NCBI GenBank assembly: GCA_919901855.1
Contig: CAKKQC010000063.1
Coordinates: forward strand, 1 to 64,000
Source: a bacterium
GTDB lineage: Bacteria > Oederibacteriota > CAKKQC01
Direction: 5' to 3'
Length of the DNA stretch: 64,000 nucleotides
Within the stretch, counting starts at the first letter, position 1, and each line of letters opens with the position of its first letter. Below, one piece after another: positions 1 through 64,000 of this stretch. A program made the translations under genes and the position numbers. Under the pieces are notes generated by a model, which was not told where the DNA came from, made no database searches, and saw only the letters and a program-made list of their open reading frames with translations.

Positions 1-67
1 CGACTGTTCACGTCCATCGCAATGACTTCCGTCAGTTTTTCAGCATCCTGCTAGGTACTTCCCGATC

Positions 68-697
68 ATGCTCGTACTCTCGTTCCCTCTGGCTCTGGTG
101 GTCTACGGCATCTTGATTCGCTTAGCTCACACGAGCCAGGAGAAGAACGCCATCTTCCTGTACTACGGATTCTTCCTTCTGGTAGTGGTGATCGCCAAGT
201 GGAGCCACGATCGGAGGCGGGCCCTGCGCGGCGGTCAAGGGGAGAGCGGGCAGGACCACCGAGTGATCCAGAACTTCGCGCGAGCGCATGTCATTGCCGT
301 TGTTGTGCTGGGAACGCTCTACACATCCACCTCCGGGAGAGATGCGGCAAGAGAGCAGGAGGTGTTCTACGTGATCACAGAGCCTATCGAAGGCGTGGTG
401 CTGTATGTTCATCCGGAGGGCAAGCATATGGTGGTCGGTTCGCTGAGGAAGGGCAGCACGAGCCTCGATGGTACCTATCGCATTGTCGTTCCAGGTCCCG
501 CGCACCCCACAATGAGCCATCCAATCAACTGCTGGAGCGTTCCCATTGGCCCCATGATGACACCTCGGCCAAGAGGGAGCAAGGGCGGACGGGAACGCTA
601 TCTGGCGCGGGGTTGGGAGAGGACGGTCTCGATGAACGCCACCATGTTCTCCGCCGGGGCGTCCTTGGGAACGGCGTGGGCGGGCGAGAAGACGTAA
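68..697 (+). CDS. Hypothetical membrane protein, doubtful 3' end
   Basis: I do not recognise this ORF. The first ~55 residues contain two hydrophobic stretches (near residues 2-20 and 31-45) separated by a charged turn. A third follows near residues 73-85, then a soluble segment. That part could be a genuine small membrane protein. The last ~100 bases run antisense into the 3' end of the well-supported URO-D-family gene, and the residues there lose protein-like character. The natural end was probably lost, or the gene is a decayed remnant. The DNA here is visibly less GC-rich than the rest of the window. No Shine-Dalgarno sequence precedes the ATG. Low confidence. Confidence 0.35.
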   Translation: MLVLSFPLALVVYGILIRLAHTSQEKNAIFLYYGFFLLVVVIAKWSHDRRRALRGGQGESGQDHRVIQNFARAHVIAVVVLGTLYTSTSGRDAAREQEVFYVITEPIEGVVLYVHPEGKHMVVGSLRKGSTSLDGTYRIVVPGPAHPTMSHPINCWSVPIGPMMTPRPRGSKGGRERYLARGWERTVSMNATMFSAGASLGTAWAGEKT

Positions 698-1608
698 CCG
701 CCGTCCCGGCCCCACTCGAGAAGCTGGCGGGTAGCCTGGCGGACATCGTCGGGCGTGCCATAGGGCAGGACGCGCTGGGTCGAGAGCCCGCCGTGGAAGG
801 AGAGTCTTCCCTGGTACTGCTTCATCAGCGCCGGGACGTCCATGACCTCGGGCTGGAAGGGGTTGAAGCAGTCGAGCCCGATCGCGACGAGGTCGTCGAA
901 GAGCTCGTCCACGTCGCCACAGGAGTGGATCCAGACCTTCTTCCCCGCCGCCTTCACCGCCCCGTACATGCGGGCCAGCTCGGGCTTGATGAACTCGCGC
1001 CAGAGGCCGGGGCCCATCTGGAGGCCCTGCTGTTGGCCCCAGTCATCGCCGAAGTAGACGGCGTCGATGTCGTATTGGACGGCCTTCCGCACCTGGACGA
1101 GGTCCCAGTCCGCGATCGCCCGCAGAAGCTCGTGGGCGAACTCCGGGTTCTCGTGGAAGTCCATGAGCAGGTTCTCCATCCCGCGGAGCGTCCACGCCCG
1201 CTCGTAGAGCGAGAACCCGATCGAGAAGACCCGGTAGAGGTCCTGGTGCCGCTTGAGTTTGCCCGGCACGTCCGCGAACCACCGCGGGTCCAGGGGATCC
1301 GGGAACTTGTACCCTTGGAGCCGGGGCTCGGGCAGGACCAGCCCCTCGACGACGCCGATGTCCTTGTCCACGGTGCGGTCCCAGACCACCCCGAAGGCGT
1401 CGCGGACACGATCGTGGCCGGTCTCCACGAACCAGTCCTCGGAGTTGCCCATGCTGACGACGTGGTTGCCGAAGTCCGGGGGGAATCCGCCGAGAGCGGG
1501 ATGGCTCTTGAGCTTTTCCCAGGCACCCTCGGTGAACCCGAAGGACCAGGGCACGTACGGCGGGCGCTTCCAGTCGATGGAGAGTTGGACGACTTCGCGT
1601 TTCGTCAC
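598..1608 (-). CDS. Uroporphyrinogen decarboxylase (URO-D) family protein, MtaA/methyltransferase-like
   Basis: The 336-residue protein has the URO-D TIM-barrel pattern, with a YFGDDWG segment near the middle and an IHSCGD motif near residue 230. The His and Cys of that motif resemble the zinc ligands of corrinoid/thiol methyltransferases of the MtaA type rather than the heme enzyme. Family members move methyl groups to or from cobalamin, thiols or unknown cofactors, and copies not linked to heme genes are frequent in environmental bacteria. No heme, methanol or corrinoid genes lie nearby, so the substrate is unknown. The start is a GTG (1608) with a G-rich stretch upstream. It lies downstream of the dksA-like gene on the same strand (22-base gap) and could be co-transcribed with it. 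Confidence 0.85.
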   Translation of the reverse strand: MTKREVVQLSIDWKRPPYVPWSFGFTEGAWEKLKSHPALGGFPPDFGNHVVSMGNSEDWFVETGHDRVRDAFGVVWDRTVDKDIGVVEGLVLPEPRLQGYKFPDPLDPRWFADVPGKLKRHQDLYRVFSIGFSLYERAWTLRGMENLLMDFHENPEFAHELLRAIADWDLVQVRKAVQYDIDAVYFGDDWGQQQGLQMGPGLWREFIKPELARMYGAVKAAGKKVWIHSCGDVDELFDDLVAIGLDCFNPFQPEVMDVPALMKQYQGRLSFHGGLSTQRVLPYGTPDDVRQATRQLLEWGRDGGYVFSPAHAVPKDAPAENMVAFIETVLSQPRAR

Positions 1609-1630
1609 GTCATCCCCCGCAGGCCAGGAA

Positions 1631-1987
1631 CTAGCGAGAGCTTTCCTTCTCCACGATCTCGGCGCAGGCGATGCACATGCGCGCCGACGGGACGGCCTCG
1701 AGCCGCGCCTCGTCGATCGGCTTCGTGCACCGCTCGCAGTTGCCGAAGTTGCCGTCGCGGATGCGCAGCAGCGCGTCCTCGATGTCCTTGAGGCTGCGCC
1801 GCCCGGCGTCCGAGATCGCGAACGACATCTCCTGCCCGTAGGCCTCGGTCGCCATGTCGCCGTAGTCCTTGGCCTCCACGGTGACCGCGTCGCGGCCCTC
1901 GCGCTCCTCGTCCGACACGGAAGCGGTGAGGTCCTGCTTCTGCTTCGTCAGCAGTTGCTGGAATCGTTTGAGCTGGTCCTTCTTCAT
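1631..1987 (-). CDS. DksA/TraR-family C4 zinc-finger protein
   Basis: This 118-residue protein has an N-terminal coiled-coil half and a C-terminal C4 zinc finger. The cysteines appear as CERC and CIAC pairs separated by about 17 residues, as in DksA/YocK-type proteins. DksA-like proteins bind the RNA polymerase secondary channel and, with ppGpp in many bacteria, retune transcription initiation. The ATG at 1987 is preceded by an AAGGA Shine-Dalgarno sequence. A short GC stem at about 2025-2039 lies between the decarboxylase stop and this gene. The family assignment is firm; whether this copy is the main DksA or a specialised paralogue cannot be told. Confidence 0.93.
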   Translation of the reverse strand: MKKDQLKRFQQLLTKQKQDLTASVSDEEREGRDAVTVEAKDYGDMATEAYGQEMSFAISDAGRRSLKDIEDALLRIRDGNFGNCERCTKPIDEARLEAVPSARMCIACAEIVEKESSR

Positions 1988-2040
1988 CGTCCGTCCTTCC
2001 TAAATCCAGTCTCTCGCTCGCCCGCGGCCTTTTGGGCCGT

Positions 2041-3702
2041 TCAGGCTCCCCCCTCAGGCGTGTTCTGGTGTAACACGAAGGCCAACATCTTATCAAAGTC
2101 CACGTCGCGCGTCGCGGAGGCGGGCGCCGCCTCAACGATGCGCACGGATCGGCCGGACATGTCCGCCTGCCCGTTGATCCGGCCGCCGGCCCGGAGCACG
2201 CCCGCCAGGTACCCCACGACTTCCTTCGTAATAAGTTCGCCAGGCGCCACCAGGGGCACGCCGGGGGGGTACGGGGACAGGAGCTCGGCGCAGACCTCGC
2301 CCGCCGCGTCGGCCAGGGGCACCCGCCGCGCCCGGCCGAGCACGGCCTCGCGGGGGGTGAGGACCACGCGCGTGGGCTCGAGCGGGGGCAGGTGCAGGGG
2401 CTCCCGGTGCGTCGCGAGGCCCCGGTAGTCGCGCTCGAGCCGCCGCACGGCCCGGACGAGACGCTGAAGCTGGCCCCACGTGTTGCCCTGCCCGACCAGG
2501 AACAGGACGTTCGTGGAGTCGGCCATCTCGGGCTGGAGCCGGAACTCGTCCCGGAGCCGGTGCGCCACCTCGAAGCCCGAAACGGGCCAGTCGACGTGCA
2601 GCATGATCCGGGTCTCGTCGAACGCGAACGCCCCCGGCCGGCCGCAGTGCTCGGGGCCGAAGCACCGGATCCCGGGGATGCGGTTCAGCGCCCGGGTCGT
2701 CTCCCGGGACATCGAGATCACTCGGTCGAGCAGCCGCCGCCCCGACACCGCCATCTGGAGGCGGGCGACGTCCAGGGACGCGAGCAGGACGTAGGACGGG
2801 CTCGTGGACTGGAGGAGCTGGAGCCCCATCTTGAGCCGCGCCCGGTCGATGCGCGCCCCGGCGAGGTGCAGCATGGACGCCTGCGTCATCGCGCCAAGCA
2901 CCTTGTGCGTGCTCTGCGCCACGAGGTCGGCGCCGCACGCCATCGCGGACGGCGGGATCGCCTCGTGGAACCCGAAGTGCGGTCCGTGCGCCTCGTCCAC
3001 GAGGCACGCGGCGCCCGCCCGGTGCGCGACCGCGACGACGCGCGCCACGTCGGTCGTCTGCCCGTAGTAGATCGGGCAGGTGACCATGACGGCCTGGCAG
3101 CCCGGGTGCGTCTTGAGGGCTTCGAGGACCTGCTCCGGCGAAATGTTGCCGTAGATCCCCCAGTCCTCGAGGACGGGCGGCGAGACGTACACGGGACGCG
3201 CGCCCGTGAGCATGAGCCCCGCGAACACGGACCGGTGGACGTTGCGCGGGATCACGATCCGCTCGCCCTCCCGGACGGCGGCCCAGATCATGGTCTGGTT
3301 GCCGACCGAGGTGCCGTTGACGAGGAAGAAGGTCTCGTCCGCCCCGAACGTGAGGGCGGCAAGCCGCTGGGCCTCCCGGATCACGCTCCGCGGCTCGTGG
3401 AGCGAGTCCACCTCCTCGAGGAGGGTCAGGTCCGCCTGGAAGACCCGGCGCCCGAGGAACCGGCGGAACGGCGCGTAGATCCCCCGTCCGTGCTTGTGGC
3501 CGGGGGTATGGAACGAGGCCTTGCCGGACCGCACATATTTTACGATCGCCTCGAAGAGGGGCGCATGGCGCTGTTCCGCCGGGATCGGGGGCACCGCCAC
3601 GCGGGCGGGAGCGGCCACGACGGCGGCAGCGGCCTTGCCGTTGCCCGGGCGGCCCGCCTGGCGGGGCCGGGAATTAGATCGCCGTGAAGAGCGGCGAGTC
3701 AT
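2041..3702 (-). CDS. Orn/Lys/Arg decarboxylase, PLP-dependent (probable arginine decarboxylase)
   Basis: This 553-residue fold-type I PLP enzyme makes the amine for polyamine synthesis. After a basic, Ala-rich ~45-residue tail come the FHTPGHKHGRG motif (about 64-74), the cofactor Asp in DEAHG (236-240) and the PLP-lysine in STHKVLG (Lys267). The length matches the short, biosynthetic arginine/lysine decarboxylases (SpeA-like in Bacillus) rather than the ~750-residue acid-induced enzymes. It overlaps the 3' end of speE by 29 bases, so the three polyamine genes are read together. Arginine as substrate is inferred from the family and from the absence of an ornithine pathway here. No agmatinase is in the window, so agmatine may be used directly by SpeE, as in Thermus. 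Confidence 0.9.
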   Translation of the reverse strand: MTRRSSRRSNSRPRQAGRPGNGKAAAAVVAAPARVAVPPIPAEQRHAPLFEAIVKYVRSGKASFHTPGHKHGRGIYAPFRRFLGRRVFQADLTLLEEVDSLHEPRSVIREAQRLAALTFGADETFFLVNGTSVGNQTMIWAAVREGERIVIPRNVHRSVFAGLMLTGARPVYVSPPVLEDWGIYGNISPEQVLEALKTHPGCQAVMVTCPIYYGQTTDVARVVAVAHRAGAACLVDEAHGPHFGFHEAIPPSAMACGADLVAQSTHKVLGAMTQASMLHLAGARIDRARLKMGLQLLQSTSPSYVLLASLDVARLQMAVSGRRLLDRVISMSRETTRALNRIPGIRCFGPEHCGRPGAFAFDETRIMLHVDWPVSGFEVAHRLRDEFRLQPEMADSTNVLFLVGQGNTWGQLQRLVRAVRRLERDYRGLATHREPLHLPPLEPTRVVLTPREAVLGRARRVPLADAAGEVCAELLSPYPPGVPLVAPGELITKEVVGYLAGVLRAGGRINGQADMSGRSVRIVEAAPASATRDVDFDKMLAFVLHQNTPEGGA

Positions 3703-4636
3703 CCGTGATGATGTCCCCGGGCTGGGAGTAGGCCGTCCGGAGGTACTTGGGCACCCGGAAGATGCCCTCGTGCGTGATCCCGTCGTAGTACTTGAGGCCC
3801 GTTATCCGGCGCTCGGCGAGCCGGCGGTCCACGTCGTCGCGCGTGAGGCGCGCGGCGTCCAGGGTCTTGCCGGCGACCGCGATGCCCCAGGGCAGGTCGA
3901 ACGCGGGCACTTCGATGGAGAAGGCGCGCACGTACGGGAACACGGTCCTGAGCGTCCGGATGATCATGGCGTGCATCGCCAGATCCGGCGCCTGCGTGGA
4001 CGCGCACTGGAGCGAGATGACCCCATCGGGCGTGAGCTTCTGGGCCACGATCCGGTAGAACTCCTTCGTAAAGAGCATGTACGAGGGCCCCCCGGGCACG
4101 GGCTCCGAGAGGTCGATGATGATCACGTCGAACGAGCCCTTCTTCGACTTCTCCAGGAACTTCCGGCCATCGGCGGCCTTGATGATGCAACGCTTGTCGG
4201 TCCAGACCTTCCCGCCCCACTCGGGCAGGTACTTGCGGGAGAGGTCCATGACCGCTCTATCGATGTCGATCATCCAGCACTTCTCGACCGAGGGGTGCAT
4301 GATGCAGTGCCGCTGGGTCGCGCCCTCGCCGCCGCCGATGATGGCCACGCGCCTGGGGTTGGGGTGCGTGACCAGGGCCGGGTGGACGAGCGCCTCGTGG
4401 TAGATGAACTCGTCCTTCTCGGCCGACTGCATCTTGCCGTCGAGCATGAGGCAGCGCCCGAACTGGTACGACTCCGCGATCTCGACCTTCTGGAAGGGGC
4501 TGTCGGCCTGGACGATGAACCGCTTCATCGCGTGCATGTGCGCCTCGTGCGGCGTCGTGAACTCGATGAACCAGCGGCTGTTCTTGATGTCGACGCCGGG
4601 ATCCCCCGCGGCAACCAGCTTGCGTTTGCGCGCCAC
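3674..4636 (-). CDS. speE: Polyamine aminopropyltransferase (spermidine synthase family)
   Basis: This enzyme transfers the aminopropyl group of decarboxylated SAM to a diamine (putrescine or agmatine). Hallmarks are the GGGEG nucleotide loop near residue 101, the acidic IDIDR end of the next strand, and the catalytic Asp in IIIDLSEP with the gatekeeping PGGPS loop. Its 320 residues are typical with a short N-terminal extension. The GTG start (4636) lies 6 bases after the speD stop without a good ribosome site, suggesting coupling. The acceptor cannot be read from sequence. The neighbouring decarboxylase and the lack of agmatinase make N1-aminopropylagmatine formation a reasonable alternative to spermidine synthesis. 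Confidence 0.93.
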   Translation of the reverse strand: MARKRKLVAAGDPGVDIKNSRWFIEFTTPHEAHMHAMKRFIVQADSPFQKVEIAESYQFGRCLMLDGKMQSAEKDEFIYHEALVHPALVTHPNPRRVAIIGGGEGATQRHCIMHPSVEKCWMIDIDRAVMDLSRKYLPEWGGKVWTDKRCIIKAADGRKFLEKSKKGSFDVIIIDLSEPVPGGPSYMLFTKEFYRIVAQKLTPDGVISLQCASTQAPDLAMHAMIIRTLRTVFPYVRAFSIEVPAFDLPWGIAVAGKTLDAARLTRDDVDRRLAERRITGLKYYDGITHEGIFRVPKYLRTAYSQPGDIITDDSPLFTAI

Positions 4637-4642
4637 GGAGGC

Positions 4643-5038
4643 TTACGCCGCCACTTTCACGGGCGCGGGCTTGTGCCTGAGGAACGGGCTGTCGAGGGTG
4701 CCACGGCGAAGCTCGATCGTGGTCGCCTGCTTCGCCTTCAGCTTGTCGTGGAGGTAGTAGTAGCACTTCCAGGGATCGACCTCGTCGCCGCAGGTGAAGA
4801 GGTCCACGGCCGCGTAGCCGTACTCCGGCCACGTGTGAATAGTGAGGTGCGACTCCGCGATGACGACGACGCCGCTCACGCCGAAGGGGCTGAACTGGTG
4901 GACGAACGATTCCACCACGGTCGCCCGCGCCTCGCGCGCCGCGTCCTCGAGCATCTCCTTCAGGGCCGAGGCCTTGTTCAGGAGGTTGACGTCGCAGCCG
5001 TAGTATTCAACCAGGATGTGCTTGCCGAGCGATTCCAA
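4643..5038 (-). CDS. speD: S-adenosylmethionine decarboxylase, prokaryotic class 1B
   Basis: This 131-residue proenzyme supplies decarboxylated SAM. It has the autocleavage site in AESHLTIHTWPE: Glu62-Ser63 is the cleavage pair that generates the pyruvoyl group, His68 aids processing, and Cys83 in FTCGD is the catalytic acid, as in the Thermotoga enzyme. The start is TTG (5038), supported by an AAGGAGG Shine-Dalgarno sequence about 10 bases upstream. It heads the polyamine operon speD-speE-decarboxylase. A leader of about 180 bases with a perfect hairpin separates it from a likely sigma-70-type promoter. Confidence 0.96.
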   Translation of the reverse strand: MESLGKHILVEYYGCDVNLLNKASALKEMLEDAAREARATVVESFVHQFSPFGVSGVVVIAESHLTIHTWPEYGYAAVDLFTCGDEVDPWKCYYYLHDKLKAKQATTIELRRGTLDSPFLRHKPAPVKVAA

Positions 5039-5072
5039 TTCCTATCTGCCTCCTTCTTCGAATACACGAAGA

Positions 5073-5093
5073 GGCAGTGACCGGATCACTGCC
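5073..5093. promoter_or_regulatory. Perfect inverted repeat in the speD leader
   Basis: GGCAGTGA and TCACTGCC form perfect 8-base arms around the 5-base loop CCGGA. The element lies ~35 bases upstream of the speD start, just 5' of its Shine-Dalgarno sequence. It could be an mRNA hairpin or a protein operator controlling polyamine synthesis. There is no U-tract on the minus strand after it, so it is not an intrinsic terminator. Confidence 0.55.
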
Positions 5094-5227
5094 CCCTCCA
5101 TTTCCCGCGCTATCAGTTGTCCGACCACGTCCACCCGACGCCGTGCGCCGCCCGTCTCGTCTCACGCTGCGCGAACGTTCCTGTCTCGATGCGTGGCCTC
5201 CCTGAACTACTTTCCGAACTTGACCTA

Positions 5228-5256
5228 TCAATAACAGACGACACCCGACTTGTCAA
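5228..5256 (-). promoter_or_regulatory. Probable sigma-70 promoter of the polyamine operon
   Basis: On the minus strand a perfect TTGACA (5256-5251) is followed after 17 bases by TATTGA (5233-5228). Transcription would begin near 5220, giving a leader of about 180 bases before speD. The -35 box is the best in the window; the -10 box is weak. Confidence 0.5.
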
Positions 5257-5262
5257 GAATTT

Positions 5263-7206
5263 TCAGGGATTTTTCGGGGCGACGATCACGCGCATCGAGT
5301 CGACCGCGGCGAGGTACGCGGCCGCGAGCGGCGCCACGTCGCGCGCGGCGAACAGGTCCGCGAGCCGAAGGACTCCGGCCGCGAGCGCGTTGCGCTCCGT
5401 GATCGCGACCGCGAGGGGCGTAAAGCCGGCCGTGCGGACCGGGAGCGGGCCGGTGAGCGGCTCCGCGAGGCGGCGGGCCATCCCGAAGGCCCAGGCCGCC
5501 TCGGCCGCCCGGGACGGGCCGTCAAACGCCAAAAACTGCGCTCCCAGCGTCGAAAAACAGAAGGCCTGGTGCAGGAGCGCGTCCCGCGCCACCTCGTCCC
5601 GCGGCCGTTCGAGGTCGAAAACGGCCCCCGCCCGGGCGTACCGGAGACCCCGCCAGGTGTAACCCCGGATCGCCCGCCGGGTGTCGGCCAGCGAGCCCGC
5701 GGGATCCCACCGGCCCGGCCAGCGGGCGACCAGCCCCCGCGCCCGGTGCCGGCCGAGGTCCAGGGCCTCCCAGAGCGGACTGTCGTACCCGGTCTTGGCG
5801 TAGAAGGCGCCGGGCTGGGGCGGCCCGCCCAGGAGCCAGCGCAGGGCCTCCCAGCCCAGCCCCTCGAGATGGAACCGGGCCACCAGCCGCCGGTTCCCGC
5901 CGACATCGGCCGGCGCGAGATCGACGAGGGAGCCCATCCCGACCGCTTCGACATCCGCCCGGTCGCCCTCGGCGAACCGGACGGCCCAGAGCGGGAAGAG
6001 GTCGTCGTCGCCACGGCCGAGATACACGGCGCCCGGGGGCAGCGACGAGAGGATGTTTCGCGCGTAATCGTGCGCCGCGTACCATCGCGAGAAGTCGTTC
6101 CGGTCCAGTCCGCGGCCCGCCTGCCAGCCGCCGCCGAGCACGGCGAGGGTCGCCGCGACCACGGCGGCAGCGCGGCGCCGCCGGAGGAGCCCCGCGAGCA
6201 CGCCGACCCCGAGCCCGGCAAAGAGCACGAGCACGGCCCAGGCCGGGCCGTACCAGCGCGCGACCTTCATCGGCGTGTGGATCGCAAAGGCGAGGTTGAG
6301 GACGACGACCCAGGGCACCGCCACGGTCCAGAGGGTCGAGCGCGCGATACCGAGGGCCAGCCCGGCGGGCGCCGCCGCGAGGATGAGCCACGGCAGCTCC
6401 TCGCCCGTGAGCCGCAGGAAGAGCCGGCTTCCGGTCCGGACCGGGCCCTCCAGCGCCGGTCGCAGGGGATCCGGCTCGGGCGGCCGGTACCGCGCCGCGG
6501 TGAGATAGCGCTCGAGCCGGAACGAAGTCCGGGGATCGCCCCAGTCCAGGTCCGCGCCGGCCCGCACGGGCGGGTACATGACCCGTACGGAGAGCGGCAG
6601 GACGACGAGGACGAGGCCGAGCCCGAGCAGGCGCGCGCGGCGCCGCTCTCCCGGGAGGGCGGACACCACGCCGCACGCGGCCGCCGGCACGGCGAAGAAG
6701 ACGAAGGGATGGTGCGCGAGCCCGAGTCCCAGGAGCAGGGCGAGCCCGAGCAGGGGGCGGAGGCCGCCCTCCGCCGTCGTCTTCCAGGCCGCCCACAGGA
6801 CGGCGACGCATCCGAGGTAGAGCGCCGGGTACTTGTCGCCGATCCCGGCCTGCCACCAGAAGGTGTCCGAGAAACCCCAGACCAGCGTGACGAAGACACC
6901 CGCCCACCGCGCCGTCGCATCGCTCCGTCCCCAGGTCCGCAGGATCGCGGCGGCGAGGCTGCCGAGCCACACGGCCGCCAGGGCGGCACAAGCGGCGGCG
7001 GCCACGTTGACCCGGAAGGCCGGGCCGCCCGCTGGCAGCAGCAGCGCCAGCCGGCCCACCAGCAGCCATGGAGGCGTACCCGGTTCGTGACTATTCCCGA
7101 GCGTGGCGGCTGCCGCCAATAGCTCGGGAGAATCCTCAAAATAGAAGGAGCCCGCCACCCCGCGGAGGTAGACGGCGAAAACGGCCAGCCAGACGACGGC
7201 CGTCAC
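5263..7206 (-). CDS. DUF2723-type membrane glycosyltransferase (GT117-like)
   Basis: This 647-residue polytopic membrane protein has an N-terminal YFEDSPEL segment in the first outer loop. That corresponds to the D-x-x-E acidic motif of DUF2723/protein-O-mannosyltransferase-like enzymes, which use lipid-linked sugars at the outer face of the inner membrane. About ten hydrophobic segments fill residues 1-330, followed by a soluble C-terminal domain. The GTG at 7206 is chosen because it follows GAGGGATCC and lies 10 bases after the stop of the upstream paralogue; the open frame upstream is antisense-like noise. It is the last gene of the aminotransferase-ftsEX-like-DUF2723 operon. The sugar donor and acceptor are unknown. 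Confidence 0.8.
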   Translation of the reverse strand: MTAVVWLAVFAVYLRGVAGSFYFEDSPELLAAAATLGNSHEPGTPPWLLVGRLALLLPAGGPAFRVNVAAAACAALAAVWLGSLAAAILRTWGRSDATARWAGVFVTLVWGFSDTFWWQAGIGDKYPALYLGCVAVLWAAWKTTAEGGLRPLLGLALLLGLGLAHHPFVFFAVPAAACGVVSALPGERRRARLLGLGLVLVVLPLSVRVMYPPVRAGADLDWGDPRTSFRLERYLTAARYRPPEPDPLRPALEGPVRTGSRLFLRLTGEELPWLILAAAPAGLALGIARSTLWTVAVPWVVVLNLAFAIHTPMKVARWYGPAWAVLVLFAGLGVGVLAGLLRRRRAAAVVAATLAVLGGGWQAGRGLDRNDFSRWYAAHDYARNILSSLPPGAVYLGRGDDDLFPLWAVRFAEGDRADVEAVGMGSLVDLAPADVGGNRRLVARFHLEGLGWEALRWLLGGPPQPGAFYAKTGYDSPLWEALDLGRHRARGLVARWPGRWDPAGSLADTRRAIRGYTWRGLRYARAGAVFDLERPRDEVARDALLHQAFCFSTLGAQFLAFDGPSRAAEAAWAFGMARRLAEPLTGPLPVRTAGFTPLAVAITERNALAAGVLRLADLFAARDVAPLAAAYLAAVDSMRVIVAPKNP

Positions 7207-7216
7207 GCCGGATCCC

Positions 7217-9328
7217 TCACCGCGCCCGTCCTCCCAGCGCCTCCGCCCGGCGGAGGTCCGCCTGGGCGAGCGGGTCCCGTGGGGCCAGCTCGGCGACGTG
7301 GCGGAACACGCGTACCGCATCCGCGGTCCGTCCCTCCGCGACGTACAGGCCCCCGAGCGCGCGGTGCGCGGGCAGCCAGGAAGGGTCCCGGACGATCGCC
7401 GCTTCATACTCGGCGATGGCGCCCGCGACATCGTGGCGCGTCCGGTACAGGAGCAGGCCGATGGAAGCATGGGTGGCCGCCGGGCCGGTGCCCCAGAAGT
7501 CCGGCCAGCTCAGCGCCCGCCGGTACATGGCGAGCGCGGCTTCCGCCTCGCCCCGCCGGTCCAGGACGAACGCGCGCCGGTAGTCGCCGTACGCGTAGTA
7601 GCTCAGGGCCGTGCGGGTGTTGCTGTCCCGGACCGCCCCCGTGTCGAGGACGCCGCGCAGGGCGGCCCACCCGTGGAACCAGCGGCGCTCCCGCCTCACG
7701 TCCTCCCGGCGGAGCGCCTCCGGGTCCCGGCACCACCGGTAGACCGCCCCGTGCGGCAGGAGGTCGAGCGCCTCGGCCGCCTCGTAGACGACCGAGAAGC
7801 AGACGGGACGGCCGGGGTCCCGCCGCAGGAGGTCCGGCAGGTATTCGAACCGCCGCGCCAGCGGCTCCTGGCCCCTGGGGAACAGCAACTGCACCCGCTT
7901 GGCCCCCTCACGCGTCGACGTCGCCGCCGGGTCGGGCACCGAGTTCGAGTTGACGAGGATGACGTCGGGCCGCCGCTCCTCAATGTAGTGCGTGTACCAG
8001 AGCGGGAAGAGGTCGTAGTCCGCGTAGGCGATCAGGATGCTGCCCGGGGGACAGCTCCGCAGGAGCGCGGATGACAAATCCCAGGCGAAGTAGTGGCGGT
8101 CCCGGCGGGATTCCCGGCCGTGGGCTGCCGCCTGCCAGCCGCCCCATCCGATGAGAAGCGCCGCCGCCACCGCGGCCGTCAGGGGACGGCTCACCGCCGG
8201 ACGGCGGTCGGCCGCCAGACGGCCGCGGCTCTCCAGCCATCGCGCGGAGACCGCCAGCCCGCAGGCGATCCAGACCGCGAGGATCATGAAGGTCGGGAGG
8301 TAGTACGTCTGCACCGCGATGCCTTCGAGGCTGAAGTTCACGCAGTAGAGGACTCCCGTCCCCCACGCGAGCGCGAGAACGAGTGCTTCCCGGCGCCGGA
8401 CGCGGAAGAGCCAGCCGAGGCCGAGCAGGGCGAGCGCGACCCCGGGGTACCCGAACTGGCGGACCGGGTAGTCGGAGACGTGGTGGACGAGGCGCTTCGC
8501 GGCCTGCCACGGGGTCCAGTAGAGGATCCGGTACTGGTACGGCCCGCCGCCCGCATAGTCAGCGTAGCGCGGAAGGTTGCTGGGCGCGTTCCAGTTGAAG
8601 AGTGGCCCGGCCGCGGACCGGATCGGCGGGTACATCCCCTTCAGCGAGAGCCCGAGCACGGCGAGCAGGACGAGGAACACGGCCGCACGCAGGCGGCGCC
8701 GGGCGGGCAGACGGGCGAGCGCGAGCCAGCCCAGCAGCGCCGCGGACGGGGCGAAGTAGACGGTCTGGCCGTGGTGGCTCGCGCTGATCCCCCAGAGCAG
8801 CGCCAGGAGCATGAGCCACCGCGCGGGAGACCTTCCCGCCCTTCGCAGCGCAGCGAGTCCCATTGCCATGACGAGCAGGAGGGCCGCGTTGAAGCACAGG
8901 TTCATCGCGTACTTCTCCGCGATGACGGACTGCCACCACAACTGGGAGGCGGTGCCGAGGAGCCAGGCGGCGGCGAGGGACGCGAGCCACCCGAGCGCGG
9001 GCCGCAGGCCCGAAACGCCCGCAAGCAGGCGGTACGCGACGCAGGCCGCCAGGCCGCACGCAGCCGCCCCGCACGCGGCGGACAACAGGTTGAACCGGAA
9101 CGCGATGTCGCCGAGCGGCACGGCTGCGGCGAGGCGCCCGACGAGGGCGTAGAGGGGATATCCGGGCGGGTGATGGATGCCGAGGGTGAAGGACGGAGCG
9201 ATCATCTCGCCGCCGTCCTCGAAGGGGACCGTGGGCGACAGTGTGCGAAGGTAGAGGCCGAAAAGCGGCAGCGCCGCGGCGAGGAAGAGCCATCGCTGGC
9301 CGGCGGCGTCGCCCGCCCGGCGGCTCAA
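7217..9328 (-). CDS. DUF2723-type membrane glycosyltransferase with C-terminal TPR repeats
   Basis: This ~703-residue protein is paralogous to the downstream gene. It begins with a membrane helix and then a PFEDGGEMIAPSFTLGIHHPPGYPLY-like loop (read here as its key D-x-x-E acidic residues followed by the HPPGYPLY signature) typical of DUF2723. Around ten membrane spans follow, then a periplasmic domain and about three TPR repeats in the last 130 residues, a protein-interaction platform. The start is uncertain. TTG at 9328 is given; a CTG at 9343 would overlap the ftsX-like stop as CTGA, matching the overlap style of this genome. It probably glycosylates exported proteins or lipids in partnership with the FtsEX-like complex, but this is inference from the operon only. 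Confidence 0.82.
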   Translation of the reverse strand: MSRRAGDAAGQRWLFLAAALPLFGLYLRTLSPTVPFEDGGEMIAPSFTLGIHHPPGYPLYALVGRLAAAVPLGDIAFRFNLLSAACGAAACGLAACVAYRLLAGVSGLRPALGWLASLAAAWLLGTASQLWWQSVIAEKYAMNLCFNAALLLVMAMGLAALRRAGRSPARWLMLLALLWGISASHHGQTVYFAPSAALLGWLALARLPARRRLRAAVFLVLLAVLGLSLKGMYPPIRSAAGPLFNWNAPSNLPRYADYAGGGPYQYRILYWTPWQAAKRLVHHVSDYPVRQFGYPGVALALLGLGWLFRVRRREALVLALAWGTGVLYCVNFSLEGIAVQTYYLPTFMILAVWIACGLAVSARWLESRGRLAADRRPAVSRPLTAAVAAALLIGWGGWQAAAHGRESRRDRHYFAWDLSSALLRSCPPGSILIAYADYDLFPLWYTHYIEERRPDVILVNSNSVPDPAATSTREGAKRVQLLFPRGQEPLARRFEYLPDLLRRDPGRPVCFSVVYEAAEALDLLPHGAVYRWCRDPEALRREDVRRERRWFHGWAALRGVLDTGAVRDSNTRTALSYYAYGDYRRAFVLDRRGEAEAALAMYRRALSWPDFWGTGPAATHASIGLLLYRTRHDVAGAIAEYEAAIVRDPSWLPAHRALGGLYVAEGRTADAVRVFRHVAELAPRDPLAQADLRRAEALGGRAR

Positions 9329-9339
9329 CCTCGGGCCGG

Positions 9340-10200
9340 TCAGGGCCGCCGCACGCCGGCGGCGAACAGCCCCACGAGGGCCGGCAGCCCCAGCGCCACG
9401 CCCAATAGGGCGGCGCCCGCCGTGTGCGGCACGTCGGGCAGCGCCCCAAGCGGCCCCGCGGTCCATACACCGCCGAGGCGGCCGAGCACGCAGACGAGCT
9501 CGAGCGAGGTGGCGACGGCGGCCGCGATCAAGGCCGAGGGCGCGGCGAGCGCCCAAACCGCCCGCAGGAGCCGGCGGGGCCCGGAGGCGCCGAGTTCGGC
9601 GTACACGCGCAACTCGCCTCGCAGGTTGCCGGCCAGGCTCCCCAGCGCGAAGAGCGCGGTCAGCGCCGCGAACCCGCCCAGCCCCCACGCGGCCCCGCGG
9701 ATCAGCGCGAGCAGGAGCAGTTCGTGCTCGAGCACCTTGGGCGCGGTCGCGGACGGGGCGCGCACCGAGACGATGCCCGGCTGGTTCTTCATCCAGTCCG
9801 CGGCCTCGTGCCAGGACTCCATCGACGGCAGGCAGAGCTTCACGCGGAACGACCGCAGGAAGGGATTGGCCCCGTAGGCGTCGAGGAGCGGGCGAATGCG
9901 GTCGTCCTGCCCGGCTTCCCGGCGGGCCTCGTCGGCGTCCACGTACCGGGCTTCGCAGCACCAGGGCTGGCCCTCCACGGCCTGCTTGAACGACACCACC
10001 TGGGGTACGGTGGCCCCCGTCCCCAGGAACGCCTCGAGCAGGAGCACGGGGCGCCTGGCGACCAGCCAGGGCTTCGCGCTCAGCCCCGCCCAGAGGGCAA
10101 CGCCCCCGGCGATCCAGGCCGCCGTCAGGAGCCAGAGCGCCGGAGCGGCCCTGCCCGCCGCGGGTCCGGGACGCCACCAGGGCCGGGTGGGGCGGGCCAT
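9340..10200 (-). CDS. ftsX: FtsX-like ABC permease
   Basis: The 286-residue protein has one N-terminal membrane helix (about 20-40), an extracytoplasmic domain of ~110 residues with a conserved-looking pair of cysteines, and three C-terminal helices. This is the FtsX topology. In the family, FtsX transmits ATP-driven movements of FtsE to periplasmic cell-wall hydrolases during division. Here the partner ATPase lacks key catalytic residues, so the complex may act as a scaffold. The ATG (10200) overlaps the ftsE-like stop as ATGA, showing tight coupling. No amidase or peptidoglycan hydrolase gene is adjacent; instead two glycosyltransferases follow in the operon. Confidence 0.75.
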   Translation of the reverse strand: MARPTRPWWRPGPAAGRAAPALWLLTAAWIAGGVALWAGLSAKPWLVARRPVLLLEAFLGTGATVPQVVSFKQAVEGQPWCCEARYVDADEARREAGQDDRIRPLLDAYGANPFLRSFRVKLCLPSMESWHEAADWMKNQPGIVSVRAPSATAPKVLEHELLLLALIRGAAWGLGGFAALTALFALGSLAGNLRGELRVYAELGASGPRRLLRAVWALAAPSALIAAAVATSLELVCVLGRLGGVWTAGPLGALPDVPHTAGAALLGVALGLPALVGLFAAGVRRP

Positions 10201-10844
10201 CAGGCGTCCTCCGCGGGGGCCGCCAGGCTCTCGACCCGGCCCCCGGCGGGCACGGCGTTCAGGCCCGGGGCCCCCGTGACGAGGCACGCGCCCGACCCGG
10301 CGAGGTACGCGGCGAACTCGGCCCGAAGCGGGCCCGGCACGGCGTCCCCGTCGTCGACGGCCCAGTCCACGAGCAGGACGTGCGGCTTGCGCGCGAGCCC
10401 CCGCACCAGCGCCAGCGCGTACCGCACCCCCCGGGACAGTACGGCGAACGGTGCGCCCGCGTGCGCCCCCAGCCCCGCGCGCTCTATGGCCGCCCGGGCC
10501 TCGGTTACGGCGGCCGGCCAGGGGCGGCCCCCGCACGAGAGGCCGAGCGCGACCCAGGCCTCGGCGGTGAGATTGAGGACGGGCTCGTCGTCGAGGACGG
10601 CCGAGACGACCCGGCGCAGGCCCTGCCGGCCGGCCCCGGAGCTCTTGTAGGGGTTCTGCCCGTTCACGAGGACGGTCCCGCTCGCGGGCGCCACGCTACC
10701 GAGGGCCATGCGGACGAGCAGGCTCTTCCCCGCGCCCGAAGGACCGGTCACGTGCACGAGTTCCCCCGGCTTGATCTCGAGGTTGAACGCCCTCAGCACC
10801 CAGACCCGCCCCTGCGGCCCGCTGACATGGAGATACTGCAGCAC
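10200..10844 (-). CDS. ftsE: FtsE-like ABC ATPase with degenerate catalytic motifs
   Basis: The 214-residue protein aligns with FtsE over its full length. The Walker A loop GPSGAGKS (34-41) is intact. The Q-loop glutamine is absent (SAVLDDEPVL where FtsE has VFQD). The signature reads LSRGVRYAL instead of LSGGEQQR. Walker B ends VLLVDW, so the catalytic Glu is Trp161. The switch histidine is missing (LVTGAP). ATP binding may persist but hydrolysis looks unlikely. The GTG start lies one base after the aminotransferase stop, and the gene overlaps ftsX by ATGA. It could be a divergent FtsE scaffold or a decaying copy; the intact reading frame and coupling favour a retained function. Confidence 0.75.
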   Translation of the reverse strand: MLQYLHVSGPQGRVWVLRAFNLEIKPGELVHVTGPSGAGKSLLVRMALGSVAPASGTVLVNGQNPYKSSGAGRQGLRRVVSAVLDDEPVLNLTAEAWVALGLSCGGRPWPAAVTEARAAIERAGLGAHAGAPFAVLSRGVRYALALVRGLARKPHVLLVDWAVDDGDAVPGPLRAEFAAYLAGSGACLVTGAPGLNAVPAGGRVESLAAPAEDA

Positions 10845-10845
10845 G

Positions 10846-12057
10846 TCAGGCCGCCGGCGGGGCCGGCGCGATCTTCCGCATGTTGCGCAGCGCCTGCCGG
10901 ATCCGTTCCTCGTTCTCGACCAGCGCGAACCGCACGTACCCTTCGCCCTCGGGTCCGAACCCGGTCCCCGGAGACACGGCCACAGCCGCCTCCTGGAGGA
11001 GCTTCTCCGCGAACTTCATCGAGCCCATCGGGAGGAACGCCTCGGGCAGCCGCGCCCAGACGTACATCGTCGCCTTCGGCCGCGTCACCCCCCAGCCCTG
11101 CTTCTCGAGTCCCTCGGCCAGGATCTCCATCCGGGTGCGGTATAACTCGGCCGCCTCGCGGCAGGGCTCGAGCCCCTCGCGCAGGGCCGTGATGGCCGCC
11201 ACCGCGATCGGCGTGAAGATGCCGTAGTCGAGGTAGCTCTTGATCTTCGTGAGGGCGGCCACCCCCTCGGCGTTGCCGACCATGAACCCGACTCGCCAGC
11301 CCGCCATGTTGTACGACTTCGTCATGCTGAAGAACTCGACGCCGACGTCGCGGGCGCCGGGAATCTCGAGGAAGCTCGTCGCCTTGTACCCGTTGAACAC
11401 GATGTCCCCGTAGGCGAGGTCGTGGATCACGAAGAGCCCCTCGGCCTTGGCGAACGCGACGAGGCGCTCGAAGAACGAACGCTCGGCGGTCGCCGCCGTG
11501 GGGTTGTGCGGGAACGAGCAGAGGACGATCCTCGGCCGCGGGGTCGTGACCTTGAGGGCGGCCGCGAACCGGTCCACGAGCGTGTCCGGGTCCCCGAGCG
11601 GCACCGTGACGGGCCGGGCTCCCGCGAGCAGGACCCCGTAGGTGTGGATCGGGTAGGTCGGCGAAGGCACGAGCACGGTGTCGCCCTCGTTCAGGATCCC
11701 GTACATGAGGTGCGTGAGCCCCTCCTTGGATCCGATCGTGACGATGACCTCGCGCTCGGGGTCGAGATCGACGCCGAACCGCTCCTGGTACCCTAAAGCG
11801 ATCGCGCGCCGCAGGTGCGGGATACCGCGGGACGCCGAGTACCGGTGGGCCTTGGGGTCGTGGGCCGCCTCGCATAGCTTCTCGATGATGAAGGGGGCGG
11901 GGGGGCGGTCGGGATTCCCCATCCCGAGGTCGATGACGTCGACGCCGCGCGCGCGCGCCTCCGCCTTGATGGCGTTGACGCGGGCGAAGAGGTAATCGGG
12001 CAGGCGACGGATGCGCTCGGCCATGATCGGCTGCCGGGCACCCGGGGTTTGGCTCAT
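10846..12057 (-). CDS. Class I/II aminotransferase, AlaC (glutamate-pyruvate) type
   Basis: This 403-residue PLP enzyme carries DLGMGNPDRP near the N-terminus, CSFPHNPTA near residue 180 and the PLP-lysine (Lys247) in SMTKSYNMAGWR. The pattern matches AlaC/YfdZ-like transaminases and their LL-diaminopimelate aminotransferase relatives. It most likely interconverts pyruvate/alanine with glutamate/2-oxoglutarate. No lysine-pathway gene is nearby, so the diaminopimelate role is less likely. It heads the operon leading into the FtsEX-like and DUF2723 genes. There is no Shine-Dalgarno sequence; a GATAAT box sits 6 bases before the ATG, so the mRNA is probably leaderless. Confidence 0.9.
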   Translation of the reverse strand: MSQTPGARQPIMAERIRRLPDYLFARVNAIKAEARARGVDVIDLGMGNPDRPPAPFIIEKLCEAAHDPKAHRYSASRGIPHLRRAIALGYQERFGVDLDPEREVIVTIGSKEGLTHLMYGILNEGDTVLVPSPTYPIHTYGVLLAGARPVTVPLGDPDTLVDRFAAALKVTTPRPRIVLCSFPHNPTAATAERSFFERLVAFAKAEGLFVIHDLAYGDIVFNGYKATSFLEIPGARDVGVEFFSMTKSYNMAGWRVGFMVGNAEGVAALTKIKSYLDYGIFTPIAVAAITALREGLEPCREAAELYRTRMEILAEGLEKQGWGVTRPKATMYVWARLPEAFLPMGSMKFAEKLLQEAAVAVSPGTGFGPEGEGYVRFALVENEERIRQALRNMRKIAPAPPAA

Positions 12058-12063
12058 TGGCGC

Positions 12064-12069
12064 ATTATC
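12064..12069 (-). promoter_or_regulatory. -10 box GATAAT, leaderless start of the aminotransferase
   Basis: On the minus strand GATAAT ends 6 bases before the ATG at 12057, and no ribosome site precedes the ATG. Transcription starting at the usual distance would begin at or next to the start codon. Confidence 0.5.
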
Positions 12070-12111
12070 GCACGCGCGTTACGAAGGGAACCCGTCGCAG
12101 AAGTCGCGTGT

Positions 12112-12117
12112 TACAAT
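12112..12117 (+). promoter_or_regulatory. -10 box TACAAT upstream of the ABC exporter gene
   Basis: TACAAT lies in the 202-base divergent gap between the aminotransferase and the ABC exporter. Six bases follow and then the ATG of a 30-codon ORF. The exporter ATG is ~140 bases further on, so this box gives either a leader peptide or a long leader. Confidence 0.45.
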
Positions 12118-12123
12118 ACCCCA

Positions 12124-12216
12124 ATGCAGCACGAACGGCTCTGCGTCTTGCCCGCCCCGCCGCCGGGTATTCCCGGCGCCGGGCGCGACCACTTCGCGCT
12201 CGCAAACGCGTCCTAG
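12124..12216 (+). CDS. Possible 30-residue leader ORF
   Basis: A Pro/Ala-rich ORF of 30 codons starts with ATG six bases after a TACAAT box and ends with TAG at 12216, 43 bases before the ABC exporter start. The placement matches the leaderless pattern of this window. It could be a translated leader peptide or a chance ORF in GC-rich DNA. It resembles nothing I recognise. Confidence 0.25.
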   Translation: MQHERLCVLPAPPPGIPGAGRDHFALANAS

Positions 12217-12259
12217 TCTCACGGCCGCCTGTTCGCCACGACACCCAGGAGAGTATTGA

Positions 12260-14521
12260 ATGCTGGCAACCAAACCGCTCCCGCCTGAGATCGAGTCCAG
12301 GCTGAACGGATCCCTCGACAAGGGCGAGGAGATCCTGTTCCGCGTCGACTCGGACCTGGCCACGGACTTGAGGTTCGGCGAGAGCTGGCTCATCGTGACG
12401 AACCGCCGGATCCTCGTCTACGCCGTCTCGGAGCGCCGGCGGAACGGCAAGGGCCCGGTCGAGATCGGGCTCAAGGCCGTCAAGGGCGCGGACGTCTTCC
12501 CCGTCGTGGGCGGCGGCATGCTCATGGTGCGGACAAAGACCGGAAGCGTCCCGCTCATACATTATTCAAATTCGCTGTCGGCCCGGTTCGCCGAAGCCGC
12601 CAAGGGCATCGCCCAGCTCGCGAAGGGGAAGGACCTGCTGCTGGCCTCGGACCTCAAGCCGGACCGGTGCCCCAAGTGCAACCGGCTCCTAGTGGACCCG
12701 AACGAGCGGTGCCCGTTCTGCGTCAAGTATTTCCAGGCCATGGGCCGGATCCTGAGCTACCTCAAGCCCTATGCCTGGTTCACGGTGTCCACCGTCCTGC
12801 TGGCGGCGGCCGTCACGGCCATCAACCTGCTGCCGCCCCAGATCACCGAGGTGATCATGGACCAGGCGCTCAACCCCAAGACCGCGGAGGCCATGGCGGT
12901 GCCGGTGGAGGGACGGCTATGGCTACTCCTCAAGATGGTGATTGCCCTCCTGGCCATCAACGTCGGATCGACCCTGATCTCGATCTACAACGGCACCCAG
13001 TTGAGCTGGCTCGGCGGCCGGGTCGGCCGCGACATCCGGGCCGAGGTCTTCCAGGCCGTCGAGCGGCTGGGGATGAAGTTCTTCGACCGCCGGCACGTGG
13101 GCAACATCATGGCCCGGATCATGAACGACTCGTCCACGCTCCAGAACTTCCTGATCGACGGGTTCCCGTTCCTGGCCCAGAACATGCTCATGCTCGGCGG
13201 CATCGTGGTCCTGCTCTGGGTACGGTCCCCGGAGCTCACGTTCTACGTCATGCTCCCGGTCCCCCTCATGATCATCGGGCAGTTCCTGTTCTGGAAGTAC
13301 GTCCGGGGCCTCTCGCACAAGGCCTGGAACCAGTACGCCCTGCTCAACAACCGGCTCCACGAGTCGGTGTCCGGCGTCCGGGTGGTCAAGGCCTTCTCGC
13401 AGGAGAATCAGGAAGTCCGCCGGTTCCAGCGGCAGAACGACAAGTGGTTCATGGCCCAGTACACGGTGGACCGGTTCTGGGGGGTGTTCTTCCCCGGCAT
13501 GTCGTTCTTCGTGACCTCGGGGTCGCTCATCGCGTGGTGGTACGCGGGGCACGGCGTCATCGACGGAACGTGGACGATCGGCCAGTTATTCAAGTACACG
13601 CAGTACCTGTGGATGTTCTACGGGCCGCTTCAGTGGTTCAGCCAGATCAACAACTGGATGACCCGGGCGTTCGTGGGCGCGGAGCGCATCTTCGAGACGA
13701 TCGACACGGCCCCCGAGTCCTACGACCCGCCCGACGCGGTCGCGATGCCCGAGCTCAAGGGCTCGATCGAGTTCAAGGACGTCACCTTCTCATATGAAAA
13801 GGGCCGGCCCGCGCTCAAGGAAGTCAGCTTCAAGGTGAAGGCGGGCGAGATGATCGGGCTCGTGGGCAAGTCCGGATCGGGCAAGTCCACGCTCCTCTCC
13901 ATGCTCTGCCGGTTCTACGCGCCGGACGAGGGCGAGATCCTGATCGACGGGGTGCCGATCCAGAAGATCCGGCTGGACGACCTGCGCCAGAACATCGGGC
14001 TCGTGCTCCAGGATCCCTTCCTGTTCGGCTCCTCCATCTACGACAATATCTCGTACAGCCGTCCCGACGCCAAGGCTTCGGACATCATCGAGGCGGCCCG
14101 GGCGGCGAACGCGCACGAGTTCATAATGCAGAAGAACGACGCGTACGACACCCGCGTCGGCGAGCGGGGCAACCGGCTCTCGGGCGGCGAGAAACAGCGC
14201 ATCTCGATCGCGCGCGCGATCCTGCACAACCCGCGCATCCTGATCCTGGATGAAGCGACTTCATCGGTAGACAGCGAAACCGAGGCCAAGATCCAGGAGG
14301 CCCTCGACCGGCTGGTCCGGAACCGCACGACCTTCGTCGCCGCGCACCGGCTCTCGACCCTGCGCAACGCCGACCGGATCTTCGTCATGGAGGAAGGCAA
14401 GCTGATCGAAACCGGTTCCCACTTCGAGCTGCTCAAGAAGGGCGGCATGTACTCGCGTCTGGTCAAGGCCCAGGAGGAGGCGTGGCGCAAGGCGAAGCGC
14501 AACCTCTCGCTCGCCCAATGA
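12260..14521 (+). CDS. ABC exporter (fused permease-ATPase) with PH-like and zinc-ribbon N-terminus
   Basis: This 753-residue half-transporter has an N-terminal ~110-residue PH-like domain and a CPKCN...CPFC zinc ribbon near residues 135-153. Six transmembrane helices (about 170-440) follow, then an ATPase with Walker A GKSGSGKST, Q-loop LQDP, signature LSGGEKQR and Walker B ILILDEATSS. All catalytic elements are intact. The architecture and the coupled DUF1854 gene match the transporter pair called cyanophycin-metabolism-associated in other genomes, although no cyanophycin synthetase or cyanophycinase is in this window. The ATG has a good AGGAG site. The substrate is unknown; the gene overlaps its partner by ATGA. 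Confidence 0.92.
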   Translation: MLATKPLPPEIESRLNGSLDKGEEILFRVDSDLATDLRFGESWLIVTNRRILVYAVSERRRNGKGPVEIGLKAVKGADVFPVVGGGMLMVRTKTGSVPLIHYSNSLSARFAEAAKGIAQLAKGKDLLLASDLKPDRCPKCNRLLVDPNERCPFCVKYFQAMGRILSYLKPYAWFTVSTVLLAAAVTAINLLPPQITEVIMDQALNPKTAEAMAVPVEGRLWLLLKMVIALLAINVGSTLISIYNGTQLSWLGGRVGRDIRAEVFQAVERLGMKFFDRRHVGNIMARIMNDSSTLQNFLIDGFPFLAQNMLMLGGIVVLLWVRSPELTFYVMLPVPLMIIGQFLFWKYVRGLSHKAWNQYALLNNRLHESVSGVRVVKAFSQENQEVRRFQRQNDKWFMAQYTVDRFWGVFFPGMSFFVTSGSLIAWWYAGHGVIDGTWTIGQLFKYTQYLWMFYGPLQWFSQINNWMTRAFVGAERIFETIDTAPESYDPPDAVAMPELKGSIEFKDVTFSYEKGRPALKEVSFKVKAGEMIGLVGKSGSGKSTLLSMLCRFYAPDEGEILIDGVPIQKIRLDDLRQNIGLVLQDPFLFGSSIYDNISYSRPDAKASDIIEAARAANAHEFIMQKNDAYDTRVGERGNRLSGGEKQRISIARAILHNPRILILDEATSSVDSETEAKIQEALDRLVRNRTTFVAAHRLSTLRNADRIFVMEEGKLIETGSHFELLKKGGMYSRLVKAQEEAWRKAKRNLSLAQ

Positions 14522-15120
14522 AGAAGAAGCGGAAGGCCGGGAAGAGCGGGCAAGACAGCGTGTGGCAGAAGCCCGAGCCGGCCGTGACCGTGGACGGCGC
14601 GGCCGTGACGCTGGTGCCCAACGCCGACGGCACGCTCAAGCTCGTGACCCCGGGCAAGACGTGGAAGCGGGTTCGCGTCCGGCTCGGCCGGCCGCTATTC
14701 CGCCCCGACGAGTTCGCGACCGTCCTGATCGACGGCGAGGGCGGCAAGGCCTGGGCCGGACGCGGACACGGCGGGCACGGGCACATGCGCTTCGGCACCC
14801 ACGAGGTCGCGCTCATCATGAACCTGCCCGGGCTTTCCCCCGAAGCGCGGAAGGTTCTCGAGGAGCACCGGCTGAACCACGACCTGACGTGCGCGATCCT
14901 GAAGGTCAACTCCCTCCAGCACCAGTTCGGCGCCGCGTTCTGGGACGTCGATACCGACAAGGGCCCCCGTCAGTTCGTGATCCGGGGCACGACCGAGCAT
15001 GTCCGCTGGCTGACCGACGACCGCATGCTCATCACCGACGTGCAGGGAAACCGCTTTGAAATCCCGAGCCTCAACGGCCTCGACCGGCGGAGCCAGAACC
15101 AGATCGCCCTGATCCTTTAG
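14518..15120 (+). CDS. DUF1854 family protein
   Basis: The 200-residue protein has a Lys-rich first 12 residues and a soluble domain containing a GRGHGGHGHMRFGTHE His-rich stretch near residues 82-97 and a conserved LNHDLTCAILKVNSL segment. DUF1854 proteins occur almost always directly after the PH-like/zinc-ribbon ABC exporter seen here, so this is probably a dedicated cytoplasmic accessory. The ATG (14518) overlaps the transporter stop as ATGA, so translation is coupled. It ends 7 bases from the convergent cheR stop. Molecular function is unknown; the His-rich part could bind metal. Confidence 0.85.
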   Translation: MKKKRKAGKSGQDSVWQKPEPAVTVDGAAVTLVPNADGTLKLVTPGKTWKRVRVRLGRPLFRPDEFATVLIDGEGGKAWAGRGHGGHGHMRFGTHEVALIMNLPGLSPEARKVLEEHRLNHDLTCAILKVNSLQHQFGAAFWDVDTDKGPRQFVIRGTTEHVRWLTDDRMLITDVQGNRFEIPSLNGLDRRSQNQIALIL

Positions 15121-15127
15121 GCCTCCG

Positions 15128-15985
15128 TCAGCTCCCGTCCTTCCGGTACGCGACCCCCTTGTGGAACGGAACCGGCACGAGACCCGGCGGCGGCTTGTCC
15201 ATGAGCTCGGTCTGGGCGACGAACAGCCAGCCGCCCGGCAGGAGGGAATCGCGGAGGTTCGCGACCGCGGCACGCCGGGCGTGATCGGAGAAATAGGTCA
15301 GCACGTTGCAACAGAAGACCACGTCCATCCCGGCGTACGCCGTCATTGCGCGGCGGTCGATGATGCTGGCCAGCGCGAACCCGACGGTCCGTTCCGTACA
15401 TCTCGCGGCGTCCGGCTTCAGCCGAAATCCCGCCTCATCGCCGACGAACCAGCGGTCGCGCAGGGGTCCGGGCATGGTGCGCATCGAATGCCGGCTCCAG
15501 ATCCCCGCCCGCGCCACCGCGATCGCCCGCGTGCTCACGTCGACGCCCGTAACGCGGACGCTCAACCCGGGATGGCGGTCCAGGACCAGGATCGCGAGCG
15601 TGTACGGCTCCTCGCCCGAAGCGCAACCGGCGCTCAGGATGCGCAGGGGGCACGCTTCCGACGGGTTCCTCTCCCCCCGCAGGATCGGAAGCACCATGCC
15701 GGAAAACGCCTCGAGCAGGGGAGGATTCCGGTAGAAGCTGGTCTCCTGGACAGTGATCTCGTCGATCAGGGATTGTAGTTCGCCGCCGACCGGCCCAGCC
15801 CCGGAAACCATCCGCGCGTAGTCCCCGAAGGACGCGACCCCGCATGCCGCCATTCTCGTCCGGACGCGGTTCTCGACGAAGTATTTCTTCCGGTCCGCGA
15901 AGTGGATGCCGGTCTCCTTCTCGATCACATCCCGCAGGCGGCGGAAGGACCCGTCGGACATCCGGGGTTTCGCTGGCGCTGTCAC
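15128..15985 (-). CDS. cheR: Chemoreceptor glutamate methyltransferase CheR
   Basis: This SAM-dependent enzyme adds methyl groups to receptor glutamates. The 285 residues comprise the helical CheR N-domain (with ITVQETSFYRNP, a strong CheR signature) and the methyltransferase domain with LSAGCASGEEPYTLA as the SAM loop and VVFCCNVLTYFS near residue 225. The GTG start overlaps the cheB stop as GTGA. It is the last gene of the minus-strand chemosensory operon. Because the receptor, CheB and CheR are all present, the pathway can adapt by methylation. Confidence 0.95.
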   Translation of the reverse strand: MTAPAKPRMSDGSFRRLRDVIEKETGIHFADRKKYFVENRVRTRMAACGVASFGDYARMVSGAGPVGGELQSLIDEITVQETSFYRNPPLLEAFSGMVLPILRGERNPSEACPLRILSAGCASGEEPYTLAILVLDRHPGLSVRVTGVDVSTRAIAVARAGIWSRHSMRTMPGPLRDRWFVGDEAGFRLKPDAARCTERTVGFALASIIDRRAMTAYAGMDVVFCCNVLTYFSDHARRAAVANLRDSLLPGGWLFVAQTELMDKPPPGLVPVPFHKGVAYRKDGS

Positions 15986-17016
15986 AAGGCATCCCGGATC
16001 GCCGCGGCCATGCCGTCGAGGGACACGACCTCGTCCACGACTCCCGCCTCGATCGCGGAACGGGCCATGCCGAAGACCGCGGAGCTGGCCTCGTCCTGGA
16101 CCAGGGTCCGGCCGCCCGCCGCCTTGAGGGCCCTCATCCCCTCGGTGCCGTCGTTGCCCATCCCCGTGAGGAGGACGCCGACCGCCTCGCCGGCGAAGGC
16201 CGCCGCCGCCGATCGCATCGTCACGTCCACGGATGGAAGGTACACGGCGCCGGCGGCTTCCCGGGCGAGGCGCACGGATATCTCCTTCCCCGAGCCCGCC
16301 ACCACCATATGCTGGTCCCCGGGAGCCAGAAGGACCTCCCCCGGAACCGTCCGGTCGCCGTGGGACGCCGCCCTCACCTTGAGGCGGGTGTGCCCCCCCA
16401 GGTGTTCCGCGAAGTGACCGACGAACGATGGAGGCATGTGCTGAACCACGAGGACGGGGACGGCCAGACCCGGCGCCAGCTTGCCCAGAAGCAGTTCGAG
16501 CGCCGCGGGTCCGCCCGTCGAACTGCCCACGACGAGAGCCCTGGCCTTCCAGCCCGGCGTCCTCGCCGCGCCCCGCGCGGCCCGGGCATCCCCCTTCGCC
16601 GGCACGAAGTGTCCGGCCGGATGCCGTCCGGCCGCCGCCCTGACCTTCCCCACCAGTTCGCCGCCGATGTCGAGAATGCCGATTGGACCCCTCGCGACCG
16701 TCTTCTCGACGAAGTCCACGGCCCCCAGCGCAAGCGCCCGGAACACGTCCCGCGCCTCCCGCCCGCCGGCCGCGCTCACGACGAGGACCGGTACGCGCGA
16801 CCGTTCCATGATTCCAGCGAGCGCCGTCAGTCCGTCCATGCGGGGCATGTCCAGGTCGAGCGTGACCACATCGGGGCGGTATTCGACCGTCCTCTCCACC
16901 GCCTCGATGCCGTCGCGGGCGGTCGCGACGACCCTGATGTCCGGCTCGGCCTCGAGCATCCTCGTCAGCGCCTTGCGGGCGAACGCCGAGTCGTCGGCGA
17001 CCAGCACCCGGATCAC
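15982..17016 (-). CDS. cheB: Chemotaxis response regulator / receptor methylesterase CheB
   Basis: The 344-residue protein has an N-terminal receiver domain (acidic Asp8-Asp9, phospho-acceptor Asp54 in TLDLDMP) and a C-terminal methylesterase. The catalytic serine lies in VGSSTGGP (about 165-166), and QHMPPSF and LTGMGNDGTEGM carry the other active-site elements. Phosphorylation by CheA should activate receptor demethylation. The GTG start is 34 bases after the MCP stop, and the 3' end overlaps cheR. Gene order MCP-cheB-cheR indicates a self-contained signalling unit. Confidence 0.95.
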   Translation of the reverse strand: MIRVLVADDSAFARKALTRMLEAEPDIRVVATARDGIEAVERTVEYRPDVVTLDLDMPRMDGLTALAGIMERSRVPVLVVSAAGGREARDVFRALALGAVDFVEKTVARGPIGILDIGGELVGKVRAAAGRHPAGHFVPAKGDARAARGAARTPGWKARALVVGSSTGGPAALELLLGKLAPGLAVPVLVVQHMPPSFVGHFAEHLGGHTRLKVRAASHGDRTVPGEVLLAPGDQHMVVAGSGKEISVRLAREAAGAVYLPSVDVTMRSAAAAFAGEAVGVLLTGMGNDGTEGMRALKAAGGRTLVQDEASSAVFGMARSAIEAGVVDEVVSLDGMAAAIRDAL

Positions 17017-17050
17017 GAGGTCCTCCGACCCGACGGCAAGCCGCCTCCCG

Positions 17051-18697
17051 TCATCCGCCCGGACCCAGATCGAACTTCGCGACGAGCTGGCGCATGTCCT
17101 CGGTCTGCCGCGCGAGCTCGTGCGTCGCGACCGAAATCTGGCCGGTGGCGGAGGAGCTGTTCCTCGCCGCGGTCGCGATGTTCTCCACGTTCCTCGAGAT
17201 GTCCTCGGCCGCTCTGGACTGCTCCTCGGTCGCCGCGGCGATCTGTTGGACCATACCCGTCACCCGATCCGCGCTCGCGACGATAGCCTCGAGGTTCTCC
17301 CGGGCGCCGCGGGCGAGATCCTGGCCCTTGAGGACCTGCTGCGCGACCTCGCGGATGGACTCGACAGCCCGCTCCGATTCCTCCCTGATCGTCTCGATCG
17401 TGCCCCTGATCTCCTTGGTGGAGCCGGAAGTCATCGCGGCGAGGCTCTTGATCTCGTCGGCAACCACGGCGAACCCTCTCCCGTGTTCGCCGGCCCGGGC
17501 GGCCTCGATGGCGGCGTTGCACGCTAGGATGCGGGTCTGGTGCGTTATCTCGTCGATCGCCCGGGTGATGCCGTCGATCTGGGCCGACCGCTTCTCGAAC
17601 TCCTTGATCGGCGCGGCGGCGGCGGATGCCGCCGCCGCAATCCTGTCCATCCCCCCCGTCAGCCCGGCCACGGATTCCTTCCCCTTCAGGGCCACCCCGT
17701 TCGCCTCCCGGGAGCTCTCGGAAACGCTCTCGGCATTGCGGGCGACCCCGATGATCGTCGAGGACATCTCCTCGGTGGACGCCGCCACCTGGGTGGTCTG
17801 GGAGGCCTGTCCTTCGGCCGCCCTGCCCAATTGATCCGCGGCGGCCGAGATCTCGTGGGCTGCGGTCGCGACGTGACCGCTGGCGCTGGATACGCGAGCG
17901 ATGATATCCCGCAGGCTCGCGACCATGCGGTTGAACGCGTCGTCCAGCACGCCGATCTCGTCGCCGCTTTCCGACTCGATGTGCCCGTCGGCCAGGTTGC
18001 CCTCCGCCACCCGCTCGGCCCCCACGATCAGCCGCCGGAGGCGCCGGGTAACCAGCCAGGCCACGATCGCGTAGGCCAAGACCAGCATCGCCGCGACTCC
18101 CAGCAAGCTCACGAGTATGCTGGCCGCCGTGCTGGCGGCGATCTCCCGGTAGACGCCGGTCAGGGACTGCCTGATCATGATCACCCCGAGCACCTTCCGG
18201 GCGGTCCCGTGGCACCTGACGCACCGGCCGTCCGCGATCACGGGCCGGACGACGGTCAGCCAGCGATCCTGCCCTCCAGCCTCCTCCAGCACCGTCTCGT
18301 CGCCCGCCGCCAGCGCCGCCCCGACCGCCCGGCGCGCGCCCTCGTCCCCGGCGACTCGAGCTATCGGGGCGCCCGCGGCTCCAGGGCGGGAGGTGAACGC
18401 GACCACCTGCTTCGGATCGAGGATGTGGATCTCGAGGCCCGGAGTCCCCCGCCCGATGGCCGCGAGCGAGGCCTGCACCTCGTCGCGGTCTCCCGTCACC
18501 ATCGCCAGTCTCACGTTCCCGATCACGCTTGTGGCCAGAACCGCCCCCCCGGCACGGCTGACGGCCAGCACGTGCGCCCGCTCGCGGACGTTGCCGATCC
18601 ACGTGACGACCGCCATGGCGACGAGGAGCACGCCGCCAAGGGGAATCATGACCTTCATGTCCAGACGTCCCTCGATCCATCTCAGCATCCGGTTCAT
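17051..18697 (-). CDS. Methyl-accepting chemotaxis protein with periplasmic CxxCH heme-binding sensor
   Basis: The 548-residue receptor has TM1 at about 17-35, a periplasmic domain of ~150 residues, TM2 at about 190-215, a HAMP domain (about 217-270) and a long signalling helix bundle whose tip reads [23 protein letters not shown]. Just before TM2 lies CVRCH (159-163), the c-type heme attachment motif, in a context (RPVIADG before, GVIMIRQSL after) seen in heme-containing sensor kinases and MCPs. The receptor therefore probably senses redox state, NO, CO or O2 through covalent heme. Cytochrome c maturation genes must lie elsewhere. It is flanked by cheW and cheB in one operon. Confidence 0.93.
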
Positions 18698-18709
18698 CCT
18701 TTCGAGGGG

Positions 18710-19111
18710 CTAGGAGCCCCGGCTCGTTTCCACGAATATCCCCGCGGCCTCCACGGCCCCTTCCAGATCGAGCGGAAGAAGGGGTCCCGCCCGCCCCGCC
18801 TCCACCGCGTCCAGGACACCTTCGACCCCGTCGGCCTCCACGCACACGGAACCTCGTGCCGTCGTCGCCACAATCCCGACCCGCGGGCCGCCGCCCGGCG
18901 GTGGACCAGCCTCGTGCAACTCCGGCAGACCACGCAGGTCCGTACATGCCACGATCCGGCCGCGATGGTTCAGCAGGCCGCGAAGCGCTGCGGGAGCGCC
19001 GGGAACGGGAGTCACCGCGGCACCCTCGATCACTTCCTCGACCCGGGACGCCGGCAGGCCGAAACGCCTGCCCCCCAGCGTGAACACGAAGTGGTGCTCG
19101 TCCTGCTCCAT
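18710..19111 (-). CDS. cheW: CheW-like coupling protein
   Basis: This ~133-residue single CheW domain would link the receptor to CheA. It shows the FTLGGRRFGLPASRVEEVI start and LRGLLNHRGRIVACTDLRGLPEL core typical of the two SH3-like barrels. The ATG at 19111 is preferred because GGGAC lies about 8 bases upstream; a TTG at 19117 overlapping the cheA stop as TTGA is the alternative. It sits between cheA and the heme MCP, so it is likely dedicated to that receptor. Confidence 0.9.
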   Translation of the reverse strand: MEQDEHHFVFTLGGRRFGLPASRVEEVIEGAAVTPVPGAPAALRGLLNHRGRIVACTDLRGLPELHEAGPPPGGGPRVGIVATTARGSVCVEADGVEGVLDAVEAGRAGPLLPLDLEGAVEAAGIFVETSRGS

Positions 19112-19113
19112 GG

Positions 19114-21147
19114 TCAAGTCCCGCGTGCCCGCGCGGCGAGCGCGGCGACCTCGAGGAGTTCACCGCCCCCAGCCGACCCTCGATCGACCACGTCCAGGAC
19201 GCGGTCTACCGCCAGTCCCACGTCGCCGCCGCCGCTCCCGCAAACCAGAACATCGAGGTCGGCCACCGTACCCGCGTCGGAAGCACCGGACCGGCCCACG
19301 AACACGAGCGGAATCCGGCCGCCGCCGACCAACCCCGTCCCGGTCGCCCCCGTTCTCGTTACGTCCGATCCGCGGCATCTGGCGATTCTGTCGACGGACA
19401 GCAGGGGCACCACGGCCCGCCGGCCGCCGCCGATCTCGACGAGGATTACGCGGCCCCCGCCCCCCGGCGCATCCCCCTCGGCATCGCCACGCGGCAACGT
19501 GCCCCCCGCGGCGGACTCCGCGCCGGGCGGAGCGATGCCGTTGACATCGACGATCAGTGCCACGGCGCCGTCGGACATGATGGTTGCCCCGGAGAAGCAG
19601 GGACCCAGCGGCGGCCGGCCCTCGACCGGCTGCATCACGATCTCCTCTCCGTCCACGACCTCGTCCACGACGATCCCGAATGACGCCCCGCCGGACCGGA
19701 CCAGCACGACGTGAACCGGACCGTCCGTCTCCCGGAAGTCCCGTTCCCCCTCGCACCCCAGCACCAACCCAAGTCGCAGGAGCAGGAACGCGTGTCCGCG
19801 GTTCTCGATCACGCGGGCGCTCCCTCTCGTGCCGATGGCCGCCCTCGCGTCCGCCGGACTCAGGCGGAGGACGCGGACGACCGCGGACTCCGGAAGGACG
19901 TACCGGGCCCCCGCGGCCGTCACCACGAGCGCGCGCATGGTCGCGATCGCGGCCGGCAACCGCATTCGCACCGTGGTTCCCGCGCCCCGGACGCTCTCGA
20001 TCTCGACGTCCCCCCCCACCCGCTGAACGGCGCTCATGACGACATCCATGCCGACCCCCCTCCCCGACAGGCTCGTGACCTTCGCGGCGGTCGAGAAGCC
20101 GGGCAGGAACACCAGCCGAAGCGCGTCCTGCCCGGAGAGACCGGACGCCACCTCCGGCAGGATGAGTCCCAGGTCGAGCGCCTTTTTCTTCAACCGGTCC
20201 GGATCGATCCCCGCGCCGTCGTCCGCGACCTCGATGCAGACCCGGTCCTCTGAATGGAACGCCCGGAGCGTCACGGTTCCCTCGGAGTACTTGCCGTGCT
20301 CCCGGCGGAATTCGGGAGTCTCGATTCCGTGGTCCACGGCGTTGCGTACCAGGTGGGTCAGGGGATCCTTGATCCTCTCGAGCAGGACGCGGTCAAGCCC
20401 CGTCTCCGCTCCCTCGAGAACCAGCCGCACCTCCTTGCCGCACTGCGCCGCCAGGTCCCGGACGACCCGAGGGAACGCGCTCCACAACCTTCCGACCCGG
20501 CCCAGCCGGAGCCTTCCGATCTCGGCGTTGATCCCGCGGACGGCAGCGTCGAGATCCCGGAAAGCGGAGTCGGTTGCCGGATTACCCCCGGGCGGTACCG
20601 TCCCCCGGGCGCGCCTGGACGACTTTACGAGGTCCGCGCCGTATCCCGCCATCCGGTCCACCGCCCGGACGTCGACGCGCAACCTGGACTCGGGCGGAGG
20701 CGAGATCGCGGAGGCGCCCCCAGGGGGTCCGCCCGGAGGCACGGATTCGCTGGCGGGGGCCCCGCCGCGCGCTCCGGCCCGGGCGAGGCGAGCCAGGAGA
20801 TCGAGAAGCCTGGCGTGGTCCGCGTCACCCTCGCCGCCGGACGCCCGGACGACCCCAAGTCCGCCCCGGACGGCGTCGAGGAGAGCCAGGAGCGCTCCCG
20901 TCGTCTCGCGGGCCGCCACGGAGCCGTCCCGCACCGCGGCGAGCAGGTCCTCCCCCGCGTGCGCGAGCGCCTCGAGGCGGGCGAATCCGACGATGCCGCA
21001 CGACCCCTTGAGCGTGTGCAACGCCCGGAAAGCGGACGCGATGCCCTCCCGGTTGGCCGGGTCCCGTTCCAGCAGGAGCAGGTCCCGTTCCAATTCCGCC
21101 AGCAATTCATCCGCTTCCGCGAGGAAGTCGCGCACTAGATCATCCAT
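19114..21147 (-). CDS. cheA: Chemotaxis histidine kinase CheA
   Basis: This 677-residue kinase has an N-terminal Hpt domain (phosphoryl His44 in RALHTLKGSCG), a Pro/Gly-rich linker and the dimerisation/ATPase core (N-box HLVRNAVDHGIE, G1 DDGAGID, PGFST, G2 GRGVGMD). A CheW-like regulatory region follows, and the last ~130 residues resemble a second, weaker CheW-like unit. No P2 CheY-binding domain or receiver domain is obvious. The ATG at 21147 is chosen over an upstream open frame because the Hpt domain begins here and AGGGAG precedes it. It leads the operon cheA-cheW-mcp-cheB-cheR and is divergent from cheY. Confidence 0.95.
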   Translation of the reverse strand: MDDLVRDFLAEADELLAELERDLLLLERDPANREGIASAFRALHTLKGSCGIVGFARLEALAHAGEDLLAAVRDGSVAARETTGALLALLDAVRGGLGVVRASGGEGDADHARLLDLLARLARAGARGGAPASESVPPGGPPGGASAISPPPESRLRVDVRAVDRMAGYGADLVKSSRRARGTVPPGGNPATDSAFRDLDAAVRGINAEIGRLRLGRVGRLWSAFPRVVRDLAAQCGKEVRLVLEGAETGLDRVLLERIKDPLTHLVRNAVDHGIETPEFRREHGKYSEGTVTLRAFHSEDRVCIEVADDGAGIDPDRLKKKALDLGLILPEVASGLSGQDALRLVFLPGFSTAAKVTSLSGRGVGMDVVMSAVQRVGGDVEIESVRGAGTTVRMRLPAAIATMRALVVTAAGARYVLPESAVVRVLRLSPADARAAIGTRGSARVIENRGHAFLLLRLGLVLGCEGERDFRETDGPVHVVLVRSGGASFGIVVDEVVDGEEIVMQPVEGRPPLGPCFSGATIMSDGAVALIVDVNGIAPPGAESAAGGTLPRGDAEGDAPGGGGRVILVEIGGGRRAVVPLLSVDRIARCRGSDVTRTGATGTGLVGGGRIPLVFVGRSGASDAGTVADLDVLVCGSGGGDVGLAVDRVLDVVDRGSAGGGELLEVAALAARARGT

Positions 21148-21205
21148 GTCCCTGCTCTCCCTCAGGTCGGCGCCTGTCCGGCCGCATCCGCCGCGCTGAT
21201 ACTGG

Positions 21206-21211
21206 TATACT
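21206..21211 (+). promoter_or_regulatory. -10 box TATACT of cheY
   Basis: TATACT lies in the 100-base gap between divergent cheA and cheY. The predicted transcript starts near 21218, just before the tiny upstream ORF and 30 bases before the cheY start. No good -35 box is visible. Confidence 0.5.
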
Positions 21212-21221
21212 CCACACACAA

Positions 21222-21251
21222 ATGAAGGTTCAAGGAGTGTTGCCGACGTGA
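21222..21251 (+). CDS. Nine-residue upstream ORF overlapping the cheY start
   Basis: ATG at 21222 opens a nine-codon ORF (peptide MKVQGVLPT). Its TGA stop overlaps the cheY GTG as GTGA, and the ATG is 10 bases after the TATACT box. The cheY ribosome site AAGGAG lies inside it. Translation of this minigene could couple to cheY initiation; a chance ORF is possible. Confidence 0.3.
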   Translation: MKVQGVLPT

Positions 21252-21625
21252 GCGACCGGTTTCGCGTTCTCGTGGTCGACGACTCGGATTTCCAGCGCGC
21301 GGTCACGATCAAGCGGCTCGAGGGGACGGAGTTCGACGTGGCGGGGGAGGCCCGGGGCGGCGCCGAGGCCGTGGCCATGTACGGCCCGCTGGCCCCGAAC
21401 GTGGTCCTCCTCGACGTGGTCATGGCCGACCAGAACGGGCTGGTCACGCTCCGTCAGATCGTGACCGCGGACCCCGACGCCAGGGTCCTGATGCTGAGCT
21501 CGATGGGAACCGAGGACGTCCTGCGGGAATGCGCGGCGGCCGGGGCCGCCGGGTTCATCCTGAAACCCGTCCAGAAGGAGCAGTTGGTCCAGGCTCTCAG
21601 GTCGGCTGTCCGGCCCCGTCCGTAG
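21248..21625 (+). CDS. cheY: CheY-like single-domain response regulator
   Basis: This 125-residue receiver has Asp11-Asp12, the phospho-acceptor Asp56 in VVLLDVVM, Ser84/Ser85 at the switch position and Lys106 in ILKPVQ. The GTG start is supported by AAGGAG ten bases upstream. It is probably phosphorylated by the adjacent CheA. The output is unknown, since no flagellar motor gene is present; pilus motility or another process is possible. The CheX-like gene, its likely phosphatase, is convergent two bases away. Confidence 0.95.
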   Translation: MSDRFRVLVVDDSDFQRAVTIKRLEGTEFDVAGEARGGAEAVAMYGPLAPNVVLLDVVMADQNGLVTLRQIVTADPDARVLMLSSMGTEDVLRECAAAGAAGFILKPVQKEQLVQALRSAVRPRP

Positions 21626-21626
21626 C

Positions 21627-22484
21627 TCAGCCGTTGGTTTCGAAGTGTAGAACCACGGAAAAGAGCCCGCTGGGGCTCTCGAAATCGACGCGGACCGCCA
21701 CCGGCGGAAACGGCCCGGCCCTCCCGGCCTGCTCGCATTGCGGCGGCCTCGGCACCGCCACCCCCTTGCCGGAGGGCATGTCGCCGCAGAATCTCCCGAC
21801 GACCACGTTCACGAACTCGGACACCGCGTCGAGCACGACGCCGTCCAGCTCGACCCGTTCGGCGTCCGTCATCGCCTTCGCGATCGCGTGAAGCACCGTC
21901 GAGCGCGCGTGGAAGGCGTAGACGAACCGCGCCACGCCGCCGACCTCCTGGAAGAACACGTACTCGGACTCCGGCCTCTTCATCTCGAACGCGACGACCG
22001 ACTCCACCTTCGCCTTCTCCCCCACCAGGCCCTCGTACACGCTCGCGGTCCGTGCGATCGCGGGCCCCACCACGTCGGCGTGCGGAACCGAGGCGATCGT
22101 ATCCGCCACCGAAGTTTCCTGCGACCTGCGCTCCCGGTGGTACTCCCTGAGGAGAAGATCGAGACGTTCCCCCGGTAGGTGCCCCCGCTCAACGAGGATC
22201 TCGCCGACGAACCCGCGAGTGGCCGCCTGGGACTTGATGAGGTCCATCGCCTGCTGCCTGGACAGGAGGCCCCGCTCGACCGCCAGCGCCCAGAACGATG
22301 CCCCCGTCTTCGCGCACTCCCGCTGGATTTCGGTTGCCTGCGCCGCGGTCATGAGGCGGCTCTCCATGGCCAGAAGTCCGAACGGCATGGACCGGGCCTT
22401 CTGCACCGCCAGCGCGTCGCGGAGCGCTTCCATCGTTACATGGCTCTTGTCGACCAGGAACTGTCCGAAGAAACTTGCGACCAA
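21627..22484 (-). CDS. CheX/CheC-like chemotaxis protein with a novel N-terminal half
   Basis: The 285-residue protein ends in a CheX-like domain, with LDGVVLDAVSEFVNVVVGRF near residues 210-230 resembling the ELxN phosphatase helix of CheX/CheC. CheX dephosphorylates CheY. Here the helix has the Glu and the Asn, so activity is plausible. The first ~110 residues contain two related helical segments (around ALRDALAVQKA and LLSRQQAMDLIKSQ) like those in the N-terminal domains of GspE/PilB-type ATPases, a link to pili worth noting. The TTG start (22484) is supported by a strong GGAGGTG site six bases upstream. It converges on cheY. Confidence 0.75.
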   Translation of the reverse strand: MVASFFGQFLVDKSHVTMEALRDALAVQKARSMPFGLLAMESRLMTAAQATEIQRECAKTGASFWALAVERGLLSRQQAMDLIKSQAATRGFVGEILVERGHLPGERLDLLLREYHRERRSQETSVADTIASVPHADVVGPAIARTASVYEGLVGEKAKVESVVAFEMKRPESEYVFFQEVGGVARFVYAFHARSTVLHAIAKAMTDAERVELDGVVLDAVSEFVNVVVGRFCGDMPSGKGVAVPRPPQCEQAGRAGPFPPVAVRVDFESPSGLFSVVLHFETNG

Positions 22485-22563
22485 TGCCCACCTCCCGTGA
22501 AAGCTGGGTCATTATCACATACGCCGGCCGGCCCCCGCCAGACGAGCACCGGATTCCGGATCG

Positions 22564-23088
22564 CTACCGCCGCCCGCGCCCGGCCGCGCCCGCGGGCGAT
22601 CCGGCTGCGTCCCGCAGCGCCTTCACGGTCCCGGCCTTGCCCGCGTAGCCTTCGAGGGTCACGGGTTTCCGTCCCGGCCGGACGACCACGAGCGTCGGGA
22701 ACGCCTTGATGCCGAACTTCTTCTGGAGGGCCTCGATGTCGGCGGGGTTCTTCCCCTCCTCACGCGAGCGGTCGATGACCCGGACGGGGACAAAGGCGGC
22801 GTTGATGAAGGCGGCCGCCTCCGCATCGCCAAAGACCTCCTTCCCCATCCGCCGGCACGGCGGGCACCATGCCGCCGTGAAGTCGTAGAGCAGGGGCCTG
22901 CCGGCCCGCTTCGCATCCGCCTCGGCTCCCGCGATCGCGTGCCAGGACACGAGATCCGTCGCCGCCACAGGATGGACGGTCTCCCATGCCCGCAGCCCGA
23001 TCCGGGCCGCCAGCAGGCCCCCGGCCAGCCAGAAAAGGATCGCGGGGACGCGCCGCGACGATCCCTTCGGCGCGTCAGGATCCGGCAT
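22564..23088 (-). CDS. Membrane-anchored thioredoxin-like protein
   Basis: The 174-residue protein has one N-terminal membrane helix (about 15-32) followed by a thioredoxin fold with AAWCPPCRRM as the CxxC active site and a cis-Pro in KAFPTLVVV. The topology places the active site outside the cytoplasm. It resembles DsbD-gamma/TlpA-type reductants that deliver electrons to periplasmic targets such as apocytochrome c or disulfides. It overlaps the ABC permease by 14 bases at the end of the prepilin-ABC operon. Confidence 0.88.
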   Translation of the reverse strand: MPDPDAPKGSSRRVPAILFWLAGGLLAARIGLRAWETVHPVAATDLVSWHAIAGAEADAKRAGRPLLYDFTAAWCPPCRRMGKEVFGDAEAAAFINAAFVPVRVIDRSREEGKNPADIEALQKKFGIKAFPTLVVVRPGRKPVTLEGYAGKAGTVKALRDAAGSPAGAAGRGRR

Positions 23089-23791
23089 AGGACAGCTCCT
23101 TGCGGTTCAGCCACCAGACGGCGACGGCGAGCGCGAGCGTCACCGTGGACAGGTACCCGACCGGTCCGGACCAGGTGAAACCGCCTCCGCCGAAGAGGGG
23201 TCCCAGGTCGAGCGCGGGCAGCATGAACGACGTGACCTCACCTCCGCCCAAGGTGACGGCCGTCCACTGCTTCCACTGGCCCAGCAGCCCCAGCAGAGTG
23301 CCCCCCAGCCACGTGAACATCATCACGGACATCTCCTTCGCACCCGGCACGAGTGCGGAGAACATGACCACCACGGCCGACGCCCCGAACGCCCGGAAGA
23401 CGGCCTCGAGCACCTGCCGGACCAGGGCCACGGCCTCGACCGGATGCCCCCGCCAACCCGCGATGGCGGCAATGGCCACGGCCTGCACGGCGAGCACGCC
23501 GGCCGTCGCGCACGCGAGCGCGATCCACTTGCTGAAGACGTATTCCGATCGGGACACGGGCCGCGACAGGACGAGGAGGATCGTGCCCGACGACACCTCC
23601 TCGCCGATCACGCCGGCCCCGACGAGCCAGATCAGGAGGGCGTTCATCCACATGCTCGAGAAGCTGTCCGTGCCCGCCGGAAGCAGGCCCGCCCACAGGA
23701 GCGGCATGCCGAACAGGATGACGAGGCTGAACCAGCGCCCGCGCCCCGCCATCCGCTCGCGCAGCGTCGTTCGCACGATAGTCCAGTTCAC
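23075..23791 (-). CDS. ABC-2 type transporter permease
   Basis: This 238-residue integral membrane protein has six predicted helices and the ABC-2 pattern, including a GVIGEEVSSGTILLVLSRPVSR coupling loop near residues 60-82. It pairs with the ATPase directly upstream through a GTGA overlap. ABC-2 exporters move lipids, polysaccharides or drugs, or help cofactor insertion (NosFY). The neighbouring membrane thioredoxin suggests an envelope-assembly role, but the cargo is unknown. Confidence 0.85.
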   Translation of the reverse strand: MNWTIVRTTLRERMAGRGRWFSLVILFGMPLLWAGLLPAGTDSFSSMWMNALLIWLVGAGVIGEEVSSGTILLVLSRPVSRSEYVFSKWIALACATAGVLAVQAVAIAAIAGWRGHPVEAVALVRQVLEAVFRAFGASAVVVMFSALVPGAKEMSVMMFTWLGGTLLGLLGQWKQWTAVTLGGGEVTSFMLPALDLGPLFGGGGFTWSGPVGYLSTVTLALAVAVWWLNRKELSYAGS

Positions 23792-24717
23792 GCCGCGCCT
23801 CCGGGCCCCTCGAGGAAGAGCCGCTCGAGCCGGCCGGTCTCCGGCACCGCCTCGATGATCCGCACCCCCGCCCCCACGAGAGCCGCGAGGACCTTCGCGG
23901 CCGCCTCGTCGTCAGGCACCTCGACCCGGAGCGACGTCTCCGTGCTCCCGGCCAGCGATCCGCCCGCCGCCGCCACCACCCGGCCGGGATCGACGCCCGC
24001 CGGCACCGGCGCAGCCGTCCTGATCAGCAGGACCCGGGCGGCACTGGCGCCCGCCGCCGGCACCTCGACCGACTCCACCCGGCCGTCCTTCACGAAGGCC
24101 ACGCGCGTGCAGAGCCGTTCGACCTGCTCGAGCTGGTGGGAGTTGATGACTACGGTCGTCCCCCGCCGGGCGAGGTCGTCCACGATCCGGCGGGCCATGA
24201 TCGCCCCGACGGGGTCCATGCCCGAAGTGGGCTCGTCGAGATACAGGTACCGGGGCCGGGCGACGAGCGCCTGCGCGAGCCCGAGCCGCTGGAGCATGCC
24301 GCGGGAATAGGCCTTGACCTTCTTGGCCGCGTCCTCCGCCGTCAGCCCCACCTGCTCCAGCAGGCCGGCGACCTCGCCGTCGCGCGCCGCGTCCGGCTGG
24401 AGCGCGAGCGCATGGTGGTAGCGCAGGAAATCGCGCCCGCTCATCCACCGGTCGAACATGAGCCTCTCCGGCAGGTACCCCGTGATCGCATGAACGCCAA
24501 GGTCGTCCGGCGACCGGCCGTCCACCGCCACGGTCCCGGAGTCCGGCCGCAGGAGGCCGAGCATGCACCCCATGAGCGTGGTCTTGCCCGCGCCGTTGGG
24601 GCCGATGACGCCGAAGACCTCGCCGGGCCGGATCTCGAGCGAGACGCCGTCGAGCGCGCGCACCTTCCCTCCACGGTAGGTCTTGGTAAGCGATTCGACG
24701 ACGATGCCGGCGGTCAC
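23788..24717 (-). CDS. ABC transporter ATP-binding protein
   Basis: The ~309-residue ATPase has all motifs: Walker A GPNGAGKTT, Q-loop region with YLPERL (Glu in place of the usual Gln-containing segment, as in NosF/CcmA-like subfamilies), signature YSRGMLQRLGLAQ, Walker B YLYLDEPTSGMDP and switch INSHQ. A C-terminal ~95-residue extension follows. The GTG at 24717 is preferred; TTG at 24732 is possible. It lies 17 bases after the prepilin stop and is coupled to the permease by GTGA. Confidence 0.9.
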   Translation of the reverse strand: MTAGIVVESLTKTYRGGKVRALDGVSLEIRPGEVFGVIGPNGAGKTTLMGCMLGLLRPDSGTVAVDGRSPDDLGVHAITGYLPERLMFDRWMSGRDFLRYHHALALQPDAARDGEVAGLLEQVGLTAEDAAKKVKAYSRGMLQRLGLAQALVARPRYLYLDEPTSGMDPVGAIMARRIVDDLARRGTTVVINSHQLEQVERLCTRVAFVKDGRVESVEVPAAGASAARVLLIRTAAPVPAGVDPGRVVAAAGGSLAGSTETSLRVEVPDDEAAAKVLAALVGAGVRIIEAVPETGRLERLFLEGPGGAA

Positions 24718-24734
24718 GTCAGCGGCCCGCAATC

Positions 24735-25211
24735 TCAGTACCCGTAGGTTGAGTACGCGATCGCCTTGCTGTCGGTGGCGGAGGAGTTCACGAAGAGGTG
24801 CCCGTTCTTCGGGTTGTACCGCCAGCCCCTGCCGGTGGACGTGATGACCTCGTCCGTGGTGTACAGGACGGCGGTGCCCGACGGACTCTCGGCGAGCCCG
24901 CTGCCGATTCCCGCATGCGACGCCTTGACGGGCGGAAGCACCTCCAGGTAGCGGGAGAAGCCGTTGGCCGGTACGGGCTCGATCGAAACGGGAAAATCCC
25001 CTCCCTCCTCGGAGTGATAGAGCGCTATGGCCCCGCGGATGGACGCGATCGTGGCTCGCGTCGTCGATTCGCGGGAACGCTCGATCATGAGGGCAAACTT
25101 CGGGATGGCCATCGCCGCCAGGACCCCGATGATGGCCACGACGATCATGAGCTCGATGAGGGTGAATCCCGTTTCGCCCCGCCGCCGCGACTCCCGTCCA
25201 TGCCGATTCAT
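24735..25211 (-). CDS. Type IV pilin / GspG-like prepilin
   Basis: The 158-residue protein has a short basic leader and the prepilin peptidase site G|FTLIELMIVVAIIGVLAA, followed by the long N-terminal helix and a small C-terminal head. It could be a pilus or type II secretion pseudopilin subunit; no assembly genes are adjacent. The ATG at 25211 has no ribosome site; TATGAT lies 9 bases upstream, so the transcript is nearly leaderless. It leads the ABC/thioredoxin operon, which may be involved in surface assembly. Confidence 0.92.
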   Translation of the reverse strand: MNRHGRESRRRGETGFTLIELMIVVAIIGVLAAMAIPKFALMIERSRESTTRATIASIRGAIALYHSEEGGDFPVSIEPVPANGFSRYLEVLPPVKASHAGIGSGLAESPSGTAVLYTTDEVITSTGRGWRYNPKNGHLFVNSSATDSKAIAYSTYGY

Positions 25212-25220
25212 CAGGTGCCG

Positions 25221-25226
25221 ATCATA
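25221..25226 (-). promoter_or_regulatory. -10 box TATGAT upstream of the prepilin gene
   Basis: On the minus strand TATGAT ends 9 bases before the ATG at 25211. Without a Shine-Dalgarno sequence this predicts a leader of only a few bases. Confidence 0.45.
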
Positions 25227-25239
25227 GCATGCCGCCGGG

Positions 25240-26133
25240 TCACAGCCCGTGCCGGCGCCCCAGCCTCTCCAGCGCCCGGCGCGACCGGCGGTAGGCGTCC
25301 ATGATCCTCGGCACCTGGCCGACGTCCACGCCCACCCAGCCGTCGAATCCCACGCGCTTCAGCGCGAGCATGACGCCGTCCCAGTCGATCGACCCATCGC
25401 CGATCGCGCGGTGCTCGTTCGTGAGGCTGTCGTTGTCGGAGGCATGCACGTACTTGATCGCCCGGCCCAGCTTCATGATCGAGAGCGGCAGGATCTCCTT
25501 CTGCCCGTACTGGTGGCCGGTGTCGAGGACGACGCCGAACCCCTTCGGACCGACCGCCTCGATCAGCCGCAGCATGGCGTCCGTGTTCGAGACCATCTCA
25601 CCCACGCGCGGCTCGACGAGCAGCGTGAGGCCGCGCGCATTCGCCGCCCGCTTGCACCTGCGCATGGAATCCGTGAGCGCCTCCCACTGCCGGGCCCACG
25701 AGAAGCCCTTGGGCACCCGGACGACGTACCGCTCGTTGAACCGGACCATCTTCTTGTAGGGCGCCGTCCCCCGGAACTCGAGCGGCGGGGTGAAGCTGTC
25801 GATCTGGACCGTGGGCGCCCGGAAGAACGCGGCGAGATCCGCCCCGATCTCGAATAGATCGATGGCATGCCGGCGTTTCCGCGCGTCGAGGCTCACGAGA
25901 TCCGGGAGAACCGGACAGAAGTTGATGATCCTGAGGTTGAGGTCCGAGCACAGAGCCTTGAGCTCATGCCGGTCGCGCCAGACTTCCTTGAGGTTCTGCT
26001 CGCGGACGCCCTCGAGCTCCCCCGCGGTGAACCCCATGGCGGCCATCTCGGCCAAAGCCTTCCGGGTTTTGGCCGGCGTGGGCGGATACCCGTACCGGCT
26101 GATGGCATAGAGCCAGCAGCACGCGATCTTCAT
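25240..26133 (-). CDS. Sugar phosphate isomerase/epimerase (AP-endonuclease-like TIM barrel)
   Basis: The 297-residue protein belongs to the xylose-isomerase-like TIM-barrel family (IolE/IolH/UxaE-like). It has the metal-binding pattern LLVEPRVGEM, VVLDTGHQYG, KYVHASDND and GDGSIDWDGVM, in which Glu, Asp, His and Asp ligands are recognisable. The ATG at 26133 begins MKIACCWLYAI and overlaps the stop of a 24-residue upstream ORF as ATGA. It is divergent from a Gfo/Idh/MocA dehydrogenase, a frequent partner in inositol or sugar-acid pathways. The substrate is not known. Confidence 0.87.
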   Translation of the reverse strand: MKIACCWLYAISRYGYPPTPAKTRKALAEMAAMGFTAGELEGVREQNLKEVWRDRHELKALCSDLNLRIINFCPVLPDLVSLDARKRRHAIDLFEIGADLAAFFRAPTVQIDSFTPPLEFRGTAPYKKMVRFNERYVVRVPKGFSWARQWEALTDSMRRCKRAANARGLTLLVEPRVGEMVSNTDAMLRLIEAVGPKGFGVVLDTGHQYGQKEILPLSIMKLGRAIKYVHASDNDSLTNEHRAIGDGSIDWDGVMLALKRVGFDGWVGVDVGQVPRIMDAYRRSRRALERLGRRHGL

Positions 26134-26204
26134 GGGCGGATTCCCGGCTTCGCCCCGACGTGCTTCTCGGAGAGCGTGACGGGTCCGACCTTTGCCGTCT
26201 GCAT
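26130..26204 (-). CDS. Possible 24-residue leader ORF before the isomerase
   Basis: An ATG at 26204 opens a 24-codon ORF that ends with TGA overlapping the isomerase ATG (ATGA). Another in-frame ATG at 26216 overlaps the TATTAT box. The tiny ORF lies between the promoter and the isomerase and would couple its translation. It may be a leader peptide or the remnant tail of a lost gene. Confidence 0.35.
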   Translation of the reverse strand: MQTAKVGPVTLSEKHVGAKPGIRP

Positions 26205-26214
26205 CGTGATCTGC

Positions 26215-26220
26215 ATAATA
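26215..26220 (-). promoter_or_regulatory. -10 box TATTAT for the isomerase operon
   Basis: On the minus strand TATTAT lies 10 bases before the ATG of the 24-codon leader ORF. It faces away from the paired hairpins and the Gfo/Idh promoter in the 173-base divergent gap. Confidence 0.5.
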
Positions 26221-26243
26221 GCACCGGCCCGAGCAGGGGATGG

Positions 26244-26271
26244 CGGAGTTTCGGCGTCCGCCGAAACTCCG
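26244..26271. repeat. Perfect 13-base inverted repeat in the divergent promoter region
   Basis: CGGAGTTTCGGCG (26244-26256) and CGCCGAAACTCCG (26259-26271) are exact reverse complements separated by TC. It lies immediately upstream of a second inverted repeat and of the Gfo/Idh -10 box. Its position between two divergent promoters suggests an operator for a dimeric regulator. Confidence 0.7.
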
Positions 26272-26273
26272 AT

Positions 26274-26291
26274 GCATCCGTAAACGGATGC
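26274..26291. repeat. Perfect 8-base inverted repeat next to the Gfo/Idh -10 box
   Basis: GCATCCGT and ACGGATGC flank the dinucleotide AA. The right arm ends 3 bases before TACAAT (26294-26299), so a bound protein would cover the -35 region and block the polymerase. Confidence 0.65.
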
Positions 26292-26293
26292 GC

Positions 26294-26299
26294 TACAAT
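26294..26299 (+). promoter_or_regulatory. -10 box TACAAT, leaderless start of the Gfo/Idh gene
   Basis: TACAAT ends 7 bases before the ATG at 26307, with no ribosome binding site between. The expected transcription start coincides with the start codon. Confidence 0.55.
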
Positions 26300-26306
26300 C
26301 ACCCTC

Positions 26307-27362
26307 ATGCCAACCACATACAAGATCGCCGCGATCGGGGCCGGAAGGCCCTGGAAGACCGAGGGTGCCACCGGATTCGGGATGTCCCACCGCCACTGGA
26401 TCGGGTTCAAGTCGACCGGCCGGGCCGAGCTGGCCGCCGTCTGCGACCTCGTGCCCGAACGCTCGCAGGCTTACGCGAACGACCACAATCCCGCGGCCAA
26501 GCTGTTCACGGACTACAAGAAGATGATGGAAGAGGTGAAGCCGGACTTCGTCTGCGTCTCGCTGTGGCCCCACCTGCACGCGACCACCGTCTGTGACCTC
26601 GCCCCGTACAAGCCCAAAGGCATTCTCTGCGAGAAGCCCATGGACGTGGACTGGGACGCCGCGATGCGCATGCACCTGGCCTGCCAGACGCACGGCGTGC
26701 CGCTCATGATCCACCACCAGCGCCGGTTCAACAAGCCGTTCCTGGAGGCCAAGCGCCTGCTCGACGCCGGGGCGATCGGCAAGCTCCTCAGGCTGGAAGG
26801 CGGCTGGCACAACTTCCAGGACTCGGGCACGCACCTGATCGACATGCTCTTCAACTTCGCCGGGGATGCCGAGGCGGAGTGGGTCCTGGCCCAGGCGGAC
26901 GCCCGCGGCGGCCGCAAGGTCTTCGGCGCGCTCCAGGAGACGCACGGGATCATCACGTGGCGGTTCAAGACCGGCGTGCGGGCCACGTACTTCGGCGGGA
27001 AGGATTGGGCCGACCTCGGGTGCATCATCCGGATCACGGGTGAATCGGGCGTCATCGAGATCAACGACAAGGGCGCGCCATGGGTCCGGATACGGAAGGA
27101 CGGCGGTACGTGGGAGCATCCGGACACCGGCGGCGAGGGCATCCATGACAACGCCGCGATCGACCGGGGCATCCAGGACTTCGTGGATGCGGTGGAGAAG
27201 GGCCGGCCTCCCGTGTTGGGGAGCCAGAGCGCCATCCGTCCGACCGAAGTCATCTTCGCGGCCTACGAGTCCGCGCTGAAGCGCACGCGTATCGACCTGC
27301 CGCTTCCGCCGGGCCCCTCGGCCCTCCGCAAACTCGCGGCGGATCAGGGCGTGGAGTTCTGA
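26307..27362 (+). CDS. Gfo/Idh/MocA-family NAD(P)-dependent oxidoreductase
   Basis: The 351-residue protein has a Rossmann N-domain (IAAIGAGRPW, then CDL at the end of beta-2) and the family catalytic motif CEKPMDVDW, whose Lys is the hydride-transfer base helper. A C-terminal alpha/beta dimerisation domain contains GGWHNFQDSGTHLID with the usual Asp/His pair. These enzymes oxidise or epimerise sugars, inositols or their derivatives. It is divergent from a sugar isomerase/epimerase and convergent, with a single-base gap, with a GH140-like gene, so it likely works in plant-type polysaccharide sugar use. Confidence 0.92.
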   Translation: MPTTYKIAAIGAGRPWKTEGATGFGMSHRHWIGFKSTGRAELAAVCDLVPERSQAYANDHNPAAKLFTDYKKMMEEVKPDFVCVSLWPHLHATTVCDLAPYKPKGILCEKPMDVDWDAAMRMHLACQTHGVPLMIHHQRRFNKPFLEAKRLLDAGAIGKLLRLEGGWHNFQDSGTHLIDMLFNFAGDAEAEWVLAQADARGGRKVFGALQETHGIITWRFKTGVRATYFGGKDWADLGCIIRITGESGVIEINDKGAPWVRIRKDGGTWEHPDTGGEGIHDNAAIDRGIQDFVDAVEKGRPPVLGSQSAIRPTEVIFAAYESALKRTRIDLPLPPGPSALRKLAADQGVEF

Positions 27363-27363
27363 A

Positions 27364-28682
27364 CTAGGCCAGCCGGTCGACGACGAGAACCCGGTCGGGG
27401 CGGTCGCCGGGCGGGGTGAAGGTCCTCGCGGCGTCGGCGTCCATGCGCCCGAGCTCGATCGTCGTCCCGTCCACGGGATCCAGCCACCGCACCCGGACCA
27501 TCCGCCCGCCGAGGCGCTTGAGGTTGACGGTGACCGCCCGCGGCGTGGGGAGGTAGACGAAGGCCCACGCGCCCTCGGCGTCCCGCATGGCGCGGACGTG
27601 GTCGCCACCGGCCCCGGGATCCGAGACGAGCAGGCCCTGGTCCGCGACCCGCGTCCGCGTCGGCCGCGACGTCATCAGCGCGGCGAGGTGGCACACCTGC
27701 CGGGCCCCGGGCCGCTGAATCGCCTCGCGCCACGCGATCAGCTCGTTACCGTTGTTGACCGGCTCGCGCCCCGGCGCCCACATCTGCCAGACGAAGTGGT
27801 GGCCGTAAGTCACCCCACAGCCCCCCGCAAACACGGACCGGTAGAGCTGTTTGCGCACGTCCCAGTCGCGGAAGTACCCGTTGCGTGGATCCCATTTCGG
27901 CCACGGGTTCACGGGGTGGTCCTCGTAGTTCGGCTCCCCGTCCAGCGTCGGCTTCGGGGGTGCGAGCGCGAGGTCCCGCTCGATCCATTCCCACACGGGC
28001 ACGTCGTGCCCCCCGCCGTGGCCGCTCTGCATCATGTTGACGTCGAGCCAGGGCTCGCCGTGCAGCCACTGCGAGGAGGATGATCCGCCGGACGGGTGGT
28101 AAGTCTTGAGCGCCCGCTGGCCGCTTCCCGCGTCGATCCCGGCCGCCATCGCCCGCCACAGCGCCCGGTAGTCGTGGCCCTCGTAGACGGGGATCCGGTC
28201 ACCCCCGAGGACCCAGACGAGGTTCGTCTCCTCGCGCCAGCGGTTCCCCAGATACCGCCCCCACGCGTGCGCCTTCGCCTCGTTGAAGACCACGGGCCCG
28301 GTTCCCCACTGGCCAACGTTCACCTTGTCGCCCCAGGTCGGCAGGACGCCGACGTAGAGGCCGAGGCGGTCGGCCGACCGGATGACCCAGTCCACGTGCC
28401 GCATGTATTTCTCGTTGGGCTGTTCCGGGTCGTCGTTGACCAGGGGCTTCTCCCCGTACCGGTTCGGGGTGTGCAGCCCGTCGAACTCGGCCAGCACGAC
28501 GGCCTGGATGAGCGTGAACCGCTGGCGCGCCCGGGTGCCGAGGTACTTCGCCGCCTCGCGCCGGTCGAGCCGCTGGAAGAGCTCCCACGCCGTGTCCCCC
28601 AGCCAGAAGAACGGCTTCCCCTTGCCCGTGACCAGGATCCGGCCGTCGTTGCTGACCCCGAGCCGCGGAAGCCTGGCAGCCA

Positions 28683-28683
<1 letters not shown>
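27364..28683 (-). CDS. GH140-like glycoside hydrolase (apiosidase-like, DUF4038)
   Basis: The 439-residue protein has the DUF4038/apiosidase-like TIM barrel: [15 protein letters not shown] at the N-terminus, [12 protein letters not shown] with the likely acid/base Asp, and a [11 protein letters not shown] segment with the likely nucleophile Glu. A C-terminal beta domain covers about 350-439. GH140 removes apiose from rhamnogalacturonan II side chains; relatives act on other glycosides. No signal peptide is seen, so it may act on imported oligosaccharides. The ATG overlaps the phosphoglucomutase stop as ATGA, coupling sugar release to sugar-phosphate metabolism. Confidence 0.85.
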
Positions 28684-30335
<1,652 letters not shown>

Positions 30336-30476
30336 GGGACCTCCAGCCTACCAGACGGCCGAGCTCCTCAGGCGACCGCCAGCCCTACTTCGCCGGAGGC
30401 GGCGACACGTCCGCTAGGGTCGCGGTCGCGCCGCCGATCCGGGAGCACCGCGCCGCCTTCATGCTCCGGAATGATC

Positions 30477-31202
30477 TCACTTCTTCCCCCAGATCAGGAG
30501 GTAGGGCGAGACCCAGCGGATCGGGCCCTTCCTGAGATCCTCGTCCATCCTCGCGAGGCCCTTGCGGAATGCCTCGTCCGGGATAAGGTGCAGCGACGAG
30601 CAGGCCTTGTTCCTCCAGAGGCTGATATCCGTGAGATCCGCCTCGAAGAGCACGCGCTCCTCCGCGATCCCCCTGAACCCCGCCTTCCGCATGAGGCCCT
30701 GGATCTCGCCGTCCAGGGGGTAGCGCTCGAGCTCGTAGGGAACGGTCTCGGGGAAGTAGTTCGTCAACGGCTTCCGGCTGAGGATGATCTCGCGGTCGTC
30801 CGTGACCGTGCAGATCCGTCCGCCTGGCCGGAGCAGTCCAAGCGCCTTCGCGAAGTAGGCCATCCGGTCTCGCACGTGGTGGATGACATCCACAGTGAAG
30901 ATGAGATCGAATCCGCCTTCAGCCACGCCGGGCTCCTCGGCCGTGCCGGCCGAAAACGCCACAGACCCGCTCCGGCTCCTGGCCACCTCGAGCATCTTCG
31001 GGGCCGGATCGCCCCCCCAAGCCGCGCAGCCCGTCCGCTCCTGAAGGGCGATGATGTAGTTGCCGGTGCCGCACCCGACCTCCAACACCTTCGATCCGGC
31101 GTCGACGTTCGAATGGCCGGCCAAGGCCCGGAACACCTCGGGGTGGACCTGCCGGTACTTCGAGTAGTCGGCCGCGAGCCGGCCGTAATCCACGTCGGTC
31201 AT
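30477..31202 (-). CDS. Class I SAM-dependent methyltransferase
   Basis: The 241-residue enzyme has motif I VLEVGCGTGNY, motif II GGDPAPKMLEVA and FDLIFTVDVIHHV as the post-II region, the standard Rossmann-like methyltransferase fold of UbiE/Methyltransf_11 type. The substrate is unknown. The ATG at 31202 follows the stop of the BNR-repeat gene by seven bases and has a GAG-rich weak ribosome site, so the two are probably one transcript. About 140 bases without an obvious gene separate it from pgm. Confidence 0.88.
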   Translation of the reverse strand: MTDVDYGRLAADYSKYRQVHPEVFRALAGHSNVDAGSKVLEVGCGTGNYIIALQERTGCAAWGGDPAPKMLEVARSRSGSVAFSAGTAEEPGVAEGGFDLIFTVDVIHHVRDRMAYFAKALGLLRPGGRICTVTDDREIILSRKPLTNYFPETVPYELERYPLDGEIQGLMRKAGFRGIAEERVLFEADLTDISLWRNKACSSLHLIPDEAFRKGLARMDEDLRKGPIRWVSPYLLIWGKK

Positions 31203-31209
31203 CAGGATC

Positions 31210-33312
31210 TCACTGCCTGATCCGGTACAGCCCAACGCCGCCGGCCCACAGATCGGACGTCGCGGGGTCGAAGCGCAGAACGAGCGGCTTGCGGTAGGGC
31301 AGGTCGAGCGTGATATCGGACCAGGTCGCGCCGCCGTCGGTCGTCCTGTAGACACCGCCCGCCGTGTCCTCACCCCAGCTCACGCGCGAGAGCCAGATCG
31401 TCTCCTCGCGCCGGGGATCGATCTCGAGGCCGACGATGGCGAGGCCGTCGAAGGTCGTGAGCTTCGTCCAGGTGTCGCCGTGGTCCCGGCTCCGCCAGAG
31501 GTTCGCCCCGCCCGCGTACACGACGCCGCGCACCGAGACCGCGAGATTGAAGACCCAGCTCTCGGGGAGCGTGGTGCGCTCCCAGGTTGCCCCCGCGTCG
31601 CGGCTCCGGTGCACGCCGCCCTGCTCCCCTGTCGCGCCCCAGAACAGCCGGTTCGAGCGGGTGGGGTCCACGGCCAGCCCGTAGAACATGCGCCGGCTCG
31701 CGGGCTGCCCGGCAAGCCGCCGCCATGTCCCGCCGGCGTCGTCCGAGATGAACGCGCCGCCTCCCTCGAAGCCGTCCTCGGGATCCCCGTCGATGCCCAG
31801 GTAGAGGCGTCCGGGGCGGCTGGGATCGGCCGCAAGCGCGCGGGCGTAGCCTTCCCCCCAAACTGCATTGCGCGTCGGCCGGCGGCTCGGCAGTCCCGCG
31901 CCAGTGACGGAGAAGCTCTTCCCCCCGTCGTCGCTGAACACGATTTGATTGATCGGCCGGTCCCAGGGGGACGAGGTCGCGACCACGCGGGACCCTCCGC
32001 CGGGACGCTCGACGACGGCCACGCGCCACTGGTGCCCGCTGAGCCCGGCCGTGTATCGCCTCGGCAGGAGCTGACGCCAGCTCCCGCCTCCGTCGCCGCT
32101 CGCCATCAGTCCTTCGTCCATCGACGTCACGTACGTCTGCCCCCCCGCGAACCGGATGTCGGTCACGACGGAGATGTCCGCGCCGCGGTCGCGCTCCTCC
32201 CAGGTCTTCCCGCCGTCGCCGCTGAACGCCGGACGCCAGTTCCCGGCGATGAACAGCTCGTCGGGGTGCAGAGGATTCCGGGCCAGGCTGGACGGGGCGC
32301 TGATGTCCGGCGTCTCGCCCTCCTCCGGGAGGGTGGGGTCCGCCGCAAGATCCCGCCGGAGCGTTCGTGCCTCGCGCCAGGTCCTGCCTCCGTCGTCGGA
32401 GGCGCAGAAGAGGCCGCTCCACCCCTTCCGCGCGATGACGGCCAGGGCGTCCGCCCTGGCCGAGTGGACGGCGAGATCGCGGGCCTCGTACCCGGCGGCG
32501 ACTCCTGCACACTGGATCCACGTCGCGCCGCGGTCGGCCGACCGCCACACGCCCTCCTTACCGCAGGCGGCGTAGGCGACGCGATCGTCACCCGGAGCGA
32601 TGGCCACGCCAATCGCGGTTCCCGGGCCCTTCGGCGCGGTCCAGGTCGCGCCGCCGTCGTCACTGCGCCGGAGCCCCACGCCGGAGGCGACCAGCAGGAG
32701 ACGTCCGTCGCGCTCGGATACCGCCACCGAGTGGATCGGCGGAGGCCCGGACAGCAGCGCCCGCCAGGTTGCGCCGTGGTCGTCGCTGCGGAAGAGCCCG
32801 TTCTTCGGCGTCCCCGCGTAGAGGATGCCGGCGGCGTCCGTCGCCAGGGACCGGATGCTGACGTCGCGCACCGCCACGATCCCGAGCTTCGAGGTCGTGG
32901 CGAGCGATGTCCAGCTCCCGCCGAAGTCGGTGCTCGAGTAGAGCCCACCGGTCGTCCCGAGGTACAGGGCGCCGGGGCGCCTCCGGTCGACCGCCATCCC
33001 GTAGACGGCGTAGTTACCGAGCCCGCGGTTCGAGATGCGCCAGTTACGGCCGTGATCCGTGGATACGTAGAAGCCGTTCACGTCGCCGCCGAGGTAGACG
33101 ACGCCGTCCCGGGTGGGATCGAACGCGCAGGCCCAGTAGAATCCCCCGCCACCCCAGCCCACGGCCTGCCATGACGCCGGCCTCCCGGTGGAGCTCACCG
33201 CCGACGCGCTCCCCCGGCTCACGGCCCCCCCGCCGCACGCCGCCGGCAGGACCGCGACCAGGGCGCACAGGACCGATCGGAGGTGAGCCCCTTGCCCATC
33301 AAGTTTCGTCAC
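31210..33312 (-). CDS. BNR/sortilin-like repeat exported protein (probable lipoprotein)
   Basis: The 700-residue protein begins with a hydrophobic export signal ending in PAACGGG, a probable though imperfect lipobox. The mature part contains many S-x-D-x-G-x-T-W Asp-box motifs spaced 40-70 residues apart, the signature of BNR/VPS10-type beta-propellers. Two seven-bladed propellers would fit, as in GH74 xyloglucanases and photosystem-assembly factor-like proteins. Catalytic Asp residues cannot be assigned by eye, so binding or hydrolysis of glycans remains open. The start is GTG (33312); upstream TAAAAC and GGGGA could serve as -10 box or ribosome site. Confidence 0.82.
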   Translation of the reverse strand: MTKLDGQGAHLRSVLCALVAVLPAACGGGAVSRGSASAVSSTGRPASWQAVGWGGGGFYWACAFDPTRDGVVYLGGDVNGFYVSTDHGRNWRISNRGLGNYAVYGMAVDRRRPGALYLGTTGGLYSSTDFGGSWTSLATTSKLGIVAVRDVSIRSLATDAAGILYAGTPKNGLFRSDDHGATWRALLSGPPPIHSVAVSERDGRLLLVASGVGLRRSDDGGATWTAPKGPGTAIGVAIAPGDDRVAYAACGKEGVWRSADRGATWIQCAGVAAGYEARDLAVHSARADALAVIARKGWSGLFCASDDGGRTWREARTLRRDLAADPTLPEEGETPDISAPSSLARNPLHPDELFIAGNWRPAFSGDGGKTWEERDRGADISVVTDIRFAGGQTYVTSMDEGLMASGDGGGSWRQLLPRRYTAGLSGHQWRVAVVERPGGGSRVVATSSPWDRPINQIVFSDDGGKSFSVTGAGLPSRRPTRNAVWGEGYARALAADPSRPGRLYLGIDGDPEDGFEGGGAFISDDAGGTWRRLAGQPASRRMFYGLAVDPTRSNRLFWGATGEQGGVHRSRDAGATWERTTLPESWVFNLAVSVRGVVYAGGANLWRSRDHGDTWTKLTTFDGLAIVGLEIDPRREETIWLSRVSWGEDTAGGVYRTTDGGATWSDITLDLPYRKPLVLRFDPATSDLWAGGVGLYRIRQ

Positions 33313-33339
33313 GATCCCCGTTTTACCACGCCCGGGTGC

Positions 33340-33774
33340 TTACGCTTGCGCGTGTGGTCGCCCGTCCTCCTCCAGCAGGTGGATCCCCGGCGACTCCTCA
33401 GCGGCCGTCTGGACGTCGGCCGGCAGGTCGGTCATCTCCATGACTTCCCGGAGCTCCAGCTCGCCCCCGAGCCTCACGACCGGGCACTGGGATGCCCATT
33501 CGATCGCCTCCTCGCGCGAGTCCACGTCGATGAGCCAGAATCCCGCGATCTGGTCCCGTGCGCCCGGGAACGGTCCGTTCCGCACCTCCCGTTCGCCGTT
33601 CGTCAGCCGGACCCTGAACCCCTTCGCGGTCGGGGCCAGTCCCTCGGCCGACAACAGGCAACAGGCCTTCGTGAGTTTCTCGTTGTACCTCGCCATCTCG
33701 GCGAAGAATTCCGCGTCCGGCAGCGTCCCCTGCTCGGTCTGTTCGTCCGACTTCACTATCATCATGTATCGCAT
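33340..33774 (-). CDS. YCII-related (DGPF domain) protein
   Basis: The 144-residue alpha/beta ferredoxin-like protein starts with RYMMIVKSDEQTEQG and contains the NGPFPGARDQIAGFWLIDVDS segment of the YCII/DGPF family. Members are often encoded beside ECF sigma factors, but none is present here. The ATG at 33774 follows an excellent GGAGG site 8 bases upstream; the open frame beyond it is not protein-like. Function is unknown. It lies 27 bases upstream of the BNR lipoprotein gene on the same strand. Confidence 0.88.
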   Translation of the reverse strand: MRYMMIVKSDEQTEQGTLPDAEFFAEMARYNEKLTKACCLLSAEGLAPTAKGFRVRLTNGEREVRNGPFPGARDQIAGFWLIDVDSREEAIEWASQCPVVRLGGELELREVMEMTDLPADVQTAAEESPGIHLLEEDGRPHAQA

Positions 33775-33859
33775 GTCGATTCCTCCCCCTCCGGCCGGCT
33801 CACCACCGGCTGGCACTAGCGGTAACGCGCGGGAGGCTCCGGGGGTTCCGAGGAGGGTT

Positions 33860-34000
33860 TCAGTCGCCCTGCCGGGCGGACAATCGGCGCGGGCGCGTCT
33901 TCCGCGGCGGCGGAAGCGGGATGATTCTGTCCAACGCGAACGCGATCGCGTACGCGACGAGCAGTACGATCCCCCAGATCATGATCCCCTTCATCGGCAC
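33860..34000 (-). CDS. Tiny membrane protein (46 residues)
   Basis: The short ORF has one strong transmembrane segment (IMIWGIVLLVAYAIAFAL) followed by a Pro/Arg-rich cytoplasmic tail. A GGAGGA site precedes the GTG at 34000; ATG at 33994 is an alternative. It begins two bases after the TAG of another small membrane gene, so the two form a miniature operon. I do not recognise the family. Confidence 0.55.
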   Translation of the reverse strand: MPMKGIMIWGIVLLVAYAIAFALDRIIPLPPPRKTRPRRLSARQGD

Positions 34001-34002
34001 GG

Positions 34003-34269
34003 CTACTTCCTCCTCCTGCCCTTCGGCTCTGATCTACCGCCGCCTTCCAGTCCCCCGGCCTCGCCCACCCGTCCCAGGATCGAGAAACCGAGGATGGCAA
34101 GCAGAATGGCTATAAGCAGGGCTCCAACCAGGTGCTCGACACCCCAATCCTGCGCCGCAGACGGGAAGAACAGGCCGAGTAGCGCGGCCACCCCCATCGC
34201 CTTGGCCGCACCAATCAGAAGATCGGCCAGAGTCCTGTTCTGAAGACGCGTCAGATGCCTCAGGCTCAC
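34003..34269 (-). CDS. Small two-helix membrane protein
   Basis: The ~88-residue protein has two hydrophobic helices (around ADLLIGAAKAMGVAALLGLFF and VGALLIAILLAILGFSIL) and a Gly/Lys/Arg-rich tail. The start is taken as GTG at 34269 because a consensus TATAAT lies six bases upstream, overlapping the stop of the S41 peptidase gene, and no ribosome site is present: a leaderless mRNA. Function is unknown; it may form a pair with the tiny membrane protein downstream. Confidence 0.6.
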   Translation of the reverse strand: MSLRHLTRLQNRTLADLLIGAAKAMGVAALLGLFFPSAAQDWGVEHLVGALLIAILLAILGFSILGRVGEAGGLEGGGRSEPKGRRRK

Positions 34270-34275
34270 AACCAG

Positions 34276-34281
34276 ATTATA
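34276..34281 (-). promoter_or_regulatory. Consensus -10 box TATAAT, leaderless start of the small membrane gene
   Basis: On the minus strand TATAAT ends six bases before the GTG at 34269. It overlaps the TAA stop of the upstream S41 peptidase-kinase gene. Confidence 0.55.
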
Positions 34282-36676
34282 CGCTCGATGTCCCGGCCGG
34301 TGGACGGGAAAGCCCGAAGTGGCGCTGGATGGCCTGTGCCGTCGCGCGGGCGCTGAGTTTCGTCGTGTCCAGTTGCAGCCAGGGCGCGGGGGCACGCCAG
34401 CCCTCCGGAGGCATCGACGAGCGGAAGCCGTAGCGCCGGATGATACTCTCGGAGAGCTTGAGGTCCCGCATCCCGGGTTTGTGGCGCAGCCGGTTCGCCG
34501 TCCGGCTCCGGCGCAGGCGCTCCCGGAGGCTGGCGTCGAGCCCGACCAGGAGCACGCGCGCGCCCCGCCGCCTGAACGGCCGGATGAACGCCGCGACCTG
34601 CCTCGTGCAGGTCGGATTGCCGAACACCCACGAGTAGGTCATCACGACCCCGGGAACTCCCGGGTCGGCCGCCGCCTCCTCGAGGATACGGCGGCGCGTC
34701 TCGAAGAGGAGCCGCCCGAAACGCTCGGTTCCGAACCCGAAGATCGAGGCCAGGGGATCGATGGTCATGTGGTTGTGGAGGAGCCGGTAGCCCGTGCGCC
34801 GGCACAGGTGCTGGCCGACGGTCATCTTCCCCACCACCGGCGGCCCGAAGACGAGGATGAACGTCTTGCGCGGGCGGGGCGGCGGGGCCGGTTTCGCCGC
34901 GGTTCGCGCCAGCGCCGGGTCCGCGCCGATCTCGACGAGCGCCCGCTCGAGGAACTCGTCGCGGCCCTCCCGGACCCCGCGGATGGTCCGCTCCACCGGG
35001 ACCGTGGGCCGGATCCCGATCAGATGGTGCCGGGACCCGTCGTGCTTGACCACCCGCATGCCGGTAAAGTTGATCGTGTACCGGCCGGGGAGGCCCATCG
35101 TGTTGACGTTGCCGTTCGTCCCGGCCGTGGGCGCCCCCACGATCGGCCCCAGCTTGTACCCCTCAACGAATCCCATCAACGACTCCGCGTAGCTGATCGC
35201 CCGCGCGTCCGTGAGAAAGACGACCTTGCCCCGGATCCGCGGTCGCATGGGCCTCAAGTTCCACCCCTCGCATTCGTATCCCACGAGCCGCTCGCGGTCC
35301 GGGTGGATGATCCGGGGAATCCTCATCCATGCCCCGGCCTCGTCCTCCTTCCGGAGCAGGTGGTTGAGCACGGAGGTGACGCCCTTGTCCGGGTAGCCGC
35401 GCATGTCGAAGACGACCGCCCGCGCCGTGGCCAGGACCGGCATCTTCTTCCCGAGTTCCTCGTCCGAGAACTCGGGCAGGTTGACATAGAAGACGCCCGG
35501 GGCCAGCTCGGCGAACGGCGTCTTGGGCCCCGGATCCCACATCGCACTCTTCGTCGAAGTCCTTGGCGAGACGAATCGCAGGACCCGGCCCTCCCGGCTG
35601 ACCGTAAGCCGGGCCTTCGTCCCATACATGCCGTAACCCAGTTTGTTCAGCGCAGAAACCTTGACCCACTGCGGGGAACCCGAGACCACGCTCTCCTCGT
35701 ACGCGAGGATCCTCGTCGCCGGCTTGCCGTCGATCTCGAGGAGGATGTCGCCGGGCCTCAGCGGGCAGTCCTCCCAGACGAGATCGATCACGATCTTCCC
35801 CTCGATCCAATCCAGCCGGAACGGCGGGCATCCCCACCGGCCAGGCGTCCCCGGTCCCCCCACGCCACCGTGCCCGTCCCTCGTCTTCGCCACGAGCCGC
35901 TTCAGGAGCCTCTTGAAGTCCTCGCCGCCGCCGGTGTTGACGGCCTCCCGCAGGGTCCCGGACAGGACGGAGTCCCAATCGACTTTCACGATGTCGAAGT
36001 AGGGATAGAAGTGCTGGTACACGTTCCACGCAACGATGATGGAGGCCATCCGCACTTCCTGCCGGCTTGCTTCGAGATTGCGAGGGGGAATGCGCGCCAA
36101 TTGCCGCTTGAGCGACCCGAGTGGAACCGGGGACGGCGAACTCCAAGTCCGGTTCCGCACGATGCGCAGGGCCAGCGGCACGCGGCACCAAAGCCCGGCA
36201 CCAAGCGGCTCGATGGTCGCCTCCCCAAACCGCGGGACCTCCTTGAAACCCACGGGCTTGTCGATGACGCGAGCCTTGCCGTCCCCAAAGACGACCCGGT
36301 TGACTCGGTTGGTTCGCAGGCTCCGGTATATCGGCCATCTCCTGTGATTGCAGTCGGTCACGCCAAGGTGCTGCCAGGAAGTGGTCCGGCCCGCCCCGAG
36401 GCCCGCCGGCGGAATCTCCGGCCTCTCCGGACGGCTTGGCCGCCCGGCGTAGAGGCGCACGGTCGGCGCGATCGGGAGGAACAGCTCCTCCAGCGTCCAC
36501 TTCAACTCGCGGGCGTTGCCGGCGCGAAGCACCCGGCCCGCGGCGTGGACGACGAACCGGTTCCAATCCATGGCCGCCGCCTCGTCGCTCGGATGGAAGT
36601 ACCGGACGTAACCGTAAAGCCGCGCAAAGGCGCGCAAGGCATCGAGCCGCATGCGAGTCGGACGTGAAGCGCTCAT
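34277..36676 (-). CDS. S41-family peptidase fused to a P-loop kinase-like domain
   Basis: The 799-residue protein has two unrelated parts. Residues 1-585 resemble S41 (C-terminal processing/tricorn-like) peptidases: an N-terminal helical domain (LRAFARLYGYVRYFHPSDE), a PDZ-like segment (PLRPGDILLEIDGKP, 306-319) and the catalytic Ser495 in ARAISYAES. Residues ~605-799 form a nucleotide kinase/AAA-like domain with P-loop GPPVVGKMTVG (611-621) and LLHNHMTID, as in the uncharacterised shikimate-kinase-like family. S41 relatives with this N-domain usually carry a signal peptide; this one does not, so it is probably cytoplasmic. No frameshift is needed and the frame is continuous. A GGGAGG site supports the ATG at 36676. 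Confidence 0.82.
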   Translation of the reverse strand: MSASRPTRMRLDALRAFARLYGYVRYFHPSDEAAAMDWNRFVVHAAGRVLRAGNARELKWTLEELFLPIAPTVRLYAGRPSRPERPEIPPAGLGAGRTTSWQHLGVTDCNHRRWPIYRSLRTNRVNRVVFGDGKARVIDKPVGFKEVPRFGEATIEPLGAGLWCRVPLALRIVRNRTWSSPSPVPLGSLKRQLARIPPRNLEASRQEVRMASIIVAWNVYQHFYPYFDIVKVDWDSVLSGTLREAVNTGGGEDFKRLLKRLVAKTRDGHGGVGGPGTPGRWGCPPFRLDWIEGKIVIDLVWEDCPLRPGDILLEIDGKPATRILAYEESVVSGSPQWVKVSALNKLGYGMYGTKARLTVSREGRVLRFVSPRTSTKSAMWDPGPKTPFAELAPGVFYVNLPEFSDEELGKKMPVLATARAVVFDMRGYPDKGVTSVLNHLLRKEDEAGAWMRIPRIIHPDRERLVGYECEGWNLRPMRPRIRGKVVFLTDARAISYAESLMGFVEGYKLGPIVGAPTAGTNGNVNTMGLPGRYTINFTGMRVVKHDGSRHHLIGIRPTVPVERTIRGVREGRDEFLERALVEIGADPALARTAAKPAPPPRPRKTFILVFGPPVVGKMTVGQHLCRRTGYRLLHNHMTIDPLASIFGFGTERFGRLLFETRRRILEEAAADPGVPGVVMTYSWVFGNPTCTRQVAAFIRPFRRRGARVLLVGLDASLRERLRRSRTANRLRHKPGMRDLKLSESIIRRYGFRSSMPPEGWRAPAPWLQLDTTKLSARATAQAIQRHFGLSRPPAGTSSV

Positions 36677-36698
36677 GGGAATCCTCCCTTTCGGCGCA

Positions 36699-37097
36699 CT
36701 AGGCAGGAAGGCGCTGCACCCAGGAGATCCCGTCGAACCCCGAATCGAAGGACAGAATCCGGTCGACGGCGTTCGCTTTCATCAGGGCGAGGTGAACGGC
36801 ATCCCGGGAAGAGAGGCTCTTGTGCCCCAGGACGAGATCCTTCGCCATGTAGATGTGTCTCTCCTCCACGGGGAACACCTCGTCGACGATCGACCGGAGG
36901 GCGTCGAACGCCGGCTGGATGGCCTCGATACGACGGATCGCGGCATACCGGTGAAGTATCTCCTGGAAGACCTCGGCATCCGTCACCAGTCGTTCCTGGC
37001 TCGCGATGAGCGCTTCGACGGCCCGCTGAGCGTCTGCCTTATGCGGATGGGCCTCCCCCACCAGGTACATGGGTATGTTGGAGTCGACGAAGGTCAG
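36699..37097 (-). CDS. PIN-domain toxin (VapC-like ribonuclease)
   Basis: The ~132-residue protein has a PIN fold. The first metal Asp lies in FVDSNIP at the N-terminus, with a mid Glu in AEVFQEIL, Asp in SSRDAVHLA and the last Asp in LSFDSGFD. VapC-type toxins cleave tRNA or rRNA. The first Asp requires the start to be upstream of GTC-GAC; the only near-cognate start is CTG at 37097, which overlaps the antitoxin TGA as CTGA. No ATG, GTG or TTG is suitably placed. It is paired with a ribbon-helix-helix antitoxin, forming a toxin-antitoxin operon. Confidence 0.82.
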   Translation of the reverse strand: MTFVDSNIPMYLVGEAHPHKADAQRAVEALIASQERLVTDAEVFQEILHRYAAIRRIEAIQPAFDALRSIVDEVFPVEERHIYMAKDLVLGHKSLSSRDAVHLALMKANAVDRILSFDSGFDGISWVQRLPA

Positions 37098-37351
37098 GAA
37101 GCCGCTCCGCGGGATCTGCCGCGCTCGATCTCGGATAGCATGCGGCCGATGTCCGCCGTGGGGAACGAGTGCCGCACCGCTGCCCGGAGCGCCGCCAGCT
37201 TGCGATCCGCGCCGTCCTCCGGCTGGTCGAGCGAGGCCTTGCGAATGGCCTCCCGGACCCACGTCGCCACGGTTACGCCCTTGACCTGCGCCAACCGTTT
37301 GAGCCGGTGCATGTCGGCCGGGGGTAGCAGAACCTGAAGCCTCTTGCTCAT
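37094..37351 (-). CDS. Ribbon-helix-helix antitoxin (CopG-like)
   Basis: The 85-residue protein begins with RLQVLLPPADMHRLKRLAQVKGVTVATWVREAIRKA, a typical beta-strand plus two-helix RHH DNA-binding domain (quoted here only for its pattern of alternating hydrophobic strand residues), then a flexible acidic/basic tail that would wrap the PIN toxin. It likely represses its own operon. A TAGGCT box lies six bases before the ATG with no ribosome site, implying a leaderless mRNA in which the regulator would act right at the start. It overlaps the PIN gene by CTGA. Confidence 0.85.
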   Translation of the reverse strand: MSKRLQVLLPPADMHRLKRLAQVKGVTVATWVREAIRKASLDQPEDGADRKLAALRAAVRHSFPTADIGRMLSEIERGRSRGAAS

Positions 37352-37357
37352 GGCCTT

Positions 37358-37363
37358 AGCCTA
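37358..37363 (-). promoter_or_regulatory. -10 box TAGGCT, leaderless start of the antitoxin
   Basis: On the minus strand TAGGCT ends six bases before the antitoxin ATG, in the 35-base gap after the OPT-like transporter gene. Confidence 0.4.
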
Positions 37364-37386
37364 CCTTACTCATGCCGATGAGTCAA

Positions 37387-39321
37387 CTACTGCGCTCCCA
37401 GCGCCGTGCCTTTCACGAGGGCCCAGACCGCGCGGACGGAGAGGACCAGCGCGCCCTGGCAGAAGACCCCGAGGACGAGCCCGCCGAAGAAGGGCTTCCA
37501 CTTCTCGTAGGACTCGACGCCGCCGAGGCGCAGGAGCAGGGTCTTGAAGATCCAGGCGACGATGCCCGTGAAGACCCACATGTGGCAGCCGGCCCCGGGC
37601 GCGCGGCCCATGGCCGCGAGGATGAACCCGACCGGGTGCAGGAACCAGCCCACGACGTTGTTGCGCAGGAAGATCAGCACCCCCATCGTGGCCATCCCCA
37701 CCCCGAGCCAGGTCAGGCGCAGCCAGTCGGTCCCGAGCGGGGTGCGGACGGCCTCGCTGGCCCGGTCGAACGGCATCCGCATGTACCACTGGTAGTGCCA
37801 GACGCCGAACGTGTTCGCGCCCTTCCGGTACGCGAGCCACGCGGTGGCGAACATGCAGAGGAACGTGGCGAGCGCGACCGCGACGAGGACGAGCGTGAAG
37901 GTGCCGCGCGGGAAGCGGCCCTGCGTCCGCGTGCGCTCGGCGGTCATGGCATTCCCGACCTGGCCGAGCGACGCCGTGCCGTAGACCCAGCAGGAGGCGA
38001 GCGCGAGCGCGGCCAGCGCCGCGGGGGCGAACCGCTTCGTGCCGCAGACGATGACCGTAAGGTCCACCTGGTCCGTGGGCCACCCGACCTCGAACGACGA
38101 TTCGGCCAGAATGCGGGCGGAACCGATGTAGCCGAGCGCCTGGGAGCCGAGCAGCACGAGCAGGCCGCCTGGCTGGCGCAGGCCCAGGAGGCCGAGCCAG
38201 ACCACCAGCCCGGCCGAGGAGGCCAGGAACACGGCCACGGTCGCCCGGGGCGAGAGCCACGACCAGTCCTCGCCGGTCCCCTCCCAGGCCGCCTTCAGGT
38301 AGGCCCTGATCGTGTGGCGCCCGGCCCACAGCGAGAACAGGATGAGGGACATGAAGGCCCCCGTGAGCTGGAGCGACCCCATGTCGCCGCTCGAGTAGAG
38401 GTCCCCGTGCTCGAGCTTGAACCCGGCGAGGTTCAGCCCGTAGTCGCGGAACGAGATCAGGACGAAGAAGACGACCATCGAGATCACGATGTCGCGGTGG
38501 ACGAAGTACAGGAGGCCGAGCAGGAAGAGGTTGAGGTCGGTCCTGATCCTGGGCAGCCCCTTGTACCACTCGACGCCCTCGGGCCCGCCGCCGAAGTACA
38601 GGTTCGCCTGCGGGAAGACGGGCACGAACTGCTGGAAGAGGTTCCAGAGCGGGACCGCGCAGGTGATCGCGACCCCGTACCAGAAGAGCCGGGACTTGAG
38701 GAAGCCCTTCGCCGCGCCCACGAGCACCTCGGCGTGCGGGAACGTCAGCCGGTCGTGCTCGATCCACTGCCGGGCCATGAGTCCCGCGAGCGAGATCATG
38801 AAGGCGGTCCAGACCACGGTGAAGGCGCTCCATGCGAGCGCGGGACGCAGCCACATGCCCCATGGAATCGCGTGGCCGGAGGAGAGGCCGTTGTAGAACC
38901 CGGAGGCCCAGGGGTCCCCGGCCGGGCCCATCGCCCATCCCGGCAGGTAGGGAATGATGTTCTCCTTCCACCCGTTCTCGGGGGAGGCGAAGACCCAGGG
39001 CGAAGTCAGCAGCGGCATCTGGACCTCGACGTACGACCAGGTCGCGACCCAGCCCCCCATCAGGATGATGATGAAGCACCCGAAGGACTCCCCCAGCGTG
39101 ACCGCGGGCGGGAGACCCCGTCGCTCGCGGAGGGCGTTGATCCCGCAGAGCGTAAGGAAGAAGGACGAGGCCGCGAACGGCAGCACTCCCCACGCGCCGG
39201 GGTTGTCGCCCTTGGCCACGAACACGAGCCAGGGGGCGGACACCGCCACCGCGGCGACCACGAGGAGCGAGAGGGTCGCGAGCAGGAGCCAGCGGCGGGG
39301 AGCGGAGCCGTTCGTCATCAT
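37387..39321 (-). CDS. OPT-like / DUF6785 family membrane transporter
   Basis: The 644-residue polytopic protein has about 14 hydrophobic helices and the pattern of DUF6785/oligopeptide-transporter-like proteins, including HDRLTFPHAEVLVGAAKG near residue 190 and HMWVFTGIVAWIFKTLLLRLGG near the C-terminus. Members are distantly related to OPT peptide or metal-chelate transporters. The ATG (39321) is one base after the stop of the preceding OPT-like gene, so the pair may form a heteromeric transporter. It is the last gene of the five-gene operon beginning at 49644. The substrate is unknown; small peptides are a reasonable guess given the upstream peptidase-like fusion. Confidence 0.82.
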   Translation of the reverse strand: MMTNGSAPRRWLLLATLSLLVVAAVAVSAPWLVFVAKGDNPGAWGVLPFAASSFFLTLCGINALRERRGLPPAVTLGESFGCFIIILMGGWVATWSYVEVQMPLLTSPWVFASPENGWKENIIPYLPGWAMGPAGDPWASGFYNGLSSGHAIPWGMWLRPALAWSAFTVVWTAFMISLAGLMARQWIEHDRLTFPHAEVLVGAAKGFLKSRLFWYGVAITCAVPLWNLFQQFVPVFPQANLYFGGGPEGVEWYKGLPRIRTDLNLFLLGLLYFVHRDIVISMVVFFVLISFRDYGLNLAGFKLEHGDLYSSGDMGSLQLTGAFMSLILFSLWAGRHTIRAYLKAAWEGTGEDWSWLSPRATVAVFLASSAGLVVWLGLLGLRQPGGLLVLLGSQALGYIGSARILAESSFEVGWPTDQVDLTVIVCGTKRFAPAALAALALASCWVYGTASLGQVGNAMTAERTRTQGRFPRGTFTLVLVAVALATFLCMFATAWLAYRKGANTFGVWHYQWYMRMPFDRASEAVRTPLGTDWLRLTWLGVGMATMGVLIFLRNNVVGWFLHPVGFILAAMGRAPGAGCHMWVFTGIVAWIFKTLLLRLGGVESYEKWKPFFGGLVLGVFCQGALVLSVRAVWALVKGTALGAQ

Positions 39322-39322
39322 G

Positions 39323-41365
39323 TCAGTAGAGCAGAGGCGTCACGGCTTTCGCCATGAGCGTGACCGCGATGGCGACCATGCCGATGAGCCCCATCCCGCA
39401 GGCGAATCCGGCGCCCAGGATGGGCGCGTACGCCTGCCATTTCTCGTTCCCGTACCGCTTCGCCATGCTCATGCCGATCAATGCCCCGATCATCATCGGA
39501 ATCGAGTCGTGGGGCCACATCTGCAAAGACCCGACCATGCTGAAGAAGAAGAGCGTGGACATCCGCAACGCCGCGGTGGCCGCCCACAACAGGCCGGCGA
39601 CCGCGAGCCCGAGCCCGATGAACTTGAGGTTGAGCACCTGGTGGATGAAGTAGGCCCGGGTCGGGCTCGCGGGGTCCGTGATCGAGAGCCAGATGTACTG
39701 GTTCTGGACGCCCAGCGGCCAGTAGGTCTGCGCGTACGGGTACGACTGCGACGGAATCGGCCCGAGCTTCCAGATCAGGGACCAGTAGATCCACGAGAAG
39801 ACGAAGGCGAGCACGGTCGTGAGCACGATGAGCTTCAGGTAGCTCGGGAACTTGGTCCGCGACATCTCGAGCGACTTGTAGGTCGAGGGCTCCCAGCCGC
39901 AATCGTAGAGCGGGACGGGCGCGAACCAGAGCGCGACGCCGCGGTACCCGGAGAGGAAGAACGTGAACTCGCGCAGGAACGGGAACGGGTTCCCCTGCGT
40001 CGAGCCCGTGATCCCGACCATGCGGGCCGTGATGAACGAGTTGAGCGGGCTCCAGATCAGCCCGAAGAACGCCGTGATCCATACCGGAAACTCGGGCACG
40101 AGCCACTTCACGACGCCCACGATGGCGAGCGTGCTCGCGGCCCAGAGGACCAGGCAGAGGGCGGGGTTGAAGTCGCCCCGGCCGGGAGGAGGCGGCGGCA
40201 GCCGGAACCGCGCGCTCCCGGACTCGGAGGCCTGCGACCCCCCCGCCTCGAGCCGCTCGCGGCGCTGCTTCGCCATCTGCCGGAAGAGCGCGACGATGCC
40301 CGCCCAGCCGAAGAACAACCCGGTGCCCATGCCGAAGCTGATCCAGAAGTTCCACGTGAGCGCGATCGAGGTCGGGATGTTCGAGTAGCCCGGCTTCCAG
40401 TCCGGGAGCATGTGGTTCCAGACCAGGAGGGGCGGGATCACGAGGCCGCCAATCATGGAGCCCGCGAACTGCCCCCACGCGATATCCTTCGGCAGGACCA
40501 TGCCCCAGATGTACCCCCCGAGGCCGGTGGACAGCCCGAAGAGGGCCCCGGGGAGGAACGCCTGGATGGCGCGAGTCAGGTCGATCCAGGGGATCGGGAT
40601 GAGCAGGATCGGCTGGGGCGCGAGGATGCTCGTGATCGCGGGCACGCCGACGTAGATCGCGCCCCACGCGACCCCGATCATGGCCCCGATCGAGAAGACG
40701 CGCCAGCGCCAGCCCTCCTTCCCCGACGAGGATTCCGCCAGCGCCATCGTGCCCCCCACGCTGATATTGACGAGCGGGAACGGAAGCCGTTCGGCGTCCG
40801 AGACCGCGCGGAATAGGACGAACCCGAGGGTCACCGAGTTGACCCGGTAGAGGAGGCTCACGATCATGCCGATCAGGATCGGCTTGGCCCAGTCGTGGTG
40901 GAAGAAGGTCCGGAGCGCGTAGACGGGGGACGCGAGCGGCGGCACCACCCAGTCCGGGATCTTGGGCGCCAGGTTGGCCATCAACGGGTGCTGGATCAGG
41001 TACTGCTCCCATATGAACAGTCCGAACGACCCGCCGAACATCTGGAGCCCGCCGCCGAAGGCCCAGCTCACCCCGATCATGCCCGAGACGGCCCAGTAGA
41101 TGAGCATGATCTCCTGCGGCCGGAGCTTGACGAAGGTCCGGCGGGCGACCTCGAGGAAGAGGATGAGGGTCACCCACTCGGCCGCGCCGCCGAGGCCGAC
41201 GCCGGCGATGAGCCCCATGTAGATCGCGCCCGGGAGCATGACGAACCCGGCGAATAGCGCGGCGATGACGACGTTCCGGCTGAAGGCGTCCTCGTACTGG
41301 AGGTCCGCCGGGATCAGGTTGTGGTCTTCGGCGGCGGGCGGGGCGGCGGGTTTCATGTCAGCCAC
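39323..41365 (-). CDS. OPT-like peptide transporter family protein
   Basis: The 680-residue protein has about 15 membrane helices with RLPFPLVNISVGGTMALAES and YIWGMVLPKDIAWGQFAGSMIGG segments typical of OPT-like/DUF6784-type transporters. The GTG at 41365 is preferred because GGAGG lies at ideal spacing; ATG at 41356 is the alternative. The start overlaps the 3' end of the peptidase-like/FtsX fusion by eight bases, and its stop is one base before the next OPT-like gene. Function is inferred as uptake of oligopeptides or related compounds. Confidence 0.83.
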   Translation of the reverse strand: MADMKPAAPPAAEDHNLIPADLQYEDAFSRNVVIAALFAGFVMLPGAIYMGLIAGVGLGGAAEWVTLILFLEVARRTFVKLRPQEIMLIYWAVSGMIGVSWAFGGGLQMFGGSFGLFIWEQYLIQHPLMANLAPKIPDWVVPPLASPVYALRTFFHHDWAKPILIGMIVSLLYRVNSVTLGFVLFRAVSDAERLPFPLVNISVGGTMALAESSSGKEGWRWRVFSIGAMIGVAWGAIYVGVPAITSILAPQPILLIPIPWIDLTRAIQAFLPGALFGLSTGLGGYIWGMVLPKDIAWGQFAGSMIGGLVIPPLLVWNHMLPDWKPGYSNIPTSIALTWNFWISFGMGTGLFFGWAGIVALFRQMAKQRRERLEAGGSQASESGSARFRLPPPPPGRGDFNPALCLVLWAASTLAIVGVVKWLVPEFPVWITAFFGLIWSPLNSFITARMVGITGSTQGNPFPFLREFTFFLSGYRGVALWFAPVPLYDCGWEPSTYKSLEMSRTKFPSYLKLIVLTTVLAFVFSWIYWSLIWKLGPIPSQSYPYAQTYWPLGVQNQYIWLSITDPASPTRAYFIHQVLNLKFIGLGLAVAGLLWAATAALRMSTLFFFSMVGSLQMWPHDSIPMMIGALIGMSMAKRYGNEKWQAYAPILGAGFACGMGLIGMVAIAVTLMAKAVTPLLY

Positions 41366-44300
41366 GGGCGCCCTCCTCCATCCGACGCGCACCTTCCTCG
41401 GCGTAACGGGCCTTGATCTCGGGGCCGAAAAGCCGCCAGACCAGGAACCGCTTGCGTAGCGCCGTCAGGAACCGCCGGTTCTGCCGGTGCCAGGAGCCGG
41501 TCTCGCCCGAGAGCCGGTCCAGGGTCACCTGGACGCGGTAGAGCCCGGGCACGTTCATCGGAATCGCCTCGAAGGTCGCCTGCTGGCTGATCCCGAGGTC
41601 GTAGGGGGCGAGCCAGCAGGCCATCTCGATCGCGATACCGTCCACCGTCCGGCGCTGGATCACGCCGTCGGTCGCGAACGACCCGATCGAGGAATCCCGG
41701 TAGGCGCGGAAGAGGGCCGCCAGGTACGTGAAGAGCCCGACAAGATCGTTCTGGCCCACCGTGAACGGGAAGTCGAACCGGAGCCGGTCGCCCTCGGCGG
41801 GCGGGAGTTTCCAGTGCCGGGTGACGTCGGGAACCGACAGTTGGCTCGCCTTGCGCGCCGGGTAGATCGTCGAGAGCATGACCGCCGCGATCACGACGAC
41901 GCAGGCCCCGACGGCCGCGCTCGACGAGTAGTTGAGCGAGAGGCCCGCGAGCGTGCCGGACCGGAGCAGGACCGAGGCCACGATCTGGGCGAAGAGGTAC
42001 CCCAGGACGACGCCGACGACGGCCACGACGAAGGCCTCCGCGACGAAGAGCGCGCCGATGTGGGACGGGGCGAGCCCGACCGAGGAGAAGATCGAGATCT
42101 CGCGCGTGCGCTCGTGGACGCTGCCCATCATGGTGTTGAGCACGATCAGGCTCACGAGCAGGATCGGGAGGAGAAGGTCGAGAGTGCCCGAAACCGAGAC
42201 CGCGCCGATCGAGGTCAGGAGCGAGGTCTTCTGGCCGTCGGACACGAGCGCGATGACGGCCGCCCGGGTCAGGAACTCCTTGACGCGGCCCAGCACCTTC
42301 GTGGCGTCCACGCCCGGCCGCGGGATCACGGCCACGCTGCGCAGATGGCCCTCGAGCGAGAGCGCGAGCACGTGCGGGACGATCGCGATCGTGTCGCCGC
42401 CGTAGTGCTCGGAATCCGTGAACCGCTCCGTCGGGCTTTTGGTCGGCGCCGGCTCCCCGCCCGCCTCCCAGTTGTACCGGCCGCGGCTCACCTTGAACTT
42501 CGCCGGCGCGATCGATTCGCCGTCGAGGTCCCGCCAATCGCCCAGCCTCTTTCCGTCCACGAGCCCGACGACGGTGAGCTCGACGCCGCGCACGCGGACG
42601 CGGCTCCCGAGGGAGGCGCCCAGCCGCGCGGCGACCGCCTCGGGGAGGATGCAGGCGGTCCGCTCACCCGGGGCGAACCACCGCCCCCGCAGTCCCGCCG
42701 TGGCCTTCGGCCGGAGGACGGCCACCTCCCCCGCGGTCAGCCCCAGCAGGGCCGAGAGCGTGGCGTGGCGGTCTCCGCACTCGATGTCGAGGATCAGCGA
42801 CTCCTCGCGCACGCGCGCCATGACCCAGCTCCGGGGCAGGACCTCGGCGTCCGGCTCGAGGGCGCTGCGCAGGTAGGTCTCGACCGGCGGCTGGAGCGAC
42901 TGCCACGCCATCTCCCGGACCAGCGCCCCGGTGTAGGAGGGGTTCGTGCCCCGGGGCAGGCGGAAGAAGCTGATCGTGCTCGAGAGCGAGACCATCGAGA
43001 GGACGGTGAACGTGAGCACCACGATCGTGGTCACCGTGAGCGCGGTCCGCAGCGGGCGCTTGCGCAGGTTCGACAGGCCGAGGAGCAGGGCGGCCACCGT
43101 GGCCGAGACGCGGCCGATGTCGACGGCCTCGTAGTCGCCGCGCTCCCCCTTCATCCGCTTCAGCTCGCGCTGGAACTTGGACGTGATGATCGCGAGCACG
43201 AACAGCCCGAGGGCCAGGATGATGAACGCGAGGAAAATGATTACGGGATTCGACGAGATCCGGAAGGCCGGGTGCACCTGGCTCAGCGCCAGGAACGCGA
43301 CGACGAAGAAGGTCGCCGTCGCCACGATCTGCCGCCGCAGATCGGTGAACGAAAAGAACAGTCGCTCGAGACAGAACGAGAACGGGAGCAGGAGCACGCA
43401 GTAGAAGACGACCGTGCGGACGAGGTCGTTGGCGACGGTGCGGAACTCGGGGTACGCGCGGGCCTCGTACCCCCAGGCGCGGCGGGCGGCCTCGAGGAAG
43501 GCCCCGTACTTCCGTTTCCGCCAAGCCTCGCGGGCCTCCACGAGCCCGTCGTGGGCGCGCTCGTGGAGCGCCTCGATGCGGAAGTTCCGCACGTTGTACC
43601 GCTTGAGCGTCCGCCCCCGGGCGTCGTCGAGCGCCCAGAGGTCCTTGGCGCCCTCGAAGGGCGCGCGCGTGAGGACCCGGCGGGAAGCCGCGTAGCCGCG
43701 GCCCTGCGCCTCGGACAGCTCGAACCCCGCCCGGGCCGGGTCGAGGAGGCCCTCGTCCGCGCCGGTGAAGACGCCCTGCAGCCCGAACGGGCCGGTCGTG
43801 AGCAACGCCTTCACCCGCGTTTCGACCTCGGGCATCCTCGGCGCGAAGATGACCACCGCGGGGGTGAAGGCCTCCTGGGCCGTCGCCTGGTTGGCCACGA
43901 TCGAGAACCCCTCGTTCATGAACGGCTGGTCCCGGCCGTCCGTGAGCGTGATCCAGTCGAGGAAGCGGAGGTACCGGGCGTCCACGGGCTCCAGGATCGT
44001 GAGCGGTGAGCACCGGAAGAGCAGGTGCAGGGTCTTGCCCTCGCGTTCCTGGAAGCCCACCGACGGGCTGAACTGGTTCTTCGTGAGCGGCCCCAGGTCC
44101 CGGGACATCGCGATCCGTCCGTCCGCGTCGAAGGTCCAGCCCTCGAGTTCCAGCATGACCCACTGCCAGTACTCGGCGATCCGGACGAGCGGGACCCGGA
44201 AGGTGCCGGTCTCGCTCCGCGACAGCGCGGGGTCGGTCCGGCTGAACCACGCGTGCAGGCCGCGGACCGTCCCGTAGGTCTTCCGGCTCAGGCTCCCCCC

Positions 44301-45872
44301 CCCCCAGGAGGCGCCCGCGCGGTACGTCATGAGCGCGTGGGGCACGGGCTTGTTAGGCAGGCCGGTGATCGTGCGCTCGAACTCGTGCACCTCGCCCCGG
44401 AACGCGCGCGCGTCGTCGGGGAGCTCGAGCTTCAGCTCGTTGAAGAACGCGGCGTCCGGCAGGGCCGCGGCCAGCAGGTCCCCGATCGTCGCGATCTGGC
44501 GCCCCAGGTTCCCCTGGTTGACGGCGGCGGCGGTGTCGGCGGGCGTGTCGCACCGGTCCCGCGCGTCGAACGGCGTCGCGAACGTGAGGCCGGGAGTCCC
44601 CGTCTGCGTCGCCACCTCCGCGTCGAACGCGGCCCGCCATCCCAGGAGGTCCTTCCAGCTCCGCGTGGGCGGCGCCACGCCGTTGAGATAGCGCTCTCCC
44701 GCCCCCGTCTTCCCCCAGAGCTTCTCCGCATGGGCGTCGAGGACGCGGGCCGTCCCCGCCAGCGCGTTCTGCGCGAGCAGGTGCGTATCCCATCCGTAGT
44801 AGAACGTGCCTTGCGAGAAGGAGGCCACGCGGGCGTCGCCGCTGGAGAGGTCGAGCCCGACGAACAGGTCCGCCTTGATCGCCTCTTCGGCCGTGATCGA
44901 CCGGGTGAAGAACTCCCGTTTCCGGATGTGGCGCACGAGGAAGTCGGCGGTGCCCGCGAAGACGTGGTTGTGGCCCGACGTCGCCACGAAGCACAGCGAC
45001 GGAGGCACCGGCGCCGACGCGAAGCGGCGCGCGAGCTCGAGCAGCGCGATCAGTCCCCCGGCCTCCTCCCCGCCGGGCGCGAGGGCGGGCACGACCGACA
45101 TGCTGTCCGTGTACGCCTGGAGGATCACGGTCTTGTCCCGCCACGCGGCCTTCGACGTCTGGTCGTCGGAGGGGAACCTGATCGGCGACCCGCGACGCCA
45201 GCCGATGATGTTCGCGGTCCGGATCTCGGCCCAGCCCACCCGCGAGCGCAGGGTCGCGCGCACGCCCCTACGGGCGGCTGCGACCAGGGGCGCGACGGAC
45301 GCGCCCGGCGCCCACACGCGCGGCAGGTCGGCCGGCACGTCGAGGAAGAGGTCCTCGGCTTCGGCGCGGGCGAGGCCGGCGCCGCCGGCGGGAGGAATGA
45401 AGACGACGGCCGCGGCCCCGAGGATGAACGGCGTCGTCCAGCCCAGCGGACCTCCGGCGCACGGGAGGCGGACGAGCACGATCGCGCCCTCGACCTCGCA
45501 GCCGTCGAGCGCGGTCGCCTCCCCGTGCCCGCCGTCCACGAGCGCGCCCGTGACTCCGTCGCGCGGCGTTACCGGGCACTGGACGCGGTTGGGCCAGACG
45601 GCGTGCAGGACCACGTCACGCAGCCCCGGCCCCTGGATCGTGACCCCCTCCTCCACCGGCGCCACGACGATCACGGGCTCGCGGTGCACGTCCGTGAGCC
45701 CGTATGCCCGGAACGCCCGCTCGACCTCGTCGAGGGTCGCTCGGTGTCCGGGCGACCCGGCGTACCGGGTCGGCGCCCCGGCGAACTTCAGCAGCCAGCC
45801 CGGCACGTCCGCCCGAGCGGCCGGCGCCAACGCCGTCAGGAGGACCGCGGCAAAGAACCGGCGAGCGATCAC
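41358..45872 (-). CDS. Giant M28-peptidase-like / FtsX-like permease fusion
   Basis: This 1504-residue protein starts with a signal peptide (cleavage likely after ARA, near residue 20). Residues ~40-480 resemble an M28 aminopeptidase with a PA-like insertion, but key ligands look altered: AYTDS where family members have HxD, GGEEAGG for the D-x-x-SG metal loop and SGHNH for the GEE segment. A further extracellular region follows, then helices near 815-960, a second large outer domain, and an FtsX/MacB-type three-helix core (about 1220-1335) with LIVLNTMMGSVHERTREIS, plus a cytoplasmic C-terminal domain. No ATPase is adjacent. The GTG overlaps the murI stop as GTGA. Confidence 0.8.
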   Translation of the reverse strand: MIARRFFAAVLLTALAPAARADVPGWLLKFAGAPTRYAGSPGHRATLDEVERAFRAYGLTDVHREPVIVVAPVEEGVTIQGPGLRDVVLHAVWPNRVQCPVTPRDGVTGALVDGGHGEATALDGCEVEGAIVLVRLPCAGGPLGWTTPFILGAAAVVFIPPAGGAGLARAEAEDLFLDVPADLPRVWAPGASVAPLVAAARRGVRATLRSRVGWAEIRTANIIGWRRGSPIRFPSDDQTSKAAWRDKTVILQAYTDSMSVVPALAPGGEEAGGLIALLELARRFASAPVPPSLCFVATSGHNHVFAGTADFLVRHIRKREFFTRSITAEEAIKADLFVGLDLSSGDARVASFSQGTFYYGWDTHLLAQNALAGTARVLDAHAEKLWGKTGAGERYLNGVAPPTRSWKDLLGWRAAFDAEVATQTGTPGLTFATPFDARDRCDTPADTAAAVNQGNLGRQIATIGDLLAAALPDAAFFNELKLELPDDARAFRGEVHEFERTITGLPNKPVPHALMTYRAGASWGGGSLSRKTYGTVRGLHAWFSRTDPALSRSETGTFRVPLVRIAEYWQWVMLELEGWTFDADGRIAMSRDLGPLTKNQFSPSVGFQEREGKTLHLLFRCSPLTILEPVDARYLRFLDWITLTDGRDQPFMNEGFSIVANQATAQEAFTPAVVIFAPRMPEVETRVKALLTTGPFGLQGVFTGADEGLLDPARAGFELSEAQGRGYAASRRVLTRAPFEGAKDLWALDDARGRTLKRYNVRNFRIEALHERAHDGLVEAREAWRKRKYGAFLEAARRAWGYEARAYPEFRTVANDLVRTVVFYCVLLLPFSFCLERLFFSFTDLRRQIVATATFFVVAFLALSQVHPAFRISSNPVIIFLAFIILALGLFVLAIITSKFQRELKRMKGERGDYEAVDIGRVSATVAALLLGLSNLRKRPLRTALTVTTIVVLTFTVLSMVSLSSTISFFRLPRGTNPSYTGALVREMAWQSLQPPVETYLRSALEPDAEVLPRSWVMARVREESLILDIECGDRHATLSALLGLTAGEVAVLRPKATAGLRGRWFAPGERTACILPEAVAARLGASLGSRVRVRGVELTVVGLVDGKRLGDWRDLDGESIAPAKFKVSRGRYNWEAGGEPAPTKSPTERFTDSEHYGGDTIAIVPHVLALSLEGHLRSVAVIPRPGVDATKVLGRVKEFLTRAAVIALVSDGQKTSLLTSIGAVSVSGTLDLLLPILLVSLIVLNTMMGSVHERTREISIFSSVGLAPSHIGALFVAEAFVVAVVGVVLGYLFAQIVASVLLRSGTLAGLSLNYSSSAAVGACVVVIAAVMLSTIYPARKASQLSVPDVTRHWKLPPAEGDRLRFDFPFTVGQNDLVGLFTYLAALFRAYRDSSIGSFATDGVIQRRTVDGIAIEMACWLAPYDLGISQQATFEAIPMNVPGLYRVQVTLDRLSGETGSWHRQNRRFLTALRKRFLVWRLFGPEIKARYAEEGARRMEEGARG

Positions 45873-46708
45873 GCCCGGCCTCCCGCCGTCACGCTGGCGG
45901 CCCGGACCCGGACGTCGACCTTGACGAGGCGGCCCAGCGGCGCGCCCAGGAAGCGCCGTGCGAATTGTGGGAACATGCCGCCCGTGTCGGTGAGGCAGAA
46001 GGTAACGCGGCCGCGGGGACCGCGCACGCGCAGGAGGTTCCGCTCCCCCAACTCCGCGCGCACGGCGCGGAGCACGGCGCCGGATGCGTCCACGAGCATG
46101 ACCCGGGTACCCAGCACGTCCCGGAGCACGGACTTGATGAGGGGGTAGTGCGTGCATCCGAGGATGACGGTGTCGACGCGCGCGGCCTTGAGCGGCGCGA
46201 GGTAACTCATCGCCACCTGCCGGGTCACGGGAGTCCTCGCCCAGCCTTCCTCGATCAGGGGCACGAACAGCGGACACGCCCGCGCGAACACGCGGACACC
46301 CGGAGCCGCCGCGGCCAGCCGCCGCTGGTAGGCCCCCGACGCGATCATCGTCCGCGTCCCGACCACGCCGATCCGCCCGGACCGGGTGCGCGCCACGGCC
46401 TCCCGGACGCCGGGATCGATCACGCCGACCACGGGAAGACGCATCGACCTTTCGAGCCCGTCGAGCGCGACGGCCGAGGCCGTGTTGCAGGCGACGACGG
46501 CGACCTTCACGCCCCGGCGCTTGAGAAACCCGAGGTGCGCGCGCACGAGCCCGCGGACGGTGTCCGGGGACTTCGTGCCGTAGGGCAGATTAGCGGTGTC
46601 CCCGAAGTAGACGAGGGATTCCCGGGGCAGGCCGCGCCGGAGCGCCCGGAAGACCGTGAGACCCCCGACGCCGGAGTCGAAGATGCCGATGGGCCGGCTC
46701 AAAGTCAC
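45869..46708 (-). CDS. murI: Glutamate racemase
   Basis: The 279-residue enzyme makes D-glutamate for peptidoglycan. Both catalytic cysteines are present, in VACNTAS and LGCTHYPL, together with the N-terminal IGIFDSGVGGLTV and YFGDTANLPYG signatures. The GTG at 46708 overlaps the stop of the upstream glycosyltransferase gene as GTGA, and the gene in turn overlaps the peptidase-like fusion by GTGA. Finding it inside this membrane operon suggests a link between cell-wall supply and the surrounding envelope genes. Confidence 0.96.
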   Translation of the reverse strand: MTLSRPIGIFDSGVGGLTVFRALRRGLPRESLVYFGDTANLPYGTKSPDTVRGLVRAHLGFLKRRGVKVAVVACNTASAVALDGLERSMRLPVVGVIDPGVREAVARTRSGRIGVVGTRTMIASGAYQRRLAAAAPGVRVFARACPLFVPLIEEGWARTPVTRQVAMSYLAPLKAARVDTVILGCTHYPLIKSVLRDVLGTRVMLVDASGAVLRAVRAELGERNLLRVRGPRGRVTFCLTDTGGMFPQFARRFLGAPLGRLVKVDVRVRAASVTAGGRA

Positions 46709-49644
46709 TTCCGCCTCCCCCCGACCATCTGGCGGACGCGTGCCATCTTGGCCTTGAGCTCGGCGTCGCCCGGCTTCCCGGCCAGCAGGGGCTCCCCCAG
46801 GCTGAGAGCGAGGTCCCACCGGCGCATTGACAGGGCGAGCTCGAAGGCCCGGTCGCGGGCCGCCTCCATGCCGCCCCCGATCGTGAGCGCGTCGAGGTAC
46901 CGCCCGAGGGCCCGCTCAAACTGCTTGTCCAGCTCGAGCAGGATGCCGAGGTTGTAGTAGACGACGCCCGTCGGGTAGCCGTACGTGATCGCGCGCTCGT
47001 AGTCCGCCATCGCCTGCTTCGGCTTCTTCAACAGGCTGAAGGCGTAGCCCCGGTACGCATAGGCGTGGCTCGCCCGGGGCAGCGCGCGCACGAGGTCTTC
47101 GCAGACGGCGAGCGCCTCCTCGGTCCGAGCGCGCTTGAAGAGGTCGTCCGCCTGGCCCACCAGCGCCCGGCCCCGCGCGGCGGCCTCGGCCGAGTGGAAG
47201 AAGGACGGCATGCCCTGCTTGCGGCGTTCCGGGGGCAGGGGCTTCTCGAGCAGCTCGAAGAGGAAAACGCCGTGGCTGGTAAACACGGGCTTGCCGTAGG
47301 TGTTCCACATGTCGATGAACGTGTTCCGCGGCCGCTCACCCCAGTCGAAGATCCCGTACCGCGAGTACTCCTCGCCGCGGGCCTCGTACGAGATCAGATG
47401 AGTGACCCGCATGCGCTTCAGGGCCCGGCGCAGGTCGGCCGGCGAGGACGCCGCCTTCGCGAGCTCCCCGAGCGTCGAGCGGTCGTAGATGCTGTTGCAG
47501 ATCCGCCGGCGGCGCAGGTAGAAGCTCTCGTCGCCGCTGACGAACAGCACCCGGTCCCCGTCGTGAAGCGCGGAAGAGGCCGATTCCACGGTCTCGTAGT
47601 ATTGCACGCCCAGCCGCAGCAGTCCCAGCCGGTCTAGATGCGCGGTGGTGTAGGGCACGAGCGCGTTGTTGGAGAAGCGGTTATGCACCTCGCCCCACGC
47701 CCCGATGAGCAGGATCCACGCGGTCGAAAGCGTCACGACCCCGCGCGCGAGCCAGGATCCCCGGCCCAGCCGGGCCGCAACGAACGCGATCGCGACCGAA
47801 CCCATCGCCATGACCGGGAACAGGAACCGCGTCTGCTGGGACGAGGTCGCCCACAGCACGAACGTCACCCCGGTCGAGATCGCGAGGAACCGGACCACCT
47901 CGGGCACGCCGGGAAAGAGGAAGAGACAGGGCAGCAGGAGCAGGGCGAAGGGGTTCAGCGTGAAGGTCCCGAAGTCCGAGATGTCGATCGACGCCATCGC
48001 CGGCATCATGAGCCAGCTCCGCAGGCTCCCGTGGCCCGTCCCGTACTTGACGTTGTCGCCCATCCACGTCGCGAAGAGGCCGGCATCCCACCGGATCGCG
48101 GGGAAGACCTTGTAGAGGAACGGGAAGAACGGGTCGCCGACGAGGAGCCAGCTCTTGGCGAGCCATACGCCCGTCCATGCGGAAGCCCACCCGACCGGAA
48201 CCGTCAGCTCGCGAACGAGCTGGCGGGGTGAAGCACCCCGGCGCAGACGAGCGAGCACCCACCAGCCCAGCATGAGGCCCGAGGCCCAGATGCCGATGTA
48301 CTTCGTCCCCTGCGCAAACCCGAAGAACCATCCCGCGACGAAGAGCCATGCGAGGGGCGGCGGCTCATTGGCCGTCGCCCTGACCCACTTCATGGCCCGG
48401 ACAAACGCGAGCGTGGCCAGGATCTCGCACCACGTCATTCCCAGCTCGACCATCGTGATGTGGTGCAGGAACCGCATCGTGGGCTGGGAGAGGAAGATCG
48501 CGGCCGCGAGGAGGCCGCCGGTGTGGCCGAGCAGGGCCCGGCCGAGGGCGTAACTCCCCCACGCCGCCAGTCCGCCCTGCGCCCAGTGCAGGAGCTTGGG
48601 CGCGACGTCCTCGCCGAGCGCGAGGAAGAACGTGTACTGCATCTCCTGGAGGAACGGAAAGTTGGAGAAGAACGTGTGCGCGAGCCGGACGATCTTGTGC
48701 TCCACGATCCACTGCTCGGGCACCGCGAGGTGGTAGACGAGGGAGTCGTAGAACCACTCGGGCTCGAACGCGGGCAGGAAGTTGCCCACGATGACGATGG
48801 CGATGACGGCCACGAGCAGGGCGTCGACGGACCTGCCGACGATCCGGGACGACGCGAACATCCGGTAGAGGAGGCACCAGATCAGGGCCGCCGCGGCGGC
48901 CCATGCGAGCAGGAACCCGGCCTCCCCCCAACTTACGGCGTGCCGGCGCAGGTAGGCCTCCACGAGGAGCCCGAGCCCCGCCAGGCACGCGGCGCTGACG
49001 GCGGCGCAGAGCCCGAGCGGCAGCCACTCGAGCCGGCCGGGACCGGACATCGAAAGAGGAGCGCCCTCTCCCGCCGTCAGGGAGGAGTCTCCCGTCAGAC
49101 CGGTGGCCGTCTTGAGCCGGGTCCAGGGCGCCCTCCACCACCGCCCCCGCGCGGCACCCACGCCGAGCGCGACGGCCAGGAGCGCCCAGAACGGGCCGCC
49201 GGTCAGCGCCCCCACGAGCCCGAGTCCGAGGGTCGCCGTCCCCAGAATCCCGTTCCCGAGCCCTACCGAGAGCAGGAACGACCAGCGCGGCGCGATCGGC
49301 CGGCCCAGCGCCCACCGCAGGGCCCGGCGCCCCGCCAGCCACGAGAGCGCGAGGTAGCAGGCCAGCAGGGCGACCGACCTCGTGTTGTTCAGCCACATGT
49401 TCACGAAGACCATGCCGTTCGGGGTGAGGAACCGCTGGTCCCGCCGCCAATACTCGGCGAAGAGCTGGGGCTCGATCGGGAACTGGCGCCAATAGACGAC
49501 GAAGAAGCCGAGGCTGACGAGGAAGAACGGCAGGGCGAACCAGCGCGGGTCCCCTCGCAGGAGCGGAGGTTCCGGGGGAGGCGGAATAGGGCCGCCCTTC
49601 GGGTTCGCAGATGCCGGCGGCACCGGGTTTTTCGGGCTTTTCAT
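46705..49644 (-). CDS. Membrane glycosyltransferase (GT39/PMT-like) with C-terminal TPR domain
   Basis: The 979-residue protein has a Pro-rich N-terminal tail and about 14 membrane helices. The motif FYDSLVYHLAVPEQWIVEHK (near residue 300) resembles the first outer loop of dolichyl-phosphate-sugar transferases (catalytic Asp). A soluble domain and three TPR repeats follow over the last ~200 residues. It resembles the two DUF2723 proteins in layout but not closely in sequence. ATG at 49644 has no ribosome site; TACGAT lies nine bases upstream. It leads the operon with murI, the peptidase-like fusion and two OPT-like transporters. Its substrate is unknown. Confidence 0.8.
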   Translation of the reverse strand: MKSPKNPVPPASANPKGGPIPPPPEPPLLRGDPRWFALPFFLVSLGFFVVYWRQFPIEPQLFAEYWRRDQRFLTPNGMVFVNMWLNNTRSVALLACYLALSWLAGRRALRWALGRPIAPRWSFLLSVGLGNGILGTATLGLGLVGALTGGPFWALLAVALGVGAARGRWWRAPWTRLKTATGLTGDSSLTAGEGAPLSMSGPGRLEWLPLGLCAAVSAACLAGLGLLVEAYLRRHAVSWGEAGFLLAWAAAAALIWCLLYRMFASSRIVGRSVDALLVAVIAIVIVGNFLPAFEPEWFYDSLVYHLAVPEQWIVEHKIVRLAHTFFSNFPFLQEMQYTFFLALGEDVAPKLLHWAQGGLAAWGSYALGRALLGHTGGLLAAAIFLSQPTMRFLHHITMVELGMTWCEILATLAFVRAMKWVRATANEPPPLAWLFVAGWFFGFAQGTKYIGIWASGLMLGWWVLARLRRGASPRQLVRELTVPVGWASAWTGVWLAKSWLLVGDPFFPFLYKVFPAIRWDAGLFATWMGDNVKYGTGHGSLRSWLMMPAMASIDISDFGTFTLNPFALLLLPCLFLFPGVPEVVRFLAISTGVTFVLWATSSQQTRFLFPVMAMGSVAIAFVAARLGRGSWLARGVVTLSTAWILLIGAWGEVHNRFSNNALVPYTTAHLDRLGLLRLGVQYYETVESASSALHDGDRVLFVSGDESFYLRRRRICNSIYDRSTLGELAKAASSPADLRRALKRMRVTHLISYEARGEEYSRYGIFDWGERPRNTFIDMWNTYGKPVFTSHGVFLFELLEKPLPPERRKQGMPSFFHSAEAAARGRALVGQADDLFKRARTEEALAVCEDLVRALPRASHAYAYRGYAFSLLKKPKQAMADYERAITYGYPTGVVYYNLGILLELDKQFERALGRYLDALTIGGGMEAARDRAFELALSMRRWDLALSLGEPLLAGKPGDAELKAKMARVRQMVGGRRK

Positions 49645-49653
49645 GCGAAGACC

Positions 49654-49659
49654 ATCGTA
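49654..49659 (-). promoter_or_regulatory. -10 box TACGAT of the glycosyltransferase-murI operon
   Basis: On the minus strand TACGAT lies nine bases before the ATG at 49644. Together with TATGAT on the plus strand it packs two divergent promoters into the 45-base gap. Confidence 0.4.
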
Positions 49660-49676
49660 CCGCAAAGCCCAAGGTG

Positions 49677-49682
49677 TATGAT
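49677..49682 (+). promoter_or_regulatory. -10 box TATGAT, leaderless start of the agarase-like gene
   Basis: TATGAT ends seven bases before the ATG at 49690 and no ribosome binding site precedes that ATG. Confidence 0.5.
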
Positions 49683-49689
49683 CACGACC

Positions 49690-51711
49690 ATGATGGCCGA
49701 CAGGCATTCCGCCCAACGCTTGCTGGCCATCCTGTTGTTCCCGGTCATCCTTGCCTCCTGCTCGGGCCGGGAGCGCGTCCTTCAGAAGATCGGCAAGGAC
49801 GGCTACTGGCACCTCGAGCGCGTGGCCCACCGGCCCCTGCTCTCCGTGCTCGGGCGGATCCCGCTCCTGTCCTCGCTCGTCGGCGACACCGGCGACCGCT
49901 GGTGGTTCGTCTCGCCGAAAGGCGAGAGGTCATTCCTCAGGATGGTCAGCAGCGTCGGGGACGGGGAGCCCGCGTCCCGCGCCGCCTCGTTCATGGTCGA
50001 AGCCCAGCGGAACCTCACCGCCTGGGGGTTCAACGGCTTCGGTTTCTACGTGAACGAAGTCGCGTGGGCCGGAATGGACGGCAACCGTCTGCCGGCGGTG
50101 CTCTATTCCGGCGGGGGGACGATCTGGGCCGGGATCTTCGACGACTGGGTGCCCCCGACCGTGGAGGAAAGCGTGAAGGGCCAGGCGGCTTCGCTCAAGG
50201 ACGCCCGCGACGTGCTCGGGCTCTTCTACGGGCTCGACGGGGCCAGCTCGCCCCGGCTTCTCCTCCTGGCGTACGGCTCGTTCCCCCGGGAATCGCCTTC
50301 GAAGGTGCGGCTGGTCGAAGTGATCAGGAGGCGGTGCAAGGGGGATCTCAAGCAGCTCTGGGCGAGGATCCCGAACGTGAAGACCTTCGAGGAACTGCTC
50401 GACAAGCGCAACTGGGAAGCATACGACGGCGCGGACGAGGACGGAGAGGCGTTCGCGAAGGAGCTCTACGGGGAGTACGGCGCGATCGTCCGCAAGTCGT
50501 TGCGGGCGCACATGCCGAACTACCTGGCCTTGGGGCCCGTGCTCTGGCCGGACACTCCCATCCCCGTGCTCCGGGCCCTGGCGCCGCACGTGGACGCGCT
50601 GTCGATCTTCCTCACCTCCGCCGACGGACGGCTCTCCCGGCGCTACTTCGAGGAGGCCTCCCGGGCCACCGGCAAGCCCATCCTGATCTGGGCGGCGGGC
50701 CCCCAGCTCAGGGAAGGTCAGGGACTCGCCGTCGAGACGGAGGCCGGGCAGGCGATCAGCTTCCGCCGGATGGCGAGCGGGAGCGCCGCGCTTCCGTTCG
50801 TGGCGGGTTTCTGCTGGACCAAGTACCGCGACGGCCGGGAAGACAACGTGGCCCTGCTCGACCGCAACGGGAACCGCCGCGATCAGGTGCTCAACACCAT
50901 TATGGAGACCAACGGCCAGCTCGACCGTATCCATGCCGAGGGTGCGGAAGGCTACTACCCCGAGTACTACCAGGAGGACCGGTTCGCCGCCGGTACGCCC
51001 CGCCAGGACCTCCGGCGCCTGCCGAAGCCGCTGGCCGTGGACGGGGACCTGGCGGATTGGCCCGCGCGGGGATTCTGGCTGGAAAACGTCAAGCTCGCCC
51101 GGGACCTTGATCCCGTCGTGTTCGCGGGGGCGAGGATCGGCTGGGACCCGGCCGGCCTGTGCCTGGGCGTCGAAGTGCAGGACGACGCGGTGGAGCTGCT
51201 CGACCCGCGGGTCTACTGGGTCGCCGCGGACTTCGTGGAGGTCCTCATCGAGGGCTCCGGCAAGCGGCTGTCCCGCTACGCGCCCTCAACGTCGCATGTC
51301 GTCCTCCTCCCCCGGGGCGGCGGACAGGACGGAACCTCCGCGCTTGCCATGATCATGCACCACGAAGGCGACCGGTGGAACGCGAACCAGTACGACGCTA
51401 AGGCCATCGAGACGGGTTCGTCGTTCTTCCGGGGCCGCCGCGAGTTCGACCACGTCGCGGGGATCGGCCGGTTCACGCGCAGCACCCGCGTCAGCCTGCG
51501 CGAGTCCTCGTGGAAGCTGGAAGCCCGCATCCCGTGGGCCTCGATCGGCATCGAGCCGAAGCCGGGCGAAAAGATCAGGTTCAACCTGATCGTGCACCGC
51601 ATGGGCATGCGCGAAGAGGAGGCGTTCTGGGCGGCTCCGCGGGATCGGGAGACGCTCGGCTCCCCGGCCGCCTGGGGACAGCTCACGATCGCGGACGAGG
51701 GGAAGCCTTGA
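49690..51711 (+). CDS. Agarase-like glycoside hydrolase lipoprotein with CBM9-like domain
   Basis: The 673-residue lipoprotein has a signal ending in the lipobox LASC (about residues 21-24). Residues ~60-440 resemble the TIM barrel of beta-agarase-type glycosidases (WWFVSPKGERSFLR at the entry, YLALGPVLWPDTPIP, KPILIWAAG). Residues ~450-670 are a CBM9/DOMON-like beta-sandwich beginning KPLAVDGDLADWP and ending with WKLEARIPWASIG. It probably binds and cleaves a surface-exposed or algal/plant polysaccharide. It is followed, with a TTGA overlap, by another carbohydrate-binding lipoprotein. The catalytic acids cannot be assigned with certainty. Confidence 0.8.
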   Translation: MMADRHSAQRLLAILLFPVILASCSGRERVLQKIGKDGYWHLERVAHRPLLSVLGRIPLLSSLVGDTGDRWWFVSPKGERSFLRMVSSVGDGEPASRAASFMVEAQRNLTAWGFNGFGFYVNEVAWAGMDGNRLPAVLYSGGGTIWAGIFDDWVPPTVEESVKGQAASLKDARDVLGLFYGLDGASSPRLLLLAYGSFPRESPSKVRLVEVIRRRCKGDLKQLWARIPNVKTFEELLDKRNWEAYDGADEDGEAFAKELYGEYGAIVRKSLRAHMPNYLALGPVLWPDTPIPVLRALAPHVDALSIFLTSADGRLSRRYFEEASRATGKPILIWAAGPQLREGQGLAVETEAGQAISFRRMASGSAALPFVAGFCWTKYRDGREDNVALLDRNGNRRDQVLNTIMETNGQLDRIHAEGAEGYYPEYYQEDRFAAGTPRQDLRRLPKPLAVDGDLADWPARGFWLENVKLARDLDPVVFAGARIGWDPAGLCLGVEVQDDAVELLDPRVYWVAADFVEVLIEGSGKRLSRYAPSTSHVVLLPRGGGQDGTSALAMIMHHEGDRWNANQYDAKAIETGSSFFRGRREFDHVAGIGRFTRSTRVSLRESSWKLEARIPWASIGIEPKPGEKIRFNLIVHRMGMREEEAFWAAPRDRETLGSPAAWGQLTIADEGKP

Positions 51712-52817
51712 GGGCCCGCCGGCTTCCGCTCGCCGGGCTCCTACTGATGGTCACCGGCGCCTGCGTCGCCGCCCGGGTGCCGGAGACGCCCTTGCCGAAC
51801 ATCGAGGATTTCGAGCGTGTTCCGGTCGGCGGACTGGCTGGCGCGGTCACCGACCCGAACGGGAAGGCGCAGTGGTCCGCGAGCGTCGTCTCGCCGGGCC
51901 ACGGGGGCCAGCGGTGCCTTCACCTGGCCTCGATCAGGACCCTGAACCAGACCACCTGGATCCTGGAGCATCCATCGAACCTGGCCCGGTATCAGGGCAT
52001 CCGGATGTTCGCGAAGGCCAGCCGGCCCCTGGACGAGATCCACATCATGCTGGACGCCGGCGGGCGGCTGTTCTTTCGAAGTCCCGTCGGCACCGATTGG
52101 AGGGAAATCCGCGTGTCGTTCGAGGATTCGGCCGGGTACGGCCGGTTCGAACCCCGCCGGTTCCGATCGATCTCGGTGCACGCTCAATCCGCGACGGGAG
52201 ACCCGGTCGATATCTGGATCGACGACATCGCCGCCTTCGGGGAATCCCGCGCCTCCGCGTCCCTCCGGTCCCTCTTCAACGGCGACAACGGCCTCGCGTG
52301 GGTCCCCTTTTCGTGGCTGTCTCCGAACGTGCTGAATGCCTCCGAAATGGGGCTCTGGATCCTGGACTCGGCGGATAACGTCTGGGTCGATCCTTTCTTC
52401 ACCTCTCCCCAGTCCTACATGCGCGGCAACATCGCTTCGAGTCTGGGCGACGCGCGAACGGCACGGGTTCGTCTGGCGCACCTTACCGCGAGCATCGCCG
52501 GTTTCGACGGCATACTCGCCACCCTCCGGGTGGAACCTTCCGTGCCGTCCACGATCGTGAAGTTCTGGTTGTCCGAGGAAGGAGGAGAGCAGTGGCTCGC
52601 GCTCCGGGACGCACCCGCCAAGCTGGAGGACGTATCGGTTCCGTTCGGCGAGTTCTTCCCCGACGCCGCGCGTAATCTCAAGGTCCCGGCGAACGCTCAG
52701 AACGGCGTCCTCGACCTCGATCGCGTCACGATGTGGGGCGTCGAGTTGATCCCAACCACGGAAGAGCCATTTCGCGGCAGGTTGTACCTCAAGGGCGCCT
52801 GGGCCGTCAGGAAATAA
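51708..52817 (+). CDS. Carbohydrate-binding-like lipoprotein
   Basis: The ~369-residue protein starts with TTG overlapping the upstream stop (TTGA) and has AGGGGA just before it. A short export signal ends at VTGAC, a loose lipobox. The mature part looks like two jelly-roll beta-sandwich domains (IEDFERVPVGG at the first strand, VDIWIDDIAAFG near residue 170) similar to CBM11/CIA30-type carbohydrate-binding modules. It likely partners the agarase-like enzyme. Its stop abuts the convergent guaA stop with no base between. Confidence 0.75.
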   Translation: MRARRLPLAGLLLMVTGACVAARVPETPLPNIEDFERVPVGGLAGAVTDPNGKAQWSASVVSPGHGGQRCLHLASIRTLNQTTWILEHPSNLARYQGIRMFAKASRPLDEIHIMLDAGGRLFFRSPVGTDWREIRVSFEDSAGYGRFEPRRFRSISVHAQSATGDPVDIWIDDIAAFGESRASASLRSLFNGDNGLAWVPFSWLSPNVLNASEMGLWILDSADNVWVDPFFTSPQSYMRGNIASSLGDARTARVRLAHLTASIAGFDGILATLRVEPSVPSTIVKFWLSEEGGEQWLALRDAPAKLEDVSVPFGEFFPDAARNLKVPANAQNGVLDLDRVTMWGVELIPTTEEPFRGRLYLKGAWAVRK

Positions 52818-54380
52818 TCACTCCCACTCGATGGTGGAGGGGGGCTTGCTGGAGACGTCGTAAACGACGCGGTTGACGCCCCGGACCTCGTTGATGATCC
52901 GCGACGACATCCGCGCCAGGACTTCCGGCGGCAGCTTCGCCCAGTCCGCGGTCATGCCGTCCCGGCTCGTGACCGCCCGGATCGCGACCACGTCCGCGTA
53001 CGTCCGCTCGTCGCCCATGACGCCCACGCTCTTGACCGGCAGCAGCACGGTGAACGCCTGCCACACGCGGTCGTACTCGCCCGAGCGCTTGAGCTCCTCG
53101 ATCACGATCGCGTCCGCGTCGCGAAGCGTCGCGAGCCGGGGCTCGGAGATCGGACCGAGCAGGCGCACCGCGAGCCCGGGGCCCGGGAACGGGTGCCGCC
53201 ACAAGAGGTCCTTCGGCAGGCTCAGCTCGGCGCCCAGCGCGCGGACCTCGTCCTTGAAGAGCTCGCGCAGCGGCTCGATGAGCTGGAACTGCATCCGCTT
53301 GGGAAGCCCGCCGACGTTGTGGTGCGTCTTGATGACCGCCGAGGGGCCCTTCGTCGACATGCTCTCGATCACGTCCGGGTAGAGAGTGCCCTGGGCGAGG
53401 AACCTTACCTTCCCCAGGTGCCGGACCTCGTCCTCGAAGACGCGGATGAAGGTCGTCCCGATCCGGCGCCGCTTCAGCTCCGGGTCGCTCACGCCCTCGA
53501 GGTGCTTCAGGAACCGCGCCCGCGCGTCCACGAGCCGGACTTTCGCCCCGAGCCGCTTCCGGAGGAACCCGATGACTTCGGCTCCCTCGTTCTTGCGCAG
53601 CAGCCCGTTGTCCACGAAGAGGCCGATGAGGTTCGGCCCGATCGCGCGCCCCACGAGCGCCGCCACGACGGAGGAATCCACGCCCCCCGAGATCGCGACG
53701 AGAACCTTCTCCCCCGCCGCGCGCTCGCGGATGGCCGCCACCGCCTCCTTCGCGAACGCGCCCATCGTCCACTGCCGCCGGCAGTTGCAGATGCGGAACA
53801 CGAAGTTGCGCAGGATCGTGACCCCGTGGTCGGTGTGGACGACCTCGGGGTGGAACTGGACCCCGTAGACCCGGCGCTCGGGGTCCGCCATCGCCGCGTG
53901 CCGGCACGAGGACGTCCGGGCGATGCGCCGGAACCCGGGCGGGAGCCGGACCACGGAGTCGCCGTGGCTCATCCAGACCTTCGACGTGGACGGCACGCCG
54001 CGCAGGAGCTCGGACTCCCCCCGCTTCACGAGGTAGGCCGGCCCGTACTCGCGGTGCGCCCGCACGACGCGGCCCCCGAGGTCGTGCGCCAGGAGCTGCA
54101 TCCCGTAGCAGATCCCGAGCATCGGGTACGGCACGCTCTTGAGGAACGCGGGCATGACGGGCGCCCCCTTGCCGTAGACGGAAGCGGGCCCGCCGGAGAG
54201 GATGACGCCCCGCGGCGCGAGTGCGCGGACCTGGGCCTCGGTCGCCGTCGGAGGCAGGATCTCGGAATAGACGTTGGCTTCCCGCACGCGGCGCGCGATG
54301 AGCTGCGTGACCTGCGACCCGAAGTCGATGATCACGATGCCGCCCCGCCGCACCGATTCCGTCCGTCCCGTCTGGCTCAT
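52818..54380 (-). CDS. guaA: GMP synthase (glutamine-hydrolysing)
   Basis: The 520-residue bifunctional enzyme converts XMP to GMP. It has the class I amidotransferase domain with catalytic Cys in LGICYGMQ and His/Glu in YGVQFHPEV, then the ATP pyrophosphatase P-loop ISGGVDSSV and the dimerisation domain ending KPPSTIEWE. Its ATG overlaps the guaB stop as TAATG, so guanine nucleotide genes are coupled. Length and motifs match known GuaA proteins. Confidence 0.98.
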
Positions 54381-55522
54381 TAGATCGGGTAACTGTTGCC
54401 GGGGTTGGTGACGAACAGGTCGTGCGGATGGCTCTCGCTCAGGGAGGCGTGCGTGATGTGACGCAACACGGCCGTCTTCCAGAGTTCCGGGATCGTCCGG
54501 GCGCCGGCGTAGTAGAAGCCGGAACGGACCCCTTCCAGCATGGTCTGCGCGACCGATGCCAGGTCGCCGCTGCAGGGCACGAGGCCTTCGACGCCTTCGG
54601 CAACCAGAACACTCTCGGCGGAGTAGCTCTTGCCGTGGAATTCATCCTCCGAGCTGATCTCCTTGCCCCGTTCCATGGCGCCGATCGAGCCCATACCCCG
54701 ATAGGACTTGAACTTGTAGTTCCTCGTGCCGTTGACGATGCTGCGGAAACGGGAGGGTATCTGGTCCTTGGCAAGCTCGATGGTCGCGCCGGGCGATTCC
54801 TCGGTGGCGGCGAACAACCGTCCCATCATCACCGATGAGGCACCGGCCGCCAGAGCCTTGGTAATGTCGCCGAAGTAGTTGATGCCGCCGTCGGCGATAA
54901 CCGGTATCTTGTGCCGGTGAGCGATCCTGGCGGAGTCCATGATGGCGGTGAGCTGCGGCACGCCCATACCGGAGACGATACGGGTGGTGCAGATGGCGCC
55001 CGGCCCCATACCGACGCGCAAACCGTCTGCGCCCGCCTTGATCATCGCCTCCGCGCCTTCGATCGTCGCGACGTTGCCGGCAATGACCTCGACGCGGTGG
55101 CGTCGCTTGATGTCGCGCACCGCTTCGATGACGAACTTCGAGAAGCCGTGCGCCGAGTCGACGACGATGACGTCCGCGCCGGCCTTGACCAGGGCCGCGA
55201 CGCGTACCTCGTAACCCGCGCTGGAACCGACCGCCGCGCCAACCAACTGACCGGCCTTCCTGACCTTGGCCACCTCGGCCGCCTGATCCTTGATGGTGAG
55301 GTTGCGGTGGATGATGCCGATACCGCCGGCCCTGCCCAGGGCAATGCCCAGGCGGCTTTCGGTCACCGTGTCCATCGGCGATGAAACCAGCGGCACCTTG
55401 AGCCTGATTCGACGGGTCAACTGCGTATCGAGCTTGACCGCGGAACGGGGGAACCCGGCGTAGCCGGGCTTCAGGAGAACATCGTCGAACGTGAGAGCAG
55501 GTGTCCCGATGTATTCGGCCAT
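54380..55522 (-). CDS. guaB: IMP dehydrogenase lacking CBS domains
   Basis: The 380-residue TIM barrel has the [10 protein letters not shown] start, the NAD-binding DSAHG, the catalytic Cys in [18 protein letters not shown] and the flap [10 protein letters not shown]. Typical IMPDHs have about 490 residues with a ~120-residue CBS (Bateman) module after GGIGIIHRN; here the barrel continues directly ([15 protein letters not shown]), so the regulatory module is cleanly absent. The gene is visibly less GC-rich than its neighbours. The ATG has an AAGGAG site. Purine-nucleotide feedback through CBS should be missing. Confidence 0.96.
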
Positions 55523-55536
55523 GACGTCTTGCTCCT

Positions 55537-55887
55537 TCAGCCCGGAGGCCAGCGAAACGGCCGGCCACCGAGCAGGTGTAGATGAAGATGCGGAACGCTC
55601 TGTTGAGCGTCGTCACCGATGTTGGAGACGAGGCGGTAGCCGGATTCGGCCACGCCGAGCTCCTTCGCCAGCTTGTTGAAAACGCCGATCAGTTTCATCA
55701 TGAGCGCCGCCTCGCCTTCGCCGACGTCCTTGAGGGACGCGACGTGGCGGCGCGGAATCACGAGCACGTGCACTGGCGCCTGCGGGGCGATGTCCGCGAA
55801 GGCCACCACGTCCGCGTCCTCGTGCAGGATCTTCGCGGGAATCTTCTTCGCCGCGATCCGGCAGAAAAGGCACCCGTCGGCCGTCAT
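55537..55887 (-). CDS. HIT family protein (HINT-like nucleotide hydrolase)
   Basis: The 116-residue protein carries the histidine triad HLHLHLLGG near residues 99-107 and an N-terminal CLFCRIAAKKIPAKI, typical of HINT/HinT purine nucleoside phosphoramidases. The ATG overlaps the stop of the MtaB-like gene as ATGA, and guaB follows 14 bases later, giving a nucleotide/tRNA-maturation operon. Confidence 0.95.
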   Translation of the reverse strand: MTADGCLFCRIAAKKIPAKILHEDADVVAFADIAPQAPVHVLVIPRRHVASLKDVGEGEAALMMKLIGVFNKLAKELGVAESGYRLVSNIGDDAQQSVPHLHLHLLGGRPFRWPPG

Positions 55888-57206
55888 CGCGGTTCCCCCG
55901 CCGCCTCACCGGCCAGCTCTCCGTCCGCGTGCCCCGTGACCCGCACGCGCGCGATCGATCCCGGCCGCGCCCCGGGGTCCCGGAACCGGACGGGCAGGTA
56001 GGAACCGGTCGTTCCCCGCCAGTTTCCCGCGGCGGACCCCCGCTCCACGACGGCCTCGACCTCGGCCCCGACGTGGCGGTCGAGCTCCTCGGTGCACAGC
56101 CGCTGCCCCAACGACCGGAGCCGGCTCATCCGGGCCTCGACCTCGTCCACCGGCACCGGCGCGAGCGATTCCGCCGGAGTGCCCGGCCGGGGCGAAAACG
56201 GAAAGATGTGCAGGCGGTGGAACCCGCACGCCTCGACCAGGGCCTCCGTCTCCGCGGCATCCGCCCCGGTCTCGCCCGGAAACCCGGCCAGGATGTCGGC
56301 CGTGAGGCCGATGCGGGGGTCACGGCTCTTGAGGTCCCGGACGAGCCCGAGCACGGCCGCCGCATCGTACCCCCGGTGCATGGCCCTGAGGACCGCGTCA
56401 CTGCCGCTCTGCACCGGCAGATGAAGGTGGCGGCACACCTTGGAATGCCCCGTGAGCAGGTCGATAAGATCCGGCGGCTGGCGCCCGGGGTAGAGCGAAG
56501 AGAGCCTGAGGCGCCGGAGCTCCGGAATCGCGGCGAGATCGCGGACCAGCCCGGCCAGCGTCAAGTCCGTCGCGGGATCGCGCCACCCCGAGAGCTCGAC
56601 GCCGCAGAGCACGACCTCGGGGACGCCGGAGGCGGCAAGCCCGATAACCTCGTCGTGGATCTCGCCGGCTGGACGGCTGACCGACCGGCCCCGGACGAGG
56701 GGCACGACGCAGAACGTGCACCGGCGGTCGCACCCGTCCTGGACCTTGACGAACGCGCGGGAGTGCCCGGCTGCCGGGCGGCTGATCCCGGATCGCGCCG
56801 GAAGCGCGGCCGGAATCCCAAGCGCCGCGAGGAGGGCCGCCGGCCCGGTCCCGGCGACGACGGCGTCCGCGAGCCCCTCTGCCACGAGATCGACACCCGG
56901 CCGGCGGGCGAAGCAGCCCGCCGCCACGACTCTGGCGCCCGGATGCCGCTGGCGCGCCCGCCGGAGCGCCTGGCGTCCCTGCCGCTCGGCCTCCGCCGTC
57001 ACCGCGCAGGTGTTTACGAGGATCAGGTCGACGGGACCGTTGGGAGCCGCCTCGGTCCAGAGATCCCCCAGCGTTTCGCGCATGAGCTGGGTCTCGTACT
57101 GGTTGACCTTGCACCCGAATGTGAGGACGGAGAAGGTGGAGACAGGCGGGACGAGCGCCCGCGAGGCGCTCAGCGGCAGTTCAGAGGAGGAATTGACCCC
57201 TTCCAT
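55884..57206 (-). CDS. mtaB: tRNA (N6-threonylcarbamoyladenosine(37)-C2)-methylthiotransferase, MtaB-like
   Basis: The 440-residue radical SAM enzyme has an N-terminal UPF0004 domain with three cysteines (FGCKVNQYET, NTCAVT, AAGCFARR), the radical SAM cluster CDRRCTFC, and a C-terminal TRAM-like domain. The pattern CDRRCTFC...PLVRGRSVSR fits MtaB rather than MiaB or RimO. It adds methylthio groups to t6A37 of tRNA. A TAGAAT box six bases before the ATG and no ribosome site indicate a leaderless mRNA for the operon mtaB-HIT-guaB-guaA. Confidence 0.93.
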   Translation of the reverse strand: MEGVNSSSELPLSASRALVPPVSTFSVLTFGCKVNQYETQLMRETLGDLWTEAAPNGPVDLILVNTCAVTAEAERQGRQALRRARQRHPGARVVAAGCFARRPGVDLVAEGLADAVVAGTGPAALLAALGIPAALPARSGISRPAAGHSRAFVKVQDGCDRRCTFCVVPLVRGRSVSRPAGEIHDEVIGLAASGVPEVVLCGVELSGWRDPATDLTLAGLVRDLAAIPELRRLRLSSLYPGRQPPDLIDLLTGHSKVCRHLHLPVQSGSDAVLRAMHRGYDAAAVLGLVRDLKSRDPRIGLTADILAGFPGETGADAAETEALVEACGFHRLHIFPFSPRPGTPAESLAPVPVDEVEARMSRLRSLGQRLCTEELDRHVGAEVEAVVERGSAAGNWRGTTGSYLPVRFRDPGARPGSIARVRVTGHADGELAGEAAGEPR

Positions 57207-57212
57207 GAAGAG

Positions 57213-57218
57213 ATTCTA
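57213..57218 (-). promoter_or_regulatory. -10 box TAGAAT, leaderless start of the mtaB operon
   Basis: On the minus strand TAGAAT ends six bases before the ATG at 57206 with no Shine-Dalgarno sequence between. Confidence 0.5.
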
Positions 57219-57260
57219 GAGGAACGTCTCCCGCTTGGCAACCTGCCGCCCCGGAAGTGT

Positions 57261-58130
57261 TCAGGGAGCCGACCAAAGGACCGTCTGGTCCTTGCCCAGC
57301 AACAACCGGCCGTTGCTCACCACGGCGGCCGCCCCCTTCTTGTCCCGCAGGGTGAGGGTGGGGGTGCCGTCCAGCCCGACCGTCATCACGATCCGGGCCC
57401 CGCGGTCCTTGTCGAAGAGGTTGAGCCCGGGGAGGCCGTCCGAGCCGACCTGCAGGAGGACGGAACTCTCGCCCGGCCCGCCGATCAGGCGCAGGAGTCC
57501 GGTTTCCCCGCTGATCCCGAACGCCGCGCGCTCGCGCCCCCGGCGCCCGAAGAAGCTCAAACCGGCGAGCGAGCCGCCCACGGTCGAGAGCGCCGCCTCC
57601 ATGCGGCCCTCGGGGCCGTAGAGCGTGAGGCCCGACATCCCCGCGCGGTCAAGCCCCAGCCACGCGCGGTCCACGCCGTCCCGGTCGGCCACCACGATCG
57701 ACACCGTGTTGTCGGTCGGGAGCAGGAACCGGATCCGGCTCTTCTCGTTGGTCCCCGCGAGGGTCATCTGGGGCTGCTCGGCCGGCGTCAGCCCGACCGT
57801 GAGCCGCACCCGCTGGCTGCGATCCATGAACGCGAGGACGGGCTGGTCGCCCTCACCAAGCCCCAGACTCGCGCGCACGACGCCATCCTTGTCCGCCAGG
57901 AGGATGGATCTGGTCCTGACCGAATCGACCGGCCGGGACGCGCGCCCCACGATGAAGACTCCGAGGCTCATCCCCGCGATGACGAGCGCGGCGATGATTC
58001 CCCAGCGCCGGTTCTCGGTCTCCAGCTTGTCGACGCGGCGCTGCAGCGCCTCGAGCCGCTTGTCGTCCACGGCGCCCGCGCCGTCCCGCGACAGGACCGG
58101 TTCGCGCCCCCACTCCATCCGGTCGACCAT
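57261..58130 (-). CDS. Coiled-coil membrane protein with repeated beta-strand units
   Basis: The 289-residue protein has a short coiled coil (RLEALQRRVDKLETENRRW region, residues ~25-44), one membrane helix (about 45-62) and then eight or so repeats of ~22-28 residues of the form LxDxxGxxRxxLGL..GxPxLxLxD, suggesting a beta-solenoid or propeller outside the membrane. I do not recognise the family. The ATG (58130) overlaps the PorV-like stop as ATGA, placing it last in the operon of the giant repeat protein, probably as an envelope partner. Confidence 0.75.
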   Translation of the reverse strand: MVDRMEWGREPVLSRDGAGAVDDKRLEALQRRVDKLETENRRWGIIAALVIAGMSLGVFIVGRASRPVDSVRTRSILLADKDGVVRASLGLGEGDQPVLAFMDRSQRVRLTVGLTPAEQPQMTLAGTNEKSRIRFLLPTDNTVSIVVADRDGVDRAWLGLDRAGMSGLTLYGPEGRMEAALSTVGGSLAGLSFFGRRGRERAAFGISGETGLLRLIGGPGESSVLLQVGSDGLPGLNLFDKDRGARIVMTVGLDGTPTLTLRDKKGAAAVVSNGRLLLGKDQTVLWSAP

Positions 58131-59518
58131 CAGCGGCCCTCCCCCCGCCGCGGAACGCCGAACGACGGGGCGCTGTCGCCGTCGGGCGTCGCGGTCGGGT
58201 TCCCCGCCCGGCGCACGGGCGTCATGAGTCCGCCCTCCTCCGCGGGGGGGCCCTCCAGCTCCGCCGGCGGCGGGAGGAGGGTCGAGCCGTCGGGCGCGGG
58301 CGCGGACTCCGGAACCGGCTCCGGCGGGATACGGTCCGGGCTCCTCGCGCCGGCGGATCTCGGCTCCGGCGGCGTGCCCGTATCGGGCAGGGCGGCCGGC
58401 GGTCCCGGCGGCGGGCCGTCTTCCGGCTGCGGAACCGCGGGAGCGACAACCGTCGCTTTCGCGGACGGCTTCGGTTTGGCCTGGGGCCCGGGCGCGATGC
58501 TCCACGCCTCGTCCTCGTCGATCGGAACGGCCGGCATCGCCTTGACCGCCGGCGCCTTCTTCTTCTTCGGCGCGACTGCCGTCGCCGGCGCGGGCGAGGA
58601 AACCGGACGCGGCTGGCGGTACTCGACCGAGATGCGGTGCGAGGTGGCCAGATCGCCGAACGGCTGGTAGGCGTAGTCGAGGGTGAAGTCCCCGAGCCTG
58701 AATCCGGCGCCCGCGGCGACGCCGCGGAACCCGGAGATGCCCTGGCTCTGGCCCTCCCACAGGTAGCCCAGCCGGAGGACGACCGCCGGGTGAACGCGCG
58801 CTTCCCCGCCGATCCCGACGGTCATGAACTGGTCGACAAGCCCGTAGGACATGTCCATCGCGGCATTCAGCCGGTCCCCATGATACGCGGTCCCGATCCG
58901 GAACGTCATCGGCATGAAGGAATCCTCGTCGCCGCCCAGGTGCTGGAAGGCCCACCCGGCCGAGACCTGCGGGGACAGCGGCAACAGCTCGCCGACGTTG
59001 ACCCCGAGCAGCGCGTCCTGGTCCGCCTCCTGCAGGAGCTCGATCCCGAGCCCCGTCCAGCCGAACCCGCCGAGCCACTTCGGACTGCGGAACGCCCAGG
59101 TCTGCGATGCCGCGATGTCGACGGGGCTTTCCGTTCCGGTCTTCACGCCCGACGCGTCCCGGTACTGGAGTGTCCCGTAGCTCATGGTCTGGAGGCTCAC
59201 GGCGCCGACGGCCGAGCCGACCGGCGTAGCCACGGCAACGTAGCTCGAGGCCATCCCCAGTCCCATCGCGTCGTACTGGGCCACGGCCGACAGGCTCCCG
59301 ATCTGCCCCAGCCCGCCCGGGTTCCAGGTGGCCGCGGATGCGTCGTCCGCGACCGCCGTGAACGCGCCGCCCATCGCCACGGGGCGGGCCCCCACCCCGC
59401 GGGTGAGGAACGCGCCGCGCTCCCACGAGGCCCCGTAGTTCCAGCCGCTCACGTATTGGGTCGCCCGGCCGGCCCCGGCCGCCGACACAAGTACGAGGAG
59501 GATCGCAATCCGTTTCAT
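58130..59518 (-). CDS. PorV/PorQ-like outer-membrane beta-barrel with Pro-rich tail
   Basis: The 462-residue protein has a signal peptide (cleavage near residue 20), then ~300 residues of alternating beta-strands beginning RGVGARPVAMGGAFTAVADDASAATWNPGGL, the family hallmark of PorV/PorQ/FadL-like barrels. A Pro/Ala-rich tail of ~145 residues follows. PorV escorts cargo with C-terminal sorting domains in type IX secretion. The ATG overlaps the giant repeat protein stop as ATGA, and that protein has a type IX-like C-terminus, so the pairing is meaningful. Other type IX genes are not in the window. Confidence 0.82.
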   Translation of the reverse strand: MKRIAILLVLVSAAGAGRATQYVSGWNYGASWERGAFLTRGVGARPVAMGGAFTAVADDASAATWNPGGLGQIGSLSAVAQYDAMGLGMASSYVAVATPVGSAVGAVSLQTMSYGTLQYRDASGVKTGTESPVDIAASQTWAFRSPKWLGGFGWTGLGIELLQEADQDALLGVNVGELLPLSPQVSAGWAFQHLGGDEDSFMPMTFRIGTAYHGDRLNAAMDMSYGLVDQFMTVGIGGEARVHPAVVLRLGYLWEGQSQGISGFRGVAAGAGFRLGDFTLDYAYQPFGDLATSHRISVEYRQPRPVSSPAPATAVAPKKKKAPAVKAMPAVPIDEDEAWSIAPGPQAKPKPSAKATVVAPAVPQPEDGPPPGPPAALPDTGTPPEPRSAGARSPDRIPPEPVPESAPAPDGSTLLPPPAELEGPPAEEGGLMTPVRRAGNPTATPDGDSAPSFGVPRRGEGR

Positions 59519-62500
59519 TTCTTCACCGCCAGCTTCACCGGCTTGAGGAGCACGACCCGTTTCCCGGGATACGTGACCTTCGCCCGGACGAGATAGACGC
59601 CCGGAGCCCAGTCGGAGACGCCCCAGACGGGCAGTTGGGCGTCGGCCCCCGGCGCCACGAACCGCCAGACCCGCTCCCCGACCCGCTTGAACGCCGAGTT
59701 GTAGACCTCGACCGCGATCTCGTCGGCCGGGCCCTCGAGCCGGACCGCGACGGTGAACGAGGACGTGGCCGGGTTCGGCCAGACCGCGAGGGGCTCGGAG
59801 AACTTCTCCGTGACCGTGACTGGCGCCTCGCCCGATGACGACGTGAGAGCGTACGTGGCGGCGTCCTGGGTCGGCACGGTCACCCGGGCCGGGATAACGC
59901 CGTGCCGCAGGGCCCGGACCTGCCAGGCGACGGTCGCGGTCCCGCCCGGCGCAAGGTAGTTGACGCCCCCTCCATAGGCTCCCGAGACCAACTGCATCAT
60001 CCCGGAATCCGCAAACGCCAGCGAGGACGTCCCGAGGTAGCTGTAGGATTCCCCGGCGTTCGTGAGCTTCGCCTGCACCCAGAACAGGTCCCCCTCGACC
60101 ACCGATGACGGCTCGACGGCCACCGCCACCACGACCGACGACGGGTTCACGACGGAGAACGGCGACGACGCCGTCACGGTCAGCGGAAGGCCGGATTGCG
60201 CGTCGGATCCTGTTGCCGTGGCGCTGAAAATGCCGGACCCCTTCGCCGTGGGTGTCCACGTCCACACGAAGGTCTGTTGGGCGCCTGCATCCAGGATGAT
60301 GGGACTGGCCGGGACGCCGGGGTTGAAAGCGACGAACGCGGTTCCGGAGACCGCCGACGCGCCGACCGTGACTGCGGTCGCGGACGAGGCCCCGACATTC
60401 CGGACGGTCACATACAGGTAGGTCAACCGGCCGACGACCGTGGGCGAGTAGGAGACCTGCACCGACGCGGTCAATGCGGCCGCGCCGGTCGCCGTGAGCG
60501 ACGTGGACGCCGTGGTCGAGAGGCCCGCACCCGTCCAGCCGTCCTGTCCCGTGGCCCGGGCGACATACGACACCGTCCCCGTCACCGTGCACGTCCACAC
60601 GAAGGTGGTGGAGGTCCCCGGTGCGAGGGCGGCCGGCCCGGCCGGCAGGGGGCCGGAAGCAACGAAGACGCTGCCGGTCGTCTCGAGCGTCGGCGCCGCG
60701 ATCACGGCGTTCGCGCCGCCCTGGTTGGTCACGGTGAACGCGACCGTGATCGCCTGTCCCGCGACCGGCGCCCGCGGCGAGACGCAGAGCTGCGACACGA
60801 GGACGGGCGCGTCCATGACCTGGAGGGACACGGAGCGCCCGACGAGCACGGCTGCACCGGTCCCTCCGCTCGTCCCCGAGGCCGTCGCCGTGACCGCGAG
60901 CGTACCCGGCGCGGCCAGGGACCAGGTCCAGGTGAACGACCGCGTCGACCCGGCGGGAATCGTGACGGGCCCGGCGGGGGTCGGCCCCCCTGCCAGGGTC
61001 GCAATCGCGGCTCCGAGATTGACGTCGAGGGCCGGGACCACCCCGGTCGCGTCGAACGCGCCGGAGTTCGTGACGTCCAGCCGGGTCCGCACCGTCATCC
61101 CCGTCTCGACCGCGGACGGCGAGACGACGATCGTGGCCGACAGCGCCGCCGGGGAGCCGCCGATGACCGCGGACGCCGCCCACGCCGTGAGCCCCCGCCC
61201 GGTCGCCGCGTCGGTGCCCGTAATGGTGCCGCTGAAGGCCACCGGCCCGGCACCCGAAACCGAGTAGGTCCACGTGAAGGACGCAGTGGCGCCCGAGGCG
61301 ATCGAGGCCGGGGCCGACGGCGACGCCTTGAGCACGACGAGCGAGGCGCCCGCGTCCGGGCCCAGGGCGAGCGCGGGCGCGTTGAGCGCGGCGCCGGCCG
61401 TGTTCGTCACCGTCAGGACGACGTCGAACCACTGTCCCGACGCCGGCTGGGCCGGGGAGACCGCGAGCGAAGCCGCCAGCAGTTCCCGCCAGCGCAAGTA
61501 CCCGTTCCAGTCGCCGCCGGAAGGCGCAGTCGTGATGCGAAGGTAGTACTCCTGCGTCGCGGCCGCCGTGGTGTCGAGGCGGAACTGGAACGCCCCCGCC
61601 CCGTCGTCGTCGGACGCCACGGAGACCGTCCCCGCCGCGTCGGCGAAGAGCCGGCCGAAGTCGTCACCCGTCCCGCCCGGCGTCTCGAACCGGTACGCGC
61701 GGCCCCCGGCGAGCGCCACCCGGTACCAGTCGTCGGCGTCGGAGCCGCCGAGCGCGTGCGGCCCCTGCGTCTGCCAGACCGGCGAGGGCGTCAGGATGGT
61801 CCCGCCGCTCGCGAGGTCGTCGCCCGGGTCCCACGCGTCGCCCTTGACGAGCACCGCCGCGCCCGCGACCGTTGCGACGGATGACGAGGTCCCGGCGTCC
61901 GTCCCCGCAGCCGTCGCGGAGAAGGTCACGGGCCCGGCACCGGTCGCCGTCCAGCTCCACGCGAACGTCGTCGCGCCGCCCGCGAGAATCGTGAGCGCGG
62001 CCGCCGGCACGGGCCCGCCGGCCCACGCCACGCGGACCGACCCGTCGGCCGCGGCCAGCGCGGCCACGACCCCGGTCGCAGCCGACCCGCCCTCGTTGGT
62101 CACGGTAAGCGTGACCGCGAGCACCTGCCCCGTCGTCGCCAACGTCGGCCCCGCGGTAAGCCTCGATACCAGCTTCGCGGGACTGATGGCTGCGCCGGTC
62201 GCCGACCCCGCGCCGCGCACCGTCCCGCCCGATGCGGCGTCGGCGCCCGTGGCCGTGCCCGTCACGCCGAGGGCGGAGGCCCCGGTCACCGAATACGTCC
62301 ACGTGAAACGCTGGGACGCCCCCGGCGCGAGCGTCACCGCCCCCGCCGGCTCCGGGCCGTCGACGGGCGAGAGGACGGCCGCTCCCGCGTTCCTCTGGAG
62401 CGCCGGCGTCACCCCGAGCGCCGCGAATCCGCCCGTGTTCGTCACCGTCATCACAACCTTGACCGTCCGCCCGGCCTCGACGAGGGCCGGCGAGAGGCAG

Positions 62501-64000
62501 ACGGCGGTCGCCAACTGCGCGGGCCAAAGCGCGGCGAGCGAGCCCGACGCCGGAACGAGCACGGTCGCACCGCTCCCGGCGTCGGTCCCGGTCCCGGTGA
62601 CGGTATAGCCCACGGCCCCGGTCCCGCCCACGCTGTAGGTCCAGCGGAAGGTCCGCGAGGCGCCCGCCGCCAGCACCACCGGCCCGGCCGGCACGACCCC
62701 GCCCTGCGGGACCAGGAGCGCGCCGACGGCGTTGAACTGGAGCGATGGGGCCAGCCCGTTCACGGCCGTCCCGCCCGTGTTCGTGACCGTGAACGCGAGC
62801 GTGATCCACTGGCCGACGGCCGCGGGGTCGGGCCCGCCGGCGGCCGTGGCGACGAGCGCCGACGGCGCCAGCGCGGTCAGGACCGCCCGGCCGAAAACCG
62901 TCCGCGGGATTCCGGTCCCGGCCTCGGTCCCCGTGGCGCTCCCCGTCAGCTCGACCGTCGCGGCCCCGGTCACGATGTGGACCCACGTGAACGACCGGGA
63001 AGCCCCCGCGGGGACCGCGAGGGCGCCTGGCGCGCTGACGGGCGAGAGCGCGGAGGCGCCGGCCGTGACGGCCAGCGCGGGCGTCACCGCGTTGAGGGCG
63101 GTGCCCCCCGTGTTCGTCACGGTCAGTACGACCTCGACGGACTGCCCGACCGAGGCCGGGGACGGCGTGACCGCGACCACCGTCCGCGCCATCTCACGGG
63201 CGGTCACGTAGCCGGCCCAGTCGCCGCCGGCCGGGACGGCGCGAACGCGGAGCCACGCGTCGTGCGTCGCCGGCGCCGTCGCCTCGATCGCGAACTGCAG
63301 CGCACCGCCCGAATCGTCGTCCGCCGCGAGCATCGAGGTGGCCGCCACGTCCGCAAAGAGCTCCGCGTAGGAATCACCGCCGCCCGAGAGGGCCGCCAGC
63401 CGGTACGCCCGGCCCTCGACGAGCGGGAGCCGGTACCAGTCCGTGGTGTCCGCCGCGCACAACGCGTGTGGCCCGTGCGTCACGCCCGACGGGACAGGCG
63501 CCAGCAGGGACGCCCCCGCCGCCGCGTCGTCGGTTGGGTCCCACGGATCGCCCTTGAGGAGGAAGCCCGCGGCCCCCGTGGCCGACACCGGGGCACCCGT
63601 AAAGGCATCGGTCCCTGCCGCCGTCGCGTTCAGCGCGATGGAACCGCAGCCCGAAGCGCTCACCGTCCACACGAAGGCCGCCACACCGCCGCCGGGGATC
63701 GCGACGGGCCCCGCGGGGACGGGTCCGCCGGCCGGGGAGACGAGCGACCCGCCCGCGGTCGCCACCGGGCCGGCGGGGACGACACCGAACGCCACGACCC
63801 CGCCCGTGTTCGTGACGGTCAGCGTGAGCGTGATCCAGTCCCCGGTCTGCCCGGGTGCCGGGCTCGCGGCGAGGGCCGCAGCAAGCGCCGTGGGCGTGAA
63901 CGTGGTCAGCGCGGCCGAGGCCGCCGCCCGGACCGGCCGCGCCGTCAACCCGTCGAGGCCGGATCCCGTCACCGTGAAGGCGACCGGCCCGGCGCCGGTG
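59515..64000 (-). CDS. Giant secreted repeat protein with type IX-like C-terminal sorting domain (5' end beyond window)
   Basis: At least 1490 residues are present; the frame stays open to the window edge, so the N-terminus is missing. Ten repeats of about 100 residues (hallmark xLTVTNTGGxAxxGVxP and TFTWTYSVTGxG) look like CARDB/DUF11-type Ig domains. Two pre-peptidase C-terminal (PPC) domains (DPWDPTDD...TTDWYRL at about 63.2-63.6 kb and DAWDPGDD...DDWYRV at about 61.5-61.9 kb) interrupt them. The last ~85 residues (WPNPATSSFTV, VAPG, APGVYLVRAK) resemble type IX sorting or FlgD-like domains. It is probably a surface adhesin or the cell-surface end of a protease. It heads the operon with the PorV-like barrel. 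Confidence 0.82.
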   Translation of the reverse strand, partial: TGAGPVAFTVTGSGLDGLTARPVRAAASAALTTFTPTALAAALAASPAPGQTGDWITLTLTVTNTGGVVAFGVVPAGPVATAGGSLVSPAGGPVPAGPVAIPGGGVAAFVWTVSASGCGSIALNATAAGTDAFTGAPVSATGAAGFLLKGDPWDPTDDAAAGASLLAPVPSGVTHGPHALCAADTTDWYRLPLVEGRAYRLAALSGGGDSYAELFADVAATSMLAADDDSGGALQFAIEATAPATHDAWLRVRAVPAGGDWAGYVTAREMARTVVAVTPSPASVGQSVEVVLTVTNTGGTALNAVTPALAVTAGASALSPVSAPGALAVPAGASRSFTWVHIVTGAATVELTGSATGTEAGTGIPRTVFGRAVLTALAPSALVATAAGGPDPAAVGQWITLAFTVTNTGGTAVNGLAPSLQFNAVGALLVPQGGVVPAGPVVLAAGASRTFRWTYSVGGTGAVGYTVTGTGTDAGSGATVLVPASGSLAALWPAQLATAVCLSPALVEAGRTVKVVMTVTNTGGFAALGVTPALQRNAGAAVLSPVDGPEPAGAVTLAPGASQRFTWTYSVTGASALGVTGTATGADAASGGTVRGAGSATGAAISPAKLVSRLTAGPTLATTGQVLAVTLTVTNEGGSAATGVVAALAAADGSVRVAWAGGPVPAAALTILAGGATTFAWSWTATGAGPVTFSATAAGTDAGTSSSVATVAGAAVLVKGDAWDPGDDLASGGTILTPSPVWQTQGPHALGGSDADDWYRVALAGGRAYRFETPGGTGDDFGRLFADAAGTVSVASDDDGAGAFQFRLDTTAAATQEYYLRITTAPSGGDWNGYLRWRELLAASLAVSPAQPASGQWFDVVLTVTNTAGAALNAPALALGPDAGASLVVLKASPSAPASIASGATASFTWTYSVSGAGPVAFSGTITGTDAATGRGLTAWAASAVIGGSPAALSATIVVSPSAVETGMTVRTRLDVTNSGAFDATGVVPALDVNLGAAIATLAGGPTPAGPVTIPAGSTRSFTWTWSLAAPGTLAVTATASGTSGGTGAAVLVGRSVSLQVMDAPVLVSQLCVSPRAPVAGQAITVAFTVTNQGGANAVIAAPTLETTGSVFVASGPLPAGPAALAPGTSTTFVWTCTVTGTVSYVARATGQDGWTGAGLSTTASTSLTATGAAALTASVQVSYSPTVVGRLTYLYVTVRNVGASSATAVTVGASAVSGTAFVAFNPGVPASPIILDAGAQQTFVWTWTPTAKGSGIFSATATGSDAQSGLPLTVTASSPFSVVNPSSVVVAVAVEPSSVVEGDLFWVQAKLTNAGESYSYLGTSSLAFADSGMMQLVSGAYGGGVNYLAPGGTATVAWQVRALRHGVIPARVTVPTQDAATYALTSSSGEAPVTVTEKFSEPLAVWPNPATSSFTVAVRLEGPADEIAVEVYNSAFKRVGERVWRFVAPGADAQLPVWGVSDWAPGVYLVRAKVTYPGKRVVLLKPVKLAVKK

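What the first reader, a model, noticed from the sequence alone, without database searches (positions are those of the whole stretch)
10200..10844. FtsE-like ATPase without Q-loop Gln, signature Gly, catalytic Glu or switch His
Walker A is intact, but Walker B ends in Asp-Trp, and the other hydrolysis motifs are lost, while the reading frame and coupling to ftsX are kept. This suggests an FtsEX complex that binds but does not hydrolyse ATP, linked to two glycosyltransferases instead of a cell-wall hydrolase.
Basis: partly seen in the sequence, partly recalled or inferred. Interest (0 to 1): 0.6.

Follow-up and report, generated by a model that had tools for sequence, protein, structure and literature searches.

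The report
Conserved pseudo-ATPase FtsE beside FtsX
The ATP-driven motor half of a bacterial cell-separation switch (FtsE) has lost its ATP-splitting parts in this organism and in a sister genus, yet both keep the gene joined to its membrane partner FtsX, which suggests that the switch can work as a fixed scaffold without burning ATP.

Summary
Window 10200-10844(-) encodes an FtsE-like ABC subunit with an intact Walker A but no Q-loop Gln, first signature Gly, catalytic Glu or switch His. Its stop overlaps the ftsX start (ATGA). It is not a decaying copy: the only other genome held from its class, a different genus (55% identity), has a syntenic orthologue with the same losses plus Walker A Lys to Gln. 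Codon-position bias shows selection on the protein. Each genome has one FtsX and no canonical FtsE. Across 45 genomes of the phylum FtsE is canonical in ten families, part-degenerate in three, fully degenerate in this family and in G007, and undetected in two families that keep ftsX-envC-ctpA. In nearly all others envC directly follows ftsX; here EnvC lies elsewhere, an amidase gene is present, and TMEM260-like genes follow ftsX. Best reading: a pseudo-ATPase FtsE that holds FtsX as an ATP-independent scaffold for EnvC and the amidase. 'Binds but does not hydrolyse ATP' is only half supported, because the sister lacks the ATP-binding Lys. The glycosyltransferase link is neighbourhood, not shown function. 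New variant of a known kind; biochemistry untested.

The parts
10200..10844 (-). degenerate ftsE (pseudo-ATPase), 214 aa, GTG start
10722..10745 (-). Walker A GPSGAGKS (residues 34-41), intact here, GPSGSGQS in the sister genus
10590..10592 (-). position of the Q-loop Gln, here Asp85 (VLDDE), conserved in the sister
10425..10439 (-). signature motif LSRGV (residues 136-140) in place of LSGGE; sister LPRGD
10362..10379 (-). Walker B VLLVDW (residues 156-161): Asp kept, catalytic Glu replaced by Trp; LVDW also in the sister
10266..10268 (-). position of the switch His, here Pro193 (VTGAPG); sister MTGESP
9340..10200 (-). ftsX, 286 aa; FtsX_ECD match; start overlaps the ftsE stop (ATGA)
7217..9337 (-). 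TMEM260-like multi-pass protein with C-terminal TPRs (start codon approximate); counterpart follows ftsX in the sister
5263..7145 (-). second TMEM260-like protein (start approximate); no counterpart seen between ftsX and speE in the sister
10846..12057 (-). class I/II aminotransferase just upstream of ftsE; same position in the sister

Best explanation
The protein is the FtsE subunit of this organism's only FtsEX complex, turned into a pseudo-ATPase and kept for its structural part: docking under FtsX (and perhaps tethering it to the Z-ring). The FtsX extracellular domain would then bind EnvC, encoded elsewhere, and localise it to the septum so that EnvC activates the Amidase_3 cell-wall amidase, without an ATP-driven on/off cycle. 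Shown here by sequence: loss of the hydrolysis motifs in two genera, protein-level selection, coupling to ftsX, no other FtsE detected, presence of EnvC and amidase genes. Inferred: absence of ATPase activity, docking on FtsX, ATP-independent EnvC/amidase action.
For: Motif losses in the window protein and in its 55% identical syntenic orthologue, which also lost the Walker A Lys (AAG to CAG). Selection: codon-position differences 0.30/0.28/0.56; 55% aa identity against 36% (maximum 45%) in neutral simulations at equal DNA divergence; NG86 dN 0.38, dS 1.10. Synteny aminotransferase-ftsE-ftsX-TMEM260-speE in both. One FtsX_ECD in each genome, and no FtsE near the 253-282 bits of canonical ones. 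The FtsX model matches FtsX chains of FtsEX/EnvC structures first. EnvC orthologues and an intact-looking amidase. Lineages with ftsX-envC-ctpA and no detected FtsE. Literature: E. coli FtsE-D162N still promotes EnvC-dependent cell separation in part when uncoupled from FtsA (PMC7343993); the Fusobacterium nucleatum ftsX locus lacks ftsE, yet FtsX and EnvC mutants are defective in cytokinesis (PMC5915739).
Against: No biochemistry. Only two genomes of the class are held; the sister contig has coverage 3.2 in its title, so Lys to Gln could be an error. In the window Walker A and the Walker B Asp remain, and the P-loop block is the best conserved segment between the two (78%), which could mean that some nucleotide or other ligand still binds. 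In E. coli, ATP hydrolysis is needed for full function, and a hydrolysis mutant blocks division through FtsA (PMC7343993); FtsA is present in the window genome. ftsX is itself diverged (FtsX_ECD 25 bits, no FtsX permease-domain match). The structure model of FtsE was too poor to use (pLDDT 47).
Confidence: 0.55

Rival explanations
1. ATP-locked clamp: FtsE binds ATP and dimerises but does not hydrolyse it, so FtsX is held in the ATP-bound, EnvC-activating state.
For: Walker A and the Walker B Asp are intact in the window; the P-loop segment is 78% identical to the sister; an E. coli hydrolysis mutant still supports some EnvC-dependent separation.
Against: The sister has Gln for the P-loop Lys and Pro for the signature Ser; the signature motif, needed for the ATP sandwich, is broken in both; the N-terminal segment with the A-loop is poorly conserved (31%).
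Confidence: 0.2
2. Hetero-NBD: the degenerate FtsE pairs with a canonical ABC ATPase (LolD/MacB-like) of the genome, which supplies the hydrolysis, as in ABC exporters with one degenerate site.
For: The genome has many canonical ABC ATPases; in Fusobacterium, whose ftsX locus lacks ftsE, another ABC ATP-binding protein was pulled down with FtsX (PMC5915739).
Against: From general knowledge, in degenerate heterodimers the subunit with the dead Walker B usually keeps its signature motif to complete the partner's active site; here both are lost, so both composite sites would be impaired. No candidate partner gene was seen next to ftsE/ftsX.
Confidence: 0.1
3. Decaying pseudogene on its way to loss.
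For: Hydrolysis motifs lost; the sister has lost one more; related families have no detectable FtsE.
Against: Open frames in two genera at 55% identity, protein-level selection, specific replacements conserved (LDDE, LVDW), overlap with ftsX kept in both.
Confidence: 0.05
4. Re-purposed complex: the diverged FtsX/FtsE pair now serves the TMEM260-like glycosyltransferase proteins or another envelope process rather than cell separation.
For: envC is no longer next to ftsX in this family although it directly follows ftsX in nearly all other families; a TMEM260-like gene follows ftsX in both genomes; ftsX is strongly diverged.
Against: EnvC and the amidase (both genomes) and FtsA (window genome) are still encoded, with no other FtsX to serve EnvC; gene neighbourhood alone is weak evidence.
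Confidence: 0.1

Closest known systems
FtsEX-EnvC-amidase system (E. coli, P. aeruginosa, V. cholerae; type VII ABC system)
   Same: FtsE-like ABC subunit overlapping ftsX; FtsX fold with extracellular domain; EnvC with degenerate LytM domain and Amidase_3 encoded in the genome
   Different: FtsE lacks the hydrolysis motifs, and in the sister also the P-loop Lys; envC is not in the ftsEX locus; FtsE scores 75 bits against a 265-bit cut-off
FtsX-EnvC of Fusobacterium nucleatum, with no ftsE at the locus (PMC5915739)
   Same: FtsX and EnvC used where no ordinary FtsE is seen
   Different: Here a degenerate FtsE is kept and overlaps ftsX; in Fusobacterium no adjacent ftsE exists and another ABC ATPase is suggested
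FtsE-D162N type ATPase mutants of E. coli (PMC7343993)
   Same: Non-hydrolysing FtsE with FtsX that can still use EnvC
   Different: Laboratory mutant thought to be locked with ATP; here a natural protein with all hydrolysis motifs lost
ABC exporters with one degenerate nucleotide-binding site (review PMC7756269)
   Same: Catalytic Glu and H-loop lost together
   Different: Those have one working site; FtsE works as a homodimer, so both sites would be lost

Membership tests
FtsE (TIGR02673) | score over the curated cut-off of 264.85 bits | tested here: not met
   75.3 bits; canonical FtsE of the phylum give 253-282
FtsE (TIGR02673) | complete ABC ATPase motif set (Walker A, Q-loop, LSGGE, Walker B Glu, switch His) | tested here: not met
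   only Walker A and the Walker B Asp remain
FtsE (TIGR02673) | gene directly upstream of ftsX, overlapping or coupled | tested here: met
   ATGA overlap; same order in the sister
FtsE (TIGR02673) | FtsE is the best-scoring family model among ABC subunits | tested here: met
   TIGR02673 best at 75.3 bits, next CydD 57.3
FtsE (TIGR02673) | ATPase activity and binding to FtsX/FtsZ | not testable with these tools
   needs biochemistry
FtsX (PF18075) | FtsX extracellular domain over the gathering score | tested here: met
   25.2 bits against 23.5, genome search 28.2
FtsX (PF18075) | FtsX-like permease domain (PF02687) | tested here: not met
   no match in the window or the sister; FtsX of G017 and G003 match over the cut-off
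FtsX (PF18075) | fold of solved FtsX chains | tested here: met
   best Foldseek matches are FtsX of FtsEX/EnvC complexes, prob 1.00; EnvC-bound FtsX periplasmic domain TMt 0.70; model pLDDT 63
FtsEX-EnvC-amidase system | EnvC and Amidase_3 encoded in the same genome | tested here: met
   EnvC, Amidase_3
FtsEX-EnvC-amidase system | ATP-driven conformational signalling to EnvC | not testable with these tools
   predicted absent from motif loss

The most novel reading that the evidence does not exclude
In one branch of this bacterial phylum the FtsX-EnvC-amidase switch has become independent of ATP hydrolysis: FtsE first lost catalytic residues (families f5, f7, f11), then became a full pseudo-ATPase (this family and G007), and in other families (f3, f12) vanished while ftsX-envC-ctpA stayed. 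The FtsX-EnvC tree puts all these lineages on one side of a branch, weakly supported (51/51).
Probability: 0.35. Interest if true: 0.75.

Novelty: new variant of a known kind. Interest (0 to 1): 0.58.

Why it matters
FtsEX is described as a machine in which ATP use by FtsE is passed through FtsX to switch on cell-wall hydrolases. A natural, selected FtsE without the hydrolysis residues, in a phylum with intact, partly decayed, dead and missing FtsE beside a persistent FtsX-EnvC, gives a natural series for asking what ATP is needed for: recruitment, activation or timing. Library searches found no paper on a pseudo-ATPase FtsE, but the library holds open-licence papers only.

Tried and rejected
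AlphaFold of FtsE with two rows gave pLDDT 47 and was not used for any claim. The genome-contig scan named only one true relative, recorded as Candidatus Coatesbacteria nzgw597; the other two loci (Paenibacillus, Frankia) are weak partial matches and were not followed. I considered that FtsA might be missing where FtsE is dead: rejected, FtsA is found in the window genome and in most degenerate lineages (not found in the incomplete sister genome). I considered that CtpA had lost its active site together with FtsE: the dead CtpA-like gene next to envC is followed by a second CtpA with the Ser and Lys motifs intact, so protease function is not lost. Single versus multiple origin of FtsE decay could not be settled. 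YN00 dN/dS failed numerically; NG86 was used.

Full report
What is there. The ORF 10200-10844(-) encodes 214 aa, starts with GTG, and its TGA overlaps the ATG of the next gene (ATGA). The protein is an ABC ATP-binding subunit (Pfam ABC_tran, 64 bits) whose best NCBIfam model is FtsE at 75 bits, far under the FtsE cut-off of 265. The next gene, 9340-10200(-), is ftsX by its extracellular domain (25.2 bits, cut-off 23.5). A structure model of it (pLDDT 63) finds FtsX chains of FtsEX/EnvC structures first.

Motifs. Aligned with canonical FtsE proteins of the same phylum, the window protein keeps Walker A (GPSGAGKS) and the Walker B Asp, but has LDD for the Q-loop FQD, LSRGV for LSGGE, DW for DE, and APG for THN.

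Orthologue test. The class holds one other genome (G001; contig JAHFSL010000035.1, recorded as Candidatus Coatesbacteria bacterium nzgw597). Its FtsE is 55% identical, in the same order aminotransferase-ftsE-ftsX-TMEM260-speE, and shows VLDDE, LPRGD, LVDW and no switch His. It also has GPSGSGQS, with the P-loop Lys replaced by Gln through one base change. That contig has low coverage in its title (3.2), so this single base needs confirmation. Differences by codon position (0.30, 0.28, 0.56) and 55% protein identity against 36% (maximum 45%) in neutral simulations at the same DNA divergence show selection on the protein.

Second copy. The genome (93% complete) has one FtsX_ECD. With the FtsE model its best hits are at most 205 bits, in the range of LolD/MacB-type proteins (my reading); canonical FtsE of the phylum score 253-282, a clear gap. 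A canonical FtsE in the missing part cannot be excluded, but the sister shows the same absence.

Phylum context. Of 45 genomes of the phylum, 44 have exactly one FtsX_ECD hit; the exception, G022, is 86% complete. FtsE beside it: canonical in f2, f4, f6, f8, f9, f10, f13, f14, f15 and f16 (G042 of f15 has LSCGE); partly degenerate in f7 (Gln to Pro or Ser, LSSGE, often Glu to Asp, His to Gln), f11 and f5; Walker A also lost in G007 (f7); none beside ftsX in f3 and f12, where a Crp-like gene (my reading) precedes ftsX and envC and ctpA follow, and no hit over 223 bits elsewhere. A tree of FtsX plus EnvC puts the degenerate and FtsE-less families on one side of a branch, but with weak support (51/51; degenerate ones alone 69/85), so one origin or several remain open.

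EnvC and amidase. Outside this family, an EnvC-like protein follows ftsX in nearly every genome examined. In G000 and G001 the EnvC orthologue lies on another contig, between a polA-like fragment and two CtpA-like genes; it lacks the M23 zinc ligands, as known for EnvC (PMC11627006). An Amidase_3 protein is present with its usual motifs, and so is FtsA (G000).

Mechanism. From PMC11627006, ATP binding by FtsE moves the FtsX extracellular domains and EnvC. From PMC7343993, a non-hydrolysing E. coli FtsE still promotes EnvC-dependent separation in part. From PMC5915739, Fusobacterium uses FtsX and EnvC although its ftsX locus has no ftsE. I conclude that FtsE here most likely serves as a structural subunit and that FtsX-EnvC acts without an ATP cycle. 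Shown: sequences, synteny, selection, gene content. Inferred: no ATPase, scaffold role, EnvC binding. ATP binding without hydrolysis remains possible for the window protein but is not a conserved feature if the sister base is right.

The glycosyltransferase link. The two neighbours are TMEM260-like. One is conserved beside ftsX in the sister. This may be an operon of envelope genes; no functional link was tested.

Noticed in passing
L095-L100, L126, L127 (genomes G018, G034, G036, G003, G009, G014, G026, G030): Families f3 and f12 carry ftsX with a Crp-like gene upstream and envC-ctpA downstream (G014 is cut at the contig end) but no ftsE beside it, and no FtsE-grade hit elsewhere: FtsX-EnvC without FtsE.
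   Followed up: partly
L107 (G007), L108, L109, L119-L123 (family f7), L106 (G012), L105 (G005): FtsE proteins with part of the motifs lost (Gln to Pro or Ser, LSSGE, Glu to Asp, His to Gln); in G007 the Walker A is gone too.
   Followed up: partly
L136 and L147 (G000:C34), L133 and L146 (G001:C390): envC is followed by a CtpA-like gene that lost the Ser (GTRG for GSAS) and Lys (FGY/FGF for FGK) of the active site, then by a second CtpA with both motifs, then by a YibQ-like (my reading) gene; conserved in both genera.
   Followed up: partly
window 9340-10200: FtsX extracellular domain has a CC pair (GQPWCC) and a further Cys conserved between the two genera; the permease domain is too diverged for Pfam.
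   Followed up: no
window 34994-35488: A further Peptidase_S41-like match (44 bits) in an 833-aa open frame on the minus strand.
   Followed up: no
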